DNA of 64,000 nt from Gemmiger formicilis (GTDB lineage Bacteria > Bacillota > Clostridia > Oscillospirales > Ruminococcaceae), in contig NZ_JACJJP010000010.1 in assembly GCF_016900095.1 (NCBI RefSeq), positions 1 to 64,000 on the forward strand, written 5' to 3'. Within the stretch, counting starts at the first letter, position 1, and each line of letters opens with the position of its first letter. Shown here one piece after another: positions 1-64,000 of this stretch. The translations under genes and the position numbers were made by a program. A model generated the notes under the pieces. It was not told the origin of the DNA. It was given only the letters and a program-made list of their open reading frames with translations, and ran no database searches.

Positions 1-526
1 GGCCGGGGTCCAGCTGGGCGATGGGTTCGTCCAGAATCAGGATGTCCGGGCCCAGGGCCACCGCCCCCGCCAGGGCCAGCAGATGGGTCTGCCCGCCGGA
101 AAGCTGCCAGACGTATTCCTCCTCCCGCCCTTGCAGGCCGCACCGGGCCAGCGCCTGCCGGCCCTGGGCCTCGTAGTCGGTCATGCCATAGTTCAGGCAG
201 GCGTAGGAGGCGTCGTCCAGCACCGTGGGGCGGACGATCTGGTTTTCAAAATCCTGGTAGACGTACCCCACCTTGCGGGCCAGACTGCCCACATCGCTTT
301 GCCGGGTCTCCTGGCCGGCCACTTTGACCGAACCGGAAAAAGTTCCCGTGATGAAATGAGGGATCAGCCCGTTGAGCACCTTGCACAGGGTGGATTTGCC
401 GCAGCCGTTGTTGCCCACGATGGCCAGAAAGTCTCCCTGTTCCACCGTCAGGTTCAGATGACGGAGGGTGGGCTGCGCCGCGCCGGGATAGGTATAACAA
501 AGGTCTTTGATCTCGATGATGGACAT
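1..526 (-). CDS. ECF transporter ATP-binding subunit (3' end cut by window edge)
   Basis: ATPase of an energy-coupling factor importer; it hydrolyses ATP at the membrane to drive vitamin or metal uptake. The visible 175 N-terminal residues hold Walker A (GNNGCGKST, about residue 37), a Q-loop region (YVYQDFENQ), the ABC signature LSGGQ and the start of Walker B (ILILDEPIAQLDP). QDFENQ is typical of EcfA-type ATPases. The gene starts 6 bases after the stop of the S-component gene and is probably in the same transcript. The C-terminal half lies outside the window, so I cannot tell whether it is a single ATPase or the first half of a fused EcfA1-EcfA2. Confidence 0.9.
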   Translation of the reverse strand, partial: MSIIEIKDLCYTYPGAAQPTLRHLNLTVEQGDFLAIVGNNGCGKSTLCKVLNGLIPHFITGTFSGSVKVAGQETRQSDVGSLARKVGYVYQDFENQIVRPTVLDDASYACLNYGMTDYEAQGRQALARCGLQGREEEYVWQLSGGQTHLLALAGAVALGPDILILDEPIAQLDPG

Positions 527-532
527 ACCGCT

Positions 533-1366
533 TTACTTCGCCTCAGCCTTTTTCTTCATGACAACCAGCACCGCCAGAACCATTATGGCGGCCACGATCA
601 TGCCCACCGCAAAGGCGGTGCCGCTTTCCGCCCAGGAAGCCTCCCAGTCGATGAGCTCCAGGCCGCTGGTGGCCAGCATTTCGGCCGCGATGGCACAGAC
701 AAAGGCTACAGCACAGCCCGCCAGCGTCTTGCCGCTGAGAGCAGGGGCGGCGGTTTCCGGCGTGCGGGGGCTCATGCCCAGCAGGGGCTCGATCTTGCCG
801 TAGAGTTTGGGAACCAGGTAGAGGGTGGGCAGCAGGCAGAAGAAGATGCCCGAGAACAGCAGATCGTTGAGGAAGGCAAAGCCCTCGGTGGCAAAGACGC
901 TTTCCGGCAGACCGGCCACGGCCTCAAAATCTTCCACCGCAAACTGCACCTTGCAGATGTCCACAATGGTGCCCATGAGCAGCTGGGCGCCGGTGCCCAG
1001 GAAGGCCGCAATCCCCACCATGCGGGTGTTGCGGGGGTCACGCACCAGCCGCCCCGCCAGGTAGACGCCGATGGTGACGGTGATGAACTTTTCCAGCTCC
1101 CCCAGACCACCAAACTGGCCCAGCATGATCTCGCTGAAGACCAGCTCGCCGGTGGCTGCGCCCAGCGCCGCCGACAAGGGATCAAACAACATGGCCAGCA
1201 CCAGCGGGATGAACAGGAAATACTCCACGGAAAATTCCACCAGGCCCACCTGGAATTTCGGAATCAGTTCGGTGAACAGCGTGGCCAGGCCATACAGCGA
1301 CATGGTCAGCACGAAGACCATCAGTTTCTGGGACTGATTCATCGTCTTGGTTTGCGTTGCATTCAT
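533..1366 (-). CDS. ECF transporter S component (membrane substrate-binding subunit)
   Basis: Integral membrane protein of 277 residues with six or more hydrophobic segments (about 15-35, 45-65, 75-95, 110-135, 170-190, 210-230, 245-270). It has a short charged N-terminus and ends in KKKAEAK. It probably binds the substrate of the ECF importer whose ATPase follows at 1-526. The start was moved from 1393 to 1366 because GGGGAGG lies 9 bases before this ATG. The substrate is unknown: no riboswitch is recognisable upstream, and the protein lacks an obvious RibU, BioY or ThiT signature that I can assign. Membership of the S-component class rests on hydropathy and gene order. Confidence 0.75.
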   Translation of the reverse strand: MNATQTKTMNQSQKLMVFVLTMSLYGLATLFTELIPKFQVGLVEFSVEYFLFIPLVLAMLFDPLSAALGAATGELVFSEIMLGQFGGLGELEKFITVTIGVYLAGRLVRDPRNTRMVGIAAFLGTGAQLLMGTIVDICKVQFAVEDFEAVAGLPESVFATEGFAFLNDLLFSGIFFCLLPTLYLVPKLYGKIEPLLGMSPRTPETAAPALSGKTLAGCAVAFVCAIAAEMLATSGLELIDWEASWAESGTAFAVGMIVAAIMVLAVLVVMKKKAEAK

Positions 1367-1462
1367 AGCGGATTGCCTCCCCAATGTTTTCATTTGCTCC
1401 GTTTTGTCCCCTTTGCGGGGTACGGTTTCATTGTAGGCCGATTATGAAAGTTTCTCCACCAC

Positions 1463-1499
1463 AAAGTAGTAAAATGAAAGTTAATTTTCAGTAAAGTAG
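1463..1499. repeat. Repeated AAAGTAG boxes upstream of the ECF genes
   Basis: AAAGTAG occurs at 1463-1469 and again at 1493-1499, exactly 30 bases (about three helical turns) apart, with a related AAAGTTA at 1477-1483. The stretch is AT-rich in a GC-rich region and lies about 100 bases upstream of the S-component start. It could be a regulator-binding array. No consensus promoter was convincing here. Confidence 0.3.
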
Positions 1500-1549
1500 G
1501 TTCCTGTCTGTCCGGGGCCCCTACCTCTGTGGCAGACCCCGCTTTTTAC

Positions 1550-1586
1550 AACAGCCCGGCCGCCATACAATGGCGGCCGGGCTGTT
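1550..1586 (-). terminator. Strong hairpin after the DUF5107-TPR gene, no U-tract
   Basis: Arms 1550-1565 and 1571-1586 form 16 perfect base pairs around a TACAA loop, 13 bases after the stop of the gene ending at 1600. Neither strand has a T-run after the stem, so it may be a 3' mRNA stabiliser or an atypical terminator. Confidence 0.55.
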
Positions 1587-1599
1587 AAGAAGAGACCAT

Positions 1600-4500
1600 T
1601 TAAATATTGGCGATTTCCAGCGCCCCCTGGTAGTCAGGCTGCCGGTTCAGAATCTCCGCTGTAAGCTGCCGGGCTTCTTTGCGCCTGCCCAGACCGGTGC
1701 AGCCCAGTGCCCGCAGATAGTTGCAGTACTGGCGGTTGCGCAGGGCAATGTCGTCGGCAAAGACTTCAATTTCGGGCAAAGACACGGCAAAGAAGTCGTA
1801 CCCCACCTGGTCGAAGAGGTGTTTTTCACCGTAGGCAATCAATTTGTGGAACGCCTTGCAGGCGGCGGCTTCATCGCCCAGGGCGCGATGGGCCAACCCC
1901 TGATAGAAGATGAAGTCGGAAGGCTGGTCATTGTAGTACAGGACACTTCCCGGCTCCTGGGCGCCTTGGGCAGCGCGCCGGAAAGCCGCCCGGGCGGCTT
2001 CCTCATTGCCGGCCCGGCGCAGGGCAACGCCCTGCCAATAATCCGCCTCATTGTCCGGAACATTGGGCAGTTTGCCTTCGCCCAGATTGTGGGGATACAC
2101 TTTGCTCTGTTCCAGCAAGCGGACCGCCTCGGCACAATTGCCTTCAGACAGGGCGGCCTGTGCCAGATGGATCAGCGCAAACCGGTACTGGGCACTTACC
2201 TTGCCTTCTCCGCCCTCCCAGGGGTGGAACTTCCGGCTCATGATGGCATCATAGGCTTCCCGGTACCGCCCCACGCAGTTCAGCAGGGTGATGTAGCGCA
2301 GGTACAGGTCGTCCCGCTCCCGCACCACAGGCAGCGCAGCTTCCAGCATTTGCAGGCGCTCCCTGTTGGAGCGTCCCAGCCGGGCAGCCAGCTGGTCATA
2401 TTCCAGCAGCAGACGAGGGTAGGTGGGGTCCAGTGCCCGGGCCTTTTCCATCTCTTTCATGGCAGCGTTGGCGTCGTTCCGCTTGTTGTAGTAGGCGATG
2501 GCCAGGTTCCGGTGCGCCATGGAAAGCGACGGATCCTGCCGGGCAGCCTGTTCCCAGTGAGAAACTGCCGCCTCATATTGCTTTTTGTCGTACAGCAGGC
2601 AGCCCAGATAGGCGTGGGCCTTGGGAGCACGCTCCAGCAAGTGAATGGCATTTTCCAGAATGGCGATTTCCTCCACACGGTTGGGGAAACAACCGCCGTC
2701 GGCCAGGCCTTCCCCCCGCAGGCAGCAGGCACGGGCGGTCTCCTCCTCACCGGACAGCATCTGCAGGTATCCTTCATAATAGGCGGGCATGGCGGTCTGC
2801 TCGGGGCAGGCATGCAGAATGGCGATGCCCTCCTGCAACAGCCCGGCTTTGGCATAGGTCAGTGCCAGTTCCAGATAGTTGTGGGCTTCGCCGCGCATGG
2901 TGCGGCGCCAGCCGTCCAGGCTTCCCTCTCCCAGGGCTTTCTCGTACAGGCAGCCCATGTGCAGCGGGTCGATGGCCACGCTCTCGGCCAGCAGGGCGGT
3001 GTTGTCCCGCCCCAGCCGGCGCAGCAGGGCAGCTTTCAGGCAGCGCCCGTTCATGTTGTGCCAGTTGCGCACCAGCGAGTGATCCACAAAGGTCAGTGCC
3101 TGCTCCCAGTTGCCTTTGCGGGCTTCCAGGCAGGCCAGCCAGTAAAAGCCGGCGCTCTGGGTTTCGGCACTCCAGGTAGATTTGAAGAAAGCATCGTAGG
3201 CTTTTTCATGCTGGCCGTCAGCTTCCAGGGCCAGGCCCAGGTTGAAGTAGCAGTCGCCGTTGTAAGGGTTGGGGTTCTTCCAGGTCTGCTTTTCCACTGC
3301 CCGTTGGAAATACGGGATGCTTTCCTTCACCCGGCCCCGGCGGAAAAGCAGCAGGCCGTAGCCGTTGTTCAGCCGGATGTCGCTGGGGTCCCGACGCAGC
3401 CCTTCCCGGTAGTAGTCGGCCGGCTCAAAGGTGGCATGCCGGTACTGTTCCAGATGGGTGGCCGCCAGGTGCAGCTCTTCGGTGGAACGCAGTTCTTCCG
3501 GCGCTTTCAGGGGCTCCGCCGGGGAAGGAACGGGCTGCAGTTCCGGCTCATAGAAGCGATAGCGTACCAGCGTTTTCCCCTTCGCTTCCACAATGGCTTC
3601 GCAACCGCGCAGATCGCCCCCGGTAGGGAAGGTGTCCCGGAAACAGGCTTTGGGGGAAAGATCGGTGCGCTTTTCGTACAGGCAGGCACCGTCCCGCAGC
3701 ACCCGGATGGTGGCGCCGTCATAATCCCCCGAGGCATACACATGGACGGCGGCGGTGCCGTCGGGCAGATTTTCAAAGCTGACGGCCGCGTCCCGGGAGG
3801 CGTTGCCCACCCGGCCCACGCCCTTATAAGGCATGAAATACTGGACAAAGGTCTTTTCTTCCTGCGGTTTGAGCCAGGTGAAGTCGGGTTGGTTATCGGT
3901 AAAGACGCCGGTCATCAATTCGATGTAGGGACCGTCCTCATCGGTCAGGTTGCGGTCCCAGGCGCGGCCGAAGTCGCCGTTGCCCCAGGTCCACTGCTTT
4001 TTGCCCGGGGAGACGTGGTGGTCCGCCACATGGAGCAGCCCGGCCTGGCGGGATTCGTCGTAGTTGCCCACAAAATCGAAGTCGGAATGCGCCGCCATGT
4101 AGGAGGTGGGCACCGGCACGTTTTTATAGCGGGAGATGTCCACACCGGCGGAGTAGTCACATTTGTAATATTCCCCGGTGGCGATGGGAAAGGTGGAAAC
4201 CGCACGCTTTCCGTGATCCATGACGGCATTCACGTCGGGCGGAAATACCGAGTAGGTATGGTCGTTTACCGGCACGGCGGGGTTGGCCCACCACAGAAAG
4301 GTCTGAGGCAGATCGGTGGGATTGTACAGCCGGCCTTGGATCTCGATGTAGGCTTTGCCGGGGTACAGGCTGATGGCGGCCATCCCCTTGGTGCCGTACA
4401 TCTTGTCCGTTTCCCCCACATAGACAGTGACCGAGCCGTCCTGATGCTCTGCCAGGGAATAATCCACCGCAGAGAAGGTGGAGGGGCGATGGTGCTGCGG

Positions 4501-4860
4501 CCAGTTGAACTCAATGCCGCCGGAAATCCATGGCCCGGTCAGCCCTACCAGGGCAGGCTTGATGACATGGTTGTAGTAGACAAAATCGTATCCGTTGGTC
4601 TTGTCGTAAGCGCGCTGAATGCGCCCGCCCAGTTCGGGCAAAACCATGACCTTCAGGTATTCGTTTTCCAGCCACACAGCACGGTAAGGACGGTCCTCTT
4701 TCCGGTCATAGACCTTCTCCGTCACCGGCAACGGGTACACCTTTCCGGTGCTGCCCTGGTAGGCGCGTTTTTCGATAAAAAGGGGATTTTTTTCCGGTTC
4801 GGCCGCCGGATAGGTGGGCAGGAGGATGGTTTCCTCCCAGATTCTTGCAGAAGCATTCAT
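1600..4860 (-). CDS. DUF5107 domain protein with C-terminal TPR array
   Basis: Large protein of 1086 residues without a signal peptide, so probably cytoplasmic. Residues about 25-340 match the DUF5107 type: a galactose-mutarotase-like beta-sandwich, with runs such as VMVLPELGGRI and GGIEFNWPQHHRP. Residues about 430-1086 hold many tetratricopeptide repeats (for example GLLLFRRGRVKESIPYFQRA). Proteins of this design usually sit in glycan loci and are thought to act on or sense carbohydrates; no reaction is established. The start at 4860 replaces the longer ORF from 5001, which would run through the promoter region. It is divergent from an AraC regulator and near GH2 and GH35 genes, so a role in galactoside use is inferred. 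Confidence 0.85.
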   Translation of the reverse strand: MNASARIWEETILLPTYPAAEPEKNPLFIEKRAYQGSTGKVYPLPVTEKVYDRKEDRPYRAVWLENEYLKVMVLPELGGRIQRAYDKTNGYDFVYYNHVIKPALVGLTGPWISGGIEFNWPQHHRPSTFSAVDYSLAEHQDGSVTVYVGETDKMYGTKGMAAISLYPGKAYIEIQGRLYNPTDLPQTFLWWANPAVPVNDHTYSVFPPDVNAVMDHGKRAVSTFPIATGEYYKCDYSAGVDISRYKNVPVPTSYMAAHSDFDFVGNYDESRQAGLLHVADHHVSPGKKQWTWGNGDFGRAWDRNLTDEDGPYIELMTGVFTDNQPDFTWLKPQEEKTFVQYFMPYKGVGRVGNASRDAAVSFENLPDGTAAVHVYASGDYDGATIRVLRDGACLYEKRTDLSPKACFRDTFPTGGDLRGCEAIVEAKGKTLVRYRFYEPELQPVPSPAEPLKAPEELRSTEELHLAATHLEQYRHATFEPADYYREGLRRDPSDIRLNNGYGLLLFRRGRVKESIPYFQRAVEKQTWKNPNPYNGDCYFNLGLALEADGQHEKAYDAFFKSTWSAETQSAGFYWLACLEARKGNWEQALTFVDHSLVRNWHNMNGRCLKAALLRRLGRDNTALLAESVAIDPLHMGCLYEKALGEGSLDGWRRTMRGEAHNYLELALTYAKAGLLQEGIAILHACPEQTAMPAYYEGYLQMLSGEEETARACCLRGEGLADGGCFPNRVEEIAILENAIHLLERAPKAHAYLGCLLYDKKQYEAAVSHWEQAARQDPSLSMAHRNLAIAYYNKRNDANAAMKEMEKARALDPTYPRLLLEYDQLAARLGRSNRERLQMLEAALPVVRERDDLYLRYITLLNCVGRYREAYDAIMSRKFHPWEGGEGKVSAQYRFALIHLAQAALSEGNCAEAVRLLEQSKVYPHNLGEGKLPNVPDNEADYWQGVALRRAGNEEAARAAFRRAAQGAQEPGSVLYYNDQPSDFIFYQGLAHRALGDEAAACKAFHKLIAYGEKHLFDQVGYDFFAVSLPEIEVFADDIALRNRQYCNYLRALGCTGLGRRKEARQLTAEILNRQPDYQGALEIANI

Positions 4861-4931
4861 GGTCAACGATCTCTTTCTTTTCGTTTTGTGTATCGGCCAA
4901 CATTTCAGAAAGCCTGCCTTGTTGCAACACC

Positions 4932-4937
4932 ATTGTA
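4932..4937 (-). promoter_or_regulatory. Candidate -10 element for the DUF5107-TPR gene
   Basis: On the minus strand the site reads TACAAT, about 70 bases upstream of the start at 4860. The -35 region (a T-rich run) is poor, as expected of an activator-dependent promoter next to an AraC-type gene. A perfect GTTGCAAC palindrome at 4921-4928 sits just downstream. Confidence 0.4.
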
Positions 4938-4980
4938 ACGCACCGCGCGGATGGGAAAAATGGCTTATCCTCAAAAATAA

Positions 4981-5009
4981 TGGACAATCTTCCGGCATCA
5001 TGCTATAGT
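4981..5009 (+). promoter_or_regulatory. Promoter of the AraC-type regulator gene
   Basis: -35 TGGACA (4981-4986), spacer of 17 bases, -10 TATAGT (5004-5009). The predicted transcription start falls at about 5015-5017, which coincides with the chosen ATG at 5016. Confidence 0.65.
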
Positions 5010-5015
5010 GTAATC

Positions 5016-5957
5016 ATGGAAATTCAAATTGAAAGAAAAAAGGATGGCTTCGCGGGAGAAATTTACATCGTGCTGCCCACGGAAGCCTTTTCCGAATATG
5101 CAGAACACCCCCTGGTACGCCGTCTTTATCTGACAGATGCCGGCTTCTTCCCACATGCCGCGCACCATTATCGGGAACGCAGCGAAGGCCTTGAGGAATA
5201 TATTTTCCTGTGCTGTACCAGCGGCCGGGGTATGGTGGAGATAGATGGACAAACTTATCCCCTGGCAGAAAACGAGGTTTTCTGTATTCCGCGTCTGTGC
5301 AAGCATCGCTATTGGGCAGACGAGGAGGACCCATGGAGTCTGCTCTGGGTTCATTTTAAGGGAGAGGACTGCCGCTATTACCCGCTGGACTCGCTGCGTG
5401 TATACCGTTTTGCTGCCGCCGAAACGGTACAGCGGATGGAATTTCTCTTTAATCTGCTCTTCCATACGCTGGAGCAGGACTACACCTTGGGCAACTTTAT
5501 TTATCTTTCCCAACTGCTGGCCCTGATTTTGGGCGAGACCTATGCCCATCGGCAGGAAACCGGCACCACGGCCTTACAGAACCGGCAGGTCACCCGGGCA
5601 GTCCGGTTCATGTACCGGCATATCGGCCAGGATCTGACGCTGGCAGAGTTGTCCCAAGCTGTGGGGCTCTCCCAAAGCTCGCTCAGCGCTGTGTTCAAGC
5701 AATGTACCGGTCACGCACCCATGGATTTTTTCACCCGCCTTAAAATGAAAGAAGCCTGCAATCTGTTGCGCTCCGGCAGGGAATATATCTATGAGGTAGC
5801 CCAGCATCTGGGGTACAGGGATCCCTATTACTTTTCGCGTGCTTTCAAGAAAGTGGTCGGGGTCTCCCCCCGGGATTACCAGAAGGGTTCACAGGAGTTT
5901 CCCGATTCCCAGAAGCTGAACGTTGCTTCCTGGAATGGTACGTTCGTTCAAAACTGA
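5016..5957 (+). CDS. AraC-family transcriptional regulator
   Basis: Regulator of 313 residues. The N-terminal half (about 30-150) is a cupin-like AraC sensor with a RGMVEIDGQTYPLAENEVFCIPR stretch. The C-terminal 100 residues carry two helix-turn-helix motifs (LTLAELSQAVGLSQSSLSAVFKQ and IYEVAQHLGYRDPYYFSRAFKK). It is divergent from the DUF5107-TPR gene and upstream of the GH2 and GH35 genes, so it probably activates galactoside use in response to a sugar. The ATG at 5016 has no ribosome binding site, and the promoter places the mRNA start at the same base, suggesting a leaderless message. A GTG at 5070 preceded by GGAG is an alternative start. Confidence 0.88.
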   Translation: MEIQIERKKDGFAGEIYIVLPTEAFSEYAEHPLVRRLYLTDAGFFPHAAHHYRERSEGLEEYIFLCCTSGRGMVEIDGQTYPLAENEVFCIPRLCKHRYWADEEDPWSLLWVHFKGEDCRYYPLDSLRVYRFAAAETVQRMEFLFNLLFHTLEQDYTLGNFIYLSQLLALILGETYAHRQETGTTALQNRQVTRAVRFMYRHIGQDLTLAELSQAVGLSQSSLSAVFKQCTGHAPMDFFTRLKMKEACNLLRSGREYIYEVAQHLGYRDPYYFSRAFKKVVGVSPRDYQKGSQEFPDSQKLNVASWNGTFVQN

Positions 5958-6052
5958 ACATGCACAAAAAGGCCGGCGGTTTTCGGGACTGCCCCGGTTA
6001 GAAAAGACAACACCCCAAAGGGGCCTCTGCACAGGAATATTCAACCTGAGCG

Positions 6053-6095
6053 GGAGTGGTGCGGCGTCAGCGGTGCCACTCCTGTTTTGCTTTTC
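6053..6095 (+). terminator. Possible terminator after the AraC gene
   Basis: GGAGTGG (6053-6059) pairs with CCACTCC (6076-6082), followed by the T-rich stretch TGTTTTGCTTTT. The stem has only 7 base pairs, so strength is moderate. Confidence 0.45.
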
Positions 6096-6174
6096 AGGCG
6101 CCCGTGGCTGTCAAGGAGGAAGAACGGCTTTGTGCACGGTGGAATTTTGTCCATCTTTTTTCAATATTTGCCAT

Positions 6175-6202
6175 TTGCAGGGATGGGCCGAAACAGTAGA
6201 AT
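6175..6202 (+). promoter_or_regulatory. Candidate promoter of the GH2 gene
   Basis: -35 TTGCAG (6175-6180), 16-base spacer, -10 TAGAAT (6197-6202), leaving a leader of about 110 bases. Matches are partial on both elements. Confidence 0.45.
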
Positions 6203-6318
6203 AAAGTTGAAAATCTTTCTGCTGCCGTTCAGCAGCTTCCGCTAAAAATATCCCCTTGGAAAGGGAAACGTCCCTTCCCCAGACGGAGAAATCACAATTG
6301 CCGAAAAGAGGATAACCA

Positions 6319-9000
6319 ATGGGAATCACAATCGACCTAACTGGCTTGTGGAAAGTACAGGTACCCAATTTCCCCATAACGGAAGTTCATTTGCCCGGGA
6401 CCCTCGATGAAAATCAGGTCGGGCTTCCGGATGCTCCCAACCTCGAGACCCGGCTGACACGCCGCTATACATGGACCGGAGCAGCGATTTTTACCAGAAC
6501 GCTCACTCTGCCCGCCGTATCGGACAAGCGGCTCATCCTTGAAGCGGAGAGATCCCGCCATTTAGAGCTGCGCATCAATGGGGAACCTGTTCCGCCCCTT
6601 CAGCCGGCCACGCTGAGCACCCCCTGTTTCTTTGAACTGACCCGCTGGGCCGGGCAAGAGGTCCAGATAAGCCTTTGTGTCGACAATTCCTATGCCGGTT
6701 GGCCAAGGGAGGATATTTTGCACGCATCGGCAGCCACCGACGAGACGCAGACCAATTGGAACGGGATCCTGGGGCGTTTTTGCATCCACACCTGTCCCGC
6801 CTTCTGGGTCAAGGATGTTCGGGTCTATCCGCGCGGCGAACGGCTTGACATCGCACTGGATGTTGCGGTGGGCGCAGATGTTCTGAAAAAAGCCGCCGGC
6901 CAAGCGGCTGTGCTGCTGGCAGGACCTGCCCTGAAAGAGCCGCTGCGCTTGGAAAGCACAAGGTGGACATTGGAGCCTTTGACCGGCAGTGTCACCGCGG
7001 TATGGCTGCGGGACATTGCCCCGGACCCGCAGATTCCCCGGTGGGAAGAGGGGCAAGGCGCCTTGACCGAGCTTACCGCCACGCTCCTGATCAACGGCAC
7101 AAAAGTTTCCGACGGGCGGGCGCGCTTCGGCGTACGTACCTTTTCGGTACGGCAGGGTCACCTGACCCTGAACGGTCACAGGTTTTTTCTTCGGGGCGAG
7201 GCAAACTGCTGCGTCTTTCCACGGACCGGGTATCCGCCCATGGAAAAATCGGCCTGGTTGGATATTCTGCAACGCTATCAGGCTTACGGTGTCAACTGTA
7301 TGCGGTTTCATTCCTGGTGCCCGCCGGAAGCTGCTTTTTCGGCCGCGGATGAACTTGGAATGCTGATGCAGCCGGAACTGTCTGACTGGAACTTCAAAAA
7401 TGCGTTGGAAACGCCTCACAGTTTGGAATACTATGAAGCAGAATTGCGCCAGATCCTGCTCTGTTATGCCAATCATCCGTCCTTTGTGATGCTGACCCTG
7501 GGCAACGAACTGTGTACCGGCGATCTGGGACACAGCCACATGGCGGATTTGGTAAACCTGGCCCGAAAACTGGATTCCACCAGACTGTATGCCGCTTCCT
7601 CCAATGGACAATACGGGGAGCAGGGCTATGACGGGGTAAGCGACTTTTATACATCCGCTGCCTACGGAAAGCAGATGCTTCGGGCCACCAGTTCCCCCAT
7701 GATCGGTCACCTGAACCAATGCCGTCCGGGAACGCGCCAAAACTATCGCAAGGCCGCCGCAATGGCAGGCGACATACCGGTATTTGGTTTTGAAGTGGGA
7801 CAGTATGAAAGCTGGCCCGATTTTGACCAGATTGAAAAATTTGACGGAATCACCATCCCGGAAAATCTTAGCGCCATCCAACGCCGGGCCAAAGAGACCG
7901 GAGCCTGTGCTTACTGGCAGCAGGGCGTGCAGGCCAGCGGTGAACTGGCCTTGCTGTGCTACCGCGAGGAAGTGGAAGCTGTTCTGAGAACACCCGAGAT
8001 GAGCGGTCTTTCGCTGTTGGGGCTGCAGGATTTTCCCGGGCAGGGCACGGCATTGGTGGGAATGATGGATGCCCACCTGAACCGGAAGCCGCAGGACTTT
8101 GCGGATCCCAAACGCTTTCGCCGCTTTTTCTCCCCCGTGCTTCCTTTGGCTTGCTTCGATACCTATACCTATGAGGCCGGCCAGTGTTTTCGTGCCGATC
8201 TCCACCTGGCCAACTATGGCACCGAAACCATCCATGGACCGCTGTGCTGGCAGCTCAGGGAAGGCAACACCCTGCTTTCCTGCGGGGAATTTCACGCCGA
8301 AAACGGCTGGCCCGCGGGTGGGCTGTGTTCTGCGGGAACCATCTGTCAGAAGCTGCCCACGGATAACCGTGCCCATTCGTTGACATTGGCTTTGTCTGTG
8401 GAGCAATTTCGCAACGAATATCCCATTTGGAGCTATCCTGCCGCCGAGAAGAATCTTCCACCGCAGGTGCTAGTGCTGAACGCCGTGACGGCCAACGCCC
8501 TGCAACAAGTTCAGGACGGGGCCTGCGCCCTGATTGATTTACCCGCTGACCAAGAACATTATCCCACATCATTGGCGTGCCAGTTCAGCACCGATTTTTG
8601 GTCGGTGGGTACCTTTCCGGAGCAGGGCGGAACCATGGGATTGCTGATTGACTCCGGTCATCCGGCGCTGTCCCGTTATCCCACAAGCTTTTGCAGCAGC
8701 TGGCAATGGTGGGCGCAGTCCCATGGCCGGGCCATGGTGCTGCCCGCTTCCTTTCCCCCCATTGTACGCGTTCTGGACAGCGTAACCCGGCTCAACAACC
8801 TGGGCCTTTTATGGGAAGCCCGGCTGGGAAAAGGCCGAATCCTCATAAGCGGCATGGGCCTTTTATCGCATCGGGATTTTCCCGAGTGCCGGTATCTTCT
8901 GGAATGTCTTGTACACTATCTGAACGGCCCCCTGACCCACTCCGTTCCCGAAGTCACCCCTTCCGATCTGCAGCGGTGGGTGCTTTTCCAAGACTCCTGA
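6319..9000 (+). CDS. Glycoside hydrolase family 2 enzyme (beta-galactosidase/beta-glucuronidase type)
   Basis: Retaining beta-glycosidase of 893 residues, no signal peptide, so it should act on imported oligosaccharides. The N-terminal jelly-roll sugar-binding domain spans about 20-160, an Ig-like domain about 165-270, and the TIM barrel about 275-600. The acid/base is probably Glu397 in LGNEL and the nucleophile Glu492 in FGFEVGQYES. About 290 further residues form extra C-terminal beta domains. AGAGGAT precedes the ATG. It lies 182 bases upstream of a GH35 gene on the same strand. Sugar specificity cannot be fixed from the sequence; beta-galactoside or beta-glucuronide are the main options. 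Confidence 0.88.
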   Translation: MGITIDLTGLWKVQVPNFPITEVHLPGTLDENQVGLPDAPNLETRLTRRYTWTGAAIFTRTLTLPAVSDKRLILEAERSRHLELRINGEPVPPLQPATLSTPCFFELTRWAGQEVQISLCVDNSYAGWPREDILHASAATDETQTNWNGILGRFCIHTCPAFWVKDVRVYPRGERLDIALDVAVGADVLKKAAGQAAVLLAGPALKEPLRLESTRWTLEPLTGSVTAVWLRDIAPDPQIPRWEEGQGALTELTATLLINGTKVSDGRARFGVRTFSVRQGHLTLNGHRFFLRGEANCCVFPRTGYPPMEKSAWLDILQRYQAYGVNCMRFHSWCPPEAAFSAADELGMLMQPELSDWNFKNALETPHSLEYYEAELRQILLCYANHPSFVMLTLGNELCTGDLGHSHMADLVNLARKLDSTRLYAASSNGQYGEQGYDGVSDFYTSAAYGKQMLRATSSPMIGHLNQCRPGTRQNYRKAAAMAGDIPVFGFEVGQYESWPDFDQIEKFDGITIPENLSAIQRRAKETGACAYWQQGVQASGELALLCYREEVEAVLRTPEMSGLSLLGLQDFPGQGTALVGMMDAHLNRKPQDFADPKRFRRFFSPVLPLACFDTYTYEAGQCFRADLHLANYGTETIHGPLCWQLREGNTLLSCGEFHAENGWPAGGLCSAGTICQKLPTDNRAHSLTLALSVEQFRNEYPIWSYPAAEKNLPPQVLVLNAVTANALQQVQDGACALIDLPADQEHYPTSLACQFSTDFWSVGTFPEQGGTMGLLIDSGHPALSRYPTSFCSSWQWWAQSHGRAMVLPASFPPIVRVLDSVTRLNNLGLLWEARLGKGRILISGMGLLSHRDFPECRYLLECLVHYLNGPLTHSVPEVTPSDLQRWVLFQDS

Positions 9001-9182
9001 CAGGACCGGGAAAATCCATGCGGACGCGCCAAAAATGCAAGGAGAAGAAAGTGTTCTTGCTCCGGCCGCACACGGCGGCTGCCTTGCGATCTGAAATTTC
9101 TGCGGGAAAGAATCTGTTGCAGACCGGAGCGGAATCCCATTGCCATTGATTGTTCCGAATAAATCGCCAAGGAGGCTTCCTC

Positions 9183-11252
9183 ATGCGCTATACATTTGAA
9201 AAATACCACCCCTCCCCCATCCGCCAGGGGCATCTGCATCTTGGCGGATGCAACCCCCAGGGAGAGCACATCGATGTCACCAGTCTGTACCTGACACGGG
9301 GCGGCAAGCCCTGGCTGCCCGTTATGGGGGAATTTCATTTTTCCCGTTGCGATCCGAAAGACTGGGAAACGGAACTGTGCAAGATGAAGGCCGGCGGTAT
9401 CACGATCGTGTCCAGCTACCTGTTCTGGATTCACCACGAGGAGCGGGAGGGCCAGTGTACTTTTTCCGGTGCCTGCAACGTGCGGCGCTTTGTACTTTGC
9501 TGCCAGAAGGCAGGGCTGGACGTACTGCTGCGCATCGGACCCTGGGCCCACGGGGAATGCCGCAACGGAGGTTTTCCTGACTGGCTGGTCCGGAAGGGCA
9601 TTCCGCTGCGCTGCAACAACGCCGCCTATCTGGCTGTGGTGCGCAAATGGTATCAAGCCATTTTTGACCAGATCCATGGTCTTCTGTACAAGGACGGCGG
9701 TCCTATCGTGGGAATCCAGCTGGAAAACGAACTGGTGGATGACAGTGAACATCTGGCCACTCTAAAAGAAATGGCCGTGGAGATCGGGTACGATGTTCCC
9801 CTCTACACGGTCACGGGATGGAACTCGGTCAGTGGCGCGCGCATCCCCGTGCAGGAGGTGTTGCCGGTTTTTGCAGCCTACCCGGATGCCCCGTGGACAC
9901 AGCACTGCAATCCGCTGCCCCTTTCCCCTCATTATGTCTTCGACACCAACCGCAATGATGCGGCTGTGGGCGCCGATGTACTTCAGACGGTGGCACCGGA
10001 CGGCTGGCAGCTGCCATACGACCAGTACCCCTACGCCACCTGCGAAATCGGGGCCGGCCAGCAGTCCACCTACCACCGCCGGGTGCGCATTTCCGGCATG
10101 GATGCCTATGCCCTTTCCTTGGTCAAACTGGGATGCGGCAACAATCTGGTAGGGTATTATATGTACCATGGGGGCACCAATCCGCTGGGACAGGAGTCCA
10201 CCTTCCAGGAGTCCCGGGCCACCGGCTATCCCAACGACTATCCCATTCTGAATTATGACTTTGACACCGCGCTGACCCAATATGGTGAAACCCAGCCCCA
10301 GTACCGCTGGCTCAACCTGCTTCATCTTTTTATTGCCGATTTCGGTCCGGAGCTGGCCGGCATGGAAAACGTCTGCGCATGCAAAGGCAACCGGCCTGCA
10401 CCCCAGGACCGAAAAGCCCTGCGTTATTGTATGCGTACAAATGGCAAGGCGGGTTTTGTGTTTGTCAATCATTACCAACGCCACGCCACACTGGACCCCG
10501 TTGAGAATGCAGTGCTGGACACCGGCACCATGACTTTTCCGCCCATCACGGTGGCGGGAGATACGGCTTTCTTCTTCCCCTTCGGACTTTCGCTGGGAAC
10601 ACAGACCCTCGCATGGGCCACAGCGCAGCCCCTGTGCCGGACAGGCAACACCTGTTTCTTTGCCTCTATCCCCGGTATTCCGGCACAGTATCAGGTAAAA
10701 GGCGGTCCCCTTCTGCGTGCGGGGGATGGTATTTCGGTACAGACAGCGGGCGATCTGCGGTTGGTGACCCTGCCCTTGGAAAAAGCGCTCTGGCTTCGCA
10801 AGCTGCATGGTCAGGTATTCCTGGGTGACGGATGCGACCTCTATTGGCAGGAAGATTCACTCCAGGCAGTTCAGCCCGGAGATTTTTCCTACGCCCTGTG
10901 GAAGGAAGACCACTTTGTTCCCCGGAGCGAAAGGCGCGCTTTTTCCCCCGCACAGATCACGGTAACGCCCTGTGCAGAACCCTTCACACCTGCCTATGCG
11001 GAAGAACTGGTGCTGGGCGGACCCGCACCGCGGAACTGGTACACCCTGACGGTGACTGGCCCGGAGGGCTTTGTCTCCCTTGAGATGCCCTGCGATGTGG
11101 CTCAGATTTATGCGGACGGCCACCTTGTGGCGGATACCTTCTATTGTGGTAAGCCGTGGCGGATCCCCGCTTCTCTGTTATACAACAAGCATTGCTATCT
11201 GGTAACCACTCCGCCTTCACAACAGATTTACATGGAACCCCAAGACGTGTGA
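9183..11252 (+). CDS. Glycoside hydrolase family 35 beta-galactosidase
   Basis: Exo-acting beta-galactosidase of 689 residues, probably cytoplasmic because no signal peptide is visible. The TIM barrel occupies about residues 1-330, with FHFSRCDPKDWETEL near the start, the likely acid/base Glu183 in GIQLENEL, and the likely nucleophile Glu288 in ATCEIGAG. The C-terminal half is beta-rich. The start was set at 9183, not 9150, because AAGGAGG ends 7 bases before this ATG. It should remove terminal galactose from oligosaccharides together with the upstream GH2 enzyme. No terminator was recognised after it. Confidence 0.9.
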   Translation: MRYTFEKYHPSPIRQGHLHLGGCNPQGEHIDVTSLYLTRGGKPWLPVMGEFHFSRCDPKDWETELCKMKAGGITIVSSYLFWIHHEEREGQCTFSGACNVRRFVLCCQKAGLDVLLRIGPWAHGECRNGGFPDWLVRKGIPLRCNNAAYLAVVRKWYQAIFDQIHGLLYKDGGPIVGIQLENELVDDSEHLATLKEMAVEIGYDVPLYTVTGWNSVSGARIPVQEVLPVFAAYPDAPWTQHCNPLPLSPHYVFDTNRNDAAVGADVLQTVAPDGWQLPYDQYPYATCEIGAGQQSTYHRRVRISGMDAYALSLVKLGCGNNLVGYYMYHGGTNPLGQESTFQESRATGYPNDYPILNYDFDTALTQYGETQPQYRWLNLLHLFIADFGPELAGMENVCACKGNRPAPQDRKALRYCMRTNGKAGFVFVNHYQRHATLDPVENAVLDTGTMTFPPITVAGDTAFFFPFGLSLGTQTLAWATAQPLCRTGNTCFFASIPGIPAQYQVKGGPLLRAGDGISVQTAGDLRLVTLPLEKALWLRKLHGQVFLGDGCDLYWQEDSLQAVQPGDFSYALWKEDHFVPRSERRAFSPAQITVTPCAEPFTPAYAEELVLGGPAPRNWYTLTVTGPEGFVSLEMPCDVAQIYADGHLVADTFYCGKPWRIPASLLYNKHCYLVTTPPSQQIYMEPQDV

Positions 11253-11634
11253 TTCCTAGATTTTCCTTCCTGAATCGCAGGGATCGCTGTGGGAAGGATC
11301 GGCCAGCCGTTTGGAAGGGGAATTTCCGGGCCGCGCAGGATGCGGTGGTCAGGATACGGTCCCGGCTGATTGCCTCCGCGCTCTGCTGCGAACGGAGCAA
11401 AAAACAAACGCCCACCGCCGTCTCGGGGACCGGCAATGAGCGGATGAACTGCCGGGTGTTTGGGCTGAAAAAGACGGTTGCAAAACATCTCCGGACATCG
11501 TGGGTATTTGGTTCTTGCCGTGATTTTTATTCTCAGATACGCATTGCAATCTGCCGCACTTCTATGGTATGCTTATAAAAGCGTCATGCCGGCGTATATC
11601 TCACTTTTGTGAAGCATCGAAGGAGCGCTTACCC
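11253..11634. other. Non-coding stretch between GH35 and the 68-residue ORF
   Basis: 382 bases. ORFs running through it are shadows of the GH35 end. Apart from a promoter at 11544-11573 I see no confident terminator, RNA gene or repeat. Confidence 0.5.
11544..11573 (+). promoter_or_regulatory. Promoter of the 68-residue orphan gene
   Basis: -35 TTGCAA (11544-11549), 18-base spacer, -10 TATGCT (11568-11573), about 55 bases before the start codon. Confidence 0.5.
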
Positions 11635-11841
11635 ATGAATGTAATGTTCAGTTCCATGGAATATGATTTTCACACCCTGGTCAAGGTAGCTGAGATGGCA
11701 GGCCTTGCCGGTGTCATTAGTTTTCACCAGGCAGGAGACGACTACCTCGTCACCTTTCCCGACTGCAAGGATGCCGCAAAGATGGTTGCGGATTTTCGCA
11801 TGCGGCTGCGCGGGCTGGAAAACAACATCTGGAATTACTGA
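11635..11841 (+). CDS. Small hypothetical protein, 68 residues
   Basis: I do not recognise this protein. It is soluble and mixed alpha/beta: a predicted helix about 10-20, strands about 22-38 (GVISFHQAGDDYLVTFPD) and a helix about 42-56. AAGGAG sits 9 bases before the ATG, which rejects the longer start at 11569 that would lie inside the -10 box. It has its own promoter and a strong terminator about 150 bases downstream, so it appears monocistronic. The compact fold-like pattern and proper signals favour a real gene; no function can be given. Confidence 0.6.
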   Translation: MNVMFSSMEYDFHTLVKVAEMAGLAGVISFHQAGDDYLVTFPDCKDAAKMVADFRMRLRGLENNIWNY

Positions 11842-12229
11842 ACGTTTGTTTGCCCGGGACCGCCGTTGCTTATTCCGGCAGCCCGGGAATTGCTGCAGCG
11901 TATCCCCTGCAATGAACCGGTGGAGCCGGCAAAGTGAGGATGGTCCCCCTTTCCCTGCCGGAGCCATCATAACCGCCCGATATTTTCCGCTGTGCCTGCC
12001 GCCATCGGCAGGCATTTTGTTTGTCACATTCCTTCTGGGTCACAGGATCCGCTGATTTCCCCGTCTGATGCCGGGTCATATGGAAACTTTTTTTGCCATG
12101 CAGGAAGCTTCCTCAGCACGCCATATTTCCCGTCAGGGCCAGGATCGGCCGCAGGCATCCCCTTGCAAACGGCGGATTTTTTTTGTAAGATGGAACCGGA
12201 AACCTGATCACAAAGAGAGGATGGGAAAA
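11842..12229. other. Non-coding stretch before the M42 peptidase
   Basis: 388 bases. It contains a CCCGGG...CCCGGG stem near 11851-11890, GC-rich sequence of unknown role to 11990, and the perfect terminator at 11993-12024. The last 200 bases show no clear promoter for the peptidase gene. Confidence 0.45.
11993..12024 (+). terminator. Strong intrinsic terminator
   Basis: TGCCTGCCG (11993-12001), loop CCAT, CGGCAGGCA (12006-12014), then TTTTGTTTGT. Nine perfect base pairs with a U-rich tail; it ends the 68-residue ORF transcript. Confidence 0.85.
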
Positions 12230-13279
12230 ATGACAGAAGGAACAATGCAGGAAGCCCGCCGGGACTTCCTGGTGGATACGCTGCGGAAACTGCTCGGGCA
12301 GGACAGCCCCACCGGCTTTACCGAAAAGGTGGTAACGGTGGCGCAGAGCATTGCCCGGGAGCTGGGTTTTGCCACCCGGCGCACCAACAAGGGTAACCTG
12401 GTGATCACGGTGCCCGGCCGGGAAACCGGCCGCCAGGTGGGGCTGTGCGCCCATGTGGACACCCTGGGGCTGATGGTTCGCTCGGTCACCGCCGACGGTA
12501 TGCTGATGGTCACCAAGGTGGGCGGTCCGCTGCTGCCCACCCTGGACGGTGAATATTGCCGCATCTACACCCGGGAAGGCAAGGTATACACCGGCACGGT
12601 GCTCAGTCTGTCGCCCTCGGTCCATGTGCAGGACGACGCGGCCACCCGTGCCCGGGACGAGAAAAACATGGCCGTGCGCATCGACGAGAAGGTGCACACC
12701 AAGGAGGACGTGCTGGCCCTGGGCATCGCCCCCGGCGACTATATCTGCTACGATCCCAAGACCACCGTCACCGACAGCGGTTTTGTCAAGTCCCGTTTTC
12801 TGGACGACAAGGCCAGCGCTGCCTGTCTGCTGACCCTGCTGTGGCAGATGCGCGAAACCGGTACCCGTCCCCGGTATGAGACCTACTTCACCCTCACCGT
12901 CCATGAGGAGGTGGGCCACGGCGGCGCCACCCTGCCCACGGTGGACGAACTGCTGGCGGTGGATATGGGCTGCATCGGTGAGGATCTGAGCTGCACCGAA
13001 TACCAGGTCTCCATCTGCGCCAAGGACAACGGCGGCCCTTACGACTACGGCATGGTCAGCCGCCTGGTGGAGCTGGCCAAAGAGCACGGCGTGGACTACG
13101 CGGTAGACATTTACCCGCACTACGGTTCGGATGTGGGTGCTGCCTGGCGTTCCGGCATGGATTGCCGGGCCGCCCTCATCGGGCCGGGGGTCCATGCTTC
13201 CCACGGCATGGAGCGCACCCATCTGGACGCCCTGCATGCCACCATGCAGCTGGCGGCACTCTACCTGGAACTGGCCTGA
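12230..13279 (+). CDS. M42-family metallopeptidase (glutamyl/deblocking aminopeptidase type)
   Basis: Zinc or cobalt aminopeptidase of 349 residues, the usual family length, likely a cytoplasmic dodecamer that trims peptides. Motifs include LCAHVDTLGLMV (first metal-ligand His and Asp), SRFLDDKASAACLL (bridging Asp), TVHEEVGHGGA (catalytic Glu pair), AVDMGC (metal-ligand Asp) and HASHGMERTH near the end (metal-ligand His). The ATG at 12230 is preferred over 12221 because AGAGG lies 9 bases upstream of the former and abuts the latter. It probably recycles peptides, consistent with the opp importer further on, but no operon link exists. Confidence 0.9.
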   Translation: MTEGTMQEARRDFLVDTLRKLLGQDSPTGFTEKVVTVAQSIARELGFATRRTNKGNLVITVPGRETGRQVGLCAHVDTLGLMVRSVTADGMLMVTKVGGPLLPTLDGEYCRIYTREGKVYTGTVLSLSPSVHVQDDAATRARDEKNMAVRIDEKVHTKEDVLALGIAPGDYICYDPKTTVTDSGFVKSRFLDDKASAACLLTLLWQMRETGTRPRYETYFTLTVHEEVGHGGATLPTVDELLAVDMGCIGEDLSCTEYQVSICAKDNGGPYDYGMVSRLVELAKEHGVDYAVDIYPHYGSDVGAAWRSGMDCRAALIGPGVHASHGMERTHLDALHATMQLAALYLELA

Positions 13280-13442
13280 GATTTTCACAAACAAGGAGCG
13301 GGAACGCTGGGCGTTGCCGCTCCTTCTTTCTGCGGCAACCGGATGGAGCTTTGGCAGTTTGCACTATGCCGGGTGCTTTATTTTGGGCACAAAGTGGTAT
13401 ATAGTGTAGGGGTATGTTGTCCATAAAGAGAGGGGTTTGTGC

Positions 13443-13790
13443 ATGCTGTTCCTTGTCCTGGTGCTGCTGTCCAGTTCTGTACTGTCCATCGTTCTGAAAT
13501 ACCTGAACACCAGCAGCCCGTACAGTGTCTATTTTGTCAACTACATTACCTGTGCCCTGCTGGCCTTTGTTTCCATGGAGCCCAAAACGCTCTACCAAGG
13601 GGACTTTACCCCTTGCTGGCTGGGGGCCCTCACCGAGCTGCCTGCCTTCCTGGTTTATCCCTTCTACAGCGTGGGGGTGATCCTGATCATCAGCGTGGTC
13701 AGTTTCTTCCTGTTCCATGAACGGCTCAACCGCCGCCAGATGGGCGCCGCCGGGATGATTCTGGGGGCGTTGGTACTGCTCAACCTGTAA
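13443..13790 (+). pseudogene. Shortened EamA/DMT-type transporter (apparent internal deletion)
   Basis: 115 residues with four hydrophobic segments (about 3-22, 30-46, 65-85, 98-115). The first two look like TM1-TM2 of a ten-helix EamA drug/metabolite transporter. The last two, PFYSVGVILIISVVSFFLFHERLNRRQ then MGAAGMILGALVLLNL, look like its final TM9-TM10 with the conserved E-R-L turn. The middle six helices appear missing without loss of frame. AGAGAGG precedes the ATG at 13443. It could be a decayed gene, or a working four-helix small transporter acting as a dimer. The coding frame is intact, so pseudogene is a working label. Confidence 0.5.
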
Positions 13791-13812
13791 GAAAGACCCA
13801 CTTTGGGGAAAA

Positions 13813-13852
13813 CGACGGCCCCGACCATTTGGTCGGGGCCGTCGCTTTTCTT
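13813..13852 (+). terminator. Terminator between convergent genes
   Basis: CGACGGCCCCGACC (13813-13826), loop ATTT, GGTCGGGGCCGTCG (13831-13844), followed by CTTTTCTTT. Fourteen perfect pairs; it can also serve the minus-strand aldehyde dehydrogenase ending at 13872, where the tail is weaker. Confidence 0.85.
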
Positions 13853-13871
13853 TATCGGGATTGCCGAAAAA

Positions 13872-15251
13872 TCACTGCAGGAAGAATCGCAGCATCTTGT
13901 CCTTCTGGTTGGTGTAGGGCTGGTAGCGCACCGGCATGTCCAGCCAGGTCTTCTTGTCCACAATGCTGCGCAGATGGCTGAAGGCCTCGAATCCGGCTTT
14001 GCCGTGGTAGCCGCCCATGCCGCTCTCCCCCACGCCGCCAAAAGGCATTTCGCTGGTGGCCAGGTGGATGATGACATCGTTCAGGCAGCCGCCGCCGAAG
14101 TGGCAGCGATCCAGCACCTTGCGCTGCACGGCTTTGTCCTCGCTGAAGAGGTAGAGAGCCAGCGGATGGGGCTGGGCTTCGATGTCTGCCAGCGCGGCAT
14201 CCAGATCGGTGTAGGTCAGCACCGGCAGGATGGGTCCGAAGATTTCTTCGCCCATGACGGCATCCTCCCGGGTCACATCCTTCATGACCGTGGGCGCAAT
14301 GCGCTGGGCGGCCTCATCGCCGGTGCCGCCGCAAACCACCTTGGCGGGGTCGATCAGCCCCATCAGACGGCGGTAGTGCTTTTCATTGATGATCTTGCCG
14401 TAATCCTCGTTGGCCATGGGATCAGCACCGAACTGAGCGGTGATCTCCTTTTGAATGGCGGCGATGAGCTCATCCCGGATGGAGGCGTCGCAGAGGATAT
14501 AGTCCGGCGCCACACAGGTCTGCCCGCAGTTCAGATACTTGCCAAAAACAATGCGCTTGGCGGCCAGACCGATCTTGGCGGATTTTTCTACAATGCAGGG
14601 GCTCTTGCCGCCCAGTTCCAGTACGGCGGGGGTCAGATATTCCGCGGCACAGCGCAGCACCTCCTTGCCCACAGCCTTGCTGCCGGTAAAGAAGATCATA
14701 TCAAATTTCTGGTGCAGCAGCGCCTGGTTTTCGGCACGGCCGCCGGTGATCACGCAGACATGTTCCGGCGGGAAACATTCTGCCACAATCTGCTGCAGCA
14801 CGGCGGCGGTGGCCGGGGCGTAGGCGCTGGGTTTGACGATGGCGGTGTTGCCGGCGGCAATGGCGTCGATCAGCGGGTCCAGGGTCAGCAGCACGGGATA
14901 GTTCCACGGACTCATGATGAGCACGTTTCCGTAGGGGCTGGGAGAGCGGAAGCTCCGCGCCGCAAACTGGGACAGCGGGGTGGGCACCCGCCGTTCCCGC
15001 ATCAGGCGGCGGACATGGCGGATCATCCAGGTTGCTTCGGACAGGGTCAGCCCTGTCTCACACATATAGCTTTCGGTGGCGGACTTGCCAAGGTCGGTTT
15101 TCAGGGCATGGGCGAGATCCTGCTCATGGTTCTGCAGCGAGGCCTTGAGCTTTTTCAGGGCCGCGATGCGGGCTTCGGCGGGCAGGGTGTGGCCGGCAGC
15201 GAAATACTCACGCTGCCGTTTGAGAATGGATTGAATCTCCATTTCCGTCAT
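13872..15251 (-). CDS. Aldehyde dehydrogenase, class 3-like
   Basis: NAD(P)-dependent aldehyde dehydrogenase of 459 residues, the short length typical of class 3/fatty-aldehyde enzymes. PWNYP (about 115-119), FTGSKAVGKEV (cofactor loop about 188-198), Glu212 in LELGGKSP and the catalytic Cys246 in NCGQTCVAPD are all present. The start at 15251 is set by AGGAGG 9 bases upstream, and lies 44 bases inside the preceding alcohol dehydrogenase gene, so the two are translationally linked. Together they would interconvert an alcohol, its aldehyde and the acid. The physiological substrate is unknown. Confidence 0.9.
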   Translation of the reverse strand: MTEMEIQSILKRQREYFAAGHTLPAEARIAALKKLKASLQNHEQDLAHALKTDLGKSATESYMCETGLTLSEATWMIRHVRRLMRERRVPTPLSQFAARSFRSPSPYGNVLIMSPWNYPVLLTLDPLIDAIAAGNTAIVKPSAYAPATAAVLQQIVAECFPPEHVCVITGGRAENQALLHQKFDMIFFTGSKAVGKEVLRCAAEYLTPAVLELGGKSPCIVEKSAKIGLAAKRIVFGKYLNCGQTCVAPDYILCDASIRDELIAAIQKEITAQFGADPMANEDYGKIINEKHYRRLMGLIDPAKVVCGGTGDEAAQRIAPTVMKDVTREDAVMGEEIFGPILPVLTYTDLDAALADIEAQPHPLALYLFSEDKAVQRKVLDRCHFGGGCLNDVIIHLATSEMPFGGVGESGMGGYHGKAGFEAFSHLRSIVDKKTWLDMPVRYQPYTNQKDKMLRFFLQ

Positions 15252-16455
15252 GGGTGGAAACCTCCTGAACTTGTTTGTACATGTTTTCCAGCTGGTCGGG
15301 CCCCCACAGAACCGGTACCGGATACAGGGGGTTGGCCTCATGGTCGGCGTAGCGCGCCAGCTGGGGAATGTCCTCGGTAAGGATACCGGGGAGCGTCTCG
15401 GGAATGTCCATCGCGGCGTTCATGGCTTCGATGTAGGCGATGAACTCCTTGGCGGCAACCTCATCGCTGGCATCCTGGCAGACGCCGGATGCCCGGGCCA
15501 GTTCGGCCAGTTTTTTCCAGGCAGCACTGCCGTAGGCCTTGAGCACGATGGGCAGCAGAACGCTGTTGGCCAGGCCGTGGGCGATGCCGTAGCGCCCGCC
15601 CAGGCTGTGGGCCACGGCATGCACATAGCCCACGTAGCTCTTGGTAAAGGCGGTGCCGGCCAGGTAGGCAGCCCGCAGCATGTTGGCCCGGGCTTCCCGG
15701 TTGTGACCGTTGTAGTAGGCTTCCGGCAGATTGTTGAAGATCAGCTGCACAGCCTCGATGGCGGCGGCACGGGTGCCCTTGGTGGTGGAACGGCCGATAT
15801 AGGCTTCCACCGCGTGGGTCAGCGCATCCATGCCGGTGGTGGCGGTCAGCTGCCGGGGCAGGTTGAGGGTCACATCGGGGTCCAGCACAGCGTAATGGGG
15901 AATCAGCGAGAAATCGTTGATGGGATACTTGTGATGGATTTTTTCGTCGGTGATGACGGCGGCCAGGGTCGTCTCACTGCCGGTGCCGGCGGTGGTGGGC
16001 ACCGCGATGAGCAGCGGCAGGCGGTGCATCACATGCAGAAGGCCTTCCATCTTGTCCAGCGACTTTTTGGGCCGCACGATGCGGGCGCCCACCGCTTTGG
16101 CGCAGTCCATGGAAGAGCCGCCGCCGAAGGCGATCAGGCCCCGGCAGCCGTTTTCCAGATAGAGGGACCGGGCTTCCTCCACATTGGCCACCGTGGGATT
16201 GGCCACTGTGCGGTCATACACGACGCAGCGGATGTGGGCAGCCTTGAGATTTTCCTCCAGGCGGGCGGTCAGACCCAGACCGTGTACCCCGGCGTCGGTG
16301 ACCAGCATGACGCAATCGATTCCGTGCTCACGCAGAACAGCGGGAACGCCGCCAACGCCTTCGATCAGCTTAGGCTCCCGGTAGGGCAAAAAAGGCAGGG
16401 CCATGCGCATACCTGTCTGAAAAACACGGCAATAAATCTTCTTGACAACGTTCAT
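15208..16455 (-). CDS. Iron-containing alcohol dehydrogenase
   Basis: Group III metal-dependent alcohol dehydrogenase of 415 residues. It carries the NAD(P)-binding GGGSSMDCAKA, the PTTAGTGSETT loop and the metal-site region TGMDALTHAVEAYIG followed by HAVAHSLGGRYGIAHG, which supplies the iron-binding histidines. The start has GGAAAGGATGAG upstream. Its end overlaps the aldehyde dehydrogenase by 44 bases. It probably reduces aldehydes to alcohols to dispose of NADH, or oxidises a sugar-derived alcohol. The extra 20-residue polar tail (VSTHDGNGDS) occupies the overlap and may simply be a by-product of it. Confidence 0.92.
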   Translation of the reverse strand: MNVVKKIYCRVFQTGMRMALPFLPYREPKLIEGVGGVPAVLREHGIDCVMLVTDAGVHGLGLTARLEENLKAAHIRCVVYDRTVANPTVANVEEARSLYLENGCRGLIAFGGGSSMDCAKAVGARIVRPKKSLDKMEGLLHVMHRLPLLIAVPTTAGTGSETTLAAVITDEKIHHKYPINDFSLIPHYAVLDPDVTLNLPRQLTATTGMDALTHAVEAYIGRSTTKGTRAAAIEAVQLIFNNLPEAYYNGHNREARANMLRAAYLAGTAFTKSYVGYVHAVAHSLGGRYGIAHGLANSVLLPIVLKAYGSAAWKKLAELARASGVCQDASDEVAAKEFIAYIEAMNAAMDIPETLPGILTEDIPQLARYADHEANPLYPVPVLWGPDQLENMYKQVQEVSTHDGNGDSIHSQTAA

Positions 16456-16491
16456 TTATCTCATCCTTTCCCACTATGGACGCTACGATAA

Positions 16492-16521
16492 AGGATAAGA
16501 CAAAACGGCAGACACTGTCAA
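16492..16521 (-). promoter_or_regulatory. Promoter of the alcohol/aldehyde dehydrogenase pair
   Basis: On the minus strand: -35 TTGACA (16516-16521), 18-base spacer, -10 TATCCT (16492-16497), about 37 bases before the start. A second TTGACA lies further upstream in the same strand near 16551-16557. Confidence 0.6.
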
Positions 16522-16596
16522 GTAAAACTTTAGATAAATATTTTTAGAAAACTGTCAAAAATGACGAGTCACCGCACAACCATGCCGGTACCGGGC

Positions 16597-17970
16597 TCAC
16601 GCAGCGTCGGCAGCGTTCTTCTCGCATTGGCGGCAGATATTTTTCCAGCGGCGGGTGCGGTAGAACGGAAGCATGGCCACCATTCCGGCCACGAAGCTCA
16701 GGGAGATGCCGGCCATGGCGTAGCCGCCCAGCCCCACCGCCGCCAGCAGCCAGGCGGAAGGAATCCGGATGGCCCAGAGGATCAGCACATTGACGATGGT
16801 GGGATAGCGGATTTCGCCCACACCGTTCAGGTAGCTCATGATGCCGTTGAACACCGCATAGCACCAGGTAAAAGGCAGCACAACCAGCACATACCGCTGG
16901 GCCACCGCCAGTACGGCGGCATCCCGGGTGAACAAGGCGAGCACCGGTCGGCCGAACAGCGTCAGCAGCAGCCCGCAGGCCAGGGTAAAGCCGCCGCAGG
17001 CCAGCGGAATGCGCAGGGCGCCTTTGCGCAGGCGGTCGGTCAGGCCGGCGCCGTAATTCTGGCCGGAGAAGACCGACGCCGCGTTGGAAAAGGACGTAAT
17101 GGCGATGTTGGCAAGGGCGCTGAGTTTGCCGGCCACCGAACACCCGGCCACAAAGATGGATCCCTGGGTGTTGTACAGGGTCTGCAGCAGAATGTGTCCC
17201 ACCGAATACAGAGCGCTGTTCAATCCCAGCGGCACACCCACGCGCAGAATTTCCCGCAGGGTTTCAGGGTCGTGGCCGGCGGGCAGCAGCGGGAAGCGGA
17301 TTTCCGGCATATGACGGCACAGATAGAAAAGGCTGAACCCCCAGGAGAGCATCATGGCGGCGGTGGTGGCCAGCGCCGCACCGCCGACCCCCATCCCGAA
17401 GCCCCCCACGAAGGCCAGGTCTCCCACGATGTTGACAATGCAGCTGACCACCAGCATCCACAGCGAAGCGCGGCTGTTGCCCAGCCCGCGCAGGATCCCG
17501 GCATTGAGATTATACCCCATATTGCCCAGGCATCCCAGCGTGGTGATGCGCAGATAGAGCACGGCGTTGTCCCAGGCATCGGCGGGCACCTGCATCAGGC
17601 GCAGAAGCAGCGGTCCCAGCACCAGTCCCGCCACAGTCAGAGGCAGGGCAGCGGCATAAAGCAGCCAAACGGCCGTGCGGGTCAGTTCCTGCTGGCGGTC
17701 GGCATCGCCCCGGCCCGCTGCCTGGGATACCAGGATGGAAACCCCCGACCCGATGCCCAGAAATACGCAGAGCAGGATTTCCAGGGGCTGGGAGCTGGTG
17801 GCCACCGCCGCCAGGGCCGAGGCATCACAGAAATTGCCGACAACCAGCGTGTCCACGGTGCTGTAGAGCTGCTGCAGCACATTGCCGGCACAGATCGGCA
17901 GGGCAAACCAGATGGCGGTGGGCAAAATGGCGCCCTGCGTCATATCGACACGGGTCGCGGTACCTGACAT
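16597..17970 (-). CDS. MATE-family efflux protein
   Basis: Cation-coupled multidrug/metabolite exporter of 457 residues with the expected twelve membrane helices in two similar halves. Typical features are the N-terminal MTQGAILPTAIWFALPICAGNV, VDTLVVGNF at the end of helix 2, GSGVSILVSQAAGRGD and, in the second half, GQNYGAGLTDRLRKG. AAAGGAGGC precedes the ATG. It stands alone between the dehydrogenase pair and a LarA-family gene, with its own extended -10 promoter. Substrate unknown. Confidence 0.92.
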   Translation of the reverse strand: MSGTATRVDMTQGAILPTAIWFALPICAGNVLQQLYSTVDTLVVGNFCDASALAAVATSSQPLEILLCVFLGIGSGVSILVSQAAGRGDADRQQELTRTAVWLLYAAALPLTVAGLVLGPLLLRLMQVPADAWDNAVLYLRITTLGCLGNMGYNLNAGILRGLGNSRASLWMLVVSCIVNIVGDLAFVGGFGMGVGGAALATTAAMMLSWGFSLFYLCRHMPEIRFPLLPAGHDPETLREILRVGVPLGLNSALYSVGHILLQTLYNTQGSIFVAGCSVAGKLSALANIAITSFSNAASVFSGQNYGAGLTDRLRKGALRIPLACGGFTLACGLLLTLFGRPVLALFTRDAAVLAVAQRYVLVVLPFTWCYAVFNGIMSYLNGVGEIRYPTIVNVLILWAIRIPSAWLLAAVGLGGYAMAGISLSFVAGMVAMLPFYRTRRWKNICRQCEKNAADAA

Positions 17971-18024
17971 GGGGATACGCCTCCTTTGAGGAAGGAAAAA
18001 TTTGCTTTAAGACTGATTTTTTCC

Positions 18025-18033
18025 ATTATAGCA
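18025..18033 (-). promoter_or_regulatory. Extended -10 promoter of the MATE gene
   Basis: The minus strand reads TGCTATAAT, a consensus -10 with the TGn extension, about 55 bases before the start at 17970. No good -35 is seen, as is common for extended -10 promoters. Confidence 0.6.
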
Positions 18034-18095
18034 CCATCGCCCATACCGGCCTATATGCAATTTCAGCCGGAAATTGCCCAGATTCGCCTGCCTAT

Positions 18096-18131
18096 AAAAA
18101 ACGGGCGGCCCGTATGGACAGGTCGCCCGCT
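18096..18131 (-). terminator. Terminator of the LarA-family gene
   Basis: On the minus strand GCGGGCG-A-CC pairs with GG-C-CGCCCG (outer arms 18124-18129 and 18102-18107), followed by TTTTTTAT. Confidence 0.75.
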
Positions 18132-18152
18132 GTAGTGTATAAAGAATAGATT

Positions 18153-19451
18153 TTACGCCTGGGGCAGAGGGAAGGTACTGCCGCCGTGGGGCATCAGGGT
18201 GGTTTCGACCCCGTCCAGGCTGCCGCCGTTGGCCCGGGCAGCCAGGGCCAACGCCTCCTCCAGCGTCCGGGCCACCTGAATCCTGGTGTGCACAAAACGC
18301 TCGGCGGGGATGTCGGTAACCAGAATCATGCGGTAGTTCTCCGCCGTTTCGGCAAAGAGGAAGCCCACGAACCCGCCGATGGAGAAGTTGGCGCGAAGCG
18401 CCTTTTCCCGCGCTTCCATGGTATCGTAACCGCAGATCTGGTTTTCGCAGTCCGGGTCGCCGAAGCCTTCCCGGCACTGGGACAGCAGAATCATGGTACC
18501 GCCGGGCGCCACCGCCGCCAATGCGTTGGAGAGGGTCTTGGATGTCTGATAGAGGTTGATGTCCTTGGGATAGCCCCCCGCGCTGGCAATCACCAGCGGT
18601 GTGCGGCGGGGAATGGGCACCCCGTCCAGCTGTTCCACCGCCTTGGCGGCCGCCGCATGGGCCTGGCGCCAGTCACCGGCAAAGGCCCCCACAATCTGGT
18701 AGTTGTCATCCACAATCACGTTGAGAAGATACGCGGGCCTGGCAAAGGCGGCGCACTCCATCAGGTCGCTGTGGAAGGGGTTGTCTGCCTGCATGTTGCC
18801 GTTGCACACTCGGGGATTGGAACCGCTGCCCAGGCCTTTGTTCAGGGCATTGTTGTGGTTGGTGTTGATGGTTTCCCGCCCCGCAATGCCCGGGACGATG
18901 GACTTGCGGCCGCCGCCGAAACCGGCCAGGAAATGGTAGACCACACCGCCGGTGAGGATGATCTTGTCGCAGGCCATGGCGTAACTGTTCAGCCAGACCG
19001 GCGTGCCCCGGCTGGTGGTTCCCACATAGGTGAGATGTTCCTTGTCGTCGCACTGATGGTCCAGGAAGCGGATCCGGCGGTAAAGGTCCTCCCCCACCAG
19101 CGAGATGTGCTCTTCCTCCGTCTGCTTGCGGTGGGTTCCGGTGGCACAGAGGATGAGAATGTCCTGATCGGGAATACCGGCTTTGTTGAGCCGTTCCACC
19201 AGAACCGGCAGGTAGGCGCTGGGCTGCTGCCAGCGGCGGGTGGTATCGGAAATAATGATGCACACCTTGTCCCCCGGGGTGACGGCCTCCTCAATGGGCC
19301 CGGCGCCGATGGGATGGTCCAGGGCGTACTCGATGTGTTCCCGCACCGTCCGTTTGGGGAAATCCACCGCGTTGGCATGGACTTCCGCCACAATCTGCTT
19401 CGGGTCCAGGGGCACGGCAAAGGTGGTATCGCTGTATTTCATGCTTTCCAT
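18153..19451 (-). CDS. larA: LarA-family nickel-dependent racemase
   Basis: 432 residues, close to the length of lactate racemase LarA, which uses a nickel-pincer nucleotide tethered to a lysine. The residues known from LarA are all in place: His107 (GTHRKQ), His173 (YHFLAG), Lys183 (GGRKS) and His199 (NTNHNN). LarA relatives act on various 2-hydroxy acids, so lactate is only the default substrate. The cofactor genes larB, larC and larE are not in this window. The start at 19451 follows AGAAGGCG; an ATG 9 bases further in is also possible. It is monocistronic with its own promoter and terminator. Confidence 0.85.
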   Translation of the reverse strand: MESMKYSDTTFAVPLDPKQIVAEVHANAVDFPKRTVREHIEYALDHPIGAGPIEEAVTPGDKVCIIISDTTRRWQQPSAYLPVLVERLNKAGIPDQDILILCATGTHRKQTEEEHISLVGEDLYRRIRFLDHQCDDKEHLTYVGTTSRGTPVWLNSYAMACDKIILTGGVVYHFLAGFGGGRKSIVPGIAGRETINTNHNNALNKGLGSGSNPRVCNGNMQADNPFHSDLMECAAFARPAYLLNVIVDDNYQIVGAFAGDWRQAHAAAAKAVEQLDGVPIPRRTPLVIASAGGYPKDINLYQTSKTLSNALAAVAPGGTMILLSQCREGFGDPDCENQICGYDTMEAREKALRANFSIGGFVGFLFAETAENYRMILVTDIPAERFVHTRIQVARTLEEALALAARANGGSLDGVETTLMPHGGSTFPLPQA

Positions 19452-19515
19452 ATCGTTTCGCCTTCTGTATTCTGTATGGTCTGGGTATGTGTCGAAGGGT
19501 TCTGTTCTGTTTTTG

Positions 19516-19544
19516 ATGGTAGCACTTTGCCGGGTAAAAATCAA
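19516..19544 (-). promoter_or_regulatory. Promoter of the LarA-family gene
   Basis: Minus strand: -35 TTGATT (19539-19544), 17-base spacer, -10 TACCAT (19516-19521). Confidence 0.6.
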
Positions 19545-19596
19545 GGAAAGGCCCCGGCAGACAAACAGGGTATGCCTGCGTTCCCGGGCATCGCAC

Positions 19597-19626
19597 AACA
19601 AAAAGCCCCGCCGGTTGCGGCGGGGC
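19597..19626 (-). terminator. Terminator of the Rrf2-family gene
   Basis: Minus strand GCCCCGCC (19619-19626) pairs with GGCGGGGC (19605-19612) and is followed by TTTTTGTTG. Confidence 0.8.
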
Positions 19627-19633
19627 GGGGCTG

Positions 19634-20083
19634 TTATCGGTCGGCAGAAGGCATATCGCCCCCGGCTTCCAGATCCTCAATCATGGAAGCCAAAGTGATC
19701 GTTTTCATGGTGGCGGCCACGGCTTCCTCGATCTGCCGGTAGGGGCGCTGCAGCACCCGGCGAATGTTCCGTGCCACGGGACAGGCCCGGCCGTCACAGG
19801 AATGGATGCCGATGAGGGAGGTGATCCCCTTAGGTTCCAGGGCGGTATAGATTTCGTACAAGGTGATCTGTTCCGGTTCCCGGCAGAGCTCCGCCCCGCC
19901 CTGTCCTCTGGCCACCGTGATCAGCCCGGCCTTTTTCAGGGCGCTGAGGATGTTGCGGATGACCACCGGGTTGCAGCCGGTGCTCTGGGCCAGCAACGTG
20001 CTGGTAACCCGGACCTTGTTCCGGGCTTCCCAGATAAAAAGCAGGCAATGCACCGCCACCGAACATTTCATACTGATCTGCAT
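19634..20083 (-). CDS. Rrf2-family transcriptional repressor
   Basis: 149 residues with an N-terminal winged helix (TSTLLAQSTGCNPVVIRNILSALKKAGLITVARGQGG) typical of Rrf2 proteins. A later segment, SCDGRACPVARNI, has two cysteines four residues apart. IscR/NsrR-type members bind Fe-S with three cysteines, so a cluster is uncertain here; the CPV-x-RNI pattern resembles the YwnA/CymR-like branch. The ATG at 20083 is chosen over 20101 because AAAGGA lies 8-9 bases upstream. It is divergent from an EFR1-type ferredoxin gene whose promoter lies inside an inverted repeat that I propose as its operator. Confidence 0.9.
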   Translation of the reverse strand: MQISMKCSVAVHCLLFIWEARNKVRVTSTLLAQSTGCNPVVIRNILSALKKAGLITVARGQGGAELCREPEQITLYEIYTALEPKGITSLIGIHSCDGRACPVARNIRRVLQRPYRQIEEAVAATMKTITLASMIEDLEAGGDMPSADR

Positions 20084-20126
20084 GATGAAATCCTTTCCCA
20101 ATGCGTGAGCCGGAGAGCTGTAATCA

Positions 20127-20155
20127 TTGACTTTACATCGCCCTCATGGTATACT
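20127..20155 (+). promoter_or_regulatory. Promoter of the EFR1-type ferredoxin gene
   Basis: -35 TTGACT (20127-20132), 17-base spacer, -10 TATACT (20150-20155); leader of about 110 bases. Confidence 0.75.
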
Positions 20156-20185
20156 GGCGAAAGATGTAAAGATTATTTTTACACC
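20132..20185. promoter_or_regulatory. Probable Rrf2 operator: inverted repeat over the promoter
   Basis: TTTACATC (20132-20139) and its exact complement GATGTAAA (20163-20170) flank the spacer and -10 box; a third near-copy TTTACACC lies at 20178-20185. Binding here would block RNA polymerase. Confidence 0.6.
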
Positions 20186-20271
20186 ATTATTGTATCTGTT
20201 CCCTGCGCAAATTGCAAGGGCACCGCCCCGACAAGATACCGCAGGCATCCAGTATGGGAGGCATGGTTACC

Positions 20272-21033
20272 ATGAAACTGTATGAAATCTGTTTCAGCCC
20301 CACCGGCGGAACCAAAAAAGCGGCGGACATTCTGTGCGACGCCTTGGACAAGGAGAGTCGCTTTGTGGATCTGACCGACAGCGGGCAGGATTTTTCCGCG
20401 CTGGTTCCGGAAGAGGACGCCCTGGCGGTGATCGCGGTTCCGTCCTACGGCGGCCGGGTGCCCGCCGTGGCGGTGCAGCGGTTGTCCCGCATCCGGGCGA
20501 AGGGCGCCAAGGGGATTCTGATGTGCGTGTACGGCAACCGCGCCTATGAGGATACTCTGGTGGAGTTGCAGGACGCGGCGGAGCAGGCCGGGTTCCGGGT
20601 TGTGGGGGCAGTTGCCGCCGTGGCGGAGCATTCCATCGCCCGCCAGTTTGCTGCCGGACGGCCGGACGAGCAGGACCGGGAGCAGCTCTGCCGCTTTGCC
20701 GAAGAAATCCGGGCCAAGCTGGACCGGGGGGATATGTCGGTGCCGCAGATTCCGGGCAACCGCCCTTACAAAAAGAGCGGCAGCGCCGGCATGGTGCCCA
20801 AACCCACCAAGGACTGTGTGGACTGCGGCGTGTGTGCCGAGAAATGCCCGGTGCAGGCCATTGATGCCCGGGACCCCAAAAAGGTGGACGCCAAGGCCTG
20901 CATTTCCTGCATGCGCTGCGTGCAGGTATGCCCCCACGACGCACGGAAGGTCAATCCGGTGATGATGGCCGCCGTCAATGCCATGCTGAAAAAGGTCTGT
21001 TCCCAGCGCAAAAAGTGTGAGCTTTATCTGTGA
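20272..21033 (+). CDS. EFR1-type protein: flavodoxin-like domain plus two [4Fe-4S] ferredoxin motifs
   Basis: 253 residues. The N-terminal part begins KLYEICFSPTGGTKKAAD, a flavodoxin-like FMN phosphate loop. The C-terminal part (about 180-225) carries two CxxCxxCxxxCP clusters (CVDCGVCAEKCP and CISCMRCVQVCP) for two [4Fe-4S] centres, and a basic tail follows. Proteins of this EFR1 type are expected to pass electrons between ferredoxin and flavin partners; the partner is unknown. The ATG at 20272 is placed 10 bases after GGGAGG. Its promoter is covered by the presumed operator of the divergent Rrf2 gene, so it is probably induced by a redox, iron or sulfur signal. Confidence 0.85.
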   Translation: MKLYEICFSPTGGTKKAADILCDALDKESRFVDLTDSGQDFSALVPEEDALAVIAVPSYGGRVPAVAVQRLSRIRAKGAKGILMCVYGNRAYEDTLVELQDAAEQAGFRVVGAVAAVAEHSIARQFAAGRPDEQDREQLCRFAEEIRAKLDRGDMSVPQIPGNRPYKKSGSAGMVPKPTKDCVDCGVCAEKCPVQAIDARDPKKVDAKACISCMRCVQVCPHDARKVNPVMMAAVNAMLKKVCSQRKKCELYL

Positions 21034-21091
21034 CCGGGTAGTCCCGGGATTATCAGCCCCAAGGGTCATGGTGCGGAGAAGAAATTTCTGC

Positions 21092-21097
21092 TATACT
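21092..21097 (+). promoter_or_regulatory. Extended -10 promoter of the second AraC gene
   Basis: TATACT preceded by TGC (extended -10), about 44 bases before the start at 21141; -35 is weak. Confidence 0.5.
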
Positions 21098-21140
21098 GTA
21101 AGAATCAGTATTTTCCTGTGCGGAAAGCGAGGTGCCCGCC

Positions 21141-22031
21141 ATGTCTGTCCTGCTGGGCCGGGATCTGCGGGAGCAGATTTCCCATGAATCGAATGTTTTT
21201 CCCATCACCTACTTTGAAGGGGAGCTGGCGGACCTGCCCGGCCGGGCGGGTCCGCTGCACTGGCATCCGGATTTCGAGATTGCCCGGGCGGACAGCGGCA
21301 CCCTGGATTACCAGGTGGGGCAGAAACACCTTTTTCTGTACCCGGGGGACATCCTCTTTGTCAACGGCAACTTGCTGCACGGGGTGCGGCAGGTGGCCGG
21401 CACCGAGGCCGACCCTTTGCCCATCATTGTCTTTTCGGGCACACTGATTGCCCCGGAAACCGGCGCCATCTACCACAAATATATCGCCCCCATTGCTGAT
21501 TGCCCCTCCCTGCCCTTTGTGGTGTTCCGCAGGCAGGATGACCGGTACGAGGAGGTGCGGCGTCTGGTGGACGAAATATTTGCCTGCCTGAAAGGGCAGA
21601 CCGGCTGTTATGAAATGGTGGTGCAGCGCAATCTGAACCGCCTGTTCGAATTTCTGTTCTGCCACCTGGACACCCTGCCCCGGTTTCCTGCCACCAGGGT
21701 CCAGCTGCGTACCCAGGTGCGGGTTCAGAAGATGCTGGACTACATCTACCGCCACTACGCCGACCCCATCACCCTGGATGAAATTGCCGGTGCCGCCAGC
21801 ATCAGCCGCAGCGAGGCTTCCCGCTGCTTTCAGGAATATCTGGGCTGTTCCCCCACCGGCGCGCTGATCCGGTACCGGCTTCAGACCGCCCACCGGCTTC
21901 TTCGCACTTCTTCCCTGACCGTGCAGGAAATCGGGTTTGCCTGCGGATTCCGGTCCGCCAATTATTTCACCCGCCAGTTCCGCAAAACTTACGGATACGC
22001 TCCCGGCCACGTCCGCACTTTGGGAAAATAG
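21141..22031 (+). CDS. AraC-family transcriptional regulator
   Basis: 296 residues. The N-terminal cupin (about 15-110) has LHWHPDFEIARADSGTLDYQVG and YPGDILFVNGNLLHGV, the classic AraC sugar-sensor strands. The C-terminal region (about 190-295) holds two helix-turn-helix units (ITLDEIAGAASISRSEASRCFQE and VQEIGFACGFRSANYFTRQFRKTYG). The ATG at 21141 has GCGAGG 8 bases upstream; a GTG at 21132 is possible but worse placed. It lies 119 bases upstream of a sugar-type MFS transporter on the same strand, which is its most likely target. Confidence 0.9.
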   Translation: MSVLLGRDLREQISHESNVFPITYFEGELADLPGRAGPLHWHPDFEIARADSGTLDYQVGQKHLFLYPGDILFVNGNLLHGVRQVAGTEADPLPIIVFSGTLIAPETGAIYHKYIAPIADCPSLPFVVFRRQDDRYEEVRRLVDEIFACLKGQTGCYEMVVQRNLNRLFEFLFCHLDTLPRFPATRVQLRTQVRVQKMLDYIYRHYADPITLDEIAGAASISRSEASRCFQEYLGCSPTGALIRYRLQTAHRLLRTSSLTVQEIGFACGFRSANYFTRQFRKTYGYAPGHVRTLGK

Positions 22032-22050
22032 TGCTATCTTTTGGCGGCTT

Positions 22051-22085
22051 TATCCCTTTTTTATCCCTAAAAATGTTGTTATAAT
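22051..22085 (+). promoter_or_regulatory. Candidate promoter of the MFS gene with a tandem repeat
   Basis: -10 TATAAT at 22080-22085 has no good -35. Two copies of TATCCCT (22051-22057 and 22063-22069) occupy the -35 region, as for an activator site of the adjacent AraC protein. Confidence 0.4.
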
Positions 22086-22150
22086 GCCATACGTCGTTAC
22101 GGCACAACAAGTCATTTTCTCCGATGGATACAACACAGAAAGGGATTGCC

Positions 22151-23353
22151 ATGACCATACAACCGAACTATCAGAAAACCTTGCATGCCTGTTATCTGGG
22201 CTATGTGACACAGGCCATCTGCGCCAACTATGCACCGCTGCTTTTTCTGACCTTTCAAAAGACCTATGCGATCTCACTGGAACAGATTGCCCTGATCCCC
22301 ACCGTCTTTTACCTGACCCAGCTTTTCATCGATCTGGCCGCAGCCAACTTTGTGGACCGGGTGGGATACCGGCGCTGTGCGGTGCTGGCCCACATCCTGT
22401 CCGCCGTCGGGCTGGTCATGCTGGCCTTTCTGCCGGATCTGATGCCTTCTCCCTTTGCGGGAATCCTGGTGGCGGTGGTGGTCTATGCGGTCAGCAGCGG
22501 CCTGATTGAAGTGCTCATCAGCCCCATTGTGGAGGCCTGTCCTTTCGAAAACAAGGAAGGGCGGATGAGCCTGCTCCATTCCTTTTACTGCTGGGGTGCT
22601 GCCGCGGTCATCCTGGGGTCCACCCTGTTCTTTGCTCTGTTCGGGGTGGACAACTGGCGGATTCTGACCATGCTGTGGGCCCTTGTCCCCTTTGTGAACT
22701 TCTTCGGCTTTCTCACCTGTCCCCTGGGGCAGCTGGTGGCGGACGGACAGAGCATGAAGATCCGCAGCCTGCTGCGTCTGCCGGTGTTCTGGCTGCTGGT
22801 CATTCTGATGATGTGCTCCGGGGCGGCGGAAGCCTCCATGGCCCAGTGGGCCTCTGCCTTCACCGAATCGGCCATGGGGGTGTCCAAGACCGTGGGCGAC
22901 CTGGCGGGCCCGTGCCTGTTTGCCGTGTTCATGGGTCTTGCCCGGCTGCTGTACGCCCGCATGGGCCGCAGCGGCGAACTGCACAAGATCATGCTGGGAT
23001 GCGGCGCCCTGTGTGTCGCCTGCTATTTGCTGGCCGCCCTGTCCACTTCTCCCGTTCTGGGGCTGGCGGGCTGCGCTCTGTGCGGGTTTTCGGTGGGCAT
23101 CCTCTGGCCCGGCACCCTCAGCCTTTCTTCCCGCGCCTGCCCCACGGGCGGCACCGCCATGTTTGCTTTTCTGGCCCTGGCCGGCGACTTGGGCGGCACT
23201 GCCGGTCCCCTGTCGGTGGGGGTGTTTTCCGGCATGGCGGGGGGAAGCCTGAAAAACGGCCTGCTGGCCGCCGTCGTCTTTCCCATTGCCCTGACCCTCG
23301 GCTTGTGGGTACTGAAAACCGGGAAAAAAACGGCGCCTGCCTCCCACCTCTGA
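22151..23353 (+). CDS. Major facilitator superfamily transporter
   Basis: 400 residues with about twelve membrane helices. DRVGYRR at about residue 67-73 matches the conserved MFS loop 2-3 motif. The long central loop carries EACPFENKEGRMS, and the general look is that of FucP/sugar-symporter-like MFS proteins. GAAAGGGA precedes the ATG. It follows the AraC gene, so carbohydrate uptake is the likely role; the substrate is unknown and drug efflux cannot be excluded. Confidence 0.88.
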   Translation: MTIQPNYQKTLHACYLGYVTQAICANYAPLLFLTFQKTYAISLEQIALIPTVFYLTQLFIDLAAANFVDRVGYRRCAVLAHILSAVGLVMLAFLPDLMPSPFAGILVAVVVYAVSSGLIEVLISPIVEACPFENKEGRMSLLHSFYCWGAAAVILGSTLFFALFGVDNWRILTMLWALVPFVNFFGFLTCPLGQLVADGQSMKIRSLLRLPVFWLLVILMMCSGAAEASMAQWASAFTESAMGVSKTVGDLAGPCLFAVFMGLARLLYARMGRSGELHKIMLGCGALCVACYLLAALSTSPVLGLAGCALCGFSVGILWPGTLSLSSRACPTGGTAMFAFLALAGDLGGTAGPLSVGVFSGMAGGSLKNGLLAAVVFPIALTLGLWVLKTGKKTAPASHL

Positions 23354-23385
23354 TTGTTGCCTGTTGAAACCCGTTTTCGGGTTTG

Positions 23386-23415
23386 CCCGGTCCTTGGCCG
23401 GGTTTTTCTTTTTTT
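23386..23415 (+). terminator. Terminator of the MFS gene
   Basis: CCCGG (23386-23390) pairs with CCGGG across a short loop, followed by TTTTTCTTTTTTT; the long T-run compensates for the short stem. Confidence 0.7.
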
Positions 23416-23425
23416 CCGGTGGCGA

Positions 23426-23454
23426 TTGCCCCCGTCCGCCGGGTGTGGTACACT
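23426..23454 (+). promoter_or_regulatory. Promoter of the DUF1846 gene
   Basis: -35 TTGCCC (23426-23431), 17-base spacer, -10 TACACT (23449-23454). Confidence 0.55.
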
Positions 23455-23522
23455 GATGGTATGGTGTATTTCCGCCCGGTTGTGCGGGGCGGCCGAAGTC
23501 AGGAACAAGAAAGGGATTCGAA

Positions 23523-25016
23523 ATGAAGATCGGGTTTGACAACAACAAATATCTTTCCATGCAGTCCGAACACATCCGGGAACGAATCGCCCAGTTTGAC
23601 AACAAGCTCTATCTGGAGTTCGGCGGCAAGCTGTTCGACGACTACCACGCTTCCCGGGTATTGCCGGGCTTTCAGCCGGACTCCAAGCTGCAGATGCTGC
23701 TGCAGCTGAAAGACCAGGCCGAGATCGTTGTTGTCATCAGCGCCGAAGACATCATCAGCAACAAGATGCGCGGGGATTACGGCATCACCTACGACATGGA
23801 CGTGCTGCGTCTGATCGACGCCTTCCAGGGCGTGGGGCTGTTTGTGGGCAGCGTCTGCGTGACCATGTACACCGCCAACCCCGAGGTGGAAGCCTTTGAG
23901 CGCCGTCTGAACGGTCTGGGCATCCGCACCTTCCGCCATTACAAGATTGCCGGCTACCCCAACGAGGTGGCCCGCATCGTCAGCGATGAAGGGTACGGCA
24001 AGAACGAGTACATCGAGACCGAGCGCCCCCTGGTGGTGATCACCGCCCCCGGACCGGGCAGCGGCAAGATGGCGGTGTGCCTGTCCCAGCTGTACCATGA
24101 ATACAAGCGCGGAATCAAGGCCGGCTATGCCAAGTTCGAGACCTTCCCGGTCTGGAACCTGCCGCTGAAACACCCCGTGAACCTGGCCTACGAGGCCGCC
24201 ACCGCCGATCTGAACGATGTGAACATGATCGACCCCTTCCACCTGGAAGCCTACGGCGAAACGGCGGTGAACTACAACCGGGATATCGAGATCTTTCCGG
24301 TGGTACACGCCATCTTTGAGCTCATTGCCGGCAAGAGCCCCTACCAGTCCCCCACCGATATGGGGGTGAACATGGCGGGCAACTGCATTGTGGATGACGA
24401 GGTCTGCCGCCAGGCTTCCCTCAAGGAGATCCAGCGCCGGTACCTCAAGTGCCTGTGCCAGCAGAAAACCGGGGCCAACGTCAAGGAGGATGAGCGGTTC
24501 AAGCTGGAACTGCTGCTGAACCAGGCGGGCATCACCCCGGGTACCCGGGCGGTGGAACAGGCAGCCCGGGCCCGGTCCGAAAGCACCGGCGGTCTGCCCG
24601 CCGCCGCCATCGAACTGACGGACGGCACCATCGTCACCGGCAAGACCGGCCCGCTGCTGGGGGCGGCGTCCTCGGCCCTGATCAACGCCCTGAAACATCT
24701 GGCGGGCATCGGCCAGGAGATCGACCTGGTGTCTGCCCGGGCCATCGAACCCATCCAGATGCTCAAGACCACCTACCTGGGCAACAAGAATCCCCGCCTG
24801 CACACCGACGAAATCCTCATTGCCCTGTCCAGCTCCATCGCGGAGAATGCGTATGCGGCGGCGGCTCTCAGACAGCTGCCCCAGCTCAAAGGCTGTGACA
24901 TGCATTCCACCGTCATCTTGTCCAGCGTGGACTCGGACACTCTGAACAAGCTGGGCATGTACCTGACCTGCGCCCCGCTGTACGAGGAGGAAGACCGGAA
25001 ATACCACAAAAAGTAA
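23523..25016 (+). CDS. DUF1846 domain protein
   Basis: 497 residues, the normal length of this family, which is widely conserved in Firmicutes and still lacks an assigned reaction. A nucleotide-binding-like segment VVITAPGPGSGKMAVCLSQLYHE (about residues 170-192) resembles a P-loop and is followed by FPVWNLPLKHPVN. The C-terminal 200 residues are helical. It is cytoplasmic, with a good ribosome binding site (AAAGGGA), its own promoter and a strong terminator. No neighbour hints at a pathway. Family assignment is firm; function is not. Confidence 0.92.
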   Translation: MKIGFDNNKYLSMQSEHIRERIAQFDNKLYLEFGGKLFDDYHASRVLPGFQPDSKLQMLLQLKDQAEIVVVISAEDIISNKMRGDYGITYDMDVLRLIDAFQGVGLFVGSVCVTMYTANPEVEAFERRLNGLGIRTFRHYKIAGYPNEVARIVSDEGYGKNEYIETERPLVVITAPGPGSGKMAVCLSQLYHEYKRGIKAGYAKFETFPVWNLPLKHPVNLAYEAATADLNDVNMIDPFHLEAYGETAVNYNRDIEIFPVVHAIFELIAGKSPYQSPTDMGVNMAGNCIVDDEVCRQASLKEIQRRYLKCLCQQKTGANVKEDERFKLELLLNQAGITPGTRAVEQAARARSESTGGLPAAAIELTDGTIVTGKTGPLLGAASSALINALKHLAGIGQEIDLVSARAIEPIQMLKTTYLGNKNPRLHTDEILIALSSSIAENAYAAAALRQLPQLKGCDMHSTVILSSVDSDTLNKLGMYLTCAPLYEEEDRKYHKK

Positions 25017-25036
25017 GGCAGACTGTGACATACAAA

Positions 25037-25075
25037 AGCAGCCGATCCTGTCGGATCGGCTGCTTTTTCTTTTTA
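25037..25075 (+). terminator. Bidirectional terminator after DUF1846
   Basis: AGCAGCCGATCC (25037-25048), loop TGTC, GGATCGGCTGCT (25053-25064), then TTTTTCTTTTTATT; A-rich on the other side, so it can also end the minus-strand DUF1349 gene. Confidence 0.9.
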
Positions 25076-25104
25076 TTATGTACAGGGGCAGAGTGCCTTT
25101 GCGG

Positions 25105-25713
25105 TCACAGGTCGGCGTCGGGTGCCTGGCCGTCGTGGGCTTTCCACTGACATTCGGTCAGATCCATCCGGGTGAAGGTAGCGGTGAAGGAGGAATCCTC
25201 CGGGCTGCAGGCATACACGCCAAAACGGATGGTCCCGCCGCCTTCCAGCAGATGGCAGATGCGCATCTGGCGGAAGGTCACCCCATCTTCGGAGCATTCC
25301 AGGCAGAAATCATCCTCCCGCCGGCTGAGCCGGTACCACATGGAGCGGATGCCGGCATCGATCTCGGTGGTGGCCCAGTCCGACCAGCCGTGGTTGGTCA
25401 CCACGCTGCCCAGATGCTGGAACCGTTCGTTCTCGTACTCGATGGAAGCTTTCAGCCAGTTTTCGCTGTCCAGATACACCACCACGCCGCACTGGTCAAA
25501 CCGATGGTGGCTGTCAAAGTCGGTCTTCACCACAAAGGAAAAGAATTTTTCCTCCGTTTCCATCTGCAGCACCGGGGCGGTGTCGTTGCGGAAATGGTAG
25601 TAGGTGCGCTGCCACAGATCGGTGTGGGGCTGGGTGGTGATGGTGATTTTCTGCGGGTCGATGGTGCAGCGGGCCGGTTCCCGGGTCCAGCGGAGCAGGG
25701 ATGGTTCAAACAT
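25105..25713 (-). CDS. DUF1349 (concanavalin-like) domain protein
   Basis: 202 residues, almost all beta strands. The pattern matches DUF1349 proteins, a concanavalin-type jelly roll: FFSFVVKTDFDSHHRFDQCGVVVYLD, WLKASIEYEN and WYRLSRREDDFCLECSEDG. Small intracellular DUF1349 proteins are thought to bind or act on carbohydrates; no activity is firm. AGGAGG precedes the ATG. It lies 46 bases after a metallo-beta-lactamase-fold gene on the same strand and probably shares its promoter. Confidence 0.85.
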   Translation of the reverse strand: MFEPSLLRWTREPARCTIDPQKITITTQPHTDLWQRTYYHFRNDTAPVLQMETEEKFFSFVVKTDFDSHHRFDQCGVVVYLDSENWLKASIEYENERFQHLGSVVTNHGWSDWATTEIDAGIRSMWYRLSRREDDFCLECSEDGVTFRQMRICHLLEGGGTIRFGVYACSPEDSSFTATFTRMDLTECQWKAHDGQAPDADL

Positions 25714-25759
25714 AGGGCAAATACCTCCTGGGCTTTTTTGTGATGGGCGGATATCCGTT

Positions 25760-26521
25760 TCAGTATTCCAGCGTTGTATCCCGGATGGCAGCGAACTGTT
25801 CCGGGCAATGGCCGTACCAGATTTCGCCGGGGAATTCCTCGGCCAGGTCCCGCAGCAGGTCGATGCCCCGCAGGTAGCCCGCCGGGTCGGTGACCAGGGT
25901 GGGCGGACGCTTGGTCATGGCATCGGGGGTGTAGGCCAGGTCGGAGGCAAGAATCAGGTTTCCCGGTTTGCCGCTGATCACCACCGCCAGAAATCCGTAG
26001 GCATGGCCCCGGGGGAACCGCACCAGGGTGATGCCGGGCAGCAGCTGGGTCCGGGGCGCTTCCACCGGGCGGAAATGCAGGCTGTCGTCCCAGCGGGTCA
26101 GATGCTGCAAAGGCGCGCCGGGGCGCTGCCCTGCCAGATAGGCCGCCTTGTCCTGCAAGGCCCCCGCATATTCGGCGGCATCGATGTAGATACCGGCCTT
26201 TTTGAACAGGAAGGTGTTGCCCGCATGATCCACATGGGAATGGGTCAGGACCAGATGGGTCACATCCTCCGGCGTATGGCCGAAGCGGGCCAGCTGGGCT
26301 GTGAGCAGCTCCTCCGGCCGGAAGGAATAGATGTGTTCCGCCGCCGGGTCCACCTGGGGCTGCTGCTGACAGCCGCAGTCCACCAGCACCAGGGCGTTTT
26401 CCGTCTCGATGAGCACCGCCCAAGTGGGGGCGTCGATCACCTTGTCCGGTGAACCGCCCTGTCCGTAGAGCATTTCTTCGGTCATGTGCAGGGTACCCAG
26501 CGCAAGGGGATGGATTTTCAT
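25760..26521 (-). CDS. Metallo-beta-lactamase-fold hydrolase, AHL-lactonase-like
   Basis: 253 residues. The dinuclear metal motif HSHVDH (residues 94-99) is intact, a later RGHAYGF supplies the third-region His, SDLAYTPD the bridging Asp, and WYGHCPEQF the final His. The long insert and the N-terminal LGTLHMTEEML resemble N-acyl homoserine lactonase-family proteins. In this background quorum quenching is only one option; sugar-lactone or other ester hydrolysis fits equally well. AAAGGAGG precedes the ATG. It is first in a two-gene unit with the DUF1349 protein. Confidence 0.87.
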   Translation of the reverse strand: MKIHPLALGTLHMTEEMLYGQGGSPDKVIDAPTWAVLIETENALVLVDCGCQQQPQVDPAAEHIYSFRPEELLTAQLARFGHTPEDVTHLVLTHSHVDHAGNTFLFKKAGIYIDAAEYAGALQDKAAYLAGQRPGAPLQHLTRWDDSLHFRPVEAPRTQLLPGITLVRFPRGHAYGFLAVVISGKPGNLILASDLAYTPDAMTKRPPTLVTDPAGYLRGIDLLRDLAEEFPGEIWYGHCPEQFAAIRDTTLEY

Positions 26522-26550
26522 GGAAAAGCCTCCTTTGTTCCTTGCTTTCT

Positions 26551-26579
26551 ATGATATACCCCCACCCGCGAAAACGCAA
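26551..26579 (-). promoter_or_regulatory. Promoter of the MBL-fold/DUF1349 unit
   Basis: Minus strand: -35 TTGCGT (26574-26579), 17-base spacer, -10 TATCAT (26551-26556), about 30 bases before the start. Confidence 0.6.
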
Positions 26580-26745
26580 CGGCCTGCGGCGCCCTTACCG
26601 CCTACTGACAAAGCGTTGTGCGCATACGCCTTTCCCCCAAAAATTGCGGGAGGAGGCGTCTTCCGCCGGAGTCGGAATCGGGAGGATTGGCTGCCCTGGT
26701 GGCGGGCCCGTCTTTCCTCTTCCGGCGAGCAGAAAGGTGGCGCAC

Positions 26746-26784
26746 AAAAAGGGACGGTATGGCTTTCGTCATACCGCCCTTTTT
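26746..26784 (-). terminator. Terminator of the YitT/YczE-like gene
   Basis: AAAAAGGG-A-CGGTATG (26746-26761) pairs with CATACCG-C-CCTTTTT (26770-26784) with one mismatch; A/T runs on both sides make it work on either strand. Confidence 0.85.
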
Positions 26785-26791
26785 GATTGGT

Positions 26792-27484
26792 TTAATGCGC
26801 TCCCTGACCCGCCTTGTGCAGATGCAGGCCGGTAGCAAAGGTGAAGTGCTTGTCCATCCAGCTGCCGATGATGCCGATGGTCTTGCCCATGGTCAGGGCC
26901 GCCAGCACGGTGCCGATGCCCAGGCCCATCACGTGGCCCAGGAAGAAGAAGGTCATGCCCGCGGTGACCACCAGGCAGATGGCATCGAAGGAAATCTTGA
27001 TCTTGGGATAGCCGATGCCGGTGATCTGGGACAGTTCCCGGGGGAAGAGGTCGGTGGGGATGATGGGCAGACCGCAGCGGTTGGACAGGGCGATGCCGAT
27101 GCAGATGAGCAGATAGCTCACCACAAAGTAGAGTACCTGGCAGGGCAGGTTCTCGGGCAGAACGTCGATCCACAGTTCATGTACATCCAGCAGCTCGCCG
27201 AAGAAGAACCCCACCACAAAGCTGAACAGGTAGGACACCACAAACTTGCGGCGCAGCACCATCAGGCTGAAGACCAGCGCCGCCTGGAACAGGTAGGTCC
27301 AGGTGCCCAGGCTCAGGAAGGGCAGCACCTCCGAGAAGGCGTAGGGTACGCTGGAAATGGCGGAAATGCCTGCCCCGGAATAGAGCATGAGCACCACGCC
27401 GAAGGAATTGATGATGACCGCAATGCCCAATGCCAGTTCGCCGCGGATCAGCGGCAGATGGTTTGAATAACTGTTGTTATCCAC
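26792..27484 (-). CDS. YczE/YitT-type membrane protein (DUF6198-like)
   Basis: 230 residues, mostly hydrophobic, with five or six membrane helices (about 12-35, 50-75, 80-100, 120-140, 165-185, 190-205). PIIPTDLFPRELSQITGIGYPKIKISFD is a conserved-looking polar loop seen in YczE/YitT relatives. The function of these proteins is unknown; a transport role is often supposed. A GTG at 27484 is taken as start because GGGGG lies 9-10 bases upstream; the longer frame to 27691 crosses the promoter. The gene stands alone. Confidence 0.8.
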   Translation of the reverse strand: MDNNSYSNHLPLIRGELALGIAVIINSFGVVLMLYSGAGISAISSVPYAFSEVLPFLSLGTWTYLFQAALVFSLMVLRRKFVVSYLFSFVVGFFFGELLDVHELWIDVLPENLPCQVLYFVVSYLLICIGIALSNRCGLPIIPTDLFPRELSQITGIGYPKIKISFDAICLVVTAGMTFFFLGHVMGLGIGTVLAALTMGKTIGIIGSWMDKHFTFATGLHLHKAGQGAH

Positions 27485-27545
27485 AAAACAAGCCCCCAAA
27501 TTTTGTTGATGATGTCCATCTATTTGCAGATGGAACCGTTTTTTA

Positions 27546-27574
27546 TTGTTACACCCTTTTTTATGGGAAGTCAA
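27546..27574 (-). promoter_or_regulatory. Promoter of the YczE/YitT-like gene
   Basis: Minus strand: -35 TTGACT (27569-27574), 17-base spacer, -10 TAACAA (27546-27551). The -35 is part of an 11-base element that is repeated (see next entry). Confidence 0.55.
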
Positions 27575-27587
27575 TGGGGAAGTCAAT
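27565..27587. repeat. Tandem duplication of the -35 element
   Basis: GGGAAGTCAAT occurs at 27565-27575 and 27577-27587 with a 12-base period, giving two TTGACT -35 boxes on the minus strand in front of one -10. Confidence 0.7.
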
Positions 27588-27897
27588 GCCCCGGCCCTTG
27601 GTCTGCCCGGCAGCGGCTTGGGTTTTCTCCGCATAATCCGTATAAAGATACAGGTGCCACCGGGCGTCTGCCGGCCGGAAAGCAAAAGCATTGTCCTTAT
27701 ACGAAATACATATTTTTGAAAAGGTCAGATTTTTTCGGCTTTTATGTATTTACATGGAATACACATTTTGATCAATCTGTGGAAAAACTGGCGAATTTCG
27801 ACCGTGTATTTTTAACCATTTTTGTACAATCCACAGAAAAAAGGCAAAAGAGGCCCCAAATGCGGTAAAAGGTCTTTTCTTTTGGCGGCGAGGGGGC

Positions 27898-27903
27898 TAT
27901 AAT
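27898..27903 (+). promoter_or_regulatory. -10 element of the opp leader
   Basis: Perfect TATAAT with a poor -35 (TTTTCT, 27875-27880) 17 bases upstream. The predicted mRNA start is about 27910, three bases before the hairpin. Confidence 0.6.
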
Positions 27904-27912
27904 AACTGGCGT

Positions 27913-27960
27913 AGTACAAAGGTGTACGGGATATTTCCTGTACACCTTTGTACTTTTTTA
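27913..27960 (+). terminator. Leader terminator/attenuator hairpin upstream of oppA
   Basis: Arms 27913-27930 and 27937-27954 form 18 pairs (one G-U) around ATATTT, followed by six T. It is a full intrinsic terminator on the plus strand only, placed between the predicted opp promoter and oppA, with no plus-strand gene upstream that needs ending. Confidence 0.75.
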
Positions 27961-28029
27961 ATTTATTCTCATTTTTGCCGCGCCTGGGTTGGCCGACGGG
28001 ATGGGAATGTGAGAGGAATGGTAAGACAG

Positions 28030-29730
28030 ATGAAAAACGCAAAATCCGTGCTGGCTTTTGCCATGGCGGCCGCGATGGCGGTCACCGCCACCGGCTGCGG
28101 CGCTTCCGGCAGCAGCAGTGCGGCCGGCTCCACCGGCACCGCTGAGGCCGCTTCCACCGAGGCAAGCACAACCGCTTCGTCCTCGGCTCTGAACGTCATG
28201 CTGGAGACCCCCGTGCAGTCTCTGGACCCGCAGGTTGCCACCGACGGCACCTCCTTTGAGGTCATTGCCGATTTCACCGACGGCCTGATGCAGATGGATG
28301 CCGACGGCGCCGCCGTGCCCGCCTGCGCCGAGAGCTATGAGGTCAGCGAGGACGGCAAGACCTACACCTTCCATATCCGGGACGATGCCACCTGGTCCAA
28401 CGGCGACCCCGTCACCGCCAACGACTTTGTCTTTGGCTGGCAGCGCGCCGTTGACCCGGCCACCGCTTCCGAATACTCCTACATGCTCAGCGACATCGGC
28501 CAGGTGGTCAACGCCGCCGACATCATCGCCGGTACCAAGGACGTTTCCGAACTGGGCGTCACCGCCGTGGACGACAAGACCCTGCAGGTCCAGCTGAACG
28601 TGCCTGTCAGCTACTTCCTGAGCCTGATGTACTTCCCCACCTTCTATCCGGTGAACCAGGAATTCTATGAGAGCTGCGCCGACACCTTCGGCACCAGCCC
28701 CGAGACCGTCCTGTCCAACGGCGCCTTCACCCTGACCAGCTATGAACCCGCCGCCACCGCTTTTACCCTGGAAAAGAACGAAAGCTACTATGACGCCGAC
28801 AAGGTCCAGCTGTCCGGCCTGAACTACCAGGTCATCCAGGACAGCCAGCAGGCCCTGATGAGCTACCAGACCGGCGCGCTGGACATCACCTTGGTCAACG
28901 GCGAACAGGTCGACCAGGTCAAGGATGACCCCTCCTTCGACAGCCGCGGCGCCGGTTACCTGTGGTACATCAGCCCCAACATGGGCAGCGTGCCCGAACT
29001 GGCCAACGAAAACCTGCGTCTGGCCATGACCTTCGCTCTGGATCGTGAATCCATCTGCAGCGACGTTCTGAAGGACGGCAGCACCGCCACCTTCACCGCC
29101 GTGCCGCCCCAGTTTGCCACCGGCCCGGACGGCAGCGACTTCAGCGCCGACCAGACCAAGTATTCCGACGTCTGCGCCTATGACCCCGACAAGGCCCTGA
29201 GCTACTACGAGGCCGCCAAGCAGGAACTGGGCGTGGATACCTTTGAGTTCGACATGGTGGTTGACTCCGACGATGCGCCCCAGAAGGTTGCCCAGGTCGT
29301 GAAGGAACAGCTGGAAACCACCCTGCCCGGCATGACCATCAATCTGGTGATCGAACCCAAGAAGCAGCGCGTGGAAGACATGCAGAACGGCAACTTTGAG
29401 CTGGGTCTGACCCGCTGGGGCCCCGACTACGCCGATCCCATGACCTACCTGAGCATGTGGACCACCGGTAACTCCAACAACTACGGTCTGTGGTCCAACG
29501 CCGACTACGACGCCATCATCGAATCCTGCAGCACCGGTGATCTGTGCACCGATCCCGAAGGCCGCTGGAGCGCCATGTACGACGCCGAAAAGATCGTTCT
29601 GGATGAGGCCGTCATCTTCCCGCTGTACACACAGTGCAACGCCGAGATGATCAACCCCAACGTCACCGGCATTGAGTTCCACCCCGTGGCCCTCAACCGT
29701 GTGTACAAGAACGCCGTGAAAGCCGGCTGA
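28030..29730 (+). CDS. oppA: Oligopeptide ABC transporter substrate-binding lipoprotein OppA
   Basis: 566-residue family 5 solute-binding protein. The signal sequence ends in a lipobox with Cys23 (TATGC), followed by a long Ser/Thr/Ala linker (about 24-55), so it is anchored to the outer face of the membrane. LDPQVATDGTSFEVIADFTDGL and YTFHIRDDATWSNGDPVTANDFVFGWQRAVDP are family hallmarks. The ATG at 28030 begins a classic signal peptide; in-frame GTG/ATG codons just upstream abut the GAGAGG box. It captures peptides for OppBCDF encoded directly downstream. A stem-loop after the gene should leave more oppA mRNA than permease mRNA. Confidence 0.93.
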   Translation: MKNAKSVLAFAMAAAMAVTATGCGASGSSSAAGSTGTAEAASTEASTTASSSALNVMLETPVQSLDPQVATDGTSFEVIADFTDGLMQMDADGAAVPACAESYEVSEDGKTYTFHIRDDATWSNGDPVTANDFVFGWQRAVDPATASEYSYMLSDIGQVVNAADIIAGTKDVSELGVTAVDDKTLQVQLNVPVSYFLSLMYFPTFYPVNQEFYESCADTFGTSPETVLSNGAFTLTSYEPAATAFTLEKNESYYDADKVQLSGLNYQVIQDSQQALMSYQTGALDITLVNGEQVDQVKDDPSFDSRGAGYLWYISPNMGSVPELANENLRLAMTFALDRESICSDVLKDGSTATFTAVPPQFATGPDGSDFSADQTKYSDVCAYDPDKALSYYEAAKQELGVDTFEFDMVVDSDDAPQKVAQVVKEQLETTLPGMTINLVIEPKKQRVEDMQNGNFELGLTRWGPDYADPMTYLSMWTTGNSNNYGLWSNADYDAIIESCSTGDLCTDPEGRWSAMYDAEKIVLDEAVIFPLYTQCNAEMINPNVTGIEFHPVALNRVYKNAVKAG

Positions 29731-29745
29731 TAACCCGCAAACTGA

Positions 29746-29783
29746 CCGCGCAGTGGCCTTGCCGCACGCTGCGCGGCTTTTTT
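29746..29783 (+). terminator. Partial terminator between oppA and oppB
   Basis: CCGCGCAG (29746-29753) and CTGCGCGG (29769-29776) flank a 15-base loop, then C and TTTTTT. The long loop suggests partial read-through. Confidence 0.7.
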
Positions 29784-29854
29784 GATTGACAGGGAACCGC
29801 GCTGTTGTGCGCAGCGCCCCTCTTCCCTGGTTGCAGAAGGAGGAATCTCCCGCC

Positions 29855-30790
29855 GTGAAGAAATACATCCTCAAGCGCATCCTGACTTCGCTGTTTACCC
29901 TGCTGGCCATCCTGCTGGTGCTCTTCATCCTGATGAAACTGATGCCCGGCTCGCCCTTCAACGACGAAAAACTCACCGACGACATGCGCGCCGCCCTGTA
30001 TGCCAAGTACGGGCTGGACCAGCCGGTCATCGTGCAGTTCTTCAAGTATGTGGGCGGTATGCTGCGGGGTGACCTGGGTGTGAGCTACAACATCTCCAAG
30101 AATACCCCCATCAGCCAGCTGATCCAGACCCGCCTGCCCATCTCCATCCAGATCGGCGGCATGGCTGTGCTGCTGGGCGCCGTGGTGGGCCTGGTCCTGG
30201 GCATCATCGCCGCCCTCAAGCGGGATACCATCTGGGATACCCTGGCCACCATCATTTCGGTCATCGGTGTTTCGGTGCCGTCCTACGTCTTTGCCCTGGG
30301 GCTGTCCTACGCCTTCGGGTTCCGGCTGCAGTGGTTTCCCATGCTGTTCACGGTGAACGACATCACCGGGTCCAGCGTGCTGCCCAGCATCTCCCTTTCC
30401 ATGTTCACCATGGCATCCATCGCCCGGTTCACCCGCAGCGAGATGCTGGAAGTGCTGGACAGCGATTACATGCTGCTGGCCGAAAGCAAGGGCATTTCCG
30501 GCCCGGCACTGATCTTTCGCCACGCTTTGCGCAACGCCCTGATCCCCATCATCACCGTGCTGGCCCCCCTGATCGTGGACCTGATGACCGGTTCCCTGGT
30601 GGTGGAAAAGATCTTTGCCATTCCCGGCGTAGGCAGCCTGCTGGTCAACGCCATCCAGTCCAATGACTACAACGTGGTCATCAGCCTGAGCTTTATCTAC
30701 AGCGCCATGTATATCGGCATCATGCTGGTCGTGGACATCCTGTACGGTGTCATCGATCCGCGCATTCGTCTTTCGAAGGAGGGGAACTGA
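29855..30790 (+). CDS. oppB: Oligopeptide ABC transporter permease OppB
   Basis: 311-residue membrane permease with six helices and the N-terminal KKYILKRILTSLFTLLAILLVLFILMKLMPGSP start typical of OppB/DppB. The EAA loop for ATPase contact is around residues 200-225 (DYMLLAESKGISGPALIFRHALRNALIP). It starts with GTG at 29855, ten bases after GAAGGAGG. It forms the channel with OppC, and its end overlaps the ribosome binding site of oppC. Confidence 0.95.
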   Translation: MKKYILKRILTSLFTLLAILLVLFILMKLMPGSPFNDEKLTDDMRAALYAKYGLDQPVIVQFFKYVGGMLRGDLGVSYNISKNTPISQLIQTRLPISIQIGGMAVLLGAVVGLVLGIIAALKRDTIWDTLATIISVIGVSVPSYVFALGLSYAFGFRLQWFPMLFTVNDITGSSVLPSISLSMFTMASIARFTRSEMLEVLDSDYMLLAESKGISGPALIFRHALRNALIPIITVLAPLIVDLMTGSLVVEKIFAIPGVGSLLVNAIQSNDYNVVISLSFIYSAMYIGIMLVVDILYGVIDPRIRLSKEGN

Positions 30791-30791
30791 T

Positions 30792-31892
30792 ATGGCACAA
30801 GCAGCCGCCGCCCGTGTGAAAATCGACACACTCCACGACGTCGCCGCCGTGAACGCCGCCTTTCCGGACCATACCTTCACCGAGAAGGATTTCCAGCTGA
30901 AAGCGAACGCCGACGACATCCAGATCGACACCAACTTTGCCTCCCAGAGTTTCTGGAAGGATGTGCGCATCCGCTTTTTCCGCAAGAAGAGCGCGGTGTT
31001 CGGGCTCATTATGATCGTGGTCATCACCCTGATGGCCATTCTGGGCCCCAGCATGAACGAATACACCTACTCCGGCCAGGAACTGAGCCAGAAGAACCTG
31101 GCCCCCCGTATCCCCGTCATCGAGGACCTGGGCATCTTTGACGGCAGCGAGACCATCGCCACCACCACCGGTACCCGGACCACCAACCAATATGAGGAAA
31201 AGGGCCTGGACGATGTGTATTACTGGTTTGGCTCGGACAATTTCGGCCGCGATATCTGGACCCGCACCTGGGAAGGCGCGCGGGTCAGCCTGATCATCGC
31301 CGTGGCCGCCGCCGTCATCGACATGGTCATCGGCATGTCTTACGGGCTGATCTCCGGCTATTTCGGGGGCAAGGTGGATATGCTCATGCAGCGGTTTCTG
31401 GAGATTGCCAACGGCATTCCCCGTCTGGTCATCTGCACCCTGCTGCTGTTGGTTTTGCAGCCTGGCATCCTGACCATTGTCTTTGCCCTGATGCTCACCG
31501 AATGGGTGGGCATGAGCCGCATCGCCCGCGCCGAGATGCTCAAGCTCAAGGCGCAGGAGTTCGTACTGGCCTCCCGCACCCTGGGTGCGGGCAGCTTCTT
31601 CATCATCTTCCGGGAAGTGCTGCCCAACATCATCGGCCCCATCATCACCCAGGTCATGTTCAGCATTCCCACCGCCATCTTCACCGAGGCGTTCCTGAGC
31701 TTTGTGGGCCTGGGCATCCCGGTGCCCCAGTGCTCCCTGGGTTCGCTGATCAACGAACTGTACAACAGCTTCACCACCCATCCCTACCAGATCATCCCGC
31801 CCATTGCGGTGATGGTGCTGCTGATGCTCAGCTTCAACCTGGTGGCGGACGGCCTGCGGGAAGCCCTGGACCCCAAGATGAAGAGCATGTAA
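30792..31892 (+). CDS. oppC: Oligopeptide ABC transporter permease OppC
   Basis: 366-residue permease partner of OppB. The cytoplasmic N-terminus is long (about 70 residues), a first helix lies at about 75-95, and an extracytoplasmic loop of about 70 residues carries FGSDNFGRDIWTRTWEGARVSL, the usual OppC signature. The EAA loop is EFVLASRTLGAGSFFIIFREVLPNIIGPI. It starts one base after oppB, using AAGGAGGGGA inside the oppB end, so the two are translationally coupled. Confidence 0.95.
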   Translation: MAQAAAARVKIDTLHDVAAVNAAFPDHTFTEKDFQLKANADDIQIDTNFASQSFWKDVRIRFFRKKSAVFGLIMIVVITLMAILGPSMNEYTYSGQELSQKNLAPRIPVIEDLGIFDGSETIATTTGTRTTNQYEEKGLDDVYYWFGSDNFGRDIWTRTWEGARVSLIIAVAAAVIDMVIGMSYGLISGYFGGKVDMLMQRFLEIANGIPRLVICTLLLLVLQPGILTIVFALMLTEWVGMSRIARAEMLKLKAQEFVLASRTLGAGSFFIIFREVLPNIIGPIITQVMFSIPTAIFTEAFLSFVGLGIPVPQCSLGSLINELYNSFTTHPYQIIPPIAVMVLLMLSFNLVADGLREALDPKMKSM

Positions 31893-31905
31893 GGAGGCAC
31901 GCACA

Positions 31906-33009
31906 ATGGCAGAACAACAAAAAGAACGGGTGCTGGCAGTGCGCGACCTGGACATCACCTTCAAGACAACCGCCGGTCCGGTCCACGCCATCCGCGGCGT
32001 AAACATCGACCTGTACCGCGGCGAGACCGTCGCCCTGGTGGGGGAATCCGGTTCCGGTAAGTCGGTGACCATGAAGGCGGCCATGGGCATTCTGGCCCAC
32101 AACGCCACCATCAACGCCGGCTCCATCGAGTTTTCCTACCACCACGCCGACGGCTCCCCCGAAACGGTGGACATCCTGAAAAAGGACAAGAAGTGGATCC
32201 GCCGCCACATCAACGGCAAGCGCATTGCCATGGTGTTCCAGGACCCCATGACCAGCCTGGACCCCACCATGCCCATCGGCAAGCAGATCATGGAAGGGAT
32301 GCTGTGGCACTTCAAGATGAACAAGAAGGAAGCCTGGCAGCGGGCCATCACCCTGCTGGAGGAGGTGGGCATCACCGACGCCGAAAAGCGGATGAAGAAC
32401 TATCCCCACCAGCTGTCCGGCGGCATGCGCCAGCGGGTGGTCATTGCCATCGCCCTGGCCTGCGACCCCGACCTTCTGATCTGCGACGAACCCACCACCG
32501 CCCTGGACGTAACCATCCAGGCCAAGATCCTGGAACTGATCCGCCGCATCCAGAAGGAGCGGGGCATCTCGGTCATCTACATCACCCATGACCTGGGCGT
32601 GGTGGCCAAGGTGGCCGACTATGTGGACGTGATGTACGCCGGCAAGATCGTGGAGACCGGCACCATCGACGAGATCTTCTACGACCCCCGCCACCCCTAC
32701 ACCTGGGGCCTGCTTTCGGCCATGCCCGACCTGGACACGGCGGACGAACGGCTGTACACCATCCCCGGTTCCCCGCCCAACCTGCTGCATGAGAAGCCCG
32801 GCGACGCCTTTGCAGCCCGCAACCGGTTTGCTTTGAACATTGACGAGGAGATTGACCCGCCCATGTTCAAGGTCACCGACACCCACTATGCGGCCACCTG
32901 GCTGCTGGACCCCCGGGCCCCCAAGGTGGATATGCCCCCCGAGCTGCGCGCCCGGGTGGAGCGGATGAAAGAAGAAGCCCGCAAGGTTGCGGCCAAGGAG
33001 GTGGTGTGA
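31906..33009 (+). CDS. oppD: Oligopeptide ABC transporter ATPase OppD
   Basis: 367-residue ATPase. Walker [10 protein letters not shown] (about 46-54), Q-loop [11 protein letters not shown], signature LSGGMRQRV, Walker [13 protein letters not shown] and the switch His in YITHDLGVV are present. The C-terminal oligopeptide/dipeptide extension ([15 protein letters not shown] onward) is typical of OppD/DppD. Cysteines for the [4Fe-4S] site known in some OppD proteins are not evident. It works as a heterodimer with OppF. Confidence 0.95.
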
Positions 33010-33010
33010 G

Positions 33011-33943
33011 ATGGCAACCAAGGAACAATCTCCCCTGCTGGAAGTGAAGGGCCTCAAGCAATATTTCCGCATCAACCGCAGCTTCACCGTCAAGGCGGTG
33101 GACGATGTGAGCTTTACCATCCGCCCCGGCGAGACCTACGGTCTGGTGGGTGAATCCGGCTCCGGCAAATCCACCATCGGGCGCAGCGTCATCCGGCTGT
33201 ACGACCCCACCGCCGGGCAGATCACCTTCGACGGTCAGGACATCAGCGGTCGGCTGGACAAAGCCACCAACAGCCGTCTGCGCACCCAGATGCAGATGAT
33301 CTTCCAGGACCCCATGGCCAGCCTGAACCCCCGCAAGAAGGTGGAGGACATCATTGCCGAAGGGCTTGATATCCACCACATGTACCATTCCCGGGAGGAA
33401 CGCCGGGACAAGGTGGAAAAGATCCTGGCCAAGGTGGGTCTGGCCCCGGAACACGCCGAGCGCTATCCCCACCAGTTTTCCGGCGGCCAGCGCCAGCGCG
33501 TAGGCATCGCCCGGGCACTGATCATGGACCCCAAGCTGATCATTGCCGACGAGTGCATCTCCGCCCTGGATGTGTCCATCCAGGCCCAGGTGGTCAACCT
33601 GATGAAGGATATCCAGGCCGAGACCGGCACGGCGTATCTCTTCATCGCCCATGACCTTTCCATGGTCAAGTACATCAGCGACCGCATCGGTGTGCTGCAC
33701 CTGGGGCATCTGCTGGAGACCGGCACCACCGAGGAGATTTTTGAAAATCCCATTCACCCCTATACCCGCAGCCTGCTTTCGGCCATTCCCCTGCCCAACC
33801 CGGTGGTGGAAAAGCGCCGTACCGCCGAAACCTACGACTACGCCAGTTCCGGCATCGACTACACCAAGGGCACTGACCATCTGGTGTCCGGCACCCACTA
33901 CGTCAAGTGCACCGACGAGGAATTTGCCCGCTGGTGCCGCTGA
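33011..33943 (+). CDS. oppF: Oligopeptide ABC transporter ATPase OppF
   Basis: 310-residue ATPase paired with OppD. Walker [10 protein letters not shown], signature FSGGQRQRV, Walker [15 protein letters not shown] (Cys-Ile-Ser in place of the usual Pro-Val-Ser) and switch His in FIAHDLSMV. The C-terminal [16 protein letters not shown] motif marks OppF. One base separates it from oppD, and a strong terminator follows, closing the operon. Confidence 0.95.
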
Positions 33944-33994
33944 CAGGCTGCCCGTCTCGCCATTCTCCCATTTTTCGGGTTTTACTATCCTCAG

Positions 33995-34033
33995 AAAAGG
34001 CGCCCCGGCCATTCGGCCGGAGCGCCTTTTCCT
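33995..34033 (+). terminator. Terminator closing the opp operon
   Basis: AAAAGGCGC-C-CCGGCC pairs with GGCCGG-A-GCGCCTTTT around ATTC (33995-34030), followed by CC and TTT. It is bidirectional and also faces the minus-strand msrAB gene. Confidence 0.85.
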
Positions 34034-34060
34034 TTGGGATGGATTTTTTGGGGGAAGGGG

Positions 34061-35167
34061 TCATTCCTCAAACAGGGGCAGCAGATAGCCGTAGCCTTCC
34101 GCCTCCATCTTTGCGTAGGGAACAAACCGCAGGGAAGCGCTGTTGATGCAGTAGCGCACCCTGTTGGGGGATTCGGGATCGTCGGTGAACACGTGGCCCA
34201 GGTGGGAATCCCCCGCCCGGCTGCGCACCTCGGTGCGGTGCATGCCGTAGCTGTCGTCCGAAAGTTCCACCACCGCCGGGGCCTCGATGGGCTTGGTGAA
34301 GGCGGGCCAGCCGCAGCCACTCTCGAACTTGTCGGTGGAGGAGAACAACGGTTCCCCGGTGACCACATCCACATAGATGCCTTTTTCGAACTTGTCCCAG
34401 AACTCGTTGAAGAAGGGACGTTCGGTGCCGCTTTGCTGGGTCACCCGGTACTGTTCGTCGGTGAGCTTGTCCCGGATGGTCTCCGCCGCCGGTTTTTGGT
34501 AGTCGCCAGGGTCGATGCGCAGCTGGGAGAAAAGGGCGATCTCGTCCCGGGGAATGTGGCAGTAGCCACCGGGGTTCTTTTCCAGATAATCCTGGTGGTA
34601 TTCCTCCGCCGGGTAGAAGTTGACCAGCGGACCGATCTCCACCGCAAAGTTTTCGCTGCGGCCTCGCTCGATGGCGGCGATGCGCTCCACCGTCTCTTTG
34701 GCCTTGTCGTTGGTGCAGTAGACGCCGGTCTGGTACTGGGTACCCCGGTCGTTGCCCTGGCGGTTTTCCACCGTGGGGTCGATGACGTAAAAATACGCCA
34801 GCAACAGCGCATCCAGGCTGACTTTGTCCGGGTCATATTCCACCCGCACCGTCTCCCGGAAACCGGTTTGACCGGTACACACCGTGCGGTAGTCGGCGTC
34901 CTGGGGGCCGGTGCCATTGGCATACCCGCTTTGGGCGTCGATCACCCCGGGAATGGACTGCATCAGGTATTCGATGCCCCAGAAACAGCCGCCGGCCAGA
35001 TAGATCACATTTTCGGTGGTTTCCATATCCGTCATTACCTCCTGAGGCAGGGCTTCGGTCTGCCCGGTTTGCCGGGCAGGCTCGGCGGGGCTGCCTGCGG
35101 CAGCCGGGGCGCATCCGCTGAGCAGCAGCGCGCAGGCGAGCAGACCCGATAGAATTTTGGAGTGCAT
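34061..35167 (-). CDS. msrAB: MsrA-MsrB fusion lipoprotein (methionine sulfoxide reductase)
   Basis: 368 residues. A signal peptide with lipobox Cys19 (LLSGC) anchors it outside the membrane. MsrA follows with catalytic Cys61 in GGCFWG. MsrB occupies about 215-355 with [10 protein letters not shown] and the catalytic Cys in RYCINSASL; the zinc-binding CxxC pairs of some MsrB proteins are absent. It repairs both sulfoxide isomers of methionine in surface proteins. AGGAGG precedes the ATG at 35167. It is the last gene of a group headed by a PerR-like repressor, which fits oxidative-stress control. Confidence 0.93.
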
Positions 35168-35194
35168 GATGTACCTCCTGCCCCTGCCGGGAAT

Positions 35195-35237
35195 CACCCT
35201 GCGCCGGGTACGCGTGGGTGGAATCCGGCGCAGGGTG
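35195..35237 (-). promoter_or_regulatory. Stable hairpin in the msrAB 5' region
   Basis: Arms 35195-35207 and 35225-35237 form 13 perfect GC-rich pairs with a 17-base loop, between the QueD-like gene and msrAB and about 15 bases upstream of the msrAB ribosome binding site. No U-tract follows, so it is more likely an RNA processing or stability element than a terminator. Confidence 0.5.
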
Positions 35238-35295
35238 GTTGCTATGTTCCGGCAATCACAGCGGGGCGCGTAAGACTGTGGTCACCGCGGGAAGG

Positions 35296-35862
35296 TTATC
35301 CCTTCTTGTAGCCGCACTTGGGGCAGACGCCGTTCTCGTTCAGGGCGATGCCGCACAGCGGGCAGCGTTCGATCTTGTTGTGGGTCTCGAACTCGGCGGA
35401 AGCGGCGTTCACACCGCTGGTGAAGGTGATCTTGGCAATGTTCAGCTTGTCTTTGAGCAGGTCATAGACAATCTTGATCATGCCTTCCACCGTCAGGGTC
35501 TCCTTGGTGACCACCAGACGGCAGTCGGGATAGGCGGTGGCCAGCTCGGTCTTGAAGGCAGGTCCTTTCATCTTGTTCTGGGGGGCACCGTTGCGGATGC
35601 CCTGCTCTTCGTACACCTTCAGGATGGCGGGCAGAAGAGGATCGTCTTCCCGCAGGATCAGGGCATGGTCAAAGTTCTGCAGCAAGGACCAGGCGGTTTT
35701 CTGGATTTCGTTGCAGGGGAACACCATGTTCACTCCCGGTTCGACGGTGTCCTCCACCTCGATGGTCAGAACGCCGGTATGCCCGTGGAGATACTGGGCT
35801 TCGCCCTTGAAGCCGTAAAAACGGTGGGCGTATTGCAGGTCCAATTTCGTGATGCTTCTCAT
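35296..35862 (-). CDS. QueD/PTPS-like protein with C-terminal zinc ribbon
   Basis: 188 residues. Residues about 1-150 resemble 6-carboxy-tetrahydropterin synthase/6-pyruvoyl-tetrahydropterin synthase: the metal-ligand His in YAHRF and HGH in YLHGHTG, plus a TVEGM Glu site. The Cys that normally precedes HGH in QueD is missing here (GEAQYLHGH). A C-terminal tail CPLCG...CPKCG (about 166-186) forms a zinc ribbon not usual in QueD. GGGAGG precedes the ATG. It lies 25 bases after the PerR-like gene, so redox control is likely. It may have a pterin-related or non-catalytic role; no other queuosine gene is near. Confidence 0.8.
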   Translation of the reverse strand: MRSITKLDLQYAHRFYGFKGEAQYLHGHTGVLTIEVEDTVEPGVNMVFPCNEIQKTAWSLLQNFDHALILREDDPLLPAILKVYEEQGIRNGAPQNKMKGPAFKTELATAYPDCRLVVTKETLTVEGMIKIVYDLLKDKLNIAKITFTSGVNAASAEFETHNKIERCPLCGIALNENGVCPKCGYKKG

Positions 35863-35887
35863 GGTAAAAACCTCCCGTTATGAATAT

Positions 35888-36283
35888 TTACAAGTCCTGA
35901 GACTCGTATGCTTCATCAGCCGCCTGCTCCTTGGCGCGGCACTGGGGACACAGACACCGGATTTTCAGGTCATACCCTTCGATGGCAAAACCGGTCTGGC
36001 GCTCCAGCTCCCTTGTCAGGTCAGACAGGTGAATATCCAGCAGCGCCCCGCACCGCCGACAGACCAGATGGTCGTGCCGTGTGTTTTTGTCGTAGCGGTC
36101 GGGGTAGCCTGCCACACTGATCTTGCGGATTTTCTCCTGGGCGTACAGGGTGTTCAGATTGTTGTACACCGTGGCCAGCACAACGGAGGGGCAGCTCTGC
36201 TTGAGTGCGAAGAAGATCTGTTCCGCCGTCATGTGGCTGTGGGAAGAAGAGATGATTTCCAGAATTTTGTCGGCATATCTCAT
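35888..36283 (-). CDS. Fur-family repressor, PerR-like
   Basis: 131-residue metalloregulator. The N-terminal winged helix (HMTAEQIFFALKQSCPSVVLATVYNNLNTL) binds DNA. RHDHLVCRRCG and the later CLCPQC provide the sensor-metal histidines and the structural Zn(Cys)4 site. PerR is suggested by the genes behind it (methionine sulfoxide repair) and by a perfect 7-1-7 box on its own promoter; Fur or Zur cannot be excluded from sequence alone. It heads the group with the QueD-like gene and msrAB. Confidence 0.88.
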   Translation of the reverse strand: MRYADKILEIISSSHSHMTAEQIFFALKQSCPSVVLATVYNNLNTLYAQEKIRKISVAGYPDRYDKNTRHDHLVCRRCGALLDIHLSDLTRELERQTGFAIEGYDLKIRCLCPQCRAKEQAADEAYESQDL

Positions 36284-36298
36284 ACTGTATCACCAAAT

Positions 36299-36313
36299 TT
36301 AGAATCATTCTAA
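36299..36313. promoter_or_regulatory. PerR/Fur box
   Basis: TTAGAAT-C-ATTCTAA, a perfect 7-1-7 inverted repeat overlapping the predicted transcription start of the PerR-like gene, indicating autorepression. Confidence 0.8.
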
Positions 36314-36317
36314 TTCC

Positions 36318-36346
36318 AATATACAGAGGGAAAACCGTTTTGTCAA
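36318..36346 (-). promoter_or_regulatory. Promoter of the PerR-like/QueD-like/msrAB group
   Basis: Minus strand: -35 TTGACA (36341-36346, perfect), 17-base spacer, -10 TATATT (36318-36323). Confidence 0.85.
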
Positions 36347-36612
36347 GGCAGAGGCACGCAGTGGGCAAAAAAGGTCTTCTTTTTCGTTTCAGCGAGTTTT
36401 TCTCACTTATTTTTCCCTGTATGCCCGGCGTTTTACCAACAGAGACGCCCTCCTGAAAAAACACAGGCGGCCCGCGGTTCATGCGGGACTTCTGCCCGTA
36501 TCCCCCGCCATGATACGCCCCGTTGCCGGGTAAAGTTCCCTCCGCCGGGTGCGACCCTTTTGTCGCGGTGAAAAAAGTCGTACTTATTTTGTCCTTGTCC
36601 GACCGGAAGCGC

Positions 36613-36646
36613 AAAAAAACAGGCAGCGAAAACTTCCGCTGCCTGT
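36613..36646 (-). terminator. Terminator of the lipid glycosyltransferase gene
   Basis: Minus strand ACAGGCAGCG (36637-36646) pairs with CGCTGCCTGT (36619-36628), followed by a run of T (36613-36619 as A on the plus strand). Confidence 0.9.
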
Positions 36647-36661
36647 CGGGGAGATATTCAC

Positions 36662-37786
36662 TTACCGTTCGGCCCCGGTCACCATCTGCCGGGCAAAATC
36701 ACAGATGCGCCCTGCGGCGCCGCCGTCAAACCGCTCGCGCTGGCGGCGCACCATCTCCGCACACTGTTCCGGGTCGGCCAGCAGGGCCGCCGCCCGGGCC
36801 GCCGCTTCCTGGGGATCCTGGCAGGCCACACTCATGCCATGGGCGGAAAAATAGTCCGCGTTGTAGGTTTCGCAGCCGGGAATGCCCGCCGTGTGCAGGA
36901 TGGGAATGCCGCAGACGGCGGCTTCGGTGGAGGAAAGGCCGCCGGGCTTGGTGACAAAGAGGTCCGATGCCCGCAGATACCCGGCCATATCGTCGGTGTG
37001 GCCCACCACCAGGATGTTGTCCCGTGCGTGGGGAGCGAGCTCCTCGTACAAGTTCCGGTTGTTGCCGCACACCAGGATCAGGACCGTGTCGGGGCTGCCC
37101 GAAAGGGTTTCCATCAGCGCGCGGATGGTCTGCCGGATGGTACCGCCGCCCATACTGCCCCCGGCCACCAGCGCATACCGCTTGTCCTGGTCCAGGTGCA
37201 GACGGCGGCGGGCCTCCGCCTTGGTCTCCCCGCCGGCAAAGGCGGCTTTGGTGGGGATGCCCAAGGGGTACAGTTTTTCCGCCGGGATGCCCCGCCGCAC
37301 ATAGTCCGGCGCCAGGTCCTTGGCCGGAATCACGTAGGCATCGCACTCGGTTTCCTCGGTGAAGGGGATGCAAACGTAGTCGGTGGAGACAAAAATGGTT
37401 TTGGGAACGGCCGCTCCCCGGTCCTGCAGGTTGGTCATGATCTCCGCCGGGTACAGATGGGTGGTGATGACGATATCAAAATGGTTCTGCCGCAGGTACT
37501 CTTCCATGATGGGCACCATCCAGCGGTTCACATGGTACACCGGCGAGCGCACCGGCAGGCTGCGGTAAAGCTGTCCCGCCCGGTACATGGCGCCGAACAG
37601 CCGGGGCCGCTTCTGCACCATGGAAATGTAGGACGTATCGATGGTCTGGGCCAGCTTGATGCTGTACAGGGTGTAAGGGTTGAGCAGCACCGCCTTGTCA
37701 CCCCGGCGCTGCACCTCTTCCAGGATGGCGCGGGCGGCGGAATTGTGGCCTCCGCCGGTGCCGCAGGACAGAATCAGTGTTTCCAT
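36662..37786 (-). CDS. MGDG-synthase-like processive diacylglycerol glycosyltransferase
   Basis: 374 residues, GT28/MurG-like fold. The N-terminal TLILSCGTGGGHNSAARAI is the glycine-rich loop of monogalactosyl/diglucosyl-diacylglycerol synthases. The C-terminal nucleotide-sugar site contains VVGHTDDMAGYLRASDLFVTKPGGLSSTEAAVCGIPIL. It should transfer sugar from a UDP-sugar to diacylglycerol, giving membrane glycolipids or a lipoteichoic acid anchor. The start at 37786 has GGAGG upstream and overlaps the end of plsY by 13 bases, so lipid acylation and glycosylation genes are coupled. The longer frame reading into plsY is rejected. Confidence 0.87.
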   Translation of the reverse strand: METLILSCGTGGGHNSAARAILEEVQRRGDKAVLLNPYTLYSIKLAQTIDTSYISMVQKRPRLFGAMYRAGQLYRSLPVRSPVYHVNRWMVPIMEEYLRQNHFDIVITTHLYPAEIMTNLQDRGAAVPKTIFVSTDYVCIPFTEETECDAYVIPAKDLAPDYVRRGIPAEKLYPLGIPTKAAFAGGETKAEARRRLHLDQDKRYALVAGGSMGGGTIRQTIRALMETLSGSPDTVLILVCGNNRNLYEELAPHARDNILVVGHTDDMAGYLRASDLFVTKPGGLSSTEAAVCGIPILHTAGIPGCETYNADYFSAHGMSVACQDPQEAAARAAALLADPEQCAEMVRRQRERFDGGAAGRICDFARQMVTGAER

Positions 37787-38391
37787 AGGGGCTTTACCTC
37801 CATCTGTTCTTTTTTCTCCTTGCTGGTCAGCATCCGCCACAGCACCGCAATGGACATGAAACAGAATCCGCTGCGGATTTCGGGGCGGTCCACCACAAAG
37901 ATCATGCCCACCAGCGAGGCGATATACGCCGCCAGGGTGCGGTAATAATGGGGGGAGATGCGAAGCACCACCGAAAACAGCAGAAAGAAGGCGGCCAGCA
38001 CGGCAAAGGGCTGCCACAGGGGCAGAAGCCCCAGCAGGCACCCGAAGGTGACCGCAATGCCCTTGCCCCCGTGGAAGTGGGAAAACACCGAAAAGGTGTG
38101 CCCGATCACCGGGGCGGCCAGGACCAGGGCGCAGATGTAGGGGTCCCGCGGGGGGCCTTCCATAAACAGATGGACGGGCACGAACCCCTTGAGCAGTTCA
38201 CACACCAGGGTGAGCACCCCGCAGAGGAATCCGCCGTACTGGAAGGCGTTGGCGGTGCCGGGGTTGTGGTCGTCGCTGATCTGTGTCAGGTTCTGCCCCG
38301 TAAACAGCCGCACAAACAGCTGGGCATACAGCACACTGCCCGACAGGTATCCCACCAGGGGAAAGAGCAGCATATCCAAATCATGTTTCAT
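37774..38391 (-). CDS. plsY: PlsY-type acyl-phosphate:glycerol-3-phosphate acyltransferase
   Basis: 205-residue membrane enzyme that makes lysophosphatidic acid from acyl-phosphate. Conserved PlsY elements are HNPGTANAFQYGG (motif 1 region), GHTFSVFSHFHGGKGIAVTFG (motif 2) and several helices. Motif 1 reads NPGTANAF, whereas NPGATN is usual, so it is a divergent member. The ATG at 38391 is chosen because the longer frame runs back to the preceding gene; its ribosome binding site (GAGAAG) is weak. It overlaps the glycosyltransferase gene. Confidence 0.8.
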   Translation of the reverse strand: MKHDLDMLLFPLVGYLSGSVLYAQLFVRLFTGQNLTQISDDHNPGTANAFQYGGFLCGVLTLVCELLKGFVPVHLFMEGPPRDPYICALVLAAPVIGHTFSVFSHFHGGKGIAVTFGCLLGLLPLWQPFAVLAAFFLLFSVVLRISPHYYRTLAAYIASLVGMIFVVDRPEIRSGFCFMSIAVLWRMLTSKEKKEQMEVKPLWKH

Positions 38392-38436
38392 AAGCAGGTC
38401 ACTTCTCTTTTTTTCTTCCGGGTACAAAAACAGAAC

Positions 38437-38465
38437 AGCCAAAGACTCGGGCTCAGCCTTTGGCT
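38437..38465 (-). terminator. Weak stem-loop between the giant ABC gene and plsY
   Basis: AGCCAAAG and CTTTGGCT (38437-38444 / 38458-38465) with a 13-base loop, followed on the minus strand by GTTCTGTTTTTG. Possibly a partial terminator. Confidence 0.45.
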
Positions 38466-38480
38466 TGGGTTGTGCAAAGA

Positions 38481-41400
38481 TCACTCGGTGCGCAGCGCCG
38501 TCACGGGGTCGCTCTTGGCTGCCTTTTTGGCAGGAATCAGGCCGCCCAGCAGGGTCAGCAGCACGCTCAGGGCAATCAGGATCACCGCACCGCCCACCGG
38601 CAGAACGGCGTTCACATCGTTGGAGTTGGCCAGGTGGTGGATCAGGGCGTTGCCCGGCACCAGGATGATCAGGGTCAGGCCGATGCCGATGAGCCCCGCC
38701 GCCAGGCCGATGATGAAGGTTTCGGCGTTGAACACCTGGGAGATGTTCTGCTTGGATGCACCGATGGCGCGCAGGATGCCGATTTCCTTCTTGCGTTCCA
38801 ACACGCTGATATAGGTGATGACACCGATCATGATGGAGGAGACCACCAGGGAGATGGCCACGAAGGCGATGAGCACATAGCTGATGATGTCGATGATATC
38901 GGTCACCGAGGACATGAGGGTGCCCACCGTGTCAGTGTAGGTGATGACCTGTTCGTCTTTGCCTTCGGCCTCCATGCGGCTGTTGTAGTCGCTGAGCAGG
39001 GCAGTCACCTGCTCCTTGCTTTCAAAGTCCAGGGGGTAGATGCTGATGGTGCTGGGGTCGGCAAAGTCCACGAAATCCAGGGAACTGAGGTTGCTTTCGT
39101 AGGTGGCCCCCTGGGTGAAGCTCATGGACTGGAACAGTTCCGAAAGATCCTCCGCATCCATATTCATGGAGAAGGCGGCGGCGAAATCCTCCGGGTCAAA
39201 CTGGAAGGCGTTGGCCAGGTTTTCGCCCAGCTTTTCCACCACCCCTTCCATGGCGGATTGCATGTTGTCGGCAATCTGCTGCATCACCTGTTCCATCACC
39301 GAGGCCATGGCGGTCTGGATGGAACTGCTCAGGGAATCGGCCACCGAGCCCATCAGGGTCTGCATATAGCCGGTCATGGTGGAGGCCAGCTGCTGCTGCA
39401 GGCCGGAGGCATCCACCATGGAGGCGATGCTGCCGGTGAGCAGGGTCTGGGCCTGGTCGGTGGACATGTAGTCGGCGAAATAGGCGCCCATCTTGGACGG
39501 GTCGGGCAGGCCCTGGGCCACGGTGTAGGCCTGGTACCCCTCGGCCAGGTCGTTGGCCAGCTTTTCCAGCTGTTCCTGGGTGATGGTCCATTCCGACGCC
39601 GTGGGGAAGGTGGCGTTCAACCACTGGGTGATGATGGCCTGGGCGTCGGGGGTGGCCAGGTATTCGGCCAGGTAGGATTGCAGCAGGGCCAGCATCTCCT
39701 CCTGGGACAGGGTGGAATCAAAGATTTCGGGGTGGTTCTGTTCGCAGTAGGTCAAGAATCCGGCCAGCACCTGGTTGAGCAGGTCCTTGACCTGGTCCTG
39801 GGTGGGGGCGGTGATGCCGTTGGCATCCAGAATTGCCTGCAGGTTCTGCTGCAGGATGCCGCAGCCCTCCTCGCTCTTCAGGAAGGTGAGGAAGCTGTCT
39901 CCCAGCCCGGTATAATCCGCTTCGGGATGGGCGGCCATGTAGTCATTCCAGCCGCTCACCAGCCCGGTGACCAGGTTGGTGACGGATTCCTGGGAAACGT
40001 TGAACTTGACCCCCTTGAGCAGATCGGCCATGTTCATCTGGGGGAATTCCGGAAGGTTCATCTGCAGGCTGCCCGGGTCGATCATGCCGGACAGGTCCAC
40101 CGATCCCATATCGATGCCGCTCATGTCCATACTGCCCATGTCCATGCTGCCCATATCAAAGGCGCCGGACAGACCGTCGGTGAGGTCGCTCTCATCAAAG
40201 GAGAACATCTCTTTCAAGGCGTCCTCGTCCACGCTGACAAGGGACTCCATATCAAAGCCGCTCTCCCCTTTTTCCTCCCCGAAGGGTTCGCCCGTAAAGA
40301 CGTTGGTGTGGGGGTCGGCCAGCTGGTCCTGCACGATCTGGCTCTGGGCGGCCTCCTCGGCCACGTGGCGAGTCAGGGAGGGCAGGTAGGCAATGCCCGA
40401 CTGCATGAGCAGGCCGCCGTCCTCGGTGGGCTGGACAATGCCCACCACGGTCAGGTCCTCGCCGTTGGCCACCAGTTTCTGCATGTAGGCATCGTCGTCC
40501 CGCTTGTCACGCCAGATGCCGTATTCGCTGTCATATTCGTAATAGTCCGGGCTGCTGACCAGCTTGAAGGTGACACCCAGAATGTCGTCGTAGGTGTAGG
40601 TGCCCATATTCTGGGGCGTGACCACGTCTTCCTCATTGACGAACTCCTGCACCATGTCGTCCAGTTCCTTTGAATCCCGCAGACCCAGGGTGTACAACAT
40701 AAAGTCGCTCATGCTGCCGCTGGAGGTCAGCACCAGCACGCACTCGTTGTAATTTTCCGGCCAGCGGCCCGCCTTCACCTCGTACTGGGTGCGGTACAGG
40801 GCCTGGTCGTCGGGCATCTCGTAAAAGACATCGGTGCCCATCATGGAGGACATCATGCTGCTGGAACTCACCGAAGAGCCCAGCCCCATAGCCGCAAAGG
40901 AGCTGTCCGGGTTGACCTGCCGCACCCCGTCCGGCTTTTGCAGATACACCTGGGGCATGATGTCGTAGGAATACTCCACCGCGCTGGTGTATTGCTCGAT
41001 GCCGCTGGTACCGCTGTCCAGCCAGGTCTTCAGGGATTTCAGGTCGTTGGAATTCATAGTGGAGAACATGCTGGTCACCATGTCCAGGATGCCCACCTCT
41101 CCTTCCCCGTGGTCGGAACTGCCGGTGGGTTCGCTGAGCAGCGAGGAAAGGTCAAACCCGGCGCTCTGAATCTGCAGGGGATATTCGGACAGGGTTTCCC
41201 GTTCCACGTCCTGGATATACTGGTTCACGCCGGTGGAGAGGGACAGGATCAGCGCAATGCCGATGATGCCGATGGACCCGGCAAAGGAGGTGAGGATGGT
41301 GCGGGCCTTTTTGGTTTTCAGGTTGTTGAAGCTCAGGGAAAGGGCCGTCAGCAGCGACATGGACGACTTGCCCATGTTCTTGTGCACCGCTTCGGGCAGT

Positions 41401-42089
41401 TCCTCCTCCGGCTCATAGGGGTCGGAGTCGGAGCGGATCTGGCCGTCCCGCAGGTTGACGATGCGGGTGGCGTACTGCTTGGCCAGTTCCGGGTTGTGGG
41501 ACACCATGACCACCAGACGGTCCTTGGCCACCTCTTTCAGCAGATCCATGACCTGCACGCTGGTGGCGCTGTCCAGCGCGCCGGTGGGTTCGTCGGCCAG
41601 CAGGATGTCGGGGTTGTTCACCAGGGCGCGGGCGATGGCCACCCGCTGCATCTGCCCGCCGGACATCTGGTTGGGCTTTTTGTGCAGCTGTTCGCCAAGG
41701 CCCACCTCCTGCAACGCCTTGATGGCCCGCTGGCGGCGTTCCGCCTTGCCCACGCCGGAGATGGTCAGGGCCAGCTCCACGTTGGCCAACACCGTCTGGT
41801 GGGGAATGAGGTTGTAGCTCTGGAACACAAACCCGATGGTGTGGTTGCGATAGGAATCCCAGTCCCGGTCCTTGTACTTTTTGGTGGAGATGCCGTTGAT
41901 GATCAGGTCGCCGGAGTCATAGCGGTCCAGTCCGCCGATGATGTTCAATAAGGTGGTCTTGCCCGAACCGCTGGGGCCCAGGATGGCCACAAATTCGTTG
42001 GAACGCAGATTGAGGGATACATGGTCCAGGGCCTTCTGCACGAAGTTGCCTGTCTTGTATTCCTTGCAAATGTCTTTGATCTGAAGCAT
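38481..42089 (-). CDS. Giant MacB/FtsX-type ABC protein: fused ATPase and permease
   Basis: 1202 residues. The N-terminal ATPase (about 1-225) has Walker A GPSGSGKTT (38-46), MSGGQMQRVAIARAL, LLADEPTGALD and VMVSHN. A first helix follows at about 275-300, then an unusually long extracytoplasmic region of some 750 residues, and an FtsX domain with three helices near the C-terminus (about 1065-1200). The insert has an acidic Asp-Met-Gly-Ser repeat (DMGSMDMGSMDMSGIDMG) around residue 650. Such proteins export peptides or lipoproteins or work as mechanotransmitters. GGAGAC precedes the start at 42089. A palindrome sits on the promoter. Substrate unknown. Confidence 0.87.
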   Translation of the reverse strand: MLQIKDICKEYKTGNFVQKALDHVSLNLRSNEFVAILGPSGSGKTTLLNIIGGLDRYDSGDLIINGISTKKYKDRDWDSYRNHTIGFVFQSYNLIPHQTVLANVELALTISGVGKAERRQRAIKALQEVGLGEQLHKKPNQMSGGQMQRVAIARALVNNPDILLADEPTGALDSATSVQVMDLLKEVAKDRLVVMVSHNPELAKQYATRIVNLRDGQIRSDSDPYEPEEELPEAVHKNMGKSSMSLLTALSLSFNNLKTKKARTILTSFAGSIGIIGIALILSLSTGVNQYIQDVERETLSEYPLQIQSAGFDLSSLLSEPTGSSDHGEGEVGILDMVTSMFSTMNSNDLKSLKTWLDSGTSGIEQYTSAVEYSYDIMPQVYLQKPDGVRQVNPDSSFAAMGLGSSVSSSSMMSSMMGTDVFYEMPDDQALYRTQYEVKAGRWPENYNECVLVLTSSGSMSDFMLYTLGLRDSKELDDMVQEFVNEEDVVTPQNMGTYTYDDILGVTFKLVSSPDYYEYDSEYGIWRDKRDDDAYMQKLVANGEDLTVVGIVQPTEDGGLLMQSGIAYLPSLTRHVAEEAAQSQIVQDQLADPHTNVFTGEPFGEEKGESGFDMESLVSVDEDALKEMFSFDESDLTDGLSGAFDMGSMDMGSMDMSGIDMGSVDLSGMIDPGSLQMNLPEFPQMNMADLLKGVKFNVSQESVTNLVTGLVSGWNDYMAAHPEADYTGLGDSFLTFLKSEEGCGILQQNLQAILDANGITAPTQDQVKDLLNQVLAGFLTYCEQNHPEIFDSTLSQEEMLALLQSYLAEYLATPDAQAIITQWLNATFPTASEWTITQEQLEKLANDLAEGYQAYTVAQGLPDPSKMGAYFADYMSTDQAQTLLTGSIASMVDASGLQQQLASTMTGYMQTLMGSVADSLSSSIQTAMASVMEQVMQQIADNMQSAMEGVVEKLGENLANAFQFDPEDFAAAFSMNMDAEDLSELFQSMSFTQGATYESNLSSLDFVDFADPSTISIYPLDFESKEQVTALLSDYNSRMEAEGKDEQVITYTDTVGTLMSSVTDIIDIISYVLIAFVAISLVVSSIMIGVITYISVLERKKEIGILRAIGASKQNISQVFNAETFIIGLAAGLIGIGLTLIILVPGNALIHHLANSNDVNAVLPVGGAVILIALSVLLTLLGGLIPAKKAAKSDPVTALRTE

Positions 42090-42120
42090 TGATTTTGTCT
42101 CCGTGTACCTGTCTATGCGG

Positions 42121-42143
42121 GCGGAAACCGGCACGGTTTCCGC
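42121..42143 (-). promoter_or_regulatory. Leader hairpin in the giant ABC mRNA
   Basis: GCGGAAACCG (42121-42130) and CGGTTTCCGC (42134-42143) around a 3-base loop, about 30 bases before the start codon; no U-tract on the minus strand. Confidence 0.45.
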
Positions 42144-42165
42144 ATAAGAATAATCGAAACATCGT

Positions 42166-42184
42166 TGTAATTGAAATAATTACA
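42166..42184. promoter_or_regulatory. Palindromic operator of the giant ABC gene
   Basis: TGTAATT-GAAAT-AATTACA: perfect 7-base arms with a 5-base centre, just downstream of the predicted transcription start (about 42186, minus strand). It fits a dimeric MarR/GntR/TetR-type repressor; the regulator is not encoded next to it. Confidence 0.65.
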
Positions 42185-42192
42185 TTATGGAT

Positions 42193-42221
42193 AGAATACC
42201 ATCGGCAAGCCCCCTTGTCAA
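42193..42221 (-). promoter_or_regulatory. Promoter of the giant ABC gene
   Basis: Minus strand: -35 TTGACA (42216-42221, perfect), 17-base spacer, -10 TATTCT (42193-42198). Confidence 0.75.
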
Positions 42222-42316
42222 CACGGGAAAAGGCGAAGGCTCCCGGGGTTTTTGCTCCCATTACCCGGCGGTAAGCCGCTTACCTGCGGGATAGTATCGC
42301 ACCGGAATGTGCGTAC

Positions 42317-42344
42317 TTGTTTTTCCTTGTGCCTTTGCTATGAT
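42317..42344 (+). promoter_or_regulatory. Promoter of the flavin reductase gene
   Basis: -35 TTGTTT (42317-42322), 16-base spacer, -10 TATGAT (42339-42344). Confidence 0.5.
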
Positions 42345-42397
42345 GGTGGTATGGATTTTGAAAAATCATCCGGCAAAACGAGAGGAGTGTACCGACT

Positions 42398-42970
42398 ATG
42401 ACCAAAGATTTCGGGGCCAAGCCCTATCTGTTCCCCATGCCCACCTATATGATCGGCACCTACAACGAGGACGATACGGTGGATGTGATGATGATGGCGT
42501 GGGGCGGCATCTGCGCCGAAGACATGGTGGCGCTGAACCTGGAAGCCGAACACAAGACGGTGGCCAACCTGAAAGCCCGCAAGGCCTTCACCCTGGCGGT
42601 GCCCGGCACTGAAACCCTGGCGGCGTCGGATTTTCTTGGCATTGCCAGCGCCAACAAGATGGCGGACAAGTTTGCCCGCACCGGCCTGCACGCCGTCAGA
42701 AGCCAGAGGGTGGATGCGCCCGTGATCACCGAGTATCCCCTGACCCTGGAATGTGAGGTGGTGGAGATGCAGGACCAGCCCTACGGTCTGCGGGTGCTGG
42801 GCCGGATCCTCAACGTGATGGCTGACGAGAAGGTGCTGGACGAGACCGGAAAGATCGATGCCGGCAAGCTGCAGGCCTTCGCCTTTGACCAGATGCGCAA
42901 CGGCTACTACGCCGTAGGGGACAAGATCGGGCAGGCCTGGCACAGCGGTGCCGGTCTGATGAAACCGTAA
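42398..42970 (+). CDS. Flavin reductase-like FMN-binding protein
   Basis: 190-residue split-barrel flavoprotein. VMMMAWGGICAEDMVALNLEAEHKTVANLKARKAFTLAVP is the FMN-binding flavin-reductase-like core. NKMADKFARTGLHAV follows. In anaerobes such proteins move electrons between ferredoxin or NAD(P)H and flavin acceptors; the partner is unknown. AGAGGAG precedes the ATG. It is convergent with an HxlR regulator, and the two share a terminator. Confidence 0.9.
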   Translation: MTKDFGAKPYLFPMPTYMIGTYNEDDTVDVMMMAWGGICAEDMVALNLEAEHKTVANLKARKAFTLAVPGTETLAASDFLGIASANKMADKFARTGLHAVRSQRVDAPVITEYPLTLECEVVEMQDQPYGLRVLGRILNVMADEKVLDETGKIDAGKLQAFAFDQMRNGYYAVGDKIGQAWHSGAGLMKP

Positions 42971-43006
42971 GAAAGAGTTTGCGCAGGGGGTTGCGACCTT
43001 GCACAA

Positions 43007-43062
43007 CCAAAAACCGCCGCGGCGGGGGCTTTGGCCCTGTCACGGCGGTTTTTGGTTTTTCT
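43007..43062 (+). terminator. Shared terminator, flavin reductase / HxlR
   Basis: CCAAAAACCGCCG (43007-43019) pairs with CGGCGGTTTTTGG (43043-43055), 13 pairs, then TTTTTCTTCTC. Confidence 0.8.
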
Positions 43063-43066
43063 TCTC

Positions 43067-43399
43067 TCACAGGCGGTTTTTGTCGCCCCATTCGCACATA
43101 CCGTCCAGAATGGGAATCAGGGACTTACCCCGTTCGGTCAGGCTGTATTCCACTTTTGGGGGAATCTGGGGGTATTCCTCCCGGTGGACCAGCTGATCGG
43201 CTTCCAGTTCTTTCAGGGTGGCGCTGAGGGTTTTGTAGGAGATGCTGCCGATATACTTTTTCATCTCGTTGAACCGCACCACCCCGAATTCCATCAGGGT
43301 GTACAGTACGGTCATCTTGTATTTTCCGTTGATCAGGGAAAGGGTGTAGCTGAATCCCGTTGTCCCCAGACATTCGTCGGCAATACAGCGTTTGCTCAT
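43067..43399 (-). CDS. HxlR-family winged-helix regulator
   Basis: 110 residues. An N-terminal Cys-bearing segment (KRCIADECLGTTG) leads into the winged helix (GKYKMTVLYTLMEFGVVRFNEMKKYIGSISYKTLSATLKELEADQLVHREEYPQIPPKVEYSLTERG), the HxlR pattern. Members sense aldehydes, quinones or redox state, often by cysteines. GGGAGGG precedes the ATG at 43399. It has a near-consensus promoter. Its likely target is the convergent flavin reductase or a distant gene. Confidence 0.9.
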   Translation of the reverse strand: MSKRCIADECLGTTGFSYTLSLINGKYKMTVLYTLMEFGVVRFNEMKKYIGSISYKTLSATLKELEADQLVHREEYPQIPPKVEYSLTERGKSLIPILDGMCEWGDKNRL

Positions 43400-43456
43400 T
43401 CCTGCCCTCCCCTTCCGGCCTGCACAAGACTTCCGCACAAGCACTCTCTGCTACTG

Positions 43457-43485
43457 ATTATAGTCGTCCCGGCGGCCAAAGTCAA
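43457..43485 (-). promoter_or_regulatory. Promoter of the HxlR gene
   Basis: Minus strand: -35 TTGACT (43480-43485), 17-base spacer, -10 TATAAT (43457-43462, perfect). Confidence 0.85.
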
Positions 43486-43504
43486 TTTTGTTTCCCGAGC
43501 GCGC

Positions 43505-43546
43505 CGGGCCCGCCGCCCTGCTTTGTGCGCAGATGCGGCGGGCCCG
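43505..43546 (-). terminator. GC-rich hairpin after the GH32 gene, no U-tract
   Basis: CGGGCCCGCCGC (43505-43516) and GCGGCGGGCCCG (43535-43546), 12 perfect pairs, 45 bases after the GH32 stop on the minus strand. No T-run follows. Confidence 0.5.
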
Positions 43547-43591
43547 ACACTGTATGGGATGGAAGGAAACACAAGGACAAAAATCAGTGGA

Positions 43592-45073
43592 TCAGCCCAG
43601 GTGATGCTGGATCACATCCAGGCAGGCGGGCCCACCGTCCGCGGCAAAGGAGATCCTGCCTGCCGGCAGAGGTGTATCCAGAATGGCGGACAGGGCCCTT
43701 TCGCCATCGTTGACGAAGAGTTCGGCGCAGTCCTTGTCCAGCACCAGGCGCAGGGTCAGCTTGCCGTCTTTGGGGGCGGCTTTGATGTGCCGGGTATGGG
43801 GCACGTCCCGCCGGCTGCCCCCGTGGCTGCGGTCAAAGGCCAGCTCGCCCCGGTCCACATCGCAGCGGATCTCGTTGTACAGAACATTGTCCGCTGCAAA
43901 GCGCAGGGTGAAACGACGGCAGTCGGGGCTTGCAGCCACATCCAGCACCACGGTCAGGTCCAGGCTGCGGCCTTCGATGCCGGGCAGCGCCACAGGCTCT
44001 TTCACCTTCACATTCCGCAGAATGGCGGTGTCGCGCCACAGGCTTTGCAGCTCCCGCACCGGCTGCTGGTACAGCCGCCCATCCTTTACCGACAGTTCCC
44101 GGGGCAGGGTCATGCGGCCGAACCAGGACCGGTGGGACGGATCATGGTTGGCGGTGGCCCAGCTCTGCATCCAGGCCACCATGATGCGGCGGCCGTCGGG
44201 GGAAAGGGTGGTCTGGGGGGCGTAGAAATCCAGGCCGTAGTCAATGGCCTGCACCTTGTGGCGGGCAAAGGCATGGGTGGCGGGGTCATAATACCCCAGC
44301 AGGGCCACGGTGCCTTCACCGGCATGGAACTCGCTGTCCTCGGTGGCGCGCATCTCCTGGGGGCTGACCAGCAGCACCTGCACCCCGTCCAGAGCGAAGA
44401 AGTCCGGGCATTCCCACATTTTGCCGTACTCGTCATGGTTGCAATCGATCACGCTCACGAACTGCCAGCTGTGGGCATCGGCGCTGCGGAACAGCAGGAT
44501 GGTTCCCTGCTCCGTTTGATGGCGGTTGGAAACCACGCAGTAGTACACGCCGTCCTCGTACCAGATCTTGGGGTCCCGGAAATCCACCTCGCTGTACCCT
44601 TCCGGCAGCATATCCGCCGTGATCACCGGGTTGGCTTCGTCCTTGACAAAGTCCCGGCCGTCGCCCACGGCCACACACTGGGCCTGACGCTCCTTGTGGT
44701 CGGTGGTGGCGGGCTGCACACCGGTATACAGCAGCAGCAGACGACCGTCCGGCAGGGGCACCGCACTGCCGGAAAAACACCCGGCAGCGTCGGCGGCCAT
44801 GTCCGGCGCCAGGGCACAGGGCTGGTATTCCCAGTGCAAAAGATCGTCGGTCACGGCATGGCCCCAGTGCATGGGGCCCCAGACGGTATTATACGGATGA
44901 TACTGGTAAAACAGATGATACTGGCCGTTATAGTAGCAGAATCCGTTGGGATCGTTCATCCAGCCCACAAGCGGCGTCAGGTGAAAGTTCAGGCGTTCGC
45001 TTGCCGGAATCTTGGCAGCTTCCTCCCGCTCGAATTTGCGGGCGGCTTCCAGTTTACTCATATTGCGCGGCAT
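43592..45073 (-). CDS. Glycoside hydrolase family 32 (sucrose-6-phosphate hydrolase / beta-fructosidase)
   Basis: 493 residues, no signal peptide. The five-bladed propeller carries the nucleophile Asp41 in WMNDPNG, FRDP (165-168) and the acid/base Glu221 in ECPD; a beta-sandwich follows from about 350. It cleaves fructose from sucrose, sucrose-phosphate or short fructans in the cytoplasm. The start at 45073 has AGAGGAC upstream; a Met four residues in is possible. It is the last gene of the binding-protein/permease operon, so unphosphorylated sucrose or fructo-oligosaccharide is the more likely substrate than sucrose-6-phosphate. Confidence 0.93.
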   Translation of the reverse strand: MPRNMSKLEAARKFEREEAAKIPASERLNFHLTPLVGWMNDPNGFCYYNGQYHLFYQYHPYNTVWGPMHWGHAVTDDLLHWEYQPCALAPDMAADAAGCFSGSAVPLPDGRLLLLYTGVQPATTDHKERQAQCVAVGDGRDFVKDEANPVITADMLPEGYSEVDFRDPKIWYEDGVYYCVVSNRHQTEQGTILLFRSADAHSWQFVSVIDCNHDEYGKMWECPDFFALDGVQVLLVSPQEMRATEDSEFHAGEGTVALLGYYDPATHAFARHKVQAIDYGLDFYAPQTTLSPDGRRIMVAWMQSWATANHDPSHRSWFGRMTLPRELSVKDGRLYQQPVRELQSLWRDTAILRNVKVKEPVALPGIEGRSLDLTVVLDVAASPDCRRFTLRFAADNVLYNEIRCDVDRGELAFDRSHGGSRRDVPHTRHIKAAPKDGKLTLRLVLDKDCAELFVNDGERALSAILDTPLPAGRISFAADGGPACLDVIQHHLG

Positions 45074-45120
45074 GGGGAAGTCCTCTCTTTAATGGTGTGA
45101 TGGTGTTCTGCCGCCAAAGG

Positions 45121-45160
45121 CCGGCGCACCGTCCGGGGGTTCCGGCCTTCGGTGCGCCGG
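45121..45160 (-). promoter_or_regulatory. Hairpin between the binding-protein gene and GH32
   Basis: CCGGCGCACC (45121-45130) and GGTGCGCCGG (45151-45160), 10 perfect pairs without U-tract. It may protect the 3' end of the upstream binding-protein mRNA. Confidence 0.5.
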
Positions 45161-45185
45161 CTGTGCGGCAAGGTGTTGGTGGGAA

Positions 45186-46874
45186 TTATTCGGCGGTTTC
45201 CGCAGTGGCGGTCTGGGAACCTGCGTTCTGCACGTAGCGGTCGTAGGCGGCCTGGTACACTTCCAGCAGTTTGTCCATGCCGTAGCTGTTCAGGTTTTCC
45301 TTGTAGGCGGCCCAGGTTTCATCGGTGATGCCGCCGTCCCGCAGCCAGGCAGCTTCCTGCTCGGAGACAAAGCCTTCAAAGTCCACACGGTAGCGGTCGA
45401 TGGTGTCCAGCTCATCCTGGGTGAACACGCAGTCGATGGGGTAGCAGGTGGTGTCGGAGACAAAGGGCATCCAGTAGTCGTACAGGTCATTCAGACGTTC
45501 CTGGGCGCGGGGTTCCATCTCAAAGGTAGTGGCGTAGTAATCGGAAAGGATCAGTTTGGGACCGGCCACTTCGCATTCGCTCTTCAGTTCGCCGGCGCTC
45601 TTGCCGTACTGGGCCTGGGCTTCCTCGTCGGTGATGCTCTGCCACAGACCGTTTTCGTCCTGCCCGGTGAAGTAAACGCCGATGGGGCCGTACTGCAGCT
45701 GCATGACGTTTTCGGGTTCATACCACTGGTCGTAGAATTTCAGCAGGTTGATGGGGCTTTCACAGGCGGAGGTGATGCACAGGTTGCCGGAGTTGATGCC
45801 GCCGCCGTCGCGCACGGTGACGTTGTGGGTGCCGTCGGGGCCGTCCAGGATGGGCAGGAAGACGTAGTCGTCGGAGTGGTCGCCCATGAGCTCCTCAATG
45901 TACCACCAGGTTGCCACGCCCACGCGGCCCTGGGAGCACTTGGCCATGTACTGGGTGTCGTCCTGGCTGAACACTTCCTGGTCGATCAGGCCTTCGGCAA
46001 ACCAGTCGTGGAAGTATTCCAGGGCGGCGCGGTAGTTGTCGTCATCGCTGACGAAGTTGACGGTGCCGTCCGGCTGGAGCACCATGTCCATGCAGACATC
46101 GTTGGTCCAGTTGGTGAAGCCGAAGCCGGCGTAGTAGATGTTCTGGCCCCAGCACCACTGGTCGATGCCGAAGGACATGGGGATGGTCTGGCCGGGGTCG
46201 TTGCCGTAGGTGGTGGCCATGTCGTTTTCCTTGAAGGCCACCAGCACGTCATGGAGTTCGTCCAGGGTGGTGGGCACTTCCAGGCCCAGCTCATCCAGCC
46301 AGGTCTTGTTGATCATGGAATACTGGGGAATGGTGTAGATGTTGTAGTCTTCCTCTTTGCCCACACCGGCGGTGCCCATCTGCTCCCCTGCCGGCAGGCC
46401 GTAGATGCAGCCGTCGTCCATGGTGATGGCCGCCCGGATGTCCGGGTGCTCCTCCAGAATCTTGGTCAGGTTGGGCATGTACTCTTCGGTGATGTAGGGG
46501 GTCAGATCAATGAAGGTTCCGTCCTCGCCGTAGTTGGTCATCTCGTAGTTGGAGAATCCCACCGCGTTGAAGGCGTCCGGCAGGTCGTTGCCCGCAATGC
46601 GGATGTTGACCTGCTCCGAGAGAGAGTCGCTCATGGTCTCCCAGGTGATGGAGATGCCGGCGTTCTCTGCCATGGCATTGAGAACTTCGTTGTCATCATA
46701 GCCGCCGGACAAAGCCGAGATACCGCTGATGATGTTGAACTCGGTCTGGTCCACGTTGGTGTTGACCACGCCGGGCTCGGTCTTGTTGGTGCTTCCGCCG
46801 CCGCAGCCGGCCAGGCTGGCGGTGACACCGGCCAGCGCAACCAACGCGCCGATCCGTTTGGCAAATGTTTTCAT
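45186..46874 (-). CDS. Sugar ABC transporter substrate-binding lipoprotein (LplA type)
   Basis: 562 residues with a signal peptide and lipobox Cys24 (SLAGC). Its length and the two permeases behind which it is encoded match LplA-type family 1 binding proteins used for oligosaccharides in Firmicutes. AAAGGAGG precedes the ATG at 46874. It lies 39 bases after the LplC-type permease. Given GH32 and fructokinase in the island, it probably binds sucrose or fructans. Confidence 0.92.
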   Translation of the reverse strand: MKTFAKRIGALVALAGVTASLAGCGGGSTNKTEPGVVNTNVDQTEFNIISGISALSGGYDDNEVLNAMAENAGISITWETMSDSLSEQVNIRIAGNDLPDAFNAVGFSNYEMTNYGEDGTFIDLTPYITEEYMPNLTKILEEHPDIRAAITMDDGCIYGLPAGEQMGTAGVGKEEDYNIYTIPQYSMINKTWLDELGLEVPTTLDELHDVLVAFKENDMATTYGNDPGQTIPMSFGIDQWCWGQNIYYAGFGFTNWTNDVCMDMVLQPDGTVNFVSDDDNYRAALEYFHDWFAEGLIDQEVFSQDDTQYMAKCSQGRVGVATWWYIEELMGDHSDDYVFLPILDGPDGTHNVTVRDGGGINSGNLCITSACESPINLLKFYDQWYEPENVMQLQYGPIGVYFTGQDENGLWQSITDEEAQAQYGKSAGELKSECEVAGPKLILSDYYATTFEMEPRAQERLNDLYDYWMPFVSDTTCYPIDCVFTQDELDTIDRYRVDFEGFVSEQEAAWLRDGGITDETWAAYKENLNSYGMDKLLEVYQAAYDRYVQNAGSQTATAETAE

Positions 46875-46913
46875 GGTTTTCCTCCTTTTATATAAGTAAG
46901 ACGACATAACGGG

Positions 46914-47828
46914 TCAACCCTTGACGGCACCGGCCATAAAGCCCTGCTCGAAGTATTTCTGCACGAAGGGGTAGATGATGAGCATGGGAGCCGCCGCCAC
47001 AATGATGGAGCCGAACTTGATGGATTCGGTCAGCTTGTTCAGTTCGGCATAACCGCCGGAGATCATGCTGGCCTGGGAAGCGGACGTTTCGCTGGCAATC
47101 AGGATATTGCGCAGCACCAGAGGCAGAGGCGCACGGCCTTCACCGGTCATGTAGATCAGGGCGGTGAACCAGTCGTTCCAGTAGGCCACCATGCTGAACA
47201 CCACCATAACGGCCATGATGGGACGGGACAGGGGGATGATGATGTCCCAGAAGATGCGCAGCTTGGAGGCACCGTCGATTTCGGCCGCCTCTTTCAGTTC
47301 TTTGGGGATGCTGGTTTCAAAGTAGTTGCGGGCGATGATCATGTTGGACACCGCCACGCCGCCGGGCAGGAACATGGCGAAGATGGTGTTGATCAGGCCG
47401 GTGTCCCGGACAACGAGGTAGGTGGGGATCAGGCCGCCGCCGAAGTACATGGTGATGACAAAGAAGATGTTGAAGAACTTGCGGCCCGGCAGATCCGGGT
47501 TGGACAGCGGGTAGGCGGTGATGTAGATCATGACCACCGAGAAGATGGTGCCCACCACGGTGTATTTGATGCTGTTCCAGTAGCCCACCAGGATGCTGTC
47601 GTCGGAGAAGACGGCGGCGTATCCGTCCAGGGTGAACTGGCTGGGCAGCAAAAATGTTTTGCCGGCATACACGTCATACGGGTCGGAGAAGGAGGCCACC
47701 AGAATGTAATACAGCGGGTAGGCCACCAGAAGCATGATGACGACGCTGAGCACCACCAGGATCACGTCGCTGGCCTTGTCCGAAAGACCGCCGGGGCGTT
47801 TGCCCTCCGCCTTGGTTTTGGCTGACAT
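46914..47828 (-). CDS. Carbohydrate ABC transporter permease, LplC/AraQ type
   Basis: 304-residue membrane permease, six helices. The coupling loop reads YFETSIPKELKEAAEIDGASKLRIFWDIIIPLSRPIMAV, the EAA motif. It pairs with the permease encoded just upstream, 14 bases apart. AAAGGAGG precedes the ATG. No ATPase gene is present in the operon, so a shared MsmX/MsmK-type ATPase from elsewhere must energise it. Confidence 0.95.
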   Translation of the reverse strand: MSAKTKAEGKRPGGLSDKASDVILVVLSVVIMLLVAYPLYYILVASFSDPYDVYAGKTFLLPSQFTLDGYAAVFSDDSILVGYWNSIKYTVVGTIFSVVMIYITAYPLSNPDLPGRKFFNIFFVITMYFGGGLIPTYLVVRDTGLINTIFAMFLPGGVAVSNMIIARNYFETSIPKELKEAAEIDGASKLRIFWDIIIPLSRPIMAVMVVFSMVAYWNDWFTALIYMTGEGRAPLPLVLRNILIASETSASQASMISGGYAELNKLTESIKFGSIIVAAAPMLIIYPFVQKYFEQGFMAGAVKG

Positions 47829-47842
47829 GGCTGTTTCCTCCT

Positions 47843-48817
47843 TTACACGAACTGGACGTCGCCGGCCTTTTTGGCAATGCGGCTGACGATGATAAGCAGG
47901 ACAATGTTCACCGCCGTGTTGAACAGACCGATGGCCGTGGAGTAACTGTACTCGGCGCCCAGAATACCTTGTTCGTACACATAGACGGCGATGATATCGC
48001 TGACGGACTTGTTCAGGTCGGTCTGCAGCAGGTAAACCTTTTCAAAGCCCACGTTCATCAGGTTGGAAGCGCTGAGGATCAGCTGCAGCACCGCCATGGG
48101 GATCAGGGCCGGCAGGTCGATGTGCAGGATGCGCTGGAACACCGAAGCGCCGTCCACCTTGGCCGCCTCGTACAGGGAGGTGTCCACGCTGGAAAGGGTG
48201 GCCAGGTAGATGATGGTGCCCCAGCCGGCTTCCTGCCAGATGCCGGAAGCGATGTAGATGGTGCGGAACATGGAGCTCTGGTTGATGAAGTCGATGCTGG
48301 TGCCCAGCAGCAGGTTGATCAGACCGCCGGAGGGGCTGAGGAAGATGCGCAGCATGCCGCAGATGATCATGGTGGAGATGAAGTGCGGGGCGTACAGGAC
48401 GGTCTGCACAACCCGCTTGAGTTTGTGGAACCGCAGCTGGTTGAGGGCCAGGGCCAGAATGATGGGCACCGGGAAGCTCCACAGCAGGCTGTACAGGCTG
48501 AGCAGCACCGTGTTGATGATCATACGGCCGCAGTTGGGAGAGGTAAAGAACCGCTCGAACCATTCAAACCCTACCCATTCACTGCCCCAGATGCCCCGGC
48601 TGGCTTTGAAGTCGCGGAAGGCAATCTGGATACCGTACATGGGACCGTACTTGTACACAATGGTGATGATGACCGGGATCAGAAGCAGCAGATACAGCTG
48701 CCAGTTTTCCGCCAGGCGCATCTTGAGCGGTTTGCGGTGGACCGGCGGGGCCGGGTCCCTCTTTTTGCCGAAAGAGAACCGCTTTTGGGCTTTGGCGGCC
48801 GCAGATGGGTTGCTCAT
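47843..48817 (-). CDS. Carbohydrate ABC transporter permease, LplB type
   Basis: 324 residues. A basic N-terminus of about 45 residues precedes the first helix (WQLYLLLLIPVIITIVY). GPMYGIQIAFRDFKASRGIWGSEWVGFEWFERFF is characteristic of LplB. The EAA loop is LYEAAKVDGASVFQRILHIDLPALIPM. AAAGGAGG precedes the ATG at 48817. It is the first gene of the importer operon, behind a promoter with LacI-type operators. Confidence 0.95.
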   Translation of the reverse strand: MSNPSAAAKAQKRFSFGKKRDPAPPVHRKPLKMRLAENWQLYLLLLIPVIITIVYKYGPMYGIQIAFRDFKASRGIWGSEWVGFEWFERFFTSPNCGRMIINTVLLSLYSLLWSFPVPIILALALNQLRFHKLKRVVQTVLYAPHFISTMIICGMLRIFLSPSGGLINLLLGTSIDFINQSSMFRTIYIASGIWQEAGWGTIIYLATLSSVDTSLYEAAKVDGASVFQRILHIDLPALIPMAVLQLILSASNLMNVGFEKVYLLQTDLNKSVSDIIAVYVYEQGILGAEYSYSTAIGLFNTAVNIVLLIIVSRIAKKAGDVQFV

Positions 48818-48878
48818 GGGATTTCCTCCTTTTCTTGTGTTTGCGGGCGGGACGGCGGAGAAGGCTTCCGCCGTTTTC

Positions 48879-48907
48879 GTGAATCGTTTCACGCTTTTCG
48901 TGAAATC
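48879..48907. promoter_or_regulatory. LacI-type operator cluster of the importer operon
   Basis: GTGAATCGTTTCAC (48879-48892) resembles LacI-family operators; a further half-site GTGAAATC starts at 48900, so CGTGAAA/TTTCACG arms also form a second overlapping palindrome. It lies at the transcription start of the importer promoter. Confidence 0.7.
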
Positions 48908-48936
48908 AAAATAACACGTTTTCGGGACAACGTCAA
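48908..48936 (-). promoter_or_regulatory. Promoter of the importer/GH32 operon
   Basis: Minus strand: -35 TTGACG (48931-48936), 17-base spacer, -10 TATTTT (48908-48913). Confidence 0.7.
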
Positions 48937-49051
48937 TAGAAATCCGGAAAAAATCAGAGGGCCATTCAACATTTTGGCGTGTTCAACAAAGGAGTGTCGA
49001 TGTTTTTTGTACATTTCACCAGAGCGGGCCGGGGTCGCCCCACCGCATTCC

Positions 49052-49082
49052 TTTCATGAAAAATATGATAATTTTCATGAAA
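49052..49082. repeat. Two TTTCATGAAA palindromes
   Basis: Perfect 10-base palindromes at 49052-49061 and 49073-49082, 21 bases apart (two helical turns, same face), just upstream of the LacI-gene -35. Likely regulator-binding pair. Confidence 0.65.
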
Positions 49083-49086
49083 TATA

Positions 49087-49115
49087 TTTACTTTTCATAT
49101 TCTTCATGCTACAAT
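49087..49115 (+). promoter_or_regulatory. Promoter of the LacI-type regulator gene
   Basis: -35 TTTACT (49087-49092), 17-base spacer, -10 TACAAT (49110-49115). Confidence 0.65.
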
Positions 49116-49232
49116 AAACACAACAAGACCGGCGGATGCCCAGCGGTTTGCCTTTACAGTCCCCTATTCTTTTTATAACAGGAACCGTTGTCCGCATGCC
49201 GTCCGCCATTTTTTTCCAAAAGGAGGGTTTTC

Positions 49233-50234
49233 ATGCGCAGCAAACAAGCCACCACCATGAGCGACGTTGCCAGAGAAGCCGGGGTCGCCCTGGGCACCGT
49301 TTCCAAAGTACTGAACGGCCGGCCGGTGGGGGAAGAATACCGCCTGAAGGTCGAGGCCGCCGTCAAGAAGCTGGATTACCAGATCAACCCCAGTGCCAAG
49401 GCGCTGAAAAGCAACCGCAGCGGGTTCATTGCCTTCATTGTGCCGGACACCACCACCCCCTTTTTCGCCCTGCTGACCCAATATGTGAATCTTTCGCTGG
49501 AAAAGCGGGGGTATAAGATGATGCTCTGCTTCACCGGGCGGGATTCGGTCCGGGAACAGGAATTCATCCGCATGGTACACCGGCACCAGGCCGACGGCAT
49601 CATCGCCCTGACCTACACCCCCGACCTGCAGATTCCGGCCGGCATCCCCTTTGTGACCATCGACCGCTTTTTCAGCGTGGACGTGCCCTGCATCGCTTCC
49701 GACAATTTCGGCGGCGGGCGGCTGGCCGCCCAGAAACTGGCGGAGCTGGGCTGCAAGCGGCTGGCCTGCCTGCGCATCGGCTCCGCCCTGGTCAACGAGC
49801 CCAGCAAGCGCAAGGACGGATTTGTCAGCGGCTGCATGGAGCTGGGCATTCCTTTTGAAGTGTGCAACCTGCCCGACGGCTCTCCCCTGTCCGCCTTTGA
49901 GGTCTTTTTGAAAAAGAGCATCCTGCACGCCGACCCGCCCCTGGACGGCGTCTTCTGCGGCAACGATCTGCAGGCCTGGCAGGTGGTCAACATCCTGCGC
50001 CGGATGGGCTGCCGTGTGCCGGAGGACGTGCAGGTCATCGGCTTTGACGGCACCCGCATGTTCGGCAACCAGGATTACATCTGCTCCACCATCGTGCAGC
50101 CGGTGCCTGATCTGGCAGAAACCGCGGTGAGCATGGTGCTTTCCAACGATTTCAAGGGCCTGCCCCCTCTGATCTGTCTGCCGGTGCGCTACCAGCCCGG
50201 CGGCACCACCCGGGACAGCAAAACGGAGGCATGA
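49233..50234 (+). CDS. LacI-family sugar-responsive repressor
   Basis: 333 residues. The N-terminal LacI helix-turn-helix (TMSDVAREAGVALGTVSKVLNGRPVGEEYRLKVEAAVKKLDYQINPSAKALKSNRS) and hinge are intact; the periplasmic-binding-protein-like core follows and ends with VIGFDGTRMFGNQDYICSTIVQP. AAGGAGGG precedes the ATG at 49233. It is divergent from the importer/GH32 operon and upstream of fructokinase, so sucrose, fructose or a fructan breakdown product is the likely inducer. Confidence 0.93.
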   Translation: MRSKQATTMSDVAREAGVALGTVSKVLNGRPVGEEYRLKVEAAVKKLDYQINPSAKALKSNRSGFIAFIVPDTTTPFFALLTQYVNLSLEKRGYKMMLCFTGRDSVREQEFIRMVHRHQADGIIALTYTPDLQIPAGIPFVTIDRFFSVDVPCIASDNFGGGRLAAQKLAELGCKRLACLRIGSALVNEPSKRKDGFVSGCMELGIPFEVCNLPDGSPLSAFEVFLKKSILHADPPLDGVFCGNDLQAWQVVNILRRMGCRVPEDVQVIGFDGTRMFGNQDYICSTIVQPVPDLAETAVSMVLSNDFKGLPPLICLPVRYQPGGTTRDSKTEA

Positions 50235-50239
50235 CAAGG

Positions 50240-51034
50240 ATGGCGTTCAATCTGTTTCGTCCTTTCGGCAACGAGGAACCCCGGCGGGATGCCCGGGGGC
50301 GTCTGGTGGGCATCGACCGCTACCAGGACGTGCTGGGCCGCAACTGGAAAAGGTTTCTGCTTTCCGGCCTGTGCACCCTGGCGGGTTTTCTGCCCTTTGC
50401 GGCAGGGGTGACCTATGCCATCCTCAGCAGCAGCGTGCTGGTGCTGCTGCCGGCGGGGATTCTGGGCGGCGCCGTGGCCGGGCCCTTTCTGGCCGGCCTG
50501 TACGACACCGTCCTGCGCGCTTTGCGGGACGCCCCCGGCAGCTGGGGAGAGAATTACCGCAAAGCGCTGCGCCAGAACTGGCGCGGCGCCCTGCTGCCCG
50601 GCGCCCTTACCGGGCTGTTCCTGGCCACCGGCGCCTTTGCGGGCATGATGCTGTTTGCCTGGTCGGCGGTATGGCCTTCGGTGGGCACCATCTGCATCTA
50701 CCTGTTCAGCTGGCTGCTGTTCTTTGCCATCTCCACCCTGTACTGGCCCCAGTTTGTCCTGTTTGAGCAGAGCAACCTGGTCCGGCTGCGCAACCTTCTG
50801 CTGCTGGCCCTCACCTACTTCTGGCGGGTGCTGGGCACCGCCGCCCTGCAGCTGGCGTTTTGGCTGCTGATGGTGCTGTTTGCCCCCTGGACGCTGCTTT
50901 TGCTGCCGGTGGCGGCCATCTGGTTCATTGTGTTCGAAACCCTGTTTCTGCTGTACGACGATCTGGAGAAGGCCTTCCATTTGGAAGAACAGATTGCCGA
51001 ACAGTTTCCCGACCAACCCGTGCGGCGGGACTGA
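50240..51034 (+). CDS. YesL/DUF624-like membrane protein
   Basis: 264 residues with six hydrophobic helices (about 35-60, 65-88, 115-140, 150-172, 185-210, 215-240). The N-terminal FRPFGNEEPRRDARGRL and the Leu-rich helices fit the YesL/DUF624 type, small membrane proteins often encoded beside LplB/LplC importers and of unknown function. An ATG at 50231 overlaps the LacI stop but abuts GGAGG; the ATG at 50240 is better placed. It lies between lacI-type and fructokinase genes in one transcript. Confidence 0.75.
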   Translation: MAFNLFRPFGNEEPRRDARGRLVGIDRYQDVLGRNWKRFLLSGLCTLAGFLPFAAGVTYAILSSSVLVLLPAGILGGAVAGPFLAGLYDTVLRALRDAPGSWGENYRKALRQNWRGALLPGALTGLFLATGAFAGMMLFAWSAVWPSVGTICIYLFSWLLFFAISTLYWPQFVLFEQSNLVRLRNLLLLALTYFWRVLGTAALQLAFWLLMVLFAPWTLLLLPVAAIWFIVFETLFLLYDDLEKAFHLEEQIAEQFPDQPVRRD

Positions 51035-51075
51035 CCGCCCACGCGTTCCCATCACAGAAAAAGGAGATTTTGACT

Positions 51076-52026
51076 ATGTATGATGTTGTTGCTCTGGGCG
51101 AACTGCTCATCGATTTTGCCCCCGTATCCACCGACGAATCCGGCTATCCCACCATCAAGGCCCAGCCCGGCGGCGCACCGGGCAACTTTCTGGCGGCTCT
51201 GCAGAAGTACGGCTGCTCCACGGCCCTGATCGGCAAGGTGGGGGCGGACAGTTTCGGCAAGCTGCTCCTGGGCACCATGACCGAAAAGGGCATTTCCACC
51301 CAAGGGATCATCACCGACCCCACTGTGTTCACCACCCTGGCCTTTGTCACCCTGGACGCCACCGGCAACCGGGAATTCAGCTTTGCCCGCAAGCCCGGCG
51401 CCGACACCTGCCTGACCGCCGAGGAGGTTCCTTATGATCTGCTGGACGGATGCTCGGTCTTCCACTTCGGCACCCTGAGCCTGACCAGCGAACCGGCCCG
51501 CACCGCCACCCGCAAAGCCGTGGCCTACGCCAAGGAACATGGCAAGCTCATCAGCTTTGACCCCAACCTGCGCAAGCCCCTGTGGCCCAACGACGAAGCC
51601 GCCAAGGAACAGATGGAGTGGGGGCTGCATCAGTCCGATATTGTGAAGATCAGCGACGAGGAGATCGAGTTTCTGTGGGGGCTGTCCCCCGAGGAAGGGG
51701 CCCAGAAACTGCTGAATGAGTACGGTGTGCGCCTGGTCTACGCCACCCTGGGCCCCAAGGGCTGCCATTTTGCCAACCGCAACGGCTGCGGCGAGGTGGC
51801 CAGCCCCGCCGGGATCCACGTGGTGGACACCACCGGCGCCGGGGATATTTTCGGCGGCAGCGCCATGAGCCGGTTCCTGCGCCTTGCCAAGGCACCGGAA
51901 GAGCTGACCGTGGAGGAGATGCGGGCCGTTACCCGGTTTGCCTGCTGCGCGGCATCCCTGTCCACCCAGACCCACGGCGGCATCAACAGTGTGCCGGAGG
52001 AAGCGGCCGTAGAAGCCATTGTGTAA
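51076..52026 (+). CDS. Fructokinase, PfkB family
   Basis: 316-residue ribokinase-fold sugar kinase. The N-terminal ALGELLIDF and QPGGAPGNFLAALQKYG, and the C-terminal DTTGAGDIFGG with catalytic Asp, are complete. The sequence pattern and the neighbouring GH32 favour D-fructose as substrate, giving fructose-6-phosphate. AAGGAG precedes the ATG. It closes the LacI-YesL-kinase transcript; glgA follows with its own promoter. Confidence 0.93.
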   Translation: MYDVVALGELLIDFAPVSTDESGYPTIKAQPGGAPGNFLAALQKYGCSTALIGKVGADSFGKLLLGTMTEKGISTQGIITDPTVFTTLAFVTLDATGNREFSFARKPGADTCLTAEEVPYDLLDGCSVFHFGTLSLTSEPARTATRKAVAYAKEHGKLISFDPNLRKPLWPNDEAAKEQMEWGLHQSDIVKISDEEIEFLWGLSPEEGAQKLLNEYGVRLVYATLGPKGCHFANRNGCGEVASPAGIHVVDTTGAGDIFGGSAMSRFLRLAKAPEELTVEEMRAVTRFACCAASLSTQTHGGINSVPEEAAVEAIV

Positions 52027-52108
52027 GTTCCGGGCAACATTTGCCTCATTTTTTGAGGAATTCCCCTCAGTATGACGGTTTTCGACCTCGGACAAGCCCT
52101 TCCTGCCA

Positions 52109-52137
52109 TTGAAATTCCAACGAGAATATGCTAATAT
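52109..52137 (+). promoter_or_regulatory. Promoter of the glycogen synthase gene
   Basis: -35 TTGAAA (52109-52114), 17-base spacer, -10 TAATAT (52132-52137); leader of about 140 bases. Confidence 0.65.
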
Positions 52138-52286
52138 TTGTCATAGCATCCAAAATTTGCGGAAAAGCTTCCGTTTTTTCCGTATGGGATGCCCGCATTC
52201 CCCGTGTAAGAATGCCCCGAAAAAGCCGTGCATGGCACGGCTGGCGCGGGATATCGTTGAAGGAAGAATCGAAAGGACACGATGTT

Positions 52287-54239
52287 ATGGCACAGAAGAA
52301 AGCGCATCCGAAAAAGCCGGTGAGCAAGGCGAAAGCCGCCCCGGCTGTTGCGGCCAAGCCTGTGGCTGAGGAGAAAACCGAACCCGCCCCCAAGAAGGCG
52401 GAACCCGCTGCCGAAAAGGCGGCGCCTGCCCCCAAGAAGGCAGAGCCTGTGACCGAAAAGGCGGCGCCCGCCCCCAAGAAGGCAGAGCCTGTTGCCGAAA
52501 AGGCAGCTCCCGCCCCCAAGAAGGCAGAACCCGCTGCCGAAAAGGCGGTACCCATCCCCAAGAAAGCAAAGCCTGCCCCCAAGAAGGCAGAACCCGCTGC
52601 CGAAAAGGCGGTACCCGCCCCCAAGAAAGCAAAGCCCGCTGCCAAGAAAAAGCCTGCCGCCAAGAAAGCGACTCCGGCCCCTGCCACCGAAGAGCCGAAG
52701 CCTGTTGTGGAAGAACCGGCGCCCGTTGTGGCGGAACCGGTGCAGCCGAAGGAGGAAGCACCTATGGAACAGCAGTATGACACGCCCCGCAGAAGCGTGG
52801 CGTTTATCGGTTCGGAATGTCATCCCTTTGTGAAGACCGGCGGTCTGGGCGACGTGATGTATGCCCTGCCCCGGGAACTGGTCAAGCAGAATTGCGATGT
52901 GCGGGTGATTCTGCCCCGGTACGCCTGCATCCCGCAGAAGTACCAGGACCAGATGGTCTACCGCGGCGAATTTTACATGGACCTGGGCGAGACCGGCCGC
53001 AACTACTACGTGGGCATCATGGAATACGTCCATGACGGCGTGGTGTACGACTTCATCGACAACCAGGAATTCTTCTCCGCCGGCAACCCCTATATCGGCC
53101 TGGTGGATGACATCCCCAAATACTGCTTCTTCAGCAAGGCAGCGCTGGCGGCCCTGAACTGGATGAACTGGATTCCCGATGTGATCCACTGCCATGACTG
53201 GCAGGCGGCGCTGGTGCCGGTGTATCTGCGCACCATGTTCCAGGATACCCCTGTGGGCCACGCCCAGACGGTGCTGACCATCCACAACCTGCGCTTCCAG
53301 GGCATCTACAACATCCCCACCCTGAAATACTGGACCGGCCTGCCGGACGAAGTGTTCAACATGGGCGCCATGAAGCAGGGCTACGAGGATGCCAATATGC
53401 TGAAGGCCGGTCTGGCTTACGCCGACCGCATCACCACCGTCAGCGGCACCTACGCCTGGGAGATCCAGACCCCCGAGTACGGCGAAAAGCTGGAAGATCA
53501 CCTGCGCTACCACAGCTACAAGCTGCGGGGCATTGTCAACGGCATCGACTATGAGATGTGGAACCCCGCCACCGACCCGGCCCTGGCCGTGAACTACGAC
53601 ATCACCAACGTGCTGGACCACAAGTGGCAAAACAAGCTGGCCCTGCAGGAGGAACTGGGCCTGGTGCAGGATCAGGGCAAGTTCGTCATCGGCCTGATCT
53701 CCCGCCTGACCAACCAGAAGGGTCTGGACCTGGTCAATGCCATTGTGCCCGAGCTGATGGACGGCAACACCCAGGTGGTGGTGCTGGGCACCGGCGACAA
53801 GGAGTACGAAGACACCTTCCGCTATTACGAAAACGCCTACCGCGGCATGTTCTGTGCCTGCATCCAGTATGACGAAGCCCGCGCCCACCGCATCTATGCG
53901 GGCGCCGACGCCCTGCTGGTGCCTTCCCGCTTTGAGCCCTGCGGCCTGACCCAGCTCAACGCCATGCACTACGGCACCCTGCCCATCGTGCGGGAGACCG
54001 GCGGCCTGAAGGACACTGTGGAGCCCTACAACGTCTTCAACGGTGACGGCAACGGCTTCACCTTCGACCGCTATGACGCCGGCCTGCTGCTGGACGCCAT
54101 CAACCGCGCCAAGACCGAATACTTTGTCAACCGGTATCACTGGGACGAAGTGGTCCAGCGGGATATGGCCAAGGATGTTTCCTGGGAGAATTCCGCCCGC
54201 CAGTACAAGGACCTGTACCTGGAACTGACGCCGTGGTAA
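52287..54239 (+). CDS. glgA: Glycogen synthase GlgA with N-terminal Lys/Pro/Ala repeat tail
   Basis: 650 residues; normal GlgA has about 480. Residues about 1-160 are a low-complexity tail with a 14-residue unit of the form PAPKKAEPxxEKAA repeated about six times, then KPAAKKKPAAKKATPAPA and an acidic Pro/Glu stretch. The GT5 domain follows from about 168 with FVKTGGLGDV (ADP-glucose loop) and, near the end, PSRFEPCGLTQ (E-x7-E motif). AAAGGA precedes the ATG at 52287. A second ATG at 52764, residue 160, has a perfect AAGGAGG 8 bases upstream and would give a standard 491-residue enzyme. It elongates glycogen from ADP-glucose. No other glg gene is nearby. Confidence 0.93.
   Translation: MAQKKAHPKKPVSKAKAAPAVAAKPVAEEKTEPAPKKAEPAAEKAAPAPKKAEPVTEKAAPAPKKAEPVAEKAAPAPKKAEPAAEKAVPIPKKAKPAPKKAEPAAEKAVPAPKKAKPAAKKKPAAKKATPAPATEEPKPVVEEPAPVVAEPVQPKEEAPMEQQYDTPRRSVAFIGSECHPFVKTGGLGDVMYALPRELVKQNCDVRVILPRYACIPQKYQDQMVYRGEFYMDLGETGRNYYVGIMEYVHDGVVYDFIDNQEFFSAGNPYIGLVDDIPKYCFFSKAALAALNWMNWIPDVIHCHDWQAALVPVYLRTMFQDTPVGHAQTVLTIHNLRFQGIYNIPTLKYWTGLPDEVFNMGAMKQGYEDANMLKAGLAYADRITTVSGTYAWEIQTPEYGEKLEDHLRYHSYKLRGIVNGIDYEMWNPATDPALAVNYDITNVLDHKWQNKLALQEELGLVQDQGKFVIGLISRLTNQKGLDLVNAIVPELMDGNTQVVVLGTGDKEYEDTFRYYENAYRGMFCACIQYDEARAHRIYAGADALLVPSRFEPCGLTQLNAMHYGTLPIVRETGGLKDTVEPYNVFNGDGNGFTFDRYDAGLLLDAINRAKTEYFVNRYHWDEVVQRDMAKDVSWENSARQYKDLYLELTPW
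52370..52675 (+). repeat. In-frame tandem repeat, 42-base period, in glgA
   Basis: About six imperfect copies encode PAPKKAEPxxEKAA. Codon use and GC match the gene, and all copies keep the frame, so the repeat is coding rather than a CRISPR or satellite. Confidence 0.8.
52749..52766 (+). promoter_or_regulatory. Internal ribosome binding site and start in glgA
   Basis: AAGGAGG (52749-52755), 8-base spacing, ATG (52764-52766) in frame with GlgA. It marks the exact border between the tail and the GT5 domain. Confidence 0.65.
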
Positions 54240-54271
54240 TGGGCTGTTCCCCTACTCTTTGACTTGGACGC

Positions 54272-54312
54272 AAAAGAGCGTTAAAGCCTTGCCGGGCTTT
54301 AACGCTCTTTTT
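54272..54312 (+). terminator. Terminator of glgA
   Basis: Seventeen perfect pairs between 54272-54288 and 54295-54311 around TTGCCG, ending in a run of T. It is near-symmetrical, so it also serves the convergent PocR-AraC gene. Confidence 0.92.
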
Positions 54313-54444
54313 GTATCTGGCCAACAGTCCGAATCCTGCCTTGGAAGCATTCGTCCTCAATTGCGAACAAAAATCCAGTAATCCGAACATCCGTCACTAT
54401 CCGCGCCGGGTCCGGCGGCGGTATGATAAAAGCAGATTGGACAC

Positions 54445-55290
54445 TCATTCCGGCACCGTGAACTGCCGGCGGTACGCCTGGGGCGTCAGGCCGGTCTGGG
54501 CGCGGAACACCCGGAAAAAGTAGTTGTAATCCGCAATGCCGATCCGCTGGCAGATTTCGCTGTTGGTCAGCTTGGTGGTGGTCAAAAGCTGCATGGCCCG
54601 CTGGATCCGAAGCCGCCGCACATATGTATTGATCCCGCAGCCGTAGGCCTCCTTGGAAAGCTTGTACAGGGCGGTTCGTCCCATGCCCAGGGCCGTGCAG
54701 ATGCGGCGGCTGGAAAGATCCTCGGCCAGGTGGTCCGACAGGAATCGGTTGAGGGTTTCCTGAGGGCTGCCGGGCACCAGGCGGGCCATCTGTTCCCGCC
54801 ACAACGCCCGGGCGGACAGCGAAAGCAGGTCGCAGGCCGCCCGCAGCAGGGTATACGGGGTGCGGGGCAGCTGCCGGTAGGCTTCATACAAGGTCTTTTC
54901 CGGGATTCCGTATCCCGCACAGAGCTCCTTGGCCCGCTGCCATTCGGCCTCCTCGTCCGCCCCCTGCACAATATGGCTCAGCAGCAGATACCCCACCACC
55001 ACCCCGTCTACCTGGATGGGGGTAATGGCCTCGATGAGCCCCGCATGGCAGGGATAAATCAGGGTTTTGCCCTCCTGCCCCGCACGGCGGCAGGCCTTGC
55101 GGTCACACAGGCGGCAGCCGGTCTCCCCTTCCGGGCTGGTGCGGATCAGCCGGCAGTAGGCGGGCAGTTCTGCCGGGTAGGAAAGGATGTCCATGCCCCA
55201 TTCGTCAAACACCACGGTGCGCAGGCCGGTCAGCTCATAAAAGTCCCGCAGCAGCACCAGCAGTTCTTCCTTGTCAAAGACGGCACGCAA
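54445..55290 (-). CDS. AraC-family regulator with PocR sensor domain
   Basis: 281 residues. The PocR domain (about 5-160) has [25 protein letters not shown] and [14 protein letters not shown], with conserved cysteines and the TPI strand. The C-terminal AraC pair of helix-turn-helix motifs (about 180-280) ends in [14 protein letters not shown] at 55290 is taken as start: AGGGGGAAAAGG is upstream, and a near-consensus promoter at 55318-55346 lies upstream of it, which rejects the longer frame to 55362. It is divergent from ribulokinase and arabinose isomerase, so it probably controls L-arabinose use. Confidence 0.85.
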
Positions 55291-55317
55291 TGCCTTTTCC
55301 CCCTTCCCTTTTTCTGT

Positions 55318-55346
55318 ATTGTAAGATGGTGCTCCGGCGCTGTCAA
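55318..55346 (-). promoter_or_regulatory. Promoter of the PocR-AraC gene
   Basis: Minus strand: -35 TTGACA (55341-55346, perfect), 17-base spacer, -10 TACAAT (55318-55323). It lies within 70 bases of the divergent kinase start. Confidence 0.85.
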
Positions 55347-55382
55347 TCGCAAACTTCCACAAATTCCACAGGCGGTGATACC

Positions 55383-56966
55383 ATGAACAGAACCGAACAA
55401 AAATCCACTGCGCTGGGCCTGGAACTGGGTTCCACCCGCATCAAGGCGGTGCTGATTGCCCCGGACGGCACCGTGCTGGCCAGCGGCGCCCACGACTGGG
55501 AAAACCGGTACGAGGACGGCTACTGGACCTACCACATGGACGAAGTGTGGGCGGGTATACAGGATGCCTACCGAAACCTGGCCGGGGACTACGCCAAAAT
55601 CTACGGCGAACCCCTGACCACGGTGGGTGCCATGGGTGTTTCGGCCATGATGCACGGCTATCTGCCCTTTGACAAAAACGGCAACCAGCTGGCAGCCTTC
55701 CGCACCTGGCGCAACACCACCACCGGCCCCGCGGCCGAAGTCCTGACCGAGCGTTTCCACTTCAACATTCCTCAGCGCTGGAGCGTGGCCCATCTCTACC
55801 AGGCCATCCTTAACGGGGAAGACCATGTGAAAGATATTGCCTTTCTGACCACCCTGGCCGGGTATGTACACTGGAAGCTTACCGGCAAAAAAGTGCTGGG
55901 CATCGGGGATGCTTCCGGCATCTTTCCCATCGACAGCAATACCTGCGACTATGACGCCGCCATGATGGATTCCTTTGACCAACTGCCGGAGAGCGCCCGC
56001 CTGCCTTACCGGCTGCGGGATATTCTGCCCCGGGTACTCTGCGCCGGCGAGGACGCGGGCGTTCTGACCGAAGAAGGAGCCCATCTGCTGGACCCCACCG
56101 GCACTTTGTCCCCGGGGGTGTCCCTCTGCCCGCCGGAGGGCGACGCCGGCACCGGCATGGCCGCCACCAACACGGTGGCCATGCGCACCGGCAACGTGAG
56201 CGCCGGCACCTCCATCTTTGCCATGGTGGTGCTGGAAAAGCCCCTGCAAAAGGTCTACCCCGAAATCGACCTGGTCACCACCCCCGACGGCGCCCCGGTG
56301 GCCATGGTCCACTGCAACAACTGCACCAGCGACCTGAACGCCTGGGTGAATCTGTTCGGGCAGGTAGCAGCACTGTGCGGGGCAGAAATTCCGACCTCCG
56401 AGCTGTTTCCCCGGCTGTTCGCCGCCTCGCTGGAAGGGGCGCCGGACTGCGGCGGACTGGTGCCGGTGAACTACTATTCCGGCGAAGGCGTGACCCACTT
56501 TGACGCGGGCCATCCGATGCTACTGCGCAGCGCCCAGAGCGCCTTCACCCTGCCCAACCTCATGCGGGCCCACATCTACTCCGCCATGGCCACCCTCAAG
56601 ATCGGGCTGGACATCCTGCAGGGCGAGAAGGTGGCGGTGGACCGTCTGCTGGGTCACGGCGGCCTGTTCAAGACCCCCGGGGTGGCCCAGCGGTATCTGG
56701 CCGCGGCGGCCCGGGCACCGGTCACCGTGATGCAGACCGCCGGAGAGGGCGGCCCCTACGGCATGGCCCTGCTGGCCGGGTACCGCCTGGCGGTGCTGGA
56801 AGGCTGCCCGCTGCATCTGGCCGACTATCTGCAGCAAAGGATTTTTGCCGATGCCCCCGGTTCCACCCTGGCGCCGGACGATGCCGATGTAGCCGGGTTT
56901 GCCGCTTTTCTGGAACGATACAAGGCTGCCCTGCACGCAGAGCGGGCCGCCGTGGAACATCTGTAA
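55383..56966 (+). CDS. FGGY-family sugar kinase, probable L-ribulokinase
   Basis: 527 residues. The N-terminal FGGY fold begins [14 protein letters not shown] (phosphate loop), [13 protein letters not shown] and FRTWRNTTT; the C-terminal lobe holds [21 protein letters not shown], the ATP site. It lies 13 bases upstream of arabinose isomerase, so L-ribulose is the expected substrate; it is not close to classical AraB and resembles the xylulokinase-like ribulokinases of Firmicutes. The ribosome binding site (GGCGGTGAT) is weak. Confidence 0.85.
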
Positions 56967-56979
56967 AGGAGGAAATTTC

Positions 56980-58449
56980 ATGCAGTACGAATTTTGGTTT
57001 GTGGTGGGCAGTCAGTTTCTGTATGGCCCCGAAGTGCTGGAGACGGTGGCACACCGCGCCGCCGAGATGGCCGAGGTGCTGAACGCCTCCGGCAATCTGC
57101 CCTGCAAACTGGTGTACAAGGTCACGGCCAAGACCAACAAGGAGATTGCCGACGTGGTGCGGGAAGCCAACTACGACCCCCACTGCGCGGGCATCGTGAC
57201 CTGGTGCCACACCTTCAGCCCCAGCAAGATGTGGATCAACGGCTTTGTGAACCTGCAGAAGCCCTACTGCCATTTTGCCACCCAGTACAACCGGGAGATT
57301 CCCAACGAAGAGATCGACATGGATTTCATGAACCTGAACCAGGCCGCCCACGGGGACCGGGAACACGGGTTCATCGCCGCCCGGCTGCGCATGCCCCGCA
57401 AGATCATTGCCGGGTACTGGCAGGATGAGGAGGTCCAGAAGCGTCTGGGCCGCTGGATGCGCACCGCCGTGGGCGTGGCGGTCTCCCGGGATCTCAAGGT
57501 CATGCGCTTCGGTGACAACATGCGGGAAGTGGCTGTCACCGAGGGCGACAAGGTAGAAGTGCAGGCCAAGCTGGGCTGGCAGGTGAACACCTGGGCAGTG
57601 GGCGACCTGGTGAAGGTGATGCATGAAGTCACCGACGCCGAGATCGACGCCCTGATGGAGGTCTACCGCGCCAACTACGACTTTGCCACCGACGATATCG
57701 ACGCCGTGCGCTACCAGGCCCGGGAGGAAATTGCCATCAAGAAGATGCTGGACGCGGAAGAGTGCAAGGCATTCTCCAACACCTTCCAGGACCTGTACGG
57801 CATGGAACAGCTGCCGGGTCTGGCCAGCCAGCACCTGATGGCCCAGGGCTACGGCTACGGCGGCGAGGGCGACTGGAAGGTGGCCGCCATGACCGCCATC
57901 CTGAAAGCCATGGGCGAGGGCGGCAACGGCTGCTCGCTGTTCATGGAGGACTACACCTACAACCTGGTACCCGGGGCGGAGTACAGCCTGGGCGCCCACA
58001 TGCTGGAAGTCTGCCCCTGCTGCGCGGCCCAGCGGCCCCGCATCGAGACCCACCCCCTGGGCATCGGCATGAACGAGAAGGACCCTGCCCGGCTGGTGTT
58101 TGAGGGCAAGCCCGGCAAGGCCATTGTGGTGAGCCTGATCGATATGGGCGGCCGTCTGCGGCTGATCTGCCAGGACATCGAGTGCGTGAAACCCATCCTG
58201 CCCATGCCCAACCTGCCGGTGGCCCGGGTGATGTGGAAGGCCCTGCCCAGCCTGACAACCGGGGTGGAATGCTGGATCACCGCGGGCGGTGCCCACCACA
58301 CGGTGCTGAGCTACGACGTCACTGCCGAGCAGATGCACGACTGGGCCAACATGATGGACATTGAGTTTGTCCACATCGGCAAGGACACCACCCCCGAAAG
58401 CCTGGAACACGATCTGTTCCTGGCAGACCTGGCCTGGAAGCTGAAATAA
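56980..58449 (+). CDS. araA: L-arabinose isomerase
   Basis: 489 residues, normal length. It begins EFWFVVGSQFLYGPEVL, has WCHTFSPSKMWI, GDNMREVAVTEGDKVEVQ, FMEDYTYNL and ends with SYDVTAEQMHDWANMMDIEFVHIG; the manganese ligands in FMEDYTY and the later His are present. It converts L-arabinose to L-ribulose. AAAGGAGG precedes the ATG. With the upstream kinase it gives L-ribulose-5-phosphate; the 4-epimerase AraD is not in the window. Confidence 0.96.
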   Translation: MQYEFWFVVGSQFLYGPEVLETVAHRAAEMAEVLNASGNLPCKLVYKVTAKTNKEIADVVREANYDPHCAGIVTWCHTFSPSKMWINGFVNLQKPYCHFATQYNREIPNEEIDMDFMNLNQAAHGDREHGFIAARLRMPRKIIAGYWQDEEVQKRLGRWMRTAVGVAVSRDLKVMRFGDNMREVAVTEGDKVEVQAKLGWQVNTWAVGDLVKVMHEVTDAEIDALMEVYRANYDFATDDIDAVRYQAREEIAIKKMLDAEECKAFSNTFQDLYGMEQLPGLASQHLMAQGYGYGGEGDWKVAAMTAILKAMGEGGNGCSLFMEDYTYNLVPGAEYSLGAHMLEVCPCCAAQRPRIETHPLGIGMNEKDPARLVFEGKPGKAIVVSLIDMGGRLRLICQDIECVKPILPMPNLPVARVMWKALPSLTTGVECWITAGGAHHTVLSYDVTAEQMHDWANMMDIEFVHIGKDTTPESLEHDLFLADLAWKLK

Positions 58450-58497
58450 AGGAACCGGTCCGGAAAAGGACCTTCAACGCAAAAGGAGCGAACCACC

Positions 58498-59157
58498 ATG
58501 AAATTCTATATTGATACCGCCAACGTGGACGAAATCCGCAAAGCCAACGACATGGGCATCATTGCGGGCGTGACCACCAACCCCAGCCTGATTGCCAAGG
58601 AAGGCCGTGATTATGCCGAAACTCTGGCCGAGATCGCCACCATCGTGGACGGCCCCATTTCCGGCGAGGTCAAGGCCACCACCACCGACGCCGAAACCAT
58701 GGTCAAGGAAGGCGAGGCTATCTACGCCCTGGACCCCAAGCATATGGTGGTCAAGATTCCCATGACCGCCGAGGGCCTCAAGGCCATCAAGATGCTGTCT
58801 GCCAAGGGCATTCCCACCAACTGCACCCTGATCTTCAGCGCCAACCAGGCGCTGCTGGCGGCCCGGGCCGGTGCCACCTACGTCAGCCCCTTCCTGGGGC
58901 GGCTGGATGACATTTCCCAGCACGGCATTGAGCTGGTGGAAAACATCCACGATATGTTTTTGAACTATCCCGACATCCAGACCCAGATCATCGCCGCCAG
59001 CGTGCGCAACCCCATGCACGTGACCGACTGCGCCCTGGCCGGGGCGGACATTGCCACGGTGCCCTACAAGGTGCTGGAACAGATGATCCACCACCCCCTG
59101 ACCGACGCGGGCATTGAGAAGTTCAAGGCAGACTACATCAAGGTCTTCGGCGAGTAA
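58498..59157 (+). CDS. fsa: Transaldolase-like / fructose-6-phosphate aldolase family protein
   Basis: 219 residues, the length of the small TalC/FSA class. Schiff-base Lys86 lies in [47 protein letters not shown] are family hallmarks. It can act as transaldolase in the non-oxidative pentose phosphate pathway, which fits pentose use by the preceding araA operon, or as an aldolase for dihydroxyacetone. AAAAGGAG precedes the ATG; a terminator follows. Confidence 0.9.
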
Positions 59158-59200
59158 GCTTTGTCCCTCGCTTTGTATTTTCACGGACAGAAAAATGGCG

Positions 59201-59240
59201 GCAGCCGGCGGAAAATCTTTTTCGCCGGCTGCTTTGTTGT
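59201..59240 (+). terminator. Terminator of the arabinose operon
   Basis: GCAGCCGGCG (59201-59210) and CGCCGGCTGC (59223-59232), 12-base loop, followed by TTTGTTGT. Confidence 0.75.
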
Positions 59241-59243
59241 AGG

Positions 59244-59272
59244 GTGACAGAACGGGATTCCCGTATTATAAT
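59244..59272 (+). promoter_or_regulatory. Promoter of the second MATE gene
   Basis: -35 GTGACA (59244-59249), 17-base spacer, -10 TATAAT (59267-59272, perfect). Confidence 0.75.
59252..59264. promoter_or_regulatory. Operator in the promoter spacer of the MATE gene
   Basis: ACGGGA-T-TCCCGT, a perfect inverted repeat filling the spacer between -35 and -10. A repressor bound there would exclude RNA polymerase. Confidence 0.65.
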
Positions 59273-59321
59273 AAAAAGATAAGCCTTTTACACCTCCAGG
59301 AAAGTGAGCGATGCATCTTCC

Positions 59322-60686
59322 ATGAACAAGACACCGGACAAAGAATACTTATTTGAAAGCATGCCGGTTCCCAGTGCCGTTATGCAGCTGTCTCTCCCCA
59401 TCGTGATCAGTTCCCTGGTCACCATCCTGTACAACCTGGCAGACACCTTTTTCGTCGGTATGCTCAACGACCCCGTGCAGAACGCCGCGGTCACCCTGGT
59501 GTATCCGGTGACCCTGGCCTTCAACGCCGTCAACAACCTGTTCGGTGTAGGTGTGTCCAGTGCTATGAGCCGGAATCTGGGCGCCAGGGAATACGAACAG
59601 GTGCGCACCTGTTCCGCCTTCGGCTTTTACGGCGCCTTTGTCAGCGGGCTGTTGTTTTCAGCGCTGTGCACCCTGCTGCACACCCCGCTTCTGGCCCTGC
59701 TGGGCACTGACGCCCAGACCCTGAACGCCACCATGGGGTACATGCGCTGGACGGTATGGTTTGGCGCCCTGCCCGCCATCCTGAACGTGGTACAAAGCTA
59801 CATGGTGCGCAGCGAGGGCAGCACCCTGCACGCCAGCATCGGCACCATGAGCGGCTGTTTTCTCAACATTCTGCTGGACCCCATCTTCATCCTGCCCTGG
59901 GGGCTGAACATGGGCGCCGCCGGGGCCGGCCTGGCCACCTTCCTGTCCAACTGCGTGGCCTGCCTGTACTTCATCGTGCTGGCCCGCATCAAAAAGGGCA
60001 ACACCTTCATCACCATGAACCCCCGCCAGCTGCGCAAACTGACGGTGAAACAGGTGCGCAACATTCTGGGCGTGGGCATTCCCGCCTCCATCCAGAACCT
60101 GCTCAACGTGCTGGGCACTACCATTCTGAACAACTTCACCGCCCCCTACGGCGCCGCCGCCATCGCCGCCATGGGCATCAGCCAGAAGTTGTACACGATC
60201 CCCATGCAGGTTTCCCTGGGCTTTTCCCAGGGGATCATGCCCCTGGTCAGCTACAACTACGCCAGCGGCAACCGCCAGCGGATGAAGCAGGCCATCCTGT
60301 TCGCTCTGCGCATCATTGTGTTTTCCATGCTGGTGCTCAGCGTGGTGTATTTCCTGGGCGCCCCTGCCATGATCCGTGCCTTCATGGACAGCGAGGAAAT
60401 TGTGGGATACGGCACCCGTTTTCTGCGGGTTATGTGCCTGGGGTTTGTGTTCCTGTGCACCGACTTTCTGGCGGTGGGCGTATTCCAGGCCCTGGGCATG
60501 GGCCGCAACGCCCTGGTGTTCGCCATCTGCCGCAAGCTGGTGCTGGAAATACCCCTGCTGTTTGTGCTGAACTGGCTGTATCCGCTGTACGGCCTGCCTT
60601 TTGCCCCGCTGATCACCGAAGTGTTTTTGTCCTGCATGGGCATTCTGATGCTGCGGCGGATCATGCGCGAGGAAGTGCACACCTGA
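59322..60686 (+). CDS. MATE-family efflux protein
   Basis: 454 residues, twelve helices in two halves. LADTFFVGMLNDP (end of helix 2), SSAMSRNLGAREYEQV and, in the second half, GIMPLVSYNYASGNRQRMKQA are MATE landmarks. It differs clearly from the MATE protein at 16597-17970. The start is uncertain: a GTG at 59304 gives six extra residues but abuts AGGA, while the ATG at 59322 lacks a good site. The promoter has a palindrome in its spacer, so it is probably induced. Substrate unknown. Confidence 0.9.
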   Translation: MNKTPDKEYLFESMPVPSAVMQLSLPIVISSLVTILYNLADTFFVGMLNDPVQNAAVTLVYPVTLAFNAVNNLFGVGVSSAMSRNLGAREYEQVRTCSAFGFYGAFVSGLLFSALCTLLHTPLLALLGTDAQTLNATMGYMRWTVWFGALPAILNVVQSYMVRSEGSTLHASIGTMSGCFLNILLDPIFILPWGLNMGAAGAGLATFLSNCVACLYFIVLARIKKGNTFITMNPRQLRKLTVKQVRNILGVGIPASIQNLLNVLGTTILNNFTAPYGAAAIAAMGISQKLYTIPMQVSLGFSQGIMPLVSYNYASGNRQRMKQAILFALRIIVFSMLVLSVVYFLGAPAMIRAFMDSEEIVGYGTRFLRVMCLGFVFLCTDFLAVGVFQALGMGRNALVFAICRKLVLEIPLLFVLNWLYPLYGLPFAPLITEVFLSCMGILMLRRIMREEVHT

Positions 60687-60702
60687 TCCATTTTCCTGAA
60701 AC

Positions 60703-60740
60703 AAAAAAGACGCAGCCGCCGCTGCGTCTTTTTTGTTTTC
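60703..60740 (+). terminator. Bidirectional terminator between convergent genes
   Basis: AAAAAAGACGCAGC (60703-60716), loop CGCC, GCTGCGTCTTTTTT (60721-60734), 14 perfect pairs. Confidence 0.92.
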
Positions 60741-61844
60741 AGCTGTACCGCGCCACAATCGCTTCCATTTCGTCCCAGCAGGCTTCCATGTCCTGCACCA
60801 GCTTGAACTGGGTGCGGGCCCGGTCCAGGTTCTGCCCCGGGCGGGCGGTGTGGAAATAGTGATCCCCTTCCAGATAATCGGTGAGGAACCGCATGCCGCA
60901 TTCCAGGGTCATGAGCCGGGCACCCCAGGGCAGGGTCTCTTTCTCCAGCGGGGTGAAGGCATCCCCCGCCGCCTGCAGAAATCCCTTGACGTAGATTTCG
61001 AACAGCTCCCTGTCAAAGTTGACCAGGCTGAGGTCGGGCTCATCCTCCGCGCTGTGGTTGGCGCCGAACCGGATGGAGTCCCCGAAATCGTTGGCGGCCA
61101 GGCCCGGCATGACCGTGTCCAGATCGATGACGCACAGCCCTTCCCCGGTTGTGCGGTCAAACAGGATGTTGTTGAGCTTGGTATCGTTGTGGGTCACCCG
61201 CAGCGGCAGTTTTCCCGCCGCCAGCAGGTCGGTCATGACCGCACAGTCCCTTTGGCGGGCCCGCACAAAGGCGATTTCCTGCTCCACGCCGGCGGCACGG
61301 CCCAGAGAATCGGCTTCCACCGCCTTTTCAAAGTTTTCAAAGCGGCGGGGGGTGTCATGAAAATGCGGGATGGTCTCGTGCAAGGTGGCGGCGGGATACC
61401 CTGCCAGCTGCTTCTGGAAGTTGCCGAAGGCCACGGCGCTCTGGTAAAAATCTTCCGGTGTCTGGACCTGCTGCAGGCAGACGGTGTCCTCCACAAAGGC
61501 ATACACCCGCCAGCAGCGGTTTTCTCCGTCCCGGAAATAGGCGCTGCCGGCCCGGGTGGGAATCACCTGCAGGGTGACGCGGGCGGGGTCGGCCCCCGCT
61601 GCTCTGCCTGGCGGCGCAGGTATCCGGTGACACCGCAGATGTTTTCCATCAGGCCGTCCGGGTCGGTGAAGGTATCGGTGTTGATCTTCTGCAGGATGTA
61701 GCGGCGGCGGTCACCGCCGGGTCTTTGTACTTCCACGCAGTAGGTGGAGTTGATGTGCCCTTGCCCGTAAGGTATGGCATCGGTCACCGTGCCGCCCCAA
61801 TCCCAGGCCGCCAGCACATCGGGGCAGGCAACGTTGTTTTTCAT
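60739..61844 (-). pseudogene. NahK-like sugar 1-kinase (APH fold) with a single-base frameshift
   Basis: Aminoglycoside-phosphotransferase-fold kinase split in two frames. The 5' part (61844-61563) starts MKNNVACPDV with AAGGAG upstream, carries YGQGHINSTYCVE and YILQKINTDTFTDPDGLMENI, and ends early. The 3' part (to 60739) holds the catalytic THNDTKLNNILFD and CVIDLDTVMPG motifs. Adding one G to the five-G run (five C at 61593-61597 on the plus strand) restores one frame of about 368 residues reading RGADPARVTLQVIPTR across the join. The QKINT and HNDTK patterns recall N-acetylhexosamine 1-kinase. It may be a true lesion, slippage in a homopolymer, or a sequencing error. Confidence 0.8.
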
Positions 61845-61954
61845 GGAAAACACTCCTTTGTACAGGTGGATACCGAAAGCCTCTGCATTGCACGCCGTTT
61901 TCCCGTGCCGCCGGGCGTCGGGCTCCGAATCCGGATTTTCTCTCTTTTGATTCC

Positions 61955-61984
61955 ATGGTACGGCACCGCCCTGCCCTTTGTCAA
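61955..61984 (-). promoter_or_regulatory. Promoter of the NahK-like kinase gene
   Basis: Minus strand: -35 TTGACA (61979-61984, perfect), 18-base spacer, -10 TACCAT (61955-61960). Confidence 0.6.
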
Positions 61985-62006
61985 GGAAAAAGGGCGAAAA
62001 GCGGAC

Positions 62007-62036
62007 AAAAAAGCGCCGGTTTCCGGAAACCGACGC
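62007..62036 (-). terminator. Terminator of the AstE-like gene pair
   Basis: Minus strand GCG-T-CGGTTT and AAACCG-G-CGC pair around CCGG (62013-62036), followed by TTTTTT (62007-62012). Confidence 0.85.
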
Positions 62037-62066
62037 AGATTTTTGAGATGTGCGGAAAAAGGCGGT

Positions 62067-63002
62067 TCAGCCTTCGTCCGGCAGGATACGCAGCGCCACA
62101 TCGCGGCCGTTGATCAGGCTGGCCTCGTGCTCAAAGAACACCCGGCCCCCCACAGGCGTACACAGGGTCTGGCGGATGGCGCCCGAACAGGGGTCCACCA
62201 CCTGGGCCAGGGCCTGGCCGCGCCGCACCTTGTTGCCCAGCTCGGTCATGTACACCAGCAGTCCGCCCTGGGCGGGCTGGATGTTGCACAGGGTTTCCTC
62301 CGCAAAGATGCGGGCCGGCTCCCCCTGGGTGACCTCACACTGGCAAAGCCCCCGGGTGTGCAGGAACCGCACCACCGCTTCCACCGCCTGTCTGGCAGCA
62401 GACACGTCGATGCGGTCGGTGGCGGGGGTGTACAGGGAGAAGGTCTGGGTGTCCCAGATCTGCCAGTTGTAGTTCAGGGTGGTGGTGTCGTAGGGATGGG
62501 GTTCCCGCAGCGCAATGTAAGGCAGACCGAAGTCCCGGGCCAGTTCCGGGTTCTGGTAGCCGGTTTTCATGATGCGCAGATGGGGCAGACAATGTCCCGG
62601 CAGATACAGGCTGGTCACATGGATGCCGTAGGTGTACCCCTGCAGGGCCGCAAAGATCCGCGCCGCAATGCGCTGGGTAGTCTCGCCCGCATCGTAGCCG
62701 GGGAACATGCGGTTGATGTCGGTGTTGTCCGCCGCCCAGAACCGCCGCCCCACGTTCATGGAAAACTGGTTGGCGCAAGGGATGACCAGAATGCCGCAGT
62801 CCTGCCCCAAAGCGCCAGCCTGTTCCAGGGTATCCAGGCGGCGGATCAACTGGGAACAGACGTACATCTGCTGGATTTCGTTGCCCCGCAAAGCCCCCAT
62901 GACCGCCAGGGTCTTGCGCCCCGGCGTGCCGAAAAACCAGCCCTTCACGGCCAGGGGCTGGCGATAGGGGGTATCCAGCGTAAACAATACTTCCTCTCTC
63001 AT
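62067..63002 (-). CDS. AstE/AspA-like protein lacking a zinc-ligand histidine
   Basis: 311 residues of the succinylglutamate desuccinylase/aspartoacylase (M14-like) type, homologous in layout to its upstream neighbour. The first zinc site reads GALRGNE (Arg39 in place of His) where active members have G-x-H-G-D/N-E. The second-site region reads YGIHVTS (Gly in place of Asp before His128). The C-terminal beta domain (about 230-311) is normal. It may be a pseudo-enzyme or partner subunit. It overlaps the upstream gene by four bases (ATGA), so the two are coupled. Confidence 0.8.
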   Translation of the reverse strand: MREEVLFTLDTPYRQPLAVKGWFFGTPGRKTLAVMGALRGNEIQQMYVCSQLIRRLDTLEQAGALGQDCGILVIPCANQFSMNVGRRFWAADNTDINRMFPGYDAGETTQRIAARIFAALQGYTYGIHVTSLYLPGHCLPHLRIMKTGYQNPELARDFGLPYIALREPHPYDTTTLNYNWQIWDTQTFSLYTPATDRIDVSAARQAVEAVVRFLHTRGLCQCEVTQGEPARIFAEETLCNIQPAQGGLLVYMTELGNKVRRGQALAQVVDPCSGAIRQTLCTPVGGRVFFEHEASLINGRDVALRILPDEG

Positions 63003-63919
63003 ACACTGCCTCCCAAAACACGGGCTATCAGCGAACCCTCATACACCACGGGGTATTCCCGCAGGGTGAACAGCAACCCGGTGGCGGGGCTGTGCAGCGT
63101 TTCACGGATACCGCCGGTGAGAGGGTCGGCCACAACGCCCAGTTCCTGGCCTTTTTCCACCCGGACCCCATGGGCCACCGCGGGGAAAAAGACGCCGGGG
63201 AAATTCGCATTCACGAAGGAGACCGCGCCGTCGCTGCTGACGATGGGCGGGGCGATGGGCGCCACCGGGGCGTCCCACATGCCCAGGTGTGCCATGAGGG
63301 ACAGGATGCCGGTGAGCAGCTGCTCCCCGAAGGAACGGGTGATCCGGATCCCGATGCCCATTTCCACCACCAGGGTGGGGGTTCCCGCTGCGTTCAGGCT
63401 GTGGGCCAGGGTGGATTCCAGCACGGTGGCCGCGGCGTGAATCCAGATCAGGTTCATATTCAGGTATTTGGCCAGGGGCACCAGCTTTTCGGCGGTGTTC
63501 ACGTTGATGCGCACCTGGGGAATCTCCCGCAGGAAGATGTTGCTGGCGTGGATGTCGATGCAGGCATCGGCGCCGGTGATGTCCTCCATGATGCGGGCGG
63601 CAATGAGCTCCGACATGGCGCCGTCCCGTCCGCCGGGGAAGGTCCGGTTCATGTCCAGGTCGCACAGGGGCATGCCCCGGGTCATGGTGCTGATGCCCAG
63701 AGGGTTCAGCGCCGGATAAATGTCCACGGTGCCATGCAGGTGTTCCCGGTTATCCTGCAGCAGACGGTTCAGCCGCCAGGCCACATACTGGCCTTCCAGC
63801 TCGTCGCCGTGGGTGCCGGTGACCACGCACAGCCGGGGGCCGCCCGACCCGATGCGGCGTTTCTGGATGACCAGATCTTCGCCCACGGCCAGGGGGACCC
63901 GTACCACTTCCTGTATCAT
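62999..63919 (-). CDS. AstE/AspA-like zinc deacylase
   Basis: 306 residues. Zinc-site residues are present: His37 and Glu40 in GTHGDE, His124 in DIHASN, and the arginine pair region DLDMNRTFPG. EMGIG near residue 200 probably holds the catalytic Glu. The C-terminal beta barrel (about 225-306) contains GGIRETLHSP. Members remove acyl groups from acylated amino acids or cleave small amides. The substrate is unknown. It is followed with a four-base overlap by a degenerate paralogue and preceded by a cut gene 27 bases upstream. Confidence 0.85.
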   Translation of the reverse strand: MIQEVVRVPLAVGEDLVIQKRRIGSGGPRLCVVTGTHGDELEGQYVAWRLNRLLQDNREHLHGTVDIYPALNPLGISTMTRGMPLCDLDMNRTFPGGRDGAMSELIAARIMEDITGADACIDIHASNIFLREIPQVRINVNTAEKLVPLAKYLNMNLIWIHAAATVLESTLAHSLNAAGTPTLVVEMGIGIRITRSFGEQLLTGILSLMAHLGMWDAPVAPIAPPIVSSDGAVSFVNANFPGVFFPAVAHGVRVEKGQELGVVADPLTGGIRETLHSPATGLLFTLREYPVVYEGSLIARVLGGSV

Positions 63920-63946
63920 GAGTTTGTATGCTCCTTCAAACTTGGT

Positions 63947-64000
63947 TTATTGTTCGCTGACCTTCATAAAGACGGTCTGGCACTGGTTGGCTCCTCCCAG
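63947..64000 (-). CDS. 3' end of an unidentified CDS (cut by window edge)
   Basis: The last 17 codons before a TAA stop are open on the minus strand and end VFMKVSEQ, 27 bases upstream of the AstE-like pair. This is probably the upstream gene of the same operon; the fragment is too short to identify. The reading frame is inferred from position only. Confidence 0.4.
   Translation of the reverse strand: MGGANQCQTVFMKVSEQ

Follow-up and report, generated by a model that had tools for sequence, protein, structure and literature searches.

The window, a 64,000-nucleotide stretch of Gemmiger formicilis DNA, carries a second glycogen synthase gene, the product of which we call GlgA2, our name for the tailed orphan paralogue. 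We judge, with a probability of roughly 0.6, that GlgA2 has two translation starts giving an anchored or clustered enzyme and a free one, and that their ratio tunes glycogen particles. In the mechanism that we propose, a second GlgA would have gained a disordered, histone-like N-terminal tail; a conserved Shine–Dalgarno site of moderate strength (AAAGGA) would yield the tailed enzyme, and a strong AGGAGG placed 8 nt before an ATG or GTG at the junction of tail and domain would yield an enzyme without the tail and as large as an ordinary GlgA. The internal route would operate in this species and across about half of the subclade to which it belongs. The tail would localize or cluster the enzyme on glycogen as this grows, with the basic N-terminal stretch as the most likely means, and the short form would work freely, with the ratio of long to short form setting particle number or place. 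Production of both proteins is likely, judging from comparison of the genes.

If this is true, a tailed GlgA with a selected second start would offer a candidate, open to direct test, for how gut bacteria place their glycogen, as well as a case of an internal start revealed by synonymous-site conservation. A 2025 review of granule positioning covers PHB and polyphosphate, and the word glycogen is absent from its main text (PMC13052382). We found no report in the open-access literature of an N-terminal extension, of disorder or of internal initiation in a glycogen or starch synthase or in GlgA. The tailed GlgA paralogue is real and clade-wide, our literature searches turned up no prior description of it, and comparative evidence argues for an internal start that is functional in part of the clade.

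A second glycogen synthase with an N-terminal tail

Positions 52287–54239 form a single open reading frame (ORF) of 650 amino acids, 159 of which precede the internal methionine. An earlier note on this DNA had described this ORF, its tail and a junction at which AAGGAGG is followed after 8 nt by ATG, and direct reading of the sequence bore out every element, coordinates included. Straight after the tail, from residue 171, the protein matches PF08323 (E 5e-76; 256 bits against a cut-off of 22.7). The score for TIGR02095 (552.4 bits, cut-off 328.45) passes the family threshold for GlgA, and that for the narrower equivalog NF001898 is below threshold (565 against a required 603). In an alignment to 2qzs, the counterparts of E. 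coli GlgA Lys15, Arg300, Lys305 and Glu377, which we take to be active-site residues, are identical in the window protein; E377 is named in the title of one PDB entry. The motifs KTGG, SRLT.QKG and FEPCG were without variation across a 45-sequence alignment, and the predicted model matched 2qzs (E 3e-39, TM 0.86 by target length), consistent with the GT-B fold of glycogen synthases. Judging by its residues, GlgA2 is an intact-looking, catalytically intact GT5 enzyme; an ADP-glucose donor and a glycogen product are predicted from the sequence. It resembles the bacterial GlgA proteins of E. coli (2QZS/3COP) and A. tumefaciens (1RZU) in fold, domain length and active-site positions, but these solved chains of 477–485 residues have no tail, whereas GlgA2 is tailed and comes from a second gene that lies apart from the glg cluster.

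Features of the glgA2 region and of the separate glg cluster (contig C33); positions without a contig name are those of the window
Feature	Location	Strand	Basis or remark
Promoter-like site: TTGAAA, 17 nt, TAATAT, with TG before the second hexamer	52109..52138	+	Consensus scan only
AAAGGA, Shine–Dalgarno for the long start (ATG 52287) at a spacing of 9 nt	52272..52277	+	Sequence and relatives
N-terminal tail of 159 aa, low in complexity (Lys/Ala/Pro/Glu) and predicted to be disordered	52287..52763	+	Sequence; predicted model
Internal Shine–Dalgarno AAGGAGG within tail codons (K-E-E)	52749..52755	+	Sequence; constrained in relatives
Internal in-frame ATG, start of a putative 491-aa tailless GlgA	52764..52766	+	8 bases after AAGGAGG
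GT5 ADP-glucose-type glycogen synthase domain (GlgA2) and stop	52764..54239	+	Family profiles, alignment, predicted fold
Probable terminator downstream of the gene: an inverted repeat with a T run at its end	54273..54312	+	Sequence read directly; terminator scan did not list it
GlgB	C33 82242-84077
GlgC	C33 80946-82013
GlgC/GlgD-type ORF	C33 79732-80748		Under the GlgC cut-off
Tailless GlgA	C33 78149-79549		42% identical to window GlgA

The predicted model gives the tail a pLDDT mostly below 50 and places no secondary structure before residue 169, and searches of the tail against Pfam and NCBIfam returned no family match. It contains eight [AP]KKA units. A protein search found the tail on no other protein of the genome, with 150 of 189 first-look candidates scored and composition correction weakening the search. 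At the DNA level, 12 of 13 matches in the genome to the pattern KKAxPAxKKA fell within this gene; the thirteenth, with two mismatches, was on contig C98.

Among relatives, an in-frame extension was present in 108/108 complete copies (106 of the main locus set plus L189 and L199), at 71–100% domain identity and with lengths of 19 to 257 amino acids; the shortest, of 19 residues, belong to L200 and L201. We defined subclade A as loci with at least 82% identity to the window domain. Its 66 tails have a median length of 178 amino acids (range 50–257), and the 39 tails of more distant tailed copies a median of 141 (19–230); mean K+A+P+E content is 74% and 69%, respectively. L198, the tail start of which is missing, was left out of these statistics, and L116, with an unrecognized start, was dropped from one tail data set. 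The expectation that GlgA normally lacks such a tail held in all 25 of the more distant GlgAs that we examined (1 at 58% and 24 loci at 47–55% identity), which begin just before the same strand as the tailed domain. In the survey of relatives that the earlier note had proposed, the tail proved to be coding sequence and a trait of the whole clade.

The long start is near-invariant. Among 66 complete subclade-A copies, 65 have AAAGGR in front of it, in 57 cases at a spacing of 9 nt. These 65 start with ATG (48) or GTG (17), and AGGAGG occurs before the start in 0/65; the 66th copy (L045) has AAGGAGG instead. By eye, the consensus across relatives reads GAAAGGA...ATGGCACGGAAAAAAGC. Because of this start and of the extension in all complete copies, the tail is very probably translated, and retained while its sequence drifts. 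Eight Gemmiger/Fournierella loci (L050-L053, L055, L056, L062 and L097) have a GTG long start and no internal site.

Net tail charge spans -36 to +22 and is zero or negative in 12/66 subclade-A and 17/39 more distant tails; the first 60 residues are basic in 63/66 and 37/39. The earlier note had suggested that the long form could bind glycogen, nucleic acid or polyphosphate; we rejected the whole tail as a charge-conserved polyanion binder as a general rule, as total charge varies over this range. [AP]KKA units number 146 against 48 after shuffling in subclade-A tails (at least one in 45/66) and 25 against 12 in the more distant tails (13/39), contrasts that are inflated by repeats.

Upstream, a promoter consensus scan of 2.4 kb gave two matches, which overlap, where 0.8 were expected, making the promoter-like site a candidate promoter for a single-gene transcript. 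The leader would be about 140 nt and, by eye, is without conservation among relatives. In the interval from the promoter-like site to the long start (52139-52286), a hairpin followed by a T run lies at 52159-52174 and is a possible attenuator. An Rfam search of gene and leader returned just two sub-threshold matches (E 0.4), on the terminator-like repeat.

Distribution and ancestry of the internal site

The window contains four AGGAGG-N8-ATG matches, where shuffled sequence would give 0.69. AAGGAGG-N5-9-RTG has 16 matches; 12 are followed by ORFs of at least 253 amino acids and the other 4 by ORFs of at most 90. These 12 are the present site and 11 that resemble ordinary gene starts, as judged by ORF length and not by family search.

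We scored a site in relatives wherever 6 nt or more of AAGGAGG lay 5–11 nt upstream of an in-frame ATG or GTG and this codon preceded the RRS anchor by no more than 14 codons. By this definition, the site is present in 43/76 scorable subclade-A loci (43/77 distinct loci) and in 0/40 scorable tailed loci at 70–82% identity (0/41 distinct loci); L090 and L196, which have too little upstream sequence, account for the difference between distinct and scorable. With a 5-nt Shine–Dalgarno threshold, the counts become 49/77 and 4/41. The main locus set left out 38 duplicates as well as L111, L189, L199 and L207 (short or anchor unmatched). L189 and L199 have tails, with AGGAGG-N8-RTG absent from the 60 nt inspected, and L207 is cut by a contig end. 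An earlier start-site count had 81 inputs, with L111 out (domain start missing) and 11 without an upstream stop.

Spacing between Shine–Dalgarno and start codon is 8 nt in 43/43 sites, although spacings of 5 or 11 would likewise keep the frame. The start codon is ATG in 25 and GTG in 18. The site lies 8 codons before the anchor in 33 loci and at five other positions in the remaining 10 (six in all), and the 43 sites overlie 23 different hexapeptides, including KEEAPM, EEVKPM, EEETTM, KEADEM and EEVPAM. Losses occur close to the window gene: two Gemmiger loci at 93–94% identity (L044 and L041) keep the ATG but have no AGGAGG, three loci (L040, L043 and L046) are reduced to GGAGG, and the site is lost or weakened in the Fournierella, An87 and An120 group.

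In a FastTree phylogeny of 117 tailed and 11 tailless sequences (L108 left out), all the tailed sequences fall on the same side of a branch with full support; the deep order is tentative. The subclade-A clade has 77 rows, 42 with the site and one (L116) below 82%, and its sisters are L102, L104 and L106; it branches from within the tailed sequences. The internal-site label switches at least 15 times along the tree. As the site is absent from 33/76 and 40/40 loci and changes this often, it is, on this comparison, dispensable; it looks younger than the tail, and patchy.

The tailed gene is an orphan paralogue; its copies make up a single clade, most of which comes from gut Oscillospirales. In the genus, 15/35 genomes (19 of the 35 being at least 90% complete) carry it at 92–100% identity, and all 15 carriers also hold another GlgA match at 39–44% identity. 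Elsewhere its occurrence is patchy: it was found in 17/297 genomes of a family sample, four of them from the genus, in 50/400 genomes of a second family (f14) and, with a looser threshold, in 10/295 genomes of an order sample, which include that of the window and G593 with its 58% tailless form. The nearest named locus, L099, is 99% identical and labelled Gemmiger. Among L039-L118, the domain is about 85% identical across loci labelled as different genera or families, with no shared neighbours found, which suggests transfer among gut bacteria or mislabelled metagenome bins.

Constraint at the junction and competing explanations

Synonymous shuffling of 68 tails (100 rounds) produced 11.9 ± 3.0 junction sites (maximum 20) against 32 observed, and 13.9 ± 2.9 (maximum 22) with Val and Met fixed. 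Outside the junction there was no excess, with 24 sites observed against 26–31 from the shuffles. Peptides able to encode a site realize it in 43/46 cases at the junction and in 13/67 elsewhere in tails (p 5e-16); as these tests compare related genes, p values are overstated and should be read as an ordering, not as probabilities. Where the start position is Val, so that GTG is a free choice, the site is realized in 18/21 against 13/66 cases. The contrast remains after thinning to one sequence per 95% (26/29 against 10/52), 92% (15/17 against 6/40) or 90% identity (5/7 against 3/32). The more distant tailed set has no junction enrichment (0/3 against 1/10 elsewhere). In RNA predictions, the internal Shine–Dalgarno is no more open than expected, being unpaired at 0.40 against 0.39 for synonymous shuffles and more open in 19/43.

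By these comparisons, the nucleotide sequence of the internal start is constrained, in part of subclade A, more than peptide and codon usage would require. Because the junction site is kept over differing peptides beyond synonymous expectation, the data point to selection for internal initiation, and two forms are likely. The earlier note had proposed a long, charged form and a short, normal enzyme from one gene, with loss of the site in close relatives as grounds for giving up the idea. Of that interpretation, the clade-wide tail and the constrained internal start stand and universality of the site does not: it is kept in 43/76 subclade-A loci, but is missing from the other 33, including the Gemmiger relatives at 93–94%, and from all 40 distant ones. 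A universal two-form design is refuted by these losses; one that is retained in places and repeatedly lost or regained survives.

Three explanations of the junction site compete with the two-start reading. Only the long form may be made, with the site arising as a by-product of repeats of the E-E-A-A-P-V/M type and of inheritance. Such repeats do create sites elsewhere in tails (13/67 compatible places), 33/76 scorable subclade-A loci have no site, and the loci, being related, are not independent; we nevertheless consider this explanation possible but unlikely, as the junction exceeds the synonymous shuffles (32 against 12–14 of 68), the enrichment persists after identity thinning and ATG stands behind an in-register AGGAGG 25 times at the junction and 0 times elsewhere. 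That the internal start is a relic of an ancestral tailless gene, in front of which the tail was added, would agree with a short product equal to a normal GlgA plus roughly ten residues and with tailless outgroups that start near the same strand. As the site looks younger than the tail, being absent from the 40 scorable more distant tailed loci while subclade A is nested in tailed sequences, we regard a relic as very unlikely. The AGGAGG, which sits between tail and folded domain, could also pause elongating ribosomes there without being a start; slowing by internal Shine–Dalgarno-like sequences has been proposed, a claim that is described as disputed (PMC5100845). Pausing requires no start codon, yet RTG follows an in-register AGGAGG at 8 nt in 43/46 junction cases against 13/74 elsewhere, and Val at the start position is mostly written GTG (18/21), which makes pausing highly improbable.

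Within the two-start reading, the role of the tail can be taken in more than one way. It might tie the enzyme and its glycogen to the nucleoid or to other polyanions as PhaM, PhaF and AlgP do for PHB and polyphosphate; the synthase itself would then anchor the glycogen particles of gut Oscillospirales, with a selected internal start setting the ratio of anchored to free enzyme. We think this specific version quite unlikely. As total tail charge is not conserved, clustering or spacing of the enzyme by a tail that binds no DNA is no less likely than anchoring.

Comparison with known systems and genome setting

Plant starch synthases (for example, SSIV and SSIII) have N-terminal extensions of the coiled-coil type. 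They share with GlgA2 a GT5 domain with an added N-terminal region, and the catalytic domain 6GNE matched the predicted model; we take the extensions themselves to be unrelated to the GlgA2 tail. Histone-like tails are reported to tie granules to DNA in PhaM and PhaF (PHB/PHA), AlgP (polyphosphate) and MLDS (lipid droplets), and PAKKA motifs to occur in PhaM and MLDS (PMC13052382, PMC9049629, PMC5504291). As described there, a single protein of this kind has a part that binds the granule and a histone-like tail that binds DNA. The GlgA2 tail may be comparable; unlike theirs, it is N-terminal, sits on the polymerizing enzyme itself and contains much Glu in addition to Lys. A family search found no phasin or other PHA-granule domain in the window protein; as glycosyltransferase families alone match, GlgA2 is not a member of this group and is at most similar in its working. 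The proposed pair of a long and an N-terminally shortened form from one gene has counterparts in infB (IF2 alpha/beta), cheA and ccmM, and for CcmM the long form is described as anchoring and the short one as structural (PMC11005335). GlgA2 differs in that its site is clade-restricted and patchy and in that its two forms are predicted from sequence.

The genome assembly comprises 3.26 Mb in 98 contigs, and profile matches place a glgB-C-D-A cluster on another contig. The window gene is therefore a second GlgA outside the glg cluster and not the sole GlgA of the cell. In addition to that cluster, the genome has a second branching-enzyme match over cut-off and three glycogen phosphorylase matches over cut-off; the loci of glycogen-enzyme matches are C33:78149-84077, C18:5850-7535, C10, C22 and C14. 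By these profile matches, there is much duplication of glycogen enzymes. Another genome of the genus (G003) has a third GlgA (C53:6182-7630), 39% identical to the window domain; the tailed gene of that genome lies on this contig as well, some 61 kb away.

Among 79 named loci and the window, a crude longest-ORF caller, applied to many short flanks, found no conserved neighbours: the largest neighbour cluster comprises 28 loci and represents a shadow ORF opposite glgA, and the next ones recur in at most 5 loci. By our reading of the ORFs, fructokinase-type and AraC-type genes flank the window gene. Further along, at 62067-63919, two adjacent minus-strand ORFs resemble what we take to be AstE/AspA-type deacylases, perhaps a tandem duplication.
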